Below are positions 1 through 11,315 of a DNA stretch of 11,315 bases, piece by piece (the first letter of the stretch is position 1; every line of letters starts with the position of its first letter). The stretch is from an uncultured Ruminococcus sp. (lineage in GTDB: Bacteria > Bacillota > Clostridia > Oscillospirales > Ruminococcaceae). The position numbers and the translations under genes were made by a program. The stretch covers positions 1-11,315 of the forward strand of contig CAMOEP010000048.1 of the NCBI GenBank assembly GCA_946612185.1, written 5' to 3'. Under the pieces are notes generated by a model. The model made no database searches. It was not told the origin of the DNA and saw only the letters and a program-made list of their open reading frames with translations.

Positions 1-53
1 AGGGGGAGGAAATGCCGATTTTTGCCGGGTTTAATTTGTTCCTCCCCCTTTTT
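1..53 (+). terminator. Possible rho-independent terminator at window edge
   Basis: Bases 1-11 (AGGGGGAGGAA) are the exact reverse complement of 39-49, and the right arm runs straight into a T-run at 49-53. The stem is 11 bp and G/C-rich, and the intervening 27 nt form no obvious inner stem, which makes the loop longer than usual. It could end a + strand gene lying left of the window. The surrounding sequence to about 75 is strikingly C-rich on the + strand and may extend beyond the edge, so the whole structure may not be visible. Confidence 0.4.
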
Positions 54-176
54 CCCCTTGGGTGTCCCCCTTTGGCGGAACGTCCGTAAAACAGACAAAT
101 TTAGTAAAAGAAACGGGCGACTTAAATAATTCCCAAAAAGTAAATGCTGTTGCCCTGATAAAAAAGTGGTAAAATA

Positions 177-205
177 TTGACATTTTGTTTTAATAGATGT
201 ATAAT
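177..205 (+). promoter_or_regulatory. Consensus sigma-70/SigA promoter
   Basis: TTGACA at 177-182 and TATAAT at 200-205 are both perfect matches to the vegetative consensus, separated by exactly 17 bp. Transcription should begin around 211-213, giving a leader of about 50 nt before the ATG at 263. The upstream ATG at 197 lies in the spacer and -10 box and would not be in this transcript, which rules it out as the start of the first gene. It probably drives the membrane protein, nfi and hypothetical genes as one unit. No operator-like repeat was seen around it. Confidence 0.85.
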
Positions 206-262
206 TATAAAAATATGTGTTTTCCAGGTAAGCTTATAACATTATTCATAAGGAGAACCCTA

Positions 263-1444
263 ATGAAAAAAATCACTCTCCGAGATATCGGGGCAATACT
301 GTTTATCGTTGCTGGTTTTACGATAATGGTAATATTCAAGGTCTGGCTTGCAGAAAAATGTACCGATACAAATGATCCGATGCTCATCTTGCTGGATATG
401 TCCACCAACGGACTATTCTTTAACGCTATAATCTGGACTGCCGTTGCGGTTTGGTGCATTTCCGATTCTATAAAGACCTTTCTTTCCGACATCATCAGTG
501 CGATGCGTCACTCTTCGTTCAAAAAAATACTGCTATGCCTTTTGGCGATACTAATTATCCCCCAGTTTTTCTGGTATTCCGGCAAATTCGGTCATATCAA
601 AGTCAACGGCAAAGAGCCGATACGCCTGCAATACAACTACTACCTTGTCCGTGATAGTATTACAGGCGAAACTGATACTATAACTATCAGTGCTGCGGAT
701 TTTCTGATCAAAAAGTATAGTTATTCCTCCGGTCACGGCAGATACGGCAGTAACCGAGTACATTACTCGTATTACGCTGTCTACGGTGACAACTCCATGT
801 TTATTTATAATAACCCTTTTGTGGATTATATCAATAAATGCAAGGAATACCAAAAGGATATCCAGATATCATACTACAAAAATTCCGGAATAATCATAAG
901 TATTGATGGTATCGGATTCTATGACCGCAGCGGATTTGATGCGAAACTCGCTCAGCTTGAAAAGGAGAAAAACGATGAGATCGCCGCTGAAAAAGCTGTA
1001 GAGGAAGCGGAGGAGCAAAAACGTCTGGAGCTGTTTAAGGCATTCTACCACTCGGAAGGTCAGAACTTCGATAATATCATAAATGATCTGGAAAGAAAAG
1101 GCATCGAAAACACATATGATGTAAAATATATCAGCACAAAATACTTTAAAACCGGCACTGTTGCGCTTTTTGATAATCCTCAGAATGTGGTTTACGTCGT
1201 GCGTGACAATGATAAGGAGGACATGGTGGAAGTTCCGCCGATACCTTACGACAGCACATTCAAGGAAGTAACCAAAATACTCGATGACGCTGGTATAAAA
1301 TGGACATTCGACTGCATGGGCAGCTACTCTAAAAAAGATGAACTTGACCACTCTGAGGACACGCTGAATACGGTTCACTGCTCACCCGGAACACCTATCC
1401 CGAAAGACTATGTGTTCTGGTTCTCTGTGCGCCATGCTGAATGA
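263..1444 (+). CDS. Membrane protein with three N-terminal helices and PASTA-like C-terminus
   Basis: This 393-residue protein starts at ATG 263 behind AGGAG at 251-255; an in-frame ATG at 197 overlaps the promoter. Three hydrophobic segments are visible at about residues 10-30, 50-68 and 88-105. A soluble region rich in Tyr and Ser follows (110-220), then a highly charged Lys/Glu helix, possibly coiled coil, at 224-261. The last 70 residues (about 321-390) resemble a PASTA repeat: a VPP opening, a helix ending in a gly-type turn (ILDDAG), then an SPGTPIPKDY segment leading to a closing beta strand. PASTA domains often bind peptidoglycan fragments, but here I infer only the fold, and whether the domain is outside the cell depends on unverified topology. 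No kinase or transpeptidase domain is present. It is the first gene of a three-gene operon, ending 20 bp before nfi. Its exact function is unknown. Confidence 0.8.
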   Translation: MKKITLRDIGAILFIVAGFTIMVIFKVWLAEKCTDTNDPMLILLDMSTNGLFFNAIIWTAVAVWCISDSIKTFLSDIISAMRHSSFKKILLCLLAILIIPQFFWYSGKFGHIKVNGKEPIRLQYNYYLVRDSITGETDTITISAADFLIKKYSYSSGHGRYGSNRVHYSYYAVYGDNSMFIYNNPFVDYINKCKEYQKDIQISYYKNSGIIISIDGIGFYDRSGFDAKLAQLEKEKNDEIAAEKAVEEAEEQKRLELFKAFYHSEGQNFDNIINDLERKGIENTYDVKYISTKYFKTGTVALFDNPQNVVYVVRDNDKEDMVEVPPIPYDSTFKEVTKILDDAGIKWTFDCMGSYSKKDELDHSEDTLNTVHCSPGTPIPKDYVFWFSVRHAE

Positions 1445-1464
1445 TTTTTCTGGAGGTAACAATT

Positions 1465-2154
1465 ATGGACATAAATAAAATGCAGGAGGACTTTTTAAGT
1501 CAACAGGAGAAGCTGAGGGACAAGATAGTTTCCGCTGACAATTTCGATTACAGTTCACTCAGGACTGCGGCTGGCGTTGACCTTGCTTACTGGAACAAGG
1601 ACGGTGAGGAGTATGCAGTTTGCTGCATAGTTATAATAGATATGCACACCCATGAGGTCATTGAAAAGAAGCATTTCAGCGGCAAGATAGAAGTTCCGTA
1701 TATGCCGGGGTTCCTTGCTTTCCGTGAGCTGCCGCTTATTCTGAAAACCGTTGAGCTTCTGGAAAATATCCCGGATATATACGTTTTCGACGGCAACGGC
1801 TTCCTTCACCCACGGAATATGGGAATCGCTACTCATGCGTCATTTTACCTGAATAAGCCAACTATCGGCATTGCCAAGACCTATTTTCGTGTTGATAAAA
1901 AGACGGATTACATCGAACCCGGAAACGATGCCGGAAGCTTTACGGATATCGTCATTGACGGCAAGGTTTATGGCAGAGCGCTGCGAACTCACACCGGTGT
2001 CAAGCCTGTATTCGTTTCTATCGGAAACTTCGTCTGCCTTGATACCGCCTGTAGACTCGCTATGGATATGACCGATAAGGAAAGCCACATTCCTATCCCC
2101 ACAAGGCTTGCTGACCTGGAAACTCATGTTATGCGTGAAGCGTTGAACAAATGA
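1465..2154 (+). CDS. nfi: Endonuclease V (deoxyinosine 3'-endonuclease)
   Basis: This 229-residue protein has the length of bacterial endonuclease V (about 220-230). Family hallmarks appear in order: AGVDLAY with metal-binding Asp39; the wedge PYMPGF (78-83) running into FRE with Glu88; and FDGNGFLHPR with Asp109, followed by an ATHASF..PTIGIAK stretch. A late Asp in RLADLE may complete the acidic metal site. The family nicks DNA at the second phosphodiester 3' of deoxyinosine, initiating repair of deaminated adenine, and can also cut RNA inosine. Start ATG 1465 is chosen because GGAGG (1452-1456) sits 8 nt upstream; an in-frame ATG at 1441 overlaps the previous stop and lacks a good ribosome site. 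It lies 20 bp after the membrane protein gene and overlaps the next gene by 4 bp, so expression is coupled. All key residues are present, so it should be active. Confidence 0.95.
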   Translation: MDINKMQEDFLSQQEKLRDKIVSADNFDYSSLRTAAGVDLAYWNKDGEEYAVCCIVIIDMHTHEVIEKKHFSGKIEVPYMPGFLAFRELPLILKTVELLENIPDIYVFDGNGFLHPRNMGIATHASFYLNKPTIGIAKTYFRVDKKTDYIEPGNDAGSFTDIVIDGKVYGRALRTHTGVKPVFVSIGNFVCLDTACRLAMDMTDKESHIPIPTRLADLETHVMREALNK

Positions 2155-2765
2155 TAATGTATACCACTAAACGACTTGAACAAATGCAAAAGAAAGTCGT
2201 TTTTCTCAGAGACAGGGACATGAGCGGCTGCTTGTTTGGCTTCGCAACAGCAACCAATGAATGTGCTTGTACTGGTGAAAACTATGGGGATTACTCCGTT
2301 CTGATATTTGAAAACGGCGTGGTCGAATACAAAAAGTATCTTTGCTTTGAAATTCCCATAAAAGTCAGAAAATGCATCATTTCCACACTTTACACAAATC
2401 GCATAGAGACTGTCCTGAACAGGTATTCCTCTGAAATATCTTCTTTTCACGATACTTTTAACGGTCTTTGCGATGACGGCGAAACTGAAATGTTCTACTT
2501 CGGCGGTAAGTGGATACAGACCGATAATATATTTGCTTCTGCTGATTTCAGCACCGAAGATGAGCAAAAATACAAGTCTGTTCCAGACAGCAATTATGAT
2601 AAACAGTGCCTCGAAAGCATCATGATGGAAAAAGTGATTCTAAGAGTATTTGATGAGATATGTTCCGCCTTAGATGGCTCTGATGTGGATATTAGTCTTA
2701 ACGGCGTTCATATTGGTTTGCCGGCTTATATAAGGTCAATAAAAAACAGAATTAGGGTGCGTTGA
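2151..2765 (+). CDS. Hypothetical protein, 3' end altered by inverted-repeat element
   Basis: A 204-residue protein that I do not recognise. Its ATG at 2151 overlaps the nfi stop in an ATGA arrangement, with a second in-frame ATG at 2157; no clear ribosome site precedes either, so it probably depends on translational coupling to nfi. It looks soluble, with no signal peptide or membrane segment, is rich in acidic and aromatic residues, and has Cys scattered in the first third. The last four codons (IRVR) and the TGA lie inside the left terminal repeat of the element at 2751-2920. Removing that element in silico leaves the same frame running to a TAA at 2929-2931, giving an ending such as INRRD. 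The annotated C-terminus therefore probably differs by only a few residues from the ancestral one, and the protein is likely still functional. Confidence 0.75.
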   Translation: MIMYTTKRLEQMQKKVVFLRDRDMSGCLFGFATATNECACTGENYGDYSVLIFENGVVEYKKYLCFEIPIKVRKCIISTLYTNRIETVLNRYSSEISSFHDTFNGLCDDGETEMFYFGGKWIQTDNIFASADFSTEDEQKYKSVPDSNYDKQCLESIMMEKVILRVFDEICSALDGSDVDISLNGVHIGLPAYIRSIKNRIRVR

Positions 2766-2920
2766 CACTAAAATAATGTGCAGATTTTTGAGCAGAATTT
2801 CTGCGCAGACAAGGAGAGGGAAACGCAGGTGGGCTGTCGCCCAGCAAGTTTTCTCGACGCAGTATGCGTAAAATTCTGCCAAAAAGATGCGTTTTAGGCT
2901 TAGTGTCAACGCACCCTAAT
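2751..2920. mobile_element. MITE-like element with perfect terminal inverted repeats
   Basis: The left end (2751-2771, beginning ATTAGGGTGCGT) is the exact reverse complement of the right end (2900-2920). Inside, 2792-2800 (GCAGAATTT) pairs exactly with 2871-2879, and the stem extends across TTTTTG (2785-2790) and CAAAAA (2880-2885) with one bulged A. A small hairpin, TGGGC/GCCCA, lies at the centre (2830-2843). The whole 170 bp can thus fold into a long imperfect hairpin. There is no open reading frame of note, so it has no transposase of its own. A TA dinucleotide sits just inside both ends (2753-2754 and 2917-2918) and could be a target duplication of the type made by IS630/mariner-like transposases; this is inference. 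It could instead be a repeated structured RNA or a REP-like unit. Confidence 0.7.
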
Positions 2921-2943
2921 CGCCGTGATTAAGGCAACTTCGC

Positions 2944-2994
2944 AAAAAAAAGACCTGCCCCAGGATTCAGTCGGAATCCCTGGCAGGTCTTTTT
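2944..2994. terminator. Bidirectional rho-independent terminator between convergent operons
   Basis: AGACCTGCC (2951-2959) pairs perfectly with GGCAGGTCT (2982-2990); after a small internal loop, GGATT (2963-2967) pairs with AATCC (2975-2979). On the + strand the stem runs into T at 2990-2994. On the - strand it runs into a T-run (A at 2944-2951 on the + strand). It begins 7 bp past the stop of the type II thioesterase gene, so it mainly ends the long - strand operon. It also stops transcription from the + strand endonuclease V operon. Confidence 0.9.
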
Positions 2995-3000
2995 GATATG

Positions 3001-3711
3001 TCAATTAAGCCCCAGTTTTTCGCAGATAAGCTTGCATACTTCTTCTTTGTGCTGGGTATAGTAGAAATGTCCGCCGCTGAATTTGACTACTTCGCAGCTT
3101 TTGTCGGTATACCTTCCCCAGCCGCTCATGTCAGCATTTTTCAACATTGTATCCTCAGTGCCGTATATCGCCGTGATATCACAGCCGAACTGAACCTGCT
3201 CCGGAGTTGCGCTGTACTTCTCAGCCATGCGCACATCATTGCAGAGTATCCGGTTAAGCTGTGCGGCAAGTTCCGCATCGGGTATCACCGGCGAGGAAGT
3301 CATACTGTTACGGTCGAAAAACTCAGTTATCTCCTGGTCAGTCACCTGGTCGATATCTCCGAAACAGTGCAGGTTCTCGTCTGGAGCATTCTTCCCGGAC
3401 AGGAACATATGAACCGGCGCAGGTAAGCCCTTTTCCCGTATCTGTCTTACAAATTCCGTGGCAAGGACTGTTCCCATGCTGTGACCGAATACGGCGTAGT
3501 CACCGTCTTTCAGAAGTGCTGTCAGGTCTTCGTTCTTGTCAAAAAGGTCACTGATGCAGGACTTTATATCATGCAGCATCGGCTCGGCAGAACGTGTGAA
3601 CCGACCTGAAAGTTCCATTGTGACAACGTTCAGGTCTTTGGGGAGAAATCGCTTGAATGATGCGTAACTCTTTGCTGAACCGCCTGCATGAGGGAAAAAA
3701 AACAGTGTCAT
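3001..3711 (-). CDS. Type II (external) thioesterase, alpha/beta hydrolase
   Basis: This 236-residue protein matches type II thioesterases of polyketide and nonribosomal peptide clusters in length and motifs. It opens with the typical strand and oxyanion segment FFFPHAGGSAKSY (residues 4-16). It then has the nucleophile elbow GHSMG (Ser78), the acid in YGTED (Asp187) and the base in GGHFYY (His215), a complete triad. Such enzymes hydrolyse wrong or stalled acyl groups from carrier-protein phosphopantetheine and sometimes release products. The start is ATG 3711, with GAGGAG at 3721-3716 just upstream; a TTG at 3723 is in frame but overlaps that site. The ATG is 1 bp past the acyl carrier protein stop, so the two are translated together. 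It is the last gene before the operon terminator. Function within this pathway is inferred from family and position. Confidence 0.9.
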   Translation of the reverse strand: MTLFFFPHAGGSAKSYASFKRFLPKDLNVVTMELSGRFTRSAEPMLHDIKSCISDLFDKNEDLTALLKDGDYAVFGHSMGTVLATEFVRQIREKGLPAPVHMFLSGKNAPDENLHCFGDIDQVTDQEITEFFDRNSMTSSPVIPDAELAAQLNRILCNDVRMAEKYSATPEQVQFGCDITAIYGTEDTMLKNADMSGWGRYTDKSCEVVKFSGGHFYYTQHKEEVCKLICEKLGLN

Positions 3712-3712
3712 A

Positions 3713-3964
3713 TTACTCCTCAACAGTTGTTCCCTTTTCGTTGAGCAGGTCGAAGAACTCGCCTACTCTGCTGATAGATGCTACCAGTGAAAGTGCAACG
3801 TTCAGCTTGTATGTATCAGTGATATGTGATCCAAGACCGAAAAGTCCCAGAGAATCAAGGTACAGATCATCAAAAACGTCAGTATCCTTTGTGATCTCCT
3901 CAGCGTCAACGCCTACATAGTCGGAAACGACCTGTCTGAATTCGTTCCAATCAAGATTATTCAT
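3713..3964 (-). CDS. Discrete acyl carrier protein
   Basis: An 83-residue acidic protein with the four-helix carrier-protein pattern. The phosphopantetheine attachment motif is DLYLDSLGLFGL with Ser38 in DSL, the usual position for a stand-alone carrier protein of about 80 residues. The serine must be modified by a phosphopantetheinyl transferase, which is not in the window. The gene starts 2 bp after the ligase stop, with AAGGAG about 10 nt upstream, and ends 1 bp before the type II thioesterase start. Placement between the ligase and the thioesterase suggests that it carries the acyl chain for this pathway rather than serving general fatty acid synthesis, where acpP normally lies with fab genes. 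It could also be a peptidyl-type carrier, since the family does not separate cleanly at this length. Confidence 0.92.
   Translation of the reverse strand: MNNLDWNEFRQVVSDYVGVDAEEITKDTDVFDDLYLDSLGLFGLGSHITDTYKLNVALSLVASISRVGEFFDLLNEKGTTVEE
3716..3721 (-). promoter_or_regulatory. Ribosome binding site deciding thioesterase start
   Basis: GAGGAG on the - strand forms the last two sense codons (Glu-Glu) of the acyl carrier protein gene and lies 4 nt before ATG 3711. This fixes the thioesterase start at the ATG rather than the in-frame TTG at 3723, and indicates coupling of the two genes. Confidence 0.75.
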
Positions 3965-3966
3965 AA

Positions 3967-5526
3967 TTATTTATACTCCTTTTTTCTGAGATATTTGAAC
4001 TGTATCTTGCCGATGTCCTTGGGTATCTCCTCAACGAGAACTACCTTGTCCGGCACTTTATAAGCGGAGAGTTTTCCGTCGAAATAGCGTGCCAGTTCGC
4101 CTCTTGTTACCTTTTCATCGCCCTTGGGCTGAATGTAGGCGACTATCTGCTGACCGATTACCGGATGTGGCTCGTCAGTTACGGCTGCGGCTGCTATCTT
4201 GGGGTGAGTGAGCAGGCAGGCTTCAACTTCCTCAGCGTGAACGAGGTTTCCGCCACGCTTGATTATACGCTTGCTGCGTCCTGCGAAACGTACTATACCA
4301 CCGGGCAGTTTGTTTACCAGGTCACCTGTACAGAACCATCTTCTGCCCTGATCGTCGGTGAGTATCTTCTCGGCGGACAGTTCCGGGTTGCCGAAATACT
4401 CAGTGATAACGCCGTCGGTGTAAACGCACAGTTCACCTGTTTCACCCTCGGCAACGTCGTTCTTGTCAGCGTCGATAACACGGTAGTCGGTGAAGTAAAG
4501 CTTCTTGAAGTCGCTGGGATCGGAGTCGCCGTCCTTTGCGGAATCCCATACCACCATAGTGCAAGTCTCGGAAGAACCGATGATATTGATGACCCGGATA
4601 TTCAGCTTCTTGACGAATGTATCAGCTATCTCCTTGGGCAGAACTTCGCCGGCAAAGTAGCAGATACGAACGCTTGAAAGGTCATACTTCTCGAAATCAG
4701 GAGTTGAAAGAAGTACCTTTGCAAGGGTGGAAGTAAGCTGAATGATATTTACCTTGTACTTCTGGACAGTCTCCAGGAATGAGATAGGATTGAACTGGGG
4801 CTGATACATTACGCTTCCGCCCTTGAGTGCCATTTGCAGACCCATTCCAAATCCGCCCTGATGATAGAGGGTCATGCCCAGCATCATAACGTCGTCGGAC
4901 TTGAATTCCAGATAATCGCCCATATCCTTCTGAGTGGAAAGGAATCCGCCGGAGGGAACGGCAAGTATCTTGGGAGTGCCGGTGCTTCCGGAAGTGCAGG
5001 CAAGGGACATGGTGTGCAGGTACTCAGGCTGATATATCTCGCAGTCAGCCTCGCCGTAGTCAGCAGCAAACTTCTCAGCACTGATGTAGCTGTCGCCGTC
5101 CGGAACAGCGCTCTCAGGTGCAAAGCATACCACCTTTTCAAGCTGGAACTCGCCGGGTACAAGCTGACTTACTGCACCTATGATGTGGTTAGTTCTGTAC
5201 TTTTCAGTCACGAACAGCATCTTAACAGTAGTTGCCGGGATAAGCCTGGAAAGTTCCAGTGAACCACTCTGGGGGTCGATCGGAACAGGCTGAGCGCCTA
5301 TTCTTACGGCTGACCAGAATGCGATGTACCATTCAATACTGTTAGGCATTACCAAACCAACTTTGTCGTCCACGCCGATACCCAGCTTTTTCAGTGCTGA
5401 GCCGAAAACTGCGGTTTTCTCCATGAACTGGCTGTAGGTCAGTGTATTCTCATCTATCCTCAGAAGAACCTTGTCCGGTGTCTCCTGAGCGTATTTGCTG
5501 TAGTAATCAAAGAAATTATTGCTCAT
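3967..5526 (-). CDS. Acyl/aryl-AMP ligase (ANL superfamily)
   Basis: This 519-residue stand-alone adenylating enzyme contains the standard motifs in order. The P-loop is TSGSTGTPK (178-186), GSSET is at 317-321, CTGDL with ribose-binding Asp402 is at 399-403, the hinge is GRSKRIIKRGGN (416-427), and the C-terminal GKI contains catalytic Lys507. It should activate a carboxylic acid with ATP and transfer it to CoA or to the carrier-protein thiol. There is no fused carrier or condensation domain; the free carrier protein encoded 2 bp downstream is a natural acceptor, though this is inference. Substrate cannot be read reliably; long-chain fatty acid, short acid and aryl acid all remain possible. 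ATG 5526 overlaps the hydrolase stop by 4 bp (ATGA), with AGGAGA upstream. Confidence 0.92.
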   Translation of the reverse strand: MSNNFFDYYSKYAQETPDKVLLRIDENTLTYSQFMEKTAVFGSALKKLGIGVDDKVGLVMPNSIEWYIAFWSAVRIGAQPVPIDPQSGSLELSRLIPATTVKMLFVTEKYRTNHIIGAVSQLVPGEFQLEKVVCFAPESAVPDGDSYISAEKFAADYGEADCEIYQPEYLHTMSLACTSGSTGTPKILAVPSGGFLSTQKDMGDYLEFKSDDVMMLGMTLYHQGGFGMGLQMALKGGSVMYQPQFNPISFLETVQKYKVNIIQLTSTLAKVLLSTPDFEKYDLSSVRICYFAGEVLPKEIADTFVKKLNIRVINIIGSSETCTMVVWDSAKDGDSDPSDFKKLYFTDYRVIDADKNDVAEGETGELCVYTDGVITEYFGNPELSAEKILTDDQGRRWFCTGDLVNKLPGGIVRFAGRSKRIIKRGGNLVHAEEVEACLLTHPKIAAAAVTDEPHPVIGQQIVAYIQPKGDEKVTRGELARYFDGKLSAYKVPDKVVLVEEIPKDIGKIQFKYLRKKEYK

Positions 5527-6647
5527 TTGGTTTCTCCTGTAAGTCTCTGTGCGATGAAATCAGCGGTGATGTGCTTTACCCAGTGGAACTGCTCGCCTAC
5601 AGGCATTGCGTGCATGATAGTTTCCTCGGAAACGTATGCAGGTCTTTCGGTGACTTCAAGTCTCTCCTTGTAGCCTGTTGCCTTGCTGTAGAGGATATCG
5701 TTTGCCTCGTGGGTCATCCAGTTATCATAGTCGCTGTGTACAAGGAAGAAGTCGGAGCTGAGAGTTCCTTCGGAGAGAACGTTCATTGACTCCATGTAGT
5801 CGTCGTTTGTCTGGTATGAAGTCCACTTGCCCTTCTTCATCCAGATCGGAACGGAGTCAAGCTTGCAGTAGCAGATCATCAGCGGGAACAGCGCTACGCA
5901 ACACTTAACACCGGGGTTCTTTGCTGTTGCTCTGATAGCGTAGCCGCCGCCCATGCAAAGACCAAAGTTAGCCATACGGCTGCTGTCAAGTTCGCTGCGG
6001 CTGTCGATGAACTTGTAGATGCCCTCGAAAGCGGCTTCCAGTTCGTCACCGCCGCACTTTACGTTATTCCAGATAACAGCGCCGCCTGTACCGGGCATAT
6101 CAGGAGTGATGACTGCCACGCCACGCTCATTCAGGGGCATTGCCAGCATATCAAGTTCCTCCTTGCAGCTACCGATGCCGGAGTAGGTAATAGCAATGGG
6201 GTAGCTTTCCTTGCTGCCGTCGTCGGGGTAGTGGATATAAGCCGGAAGCTTGCCGAAAGCAGTATCTATCTCAACGTACTCTATCTTATTATCACAAAGT
6301 TCGGTATACTTTCTGTAACTGTCAGCCAGGTTATTATAAATGGAAACCTTCTGCTCTAAGTCCTGGATATTTACCATATAGCAGGCGTACCAGCACTGTG
6401 CGACCATTTTTGCGTATGCTCTTGCGGAAATACGGTTTCCCTTAGCTTCATTCTGGTCACGAAGCTCTGCGTAATGAGCGATCTTCTTTTCCCATTCACC
6501 AAGCCATACAGCCTGTATCTTCTTACCGCTCATAACGTCGATCTCGTCCACTCTTTTCAGGACGTACTCAGTATCAAAAGGGTCACTTCCGTAAAGCATC
6601 GACCTTGTGACCACCGGGTTAAGAAGTTCTCTGATCGACCATTTCAT
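5523..6647 (-). CDS. Ayg1/FrsA-like alpha/beta hydrolase with Cys nucleophile
   Basis: A 374-residue protein with a helical N-terminal half (about 1-120) followed by an alpha/beta hydrolase core, the layout of the FrsA/DUF1100 group. That group includes the fungal polyketide-shortening hydrolase Ayg1 and 2,6-dihydroxypseudooxynicotine hydrolase, a C-C bond hydrolase. The nucleophile elbow reads GLCMGG, so Cys231 stands where Ser is usual. Candidate triad partners are Asp308 (HSDYD) and His355 (EQFHW), with His346 and His359 as alternatives. The oxyanion-side TYSGIGSCKEE segment is present at 154-164. Cys nucleophiles occur in dienelactone hydrolases and suit acyl transfer, lactonisation or C-C cleavage as well as hydrolysis. 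ATG 6647 follows a GAGAGGA site 8 nt upstream; the gene begins 15 bp after the tautomerase and overlaps the ligase by 4 bp. The reaction is inferred, not established. Confidence 0.8.
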   Translation of the reverse strand: MKWSIRELLNPVVTRSMLYGSDPFDTEYVLKRVDEIDVMSGKKIQAVWLGEWEKKIAHYAELRDQNEAKGNRISARAYAKMVAQCWYACYMVNIQDLEQKVSIYNNLADSYRKYTELCDNKIEYVEIDTAFGKLPAYIHYPDDGSKESYPIAITYSGIGSCKEELDMLAMPLNERGVAVITPDMPGTGGAVIWNNVKCGGDELEAAFEGIYKFIDSRSELDSSRMANFGLCMGGGYAIRATAKNPGVKCCVALFPLMICYCKLDSVPIWMKKGKWTSYQTNDDYMESMNVLSEGTLSSDFFLVHSDYDNWMTHEANDILYSKATGYKERLEVTERPAYVSEETIMHAMPVGEQFHWVKHITADFIAQRLTGETK

Positions 6648-6662
6648 AATATCATTCCTCTC

Positions 6663-7016
6663 TTATTCTGTATAGCGCCAGGCGCTCTGTCTGTCCATTT
6701 CCGTAAACTGCATATATATGCGGTAAGGATCGACCTTTGTGTGCTTCTGGATAACTGCCAGCATAGTATCTGCAAACAGCTTCAGGAATCCGCTTTTATC
6801 GCTGGCAAATTCCTGTGGCATAACGTAGCGGAATTCCGAGAAAAACACGGTATCCTCAGAATTGTTCATGTACATATAGCAATCGTCCAGCATGACCATT
6901 ACTGCCGGCAGGGGCTTTTTCAGAAGCTTTGCCATTTCCTCTGCAACTTCATTCAGGAATTCCTTTTTGGAAAGTTCGTCCATTTTGTAGTTGGTTTTCA
7001 TTTGTGCGATCGGCAT
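6663..7016 (-). CDS. MIF-family tautomerase-like protein
   Basis: This 117-residue protein matches the macrophage migration inhibitory factor (MIF) fold in length (114-115 in MIF) and layout. It starts MPI, so removal of Met would expose an N-terminal catalytic Pro. KKPLPAVMVML (33-43) aligns with the GKPPQYIAVHV stretch of MIF, with Lys34 at the catalytic Lys32 position. DPYRIYMQFTEM (96-107) aligns with the SPDRVYINYYDM region, with Tyr101 matching Tyr95 and Gln103 replacing Asn97, and Trp113 matches Trp108. The MIF CxxC motif is absent. The family uses Pro as a general base for keto-enol or double-bond isomerisation. In this operon it could tautomerise a beta-keto or unsaturated intermediate. 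The start is ATG 7016 with GAGAGGA 9 nt upstream; a longer frame to 7100 runs back into the ketosynthase gene and would bury the Pro. Function is inferred from alignment by eye. Confidence 0.8.
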   Translation of the reverse strand: MPIAQMKTNYKMDELSKKEFLNEVAEEMAKLLKKPLPAVMVMLDDCYMYMNNSEDTVFFSEFRYVMPQEFASDKSGFLKLFADTMLAVIQKHTKVDPYRIYMQFTEMDRQSAWRYTE

Positions 7017-7025
7017 TAATTGTCG

Positions 7026-7032
7026 TCCTCTC
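7026..7032 (-). promoter_or_regulatory. Ribosome binding site deciding tautomerase start
   Basis: GAGAGGA on the - strand begins directly after the ketosynthase stop codon (7035-7033) and sits 9 nt before ATG 7016. It fixes the start so that Pro is residue 2, the position needed for a tautomerase. A nearly identical site (AGAGAGGA) precedes the hydrolase gene. Confidence 0.75.
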
Positions 7033-8241
7033 TTAATTGTATTTTCTGAAAACGAGTGTTGCATCATGACCACCGAAGCCGAATGCGTTTGATACAGCAA
7101 CGGTGATATCCTTTTTCAGTGCGGTATTGGGTATGTAGTTCAGGTCAAGTTCCGGGTCAGGCTCGTCGAAGTGAACTGTTGGGGGAAGTATACCTGTCTC
7201 GATAGCCTTGACGCAGGCGATGCCCTCAAGAACTCCGCAGCCTGCAAGGGTGTGACCGATAGCTGCCTTTATGGAAGAAACCGGGATATCGTATGCCTTC
7301 TCACCAAAAACCTGCTTTATCGCCATTGTCTCATAAAGGTCATTGAGGGTAGTGGAAGTGCCATGGGCATTGATGTAACCCACTTCCTCCGGAGCGATAC
7401 CAGCATCTTCCAGAGCGCATCTCATTGAGTACGCCATACCAGCGCCGTCTGCCTGGGGAGCAGTAAGACTGCTTGCCTCACAGCTAATGGAAGCACCGGC
7501 AAGTTCGCAGTATATCTTAGCTTCTCTTGCCTTAGCGTGTTCCTCTGATTCAAGAACGACAGTACCGCCGCCCTCGCCCATGATGAAGCCGTCACGGTTC
7601 TTGGTGAAAGGTCGGCTTGCCGTGTCAGGGTCGGGATTTACGGACATTGCAAGAAGCTGATTGAAGCCGTCAAGTACCGCATCGTTTACCACATAGGAAA
7701 GTCCGCCCACGATGATCATATCGCAAAGCCCGGACTGGATAAGATGCTTGCCCAGCGCAAGAGCGTAACCGGAAGAAGCGCAGGCTGTACTCATATTGAA
7801 CGATGGACCTGTGATATTGTGCTTAATGGCTATCATTGCCGGTATTTCACTCTGCATACGTTTCAGTGTGATGTGAGACTTGTTCTCCTGCTCAACGCCC
7901 TCGTAGGTATTGTCTGCCAGACCGTAGATAATGCCAATCCTTGAACGGTCAAGGGAAGCAAAATCAGCGCCGCAGTCCTCGATAGCTTCGCCGGCGGACG
8001 CAAGTCCCATTCTTACGGCTTTGGGGGTTGCGCTGAGCATACGCTTTTTCCAGTACTTTGAAGCGACCTGCTCAAATGAATCGTCCACCTCGGCTGCAAC
8101 TGTCGTATCATGATTTTCAGCCGGAACACGGGTGATAGTCCGCATACCGCTTTTGCCTTCGATCAGCGAATTCCAGTAATCCGGGACATTGTTTCCCAGA
8201 GCTGTAACTGCGCCAAGACCTGTTATAACTACTTTTTTCAT
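7033..8241 (-). CDS. FabF-like beta-ketoacyl synthase
   Basis: A 402-residue condensing enzyme of FabF (KAS II)/type II ketosynthase length. Active-site residues are all present: Cys154 in STACASSG, His293 in NAHGTSTTLND and His330 in KAAIGHTLAG. The GFGGHDATLVF C-terminal segment is also typical. It should take an acyl chain on Cys154 and extend it with decarboxylated malonyl carrier protein; an intact Cys argues against a decarboxylase-only role. No chain-length factor or acyltransferase gene is adjacent, so it may borrow malonyl-ACP from fatty acid synthesis. It starts at ATG 8241 with an AGAGG site about 10 nt upstream, 36 bp after the dehydrogenase stop, the widest gap in the operon. It sits away from any fabD/fabG/fabZ genes and with tailoring enzymes, which points to a secondary pathway rather than housekeeping lipid synthesis. 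Confidence 0.93.
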   Translation of the reverse strand: MKKVVITGLGAVTALGNNVPDYWNSLIEGKSGMRTITRVPAENHDTTVAAEVDDSFEQVASKYWKKRMLSATPKAVRMGLASAGEAIEDCGADFASLDRSRIGIIYGLADNTYEGVEQENKSHITLKRMQSEIPAMIAIKHNITGPSFNMSTACASSGYALALGKHLIQSGLCDMIIVGGLSYVVNDAVLDGFNQLLAMSVNPDPDTASRPFTKNRDGFIMGEGGGTVVLESEEHAKAREAKIYCELAGASISCEASSLTAPQADGAGMAYSMRCALEDAGIAPEEVGYINAHGTSTTLNDLYETMAIKQVFGEKAYDIPVSSIKAAIGHTLAGCGVLEGIACVKAIETGILPPTVHFDEPDPELDLNYIPNTALKKDITVAVSNAFGFGGHDATLVFRKYN

Positions 8242-8264
8242 ACCACTATACCTCTTTAATCACT

Positions 8265-8280
8265 TGACCCTGCGGGGTCA
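8265..8280 (-). repeat. Small hairpin between dehydrogenase and ketosynthase genes
   Basis: TGACCC (8265-8270) and GGGTCA (8275-8280) are perfect 6-bp inverted repeats with a 4-nt loop, spanning the dehydrogenase stop codon. No T-run follows, so it is not a terminator. It lies in the only intergenic gap over 20 bp within the operon and could tune mRNA stability or translation, but it may be chance. Confidence 0.35.
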
Positions 8281-9396
8281 TGAATAGTATTTTTCAAATA
8301 GATCTGTATTATATTTATAAGACGCAAAACCGGTCTTTTCATAGAGGTGGTCAAGTGCGGATATAAGATTTTCTGCACCGTATTTTCTGTACATTTCCGG
8401 CAGAGTATCGGCTGTGCCGAGAGTACTGCTGACTGCTTCGAGGAGTACATCGCTGTCGATACCAGCCTCATCGAGTGCGAAAGCAGTCTCGCTAAGGATA
8501 TATGCAGCCATATAAAGCGGTGCATTATCGCAGTTTTCCGCAGTTTTCTGCTCCTGGCTGCTGATAAATCCGTGGAAACTCCTGGGACTGTCCGGGCAGC
8601 CCTGACTGCGCCAAAGCTGCATTTTCTCACAGCCGTATCCAAGAAGCTGCTTATTGCGCTCCAGCCGGAAATTTGTCTGGTTTTCAGCCATAAGTCCAAG
8701 TCCTACGCTGTCAAGTATATCAAATACACCTGCGACGGTATACATTTTTTCAAGGGAAGCTGAAAGCGCCGGAACGGACGTGTGAAAATAATCACAAAGA
8801 CAGATGCCGTGCGAAACCATTGCGGAAAGTATCTGGTTCAGGTACACATGGTAGTCTCCGGAAAAGCAGATATATCTGCGTCCGCAGCCGGTAATCAGGC
8901 TTTCTGCAATTTTCAGCGCATCTTCGGAGGTATCCGCTAAAAGGTTAAGTTCCACGAATTCCGCCAGTTTTACCGGATAGAAAAAATGCATCCCCATGCA
9001 GCGCTGAGTATCAGGAACGCCCTCAAATACCTTTTCGATGTTCAGCGAGGAAGTGTTCGTCATCAGCAGGCAATTACCGGAAACTATATCCGCAATATCC
9101 CTGAAAAGCGAATTCTTAGCCTCCAGGTTCTCCGAAATAGTCTCTATAACTGCATCGCAGCCAGCAAGTTCAGCCGCATCACAAGTGAACCGGAACGCTG
9201 ATCTCTTGGCTTCATACTCCTCCTGAGTCAGCTTTTTTCTACGAAGCTGCTTGTCAAGAGTCTTTACGACCGCAGCAGTATACTCCTCTGCACCAGAGCG
9301 GACAAGCACCGTAAATCCGGCATTTTTCAGGTTATCGAAGAAAAAGGAGAAAATGTCCTTTCCCATTTTTCCGTACCCCGTGATCCCGATATTCAT
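8278..9396 (-). CDS. 3-hydroxyacyl-CoA dehydrogenase-like protein, probable NADP type
   Basis: A 372-residue protein with an N-terminal Rossmann fold (GITGYGKMG, 4-12) followed by 3-hydroxyacyl-CoA dehydrogenase C-terminal domains. The catalytic set aligns: Ser116 in TNTSSL, His137 and Glu149 in GMHFFYPVKLAEFVEL, and Asn187 in VYLNQIL. It is longer than the roughly 280-residue short-chain enzymes, and residues about 290-372 look like a second copy of the C-terminal domain, as in the FadB-type large subunit. After the second strand (FTVLVRSG), Arg33-Ser34 replaces the usual acidic residue that selects NAD, which hints at NADPH use and a reductive role. ATG 9396 is 1 bp after the crotonase stop with a GGGGGG ribosome site; an in-frame start at 9459 would add 21 residues ahead of the Rossmann strand. 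Here it could reduce beta-ketoacyl thioesters in place of a FabG-type reductase (inference). Confidence 0.88.
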   Translation of the reverse strand: MNIGITGYGKMGKDIFSFFFDNLKNAGFTVLVRSGAEEYTAAVVKTLDKQLRRKKLTQEEYEAKRSAFRFTCDAAELAGCDAVIETISENLEAKNSLFRDIADIVSGNCLLMTNTSSLNIEKVFEGVPDTQRCMGMHFFYPVKLAEFVELNLLADTSEDALKIAESLITGCGRRYICFSGDYHVYLNQILSAMVSHGICLCDYFHTSVPALSASLEKMYTVAGVFDILDSVGLGLMAENQTNFRLERNKQLLGYGCEKMQLWRSQGCPDSPRSFHGFISSQEQKTAENCDNAPLYMAAYILSETAFALDEAGIDSDVLLEAVSSTLGTADTLPEMYRKYGAENLISALDHLYEKTGFASYKYNTDLFEKYYS

Positions 9397-9397
9397 G

Positions 9398-10090
9398 TCA
9401 GTCCCCCCTGTTCTTGTAAAGCTGAATATATCTGCGGTACTCCGCAGGCGAAAATTCACCGCAGCTTTCAGAGATAAAGTCTATCAGCGAATACGCCTCG
9501 GCAAGTCCCTGCTTTTTGTCGGTGAGAATATCTCCCCAGCCCATCTCACAGGCTTCCTCGGAAGGGAAAAGTCTGCCGGTCATAACCATCTCATAGGCGT
9601 TCTTCATGCCGCAAAGTTCGATATTCCGGGCAATTCCGCCAAGTCCGGGGAGTATGCCGAAGGTGGACTCCGGCTGACCTATCCTTGCACCCTTTTCGAC
9701 GATCCTGTAGTGGCAGTTCAGAGCGATCTCGCTGCCTGAACCGATACAGAATCCGGTAACTACGCTCACCACCGGGAACGGCAGTTCACGCAGGAAAGTG
9801 AAGTGGCGCTTCTGTCTAATATGGCTTTCCGGAAGTTTACCTGTGGTATCGTCGTATACTTCCTTTGCAGAGCGCTCCTCAAGTGCGTCAACATCAGCAC
9901 CTACGCAGAAATGCCTTCCACTGCCACTTATTATCATGCCCCTGATGCCGCCACGTCCGGCACGCATCTGAACCTCCTCCATGACCGTTTCAAATTCCTC
10001 ATGGAACTGCGTGGTCATAAGGTTATTTTTCGGGGCATTCATCATAACGGTGAGTATTCCGTTTTCCTCATTAAGCAGGATATCACTCAT
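9398..10090 (-). CDS. Enoyl-CoA hydratase/isomerase (crotonase family), complete
   Basis: A 230-residue crotonase, slightly short of the usual 255-260. The first oxyanion-hole segment is SGSGRHFCVGADVDAL (55-70) and the second is GFCIGSGSEIAL (113-124). Glu121 and Glu141 (in GQPE) sit exactly 20 apart, like Glu144 and Glu164 of rat mitochondrial enoyl-CoA hydratase, so a hydratase/dehydratase reaction is plausible. In this operon it would dehydrate 3-hydroxyacyl thioesters or hydrate enoyl ones, partner to the dehydrogenase encoded 1 bp downstream. AGGAGG (10104-10099) lies 8 nt before ATG 10090 and 5 nt before a tandem ATG at 10093; either start is possible and they differ by one Met. The gene overlaps the preceding small gene by 8 bp. 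The C-terminus ends soon after a short helix (EFSPAEYRRYIQLYK), lacking part of the usual C-terminal helices. Confidence 0.9.
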   Translation of the reverse strand: MSDILLNEENGILTVMMNAPKNNLMTTQFHEEFETVMEEVQMRAGRGGIRGMIISGSGRHFCVGADVDALEERSAKEVYDDTTGKLPESHIRQKRHFTFLRELPFPVVSVVTGFCIGSGSEIALNCHYRIVEKGARIGQPESTFGILPGLGGIARNIELCGMKNAYEMVMTGRLFPSEEACEMGWGDILTDKKQGLAEAYSLIDFISESCGEFSPAEYRRYIQLYKNRGD

Positions 10091-10502
10091 CATGCACACC
10101 TCCTGCGATGTTTGCGATAAGCCGGTAAAATGCCCTTGATTCAGCATCAAGAACGTCTTCGCTGCTGCCGTTTCTTGCAGTCACGAAGCAGCTTGTTATC
10201 TCCCTGACCTGAAATGCAGACTTGTCCTTGAACAGGTTTTCTGCGTATTCACCGGTATTATCAGCAGGTATCACGATGTCGAAGTACTTTGCAATATCCG
10301 CATCGGGTTCATCAGACGCAAGCGCTGTGACATATGGCACATCAGCAAAGAAACTGCGCACCTGTGCTTCGTCACCTGCCTGGATACTTCCGCTGCCGTG
10401 TACAATAAGCAAGCACGGTTCGCCAAGCTCTGCACCGATGATCTGCGAAAGCGTATCAACTCTGCTTACTTCTGTAAATAATTCTTTAATTATGATCTTC
10501 AT
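10083..10502 (-). CDS. Small protein, possible degenerate crotonase-like subunit
   Basis: A 139-residue protein I do not recognise with certainty. It has a central alternating strand/helix stretch. PYVTALASDEPDADIAKYFDIVI (56-78) lines up by eye with the crotonase segment PVIAAV.G.A.GGG.ELAL.CDIVI: Asp69 falls at the catalytic Glu position and Asp75 at the conserved Asp six residues on, but the oxyanion-hole glycines are replaced. The end (AESRAFYRLIAN) resembles a C-terminal crotonase helix. It may be an inactive partner of the adjacent crotonases, but this is a weak inference. ATG 10502 lies inside the end of the hotdog thioesterase gene (17-bp overlap); a GTG at 10511 would add three residues. 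Its stop overlaps the next crotonase start by 8 bp. The tight overlap on both sides shows that it is a real, coupled gene. Confidence 0.7.
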   Translation of the reverse strand: MKIIIKELFTEVSRVDTLSQIIGAELGEPCLLIVHGSGSIQAGDEAQVRSFFADVPYVTALASDEPDADIAKYFDIVIPADNTGEYAENLFKDKSAFQVREITSCFVTARNGSSEDVLDAESRAFYRLIANIAGGVHDE

Positions 10503-10899
10503 CTGTCTCACGCTCTAATATTTCCTTGACCTCATCAGGGATACTGTGAATGACACGCTCATGGCTTACGAAAACGATCCTGCCCTGTATTTTGCAGGAT
10601 AGTACGCCTGTAGCGTCATTTATGATATTATGCTTGCAGACCATAACTTCCCTCTTAGCCGTGAACTCGGACTCGATGCGCACCTCGTCCAGCAGTTTCA
10701 GTTCATGGATATACCTCTGGGAACACTCCATAAGTACCGGGAATATTCCCCTGTCGAGGGTATACTCCATAAGTCCCTTTGATCTGAAAAAGTTCCAGAG
10801 TGCGGCTTCTGCGTACTGTAAGTAAACTGCGTTGTTCACATGACCAAAGGAGTCCAGTTCATAGCCTCTTACGGTCAGATTGTACACACATCTGCTCAT
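10486..10899 (-). CDS. Hotdog-fold acyl thioesterase (4HBT/YbgC type)
   Basis: This 137-residue single hotdog domain has the 4-hydroxybenzoyl-CoA thioesterase/YbgC signature near the N-terminus: YELDSFGHVNNAVYLQYAE, with the catalytic Asp16 and the GHVNN motif (19-23), Glu31 following. Length is typical of the family (about 130-145). Members hydrolyse acyl- or aryl-thioesters of CoA or carrier protein and act as tetramers. The start is ATG 10899, overlapping the crotonase stop by 4 bp (ATGA), with GAGGAGG about 10 nt upstream; an in-frame TTG at 10908 is less likely. It is the second acyl-releasing enzyme of the operon besides the type II thioesterase, so one may release product and the other proofread. 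Which substrate it uses cannot be read from sequence. Confidence 0.9.
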   Translation of the reverse strand: MSRCVYNLTVRGYELDSFGHVNNAVYLQYAEAALWNFFRSKGLMEYTLDRGIFPVLMECSQRYIHELKLLDEVRIESEFTAKREVMVCKHNIINDATGVLSCKIQGRIVFVSHERVIHSIPDEVKEILERETDEDHN

Positions 10900-11315
10900 T
10901 TTCTGCAAGCCTCCTCAAGTGCTGATTCAAATGCTCCGGACGAAGGGTCGGGATCGCCGTCAGATGCCCTGTTCAGGGTATTTACGACAGCATTTATCTG
11001 GGTCACGCTCACTGACGAGACAATATCCTCAGCGAATCTCAGTGCCTCCGGGAGAGAGTCCTTATCCTCGGTAACTTTTGTGACAAGTCCGACAGACAGC
11101 GCCTTATCAGCGGAGAGCATTTCGCCCTGAAGTATCATTTGCAGAGCCTTTTCCCTGCCAACAAGCCGGGAAAGCCGCTCCATGCCGCCCATACCTGGCA
11201 CTACACCGTGCATTATCTCGGTAAGTCCAAGGCGTGCTTTCGGTGAAGCGATGCGGAACTGGCAGCTCATGGCTATTTCCAGTCCGCCTCCGAAGCAGCC
11301 GCCGTTGCCAGCCGC
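10896..11315 (-). CDS. Enoyl-CoA hydratase/isomerase (crotonase family), partial
   Basis: The reading frame runs off the right edge, leaving the last 139 residues. They begin within the second oxyanion segment, AAGNGGCFGGGLEIAMSCQF, whose Glu matches Glu144 of rat enoyl-CoA hydratase. A second Glu lies in LGLTEIMHGVVPGMGG at the Glu164 position, where TE replaces the usual PE. The remainder (MERLSRLVGREKALQMILQGEMLSADKALSVGLVTKV) is a regular crotonase C-terminal region. An ATG at 11270 within the frame falls inside the domain and is not the true start. It overlaps the hotdog thioesterase by 4 bp. Two crotonases flanking this thioesterase and the small gene suggest separate steps, for example dehydration and isomerisation. 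The first half and the operon promoter lie outside the window. Confidence 0.9.
   Translation of the reverse strand, partial: AAGNGGCFGGGLEIAMSCQFRIASPKARLGLTEIMHGVVPGMGGMERLSRLVGREKALQMILQGEMLSADKALSVGLVTKVTEDKDSLPEALRFAEDIVSSVSVTQINAVVNTLNRASDGDPDPSSGAFESALEEACRK

Follow-up and report, generated by a model that had tools for sequence, protein, structure and literature searches.

The window analysed here, the whole 11,315-nt stretch that makes up contig C48 of an incomplete assembly of an uncultured Ruminococcus (433 contigs, completeness 73.7), carries what is on balance probably a dedicated biosynthetic operon—a dissociated, partially reducing polyketide-type pathway in which a 3-hydroxyacyl-CoA-dehydrogenase-type enzyme and crotonases would serve as ketoreductase and dehydratase. 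The operon is common in major rumen cellulose degraders, and enzymes of these kinds are unexpected in carrier-bound synthesis; to our knowledge, small-molecule pathways described from strict anaerobes of the gut are few. An ORF listing combined with a family search yielded eleven co-directional ORFs on the minus strand, running from position 11315 down to 3001 and given here from 5' to 3', together with the terminator that follows them:

10896..11315, minus strand: crotonase A (enoyl-CoA hydratase/isomerase; PF00378, ECH_1, 4.4e-23), its 5' end cut by the contig end
10486..10899, minus strand: hot-dog thioesterase of the 4HBT/YbgC type (PF13279, 4HBT_2, 3e-18)
10083..10502, minus strand: ORF9, most likely a degenerate crotonase
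9398..10093, minus strand: crotonase B (PF00378, 1.1e-29)
8278..9396, minus strand: 3-hydroxyacyl-CoA-dehydrogenase-type reductase (PF02737, 3HCDH_N, 4.3e-33)
7033..8241, minus strand: FabF-type ketosynthase (N- and C-terminal ketoacyl-synt domains; Cys-His-His motifs)
6663..7016, minus strand: MIF-family tautomerase (PF01187, 1.5e-4, 22.5 bits against a cut-off of 22)
5523..6647, minus strand: FrsA/AntI-type α/β hydrolase of 374 aa (FrsA-like, 25.5 bits against a cut-off of 22)
3967..5526, minus strand: AMP-forming acyl ligase, an adenylation enzyme (PF00501, 7.2e-60; AMP-binding N- and C-terminal domains)
3713..3964, minus strand: acyl carrier protein 2, ACP2 (PF00550, PP-binding; DSL serine)
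3001..3723, minus strand: type II (proofreading-type) thioesterase (PF00975, 8.1e-33; FGHSMGT motif)
2944..2998, minus strand: intrinsic terminator directly 3' of the last gene, whose stem could act for the opposite strand as well

The genes, conserved motifs, operon structure and gene fusions described below are direct observations. With the likely starts, neighbouring genes overlap by 4–17 bases at four junctions and the remaining gaps measure 1–36 bases; a fifth overlap, of 11 bases between ACP2 and the thioesterase, appears if the latter starts at TTG. The terminator stem folds at −30 kcal/mol (z −6.14, with 0 of 200 shuffles equally good), and the stretches 3' of the operon in three relatives (L003, L004 and L006) had no predicted structure in common with it. 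Consensus scans gave no excess over shuffled sequence for promoters (8 vs 9.3) or terminators (5 vs 7.0), and Rfam returned no match in the window, L003 or L018. All eleven genes are under purifying selection, with dN/dS values of 0.011–0.229 against R. albus KH2T6, R. albus AR67 and isolate RUI259, the lowest against these three near relatives being that of the hydrolase; against L005, a fourth and more distant locus, 8 of the 11 genes showed saturation at synonymous sites.

Relatives were profiled by a ketosynthase search of genome contigs, from which the best 80 of 215 were kept, and a hydrolase ortholog with more than 50% identity was found in 48 of these best 80 loci. The operon genes are collinear and on the same strand in all 48, which, together with the overlaps and short gaps, bears out the first-pass annotation in treating them as a single functional unit. 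All 11 genes are present in 32 loci, including those of R. flavefaciens FD-1, MA2007, ATCC 19208 (L023), YAD2003, SAb67, Y1, ND2009 and YL228 as well as R. albus KH2T6 and AR67; the other 16 lack from one to seven genes by BLAST—an unsorted mix of cases in which a contig ends, genes are fused, ORF9 is too diverged to be picked up or a gene is truly absent. Upstream of crotonase A, relatives encode a second carrier protein, ACP1 (46 operon loci), and a FabD-like acyltransferase (AT; 47 operon loci), so the operon probably comprises 13 genes; AT and ACP1 are known from the relatives' loci and are expected past the contig end in this genome. Thus, of the eleven-gene operon described in the first-pass annotation, the eleven ORFs and their families stood, while the ORF it had left unlabelled is most likely a third crotonase and two more genes lie at the 5' end in relatives. 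The same annotation had left room for an ordinary catabolic operon, depending on the genes to the right; since these are, going by the relatives, an acyltransferase and an ACP and not a thiolase or an acyl-CoA dehydrogenase, they do not indicate one.

The hydrolase ortholog occurs in 51 of the 125 genomes of the genus, its own included (E below 1e-60), and is absent from four that are rated 99% complete (G004, G007, G013 and G051), which argues that the operon is dispensable. In a family-wide draw it was found in 10 of 297 genomes and 5 of 126 genera (E ≤ 1e-30), and a tblastn search against plasmids returned 56 records, the 20 listed having 21.9–32.4% identity. With the ligase as query against 391 genomes of the class, the genome itself was the only one to match at E ≤ 1e-100. 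Moreover, the MIF gene of R. albus 7 is Rumal_1934 (85% identity), and in [Clostridium] polysaccharolyticum, a cellulolytic rumen species, the ligase (53%) and the hydrolase (43%) are each found on a contig given as 214617 bases long. A mis-binned contig was considered, as another genus of the family has a hydrolase 98% identical to this one, against at most 77% within the genus searched; a ~150-base repeat of contig C48 has 29 matches in the same genome, its own copy counted, and this favours a native contig. Relating operon presence to cellulolysis within the genus proved to be a test without power: the GH48 cellulase is found in 112 of 125 genomes, and in every one of the 68 whose completeness reaches 90% with no more than 5% contamination, and because of this near-universality operon presence could not be tied to cellulolysis there.

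The core of the operon has the make-up of a type II polyketide or fatty acid synthase, with a discrete ketosynthase bearing Cys-His-His motifs and a free ACP. Among 53 aligned ketosynthases, the window included, the motifs ACAS, AHGTST and K...GH are kept in 51, 53 and 52, respectively, and the DSL serine is present in all 42 rows of ACP2 and all 50 of ACP1, 4 of the latter from Bacteroidales—in line with the ACP dependence that had been claimed from the sequence. The catalytic roles of the motifs counted in the ketosynthase, the dehydrogenase, the crotonases and the ACPs are presumed. In a tree of 42 ketosynthases, rooted at the midpoint and carrying a long-branch warning, the operon sequences form one clade (14 labelled rows and a fifteenth operon locus, L061, left unlabelled) that adjoins four Bacteroidales ketosynthases (100/100) and lies apart from the 23 other FabF-type enzymes. 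The four Bacteroidales loci (L050, L052, L055 and L066) all resemble the operon in their ketosynthase (46–48% identity), ACP1 (43–47%), AT (21–25%) and dehydrogenase (27–29%), and three of the four have crotonases. However, the ligase, the MIF protein and the AntI-type hydrolase were not found in them by BLAST, and L052 has, by family, an additional DarB-like KSIII and B12 radical SAM enzymes, the same extras being seen by eye in L050. A second ketosynthase gene lies elsewhere in the genomes of R. albus KH2T6 and AR67; the only other match in the window's own, incomplete genome is in a 2557-aa open frame (contig C16) that, by our reading, appears to adjoin NRPS-like genes.

All 51 acyltransferase rows keep the Ser motif, and none of them has the Arg expected 25 residues further on (S+25) in FabD, which we take to bind malonyl; the FabD position was taken from pairwise alignments, in which one gap placement would align the Arg of L003. 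In 39 rows an Arg stands one residue further on, and 12 rows (8 operon loci and the 4 from Bacteroidales) have neither. Because the Arg is missing at the FabD position, malonyl loading by this enzyme seems doubtful.

As for the reductive steps, the first-pass annotation had placed a 3-hydroxyacyl-CoA dehydrogenase and crotonases where FabG and FabZ types would stand, and this assignment was upheld: FabG, FabZ, thiolase and acyl-CoA dehydrogenase are each not the best family of any of the 13 genes (the 11 here plus AT and ACP1); the cell's own FabG and FabZ could act in trans. The dehydrogenase has the Rossmann, Ser, His and Asn motifs (among 48 rows, window included, NTSS in 45, HFFYP in 46 and YLNQ in 45), and its C-terminal half has diverged, with no match to PF00725. 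Crotonase A keeps both Glu motifs, GGGLEIA and GLTE (among 47 rows, window included, GGGLEIA in 39 and GL.E in 46), and all 51 aligned rows of crotonase B have both of theirs, GSGSEIA and GQPEST. The family search of the window assigned no family to ORF9, and the active-site Glu motifs looked for in its alignment were not seen; it is most likely a third, degenerate crotonase. ORF9 is fused to crotonase B in two relatives (L026 and L027), and crotonase B is fused to the dehydrogenase, in FadB-like fashion, in two others (L044 and L046).

The remaining enzymes would act on the starter acid and on the finished chain. In the ligase, a Gln aligns with the Asp of the LgrA adenylation domain that presumably holds the amino group, so the substrate is likely, judging from this alignment, to be a carboxylic acid without an α-amino group, aromatic or not. 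The MIF protein, searched as the 115 residues that follow the first Met and Pro, gave a best PDB row at E 0.0057; it has Pro after Met. Of 48 rows, 41 begin (M)P; the remaining 7 were called as longer frames from starts further upstream, and MPI is among the opening six letters in 3 of these 7. The hydrolase, which also scores 27.2 bits with a PETase model, under that model's own cut-off of 28, has Cys in place of Ser in its nucleophile motif, GLCMGG. This Cys is present in 48 of 48 operon rows and, as Cys231, in 41 of 41 aligned homologs (the window and 40 chosen from 120 listed). The predicted model of the enzyme (pLDDT 91.3) shows a helical part and an α/β hydrolase fold over the full length—a predicted fold that would be that of the polyketide-shortening C-C hydrolases of the AntI/DHPON family.

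We infer the direction, step order, substrates and product of the pathway as follows. The AMP ligase would load a carboxylic acid without an α-amino group onto ACP2, and ACP1, served by AT or by the cell's own FabD, would carry the other acyl partner. The FabF-type ketosynthase would join the two carrier-borne partners, once or repeatedly; the dehydrogenase-type enzyme would then reduce the carrier-bound 3-keto group, and dehydration to an enoyl chain would fall to crotonase B together with ORF9, a partner that is probably inactive, so that neither a FabG nor a FabZ type would be needed. Crotonase A may shift or hydrate double bonds, and the MIF-like protein may tautomerise a keto/enol or dienol group. 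Finally, the Cys hydrolase of AntI fold would cut or cyclise the chain and release it, with the two thioesterases releasing or proofreading. The product could be a cellulose-associated pigment or lipid; the polyunsaturated, cyclised or aromatic metabolite suggested in the first-pass annotation may be among the options. As the first-pass annotation had also concluded, no characterised cluster with this gene set was found in the literature searched, which lay mostly outside subscription journals.

The same enzymes might instead build an uncommon acyl chain for membranes or storage, such as a fatty acid that is polyunsaturated, branched or dicarboxylic, with the ligase activating a fatty or branched-chain acid. 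The closeness of the ketosynthase to FabF types is consistent with such a product, as are the best NCBIfam rows of the ligase, which are fatty-acid ligases far under their cut-offs, and a neighbour in L052 that nearly reaches the lipid-biosynthesis B12 radical SAM model TIGR04072 (329.8 bits, cut-off 360). However, a hydrolase ortholog in only 51 of 125 genomes of the genus marks the operon as dispensable, there is no radical SAM gene among the 13, and we know of no AntI-type hydrolase, MIF protein or type II thioesterase in lipid synthesis; we thus regard a lipid role as rather unlikely. A link to ladderanes was set aside, the 13 genes being without the radical SAM and phytoene-desaturase-like genes described in the available text of PMC2649909.

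A special case of the favoured biosynthetic operon, unlikely in our estimate, is that its product is the yellow affinity substance of R. flavefaciens or else a similar polyene associated with cellulose. The available text of PMC2844368 cites reports that this species yields yellow affinity substances. The reported pigment maker R. flavefaciens DSM 25089 has neither a cex-like cluster nor celluxanthenes, and a ligase, an ACP and an α/β hydrolase also occur in cex (PMC12144888). The operon itself is present in R. flavefaciens ATCC 19208, FD-1 and six other named isolates, and [Clostridium] polysaccharolyticum has both ligase and hydrolase. We take DSM 25089 and ATCC 19208 to be the same type strain. 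On the other hand, R. albus, described as without yellow pigment in the available text of PMC8865330, has operon-bearing strains (KH2T6 and AR67) and, in strain 7, Rumal_1934. Additionally, with GH48 in 112 of 125 genomes, operon presence could not be tied to cellulolysis within the genus, and no expression data were found in the literature searched: none of six locus tags around Rumal_1934 was mentioned in the literature searched for transcript data, and the main texts of PMC4300822 and PMC8092306 are without 'acyl carrier' and 'enoyl', as well as 'Rumal_19' in the former and 'polyketide' in the latter. As a separate observation, the tryptophan operon is induced in R. albus 7 on cellulose, which the authors relate to tryptophan-rich cellulases in the available text of PMC4300822; this induction would fit a tryptophan-derived product.

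The published cex cluster leaves the R. flavefaciens pigment unexplained, and the operon provides a specific set of candidate genes for it. A bolder proposal, quite improbable as a whole, is an assembly line of a new class: a FadB-like module, partnered by a dead crotonase, would carry out the reductions on ACP, and the resulting polyene or lactone, primed by an aromatic acid, would be the long-sought yellow affinity substance of R. flavefaciens. If this were true, the need of some R. albus for phenylacetate or phenylpropanoate in cellulose degradation would be explained by the use of such an acid as starter. Finally, a catabolic pathway, in which the ligase would activate an aromatic or fatty acid for breakdown by a β oxidation-like route, is highly improbable: ligase, hydratases, 3-hydroxyacyl dehydrogenase and thioesterases do make up a catabolic set, and the crotonase/dehydrogenase fusions mimic FadB, but neither thiolase nor acyl-CoA dehydrogenase is a best family in the 13 genes, which include two ACPs, an AT and a ketosynthase with intact Cys-His-His motifs.

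Taken as a biosynthetic operon, the locus resembles aryl polyene (APE) clusters in its discrete ketosynthase and partially reducing chain growth; APE clusters include a ligase and a thioesterase. The nearest characterised clusters, going by the available text of the sources, are those for aryl polyenes (PMC9582728, PMC8358021) and cex (PMC12144888, PMC11839114). Two free ACPs, here ACP2 in the window and ACP1 in 46 operon loci, are likewise found in APE clusters, where the available text of PMC8358021 presumes one for the starter and one for malonyl; the words ligase and thioesterase are absent from its main text. APE clusters differ in having, according to the available text of PMC9582728 and PMC8358021, a KS-CLF pair plus a homodimeric ketosynthase, a KR and a DH pair. 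The operon, in contrast, has a single ketosynthase gene and no KS-CLF heterodimer, a 3-hydroxyacyl-CoA-dehydrogenase type, crotonases, the MIF protein and the AntI-type hydrolase. This hydrolase shares 14–18% identity with AntI, Ayg1/Wdyg1 and DHPON hydrolases and has a Cys nucleophile, unlike AntI, Ayg1 and DHPON hydrolases, which presumably use Ser. For Wdyg1, the title of a structure entry or paper gives the nucleophile as Ser256. The cex/faf clusters of C. thermocellum (celluxanthenes, flavoaffinins), likened here by description, also come from an anaerobic cellulose degrader and have an AMP ligase, a free ACP and an α/β hydrolase; unlike the operon, cex has a type I iterative PKS, two KASIII and a PPTase (PMC12144888), none of which is among the 13 genes. 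With FadB/FadJ, the operon has in common the pairing of crotonase and 3-hydroxyacyl dehydrogenase, fused in two relatives, and in place of a thiolase partner it has ACPs, a ketosynthase and an AT.

The FrsA/AntI-type alpha/beta hydrolase of the operon (5523-6647, reverse strand) shares 98% identity with a protein of a genome from a different genus of the same family (G674), whereas its identity to the rest of its own genus reaches 77% at most. Judged from these identities, this closer relationship could reflect either an old transfer or a question of genus placement.

Three loci in relatives (L015, L048 and L009) carry a second, short set comprising the FabD-like acyltransferase, ORF9, crotonase B and the ketosynthase, to which L009 adds the hydrolase. 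By record prefix, operon loci (L033, L034 and L032) lie on other contigs of the same assemblies; in L032, the thioesterase-to-dehydrogenase gap spans 488 bases, shorter than crotonase B needs.

Beside the operon, a MITE-like repeat (2758-2912), about 150 bases long and bearing inverted ends, has 29 matches within its own genome, itself included, several of them at contig ends, and a match (79% identity) in one of eight other genomes searched. The neighboring region contains one gene assigned by family match:

1441-2154, endonuclease V gene

Of four further genomes searched for it, R. albus AR67 alone has a relative (73%). The two neighbors of the endonuclease gene (197-1444 and 2151-2765) are without a Pfam family.

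A second ketosynthase contig of the source genome (G000:C16:1-16261) holds frames of 1548 and 2552 amino acids, the ketosynthase match falling in the latter, the second of these two large frames, together with proteins of 258 and 233 amino acids; by reading, these were labeled as putative NRPS-PKS, thioesterase and PPTase.

Two Bacteroidales clusters (L050 and L052) encode a ketosynthase, acyl carrier protein (ACP1), acyltransferase and dehydrogenase related to those of the operon. Both also contain a DarB-like KSIII and B12 radical SAM enzymes (assigned by family in L052 and judged by eye in L050), with one of the latter enzymes in L052 being close to the lipid-biosynthesis model TIGR04072.
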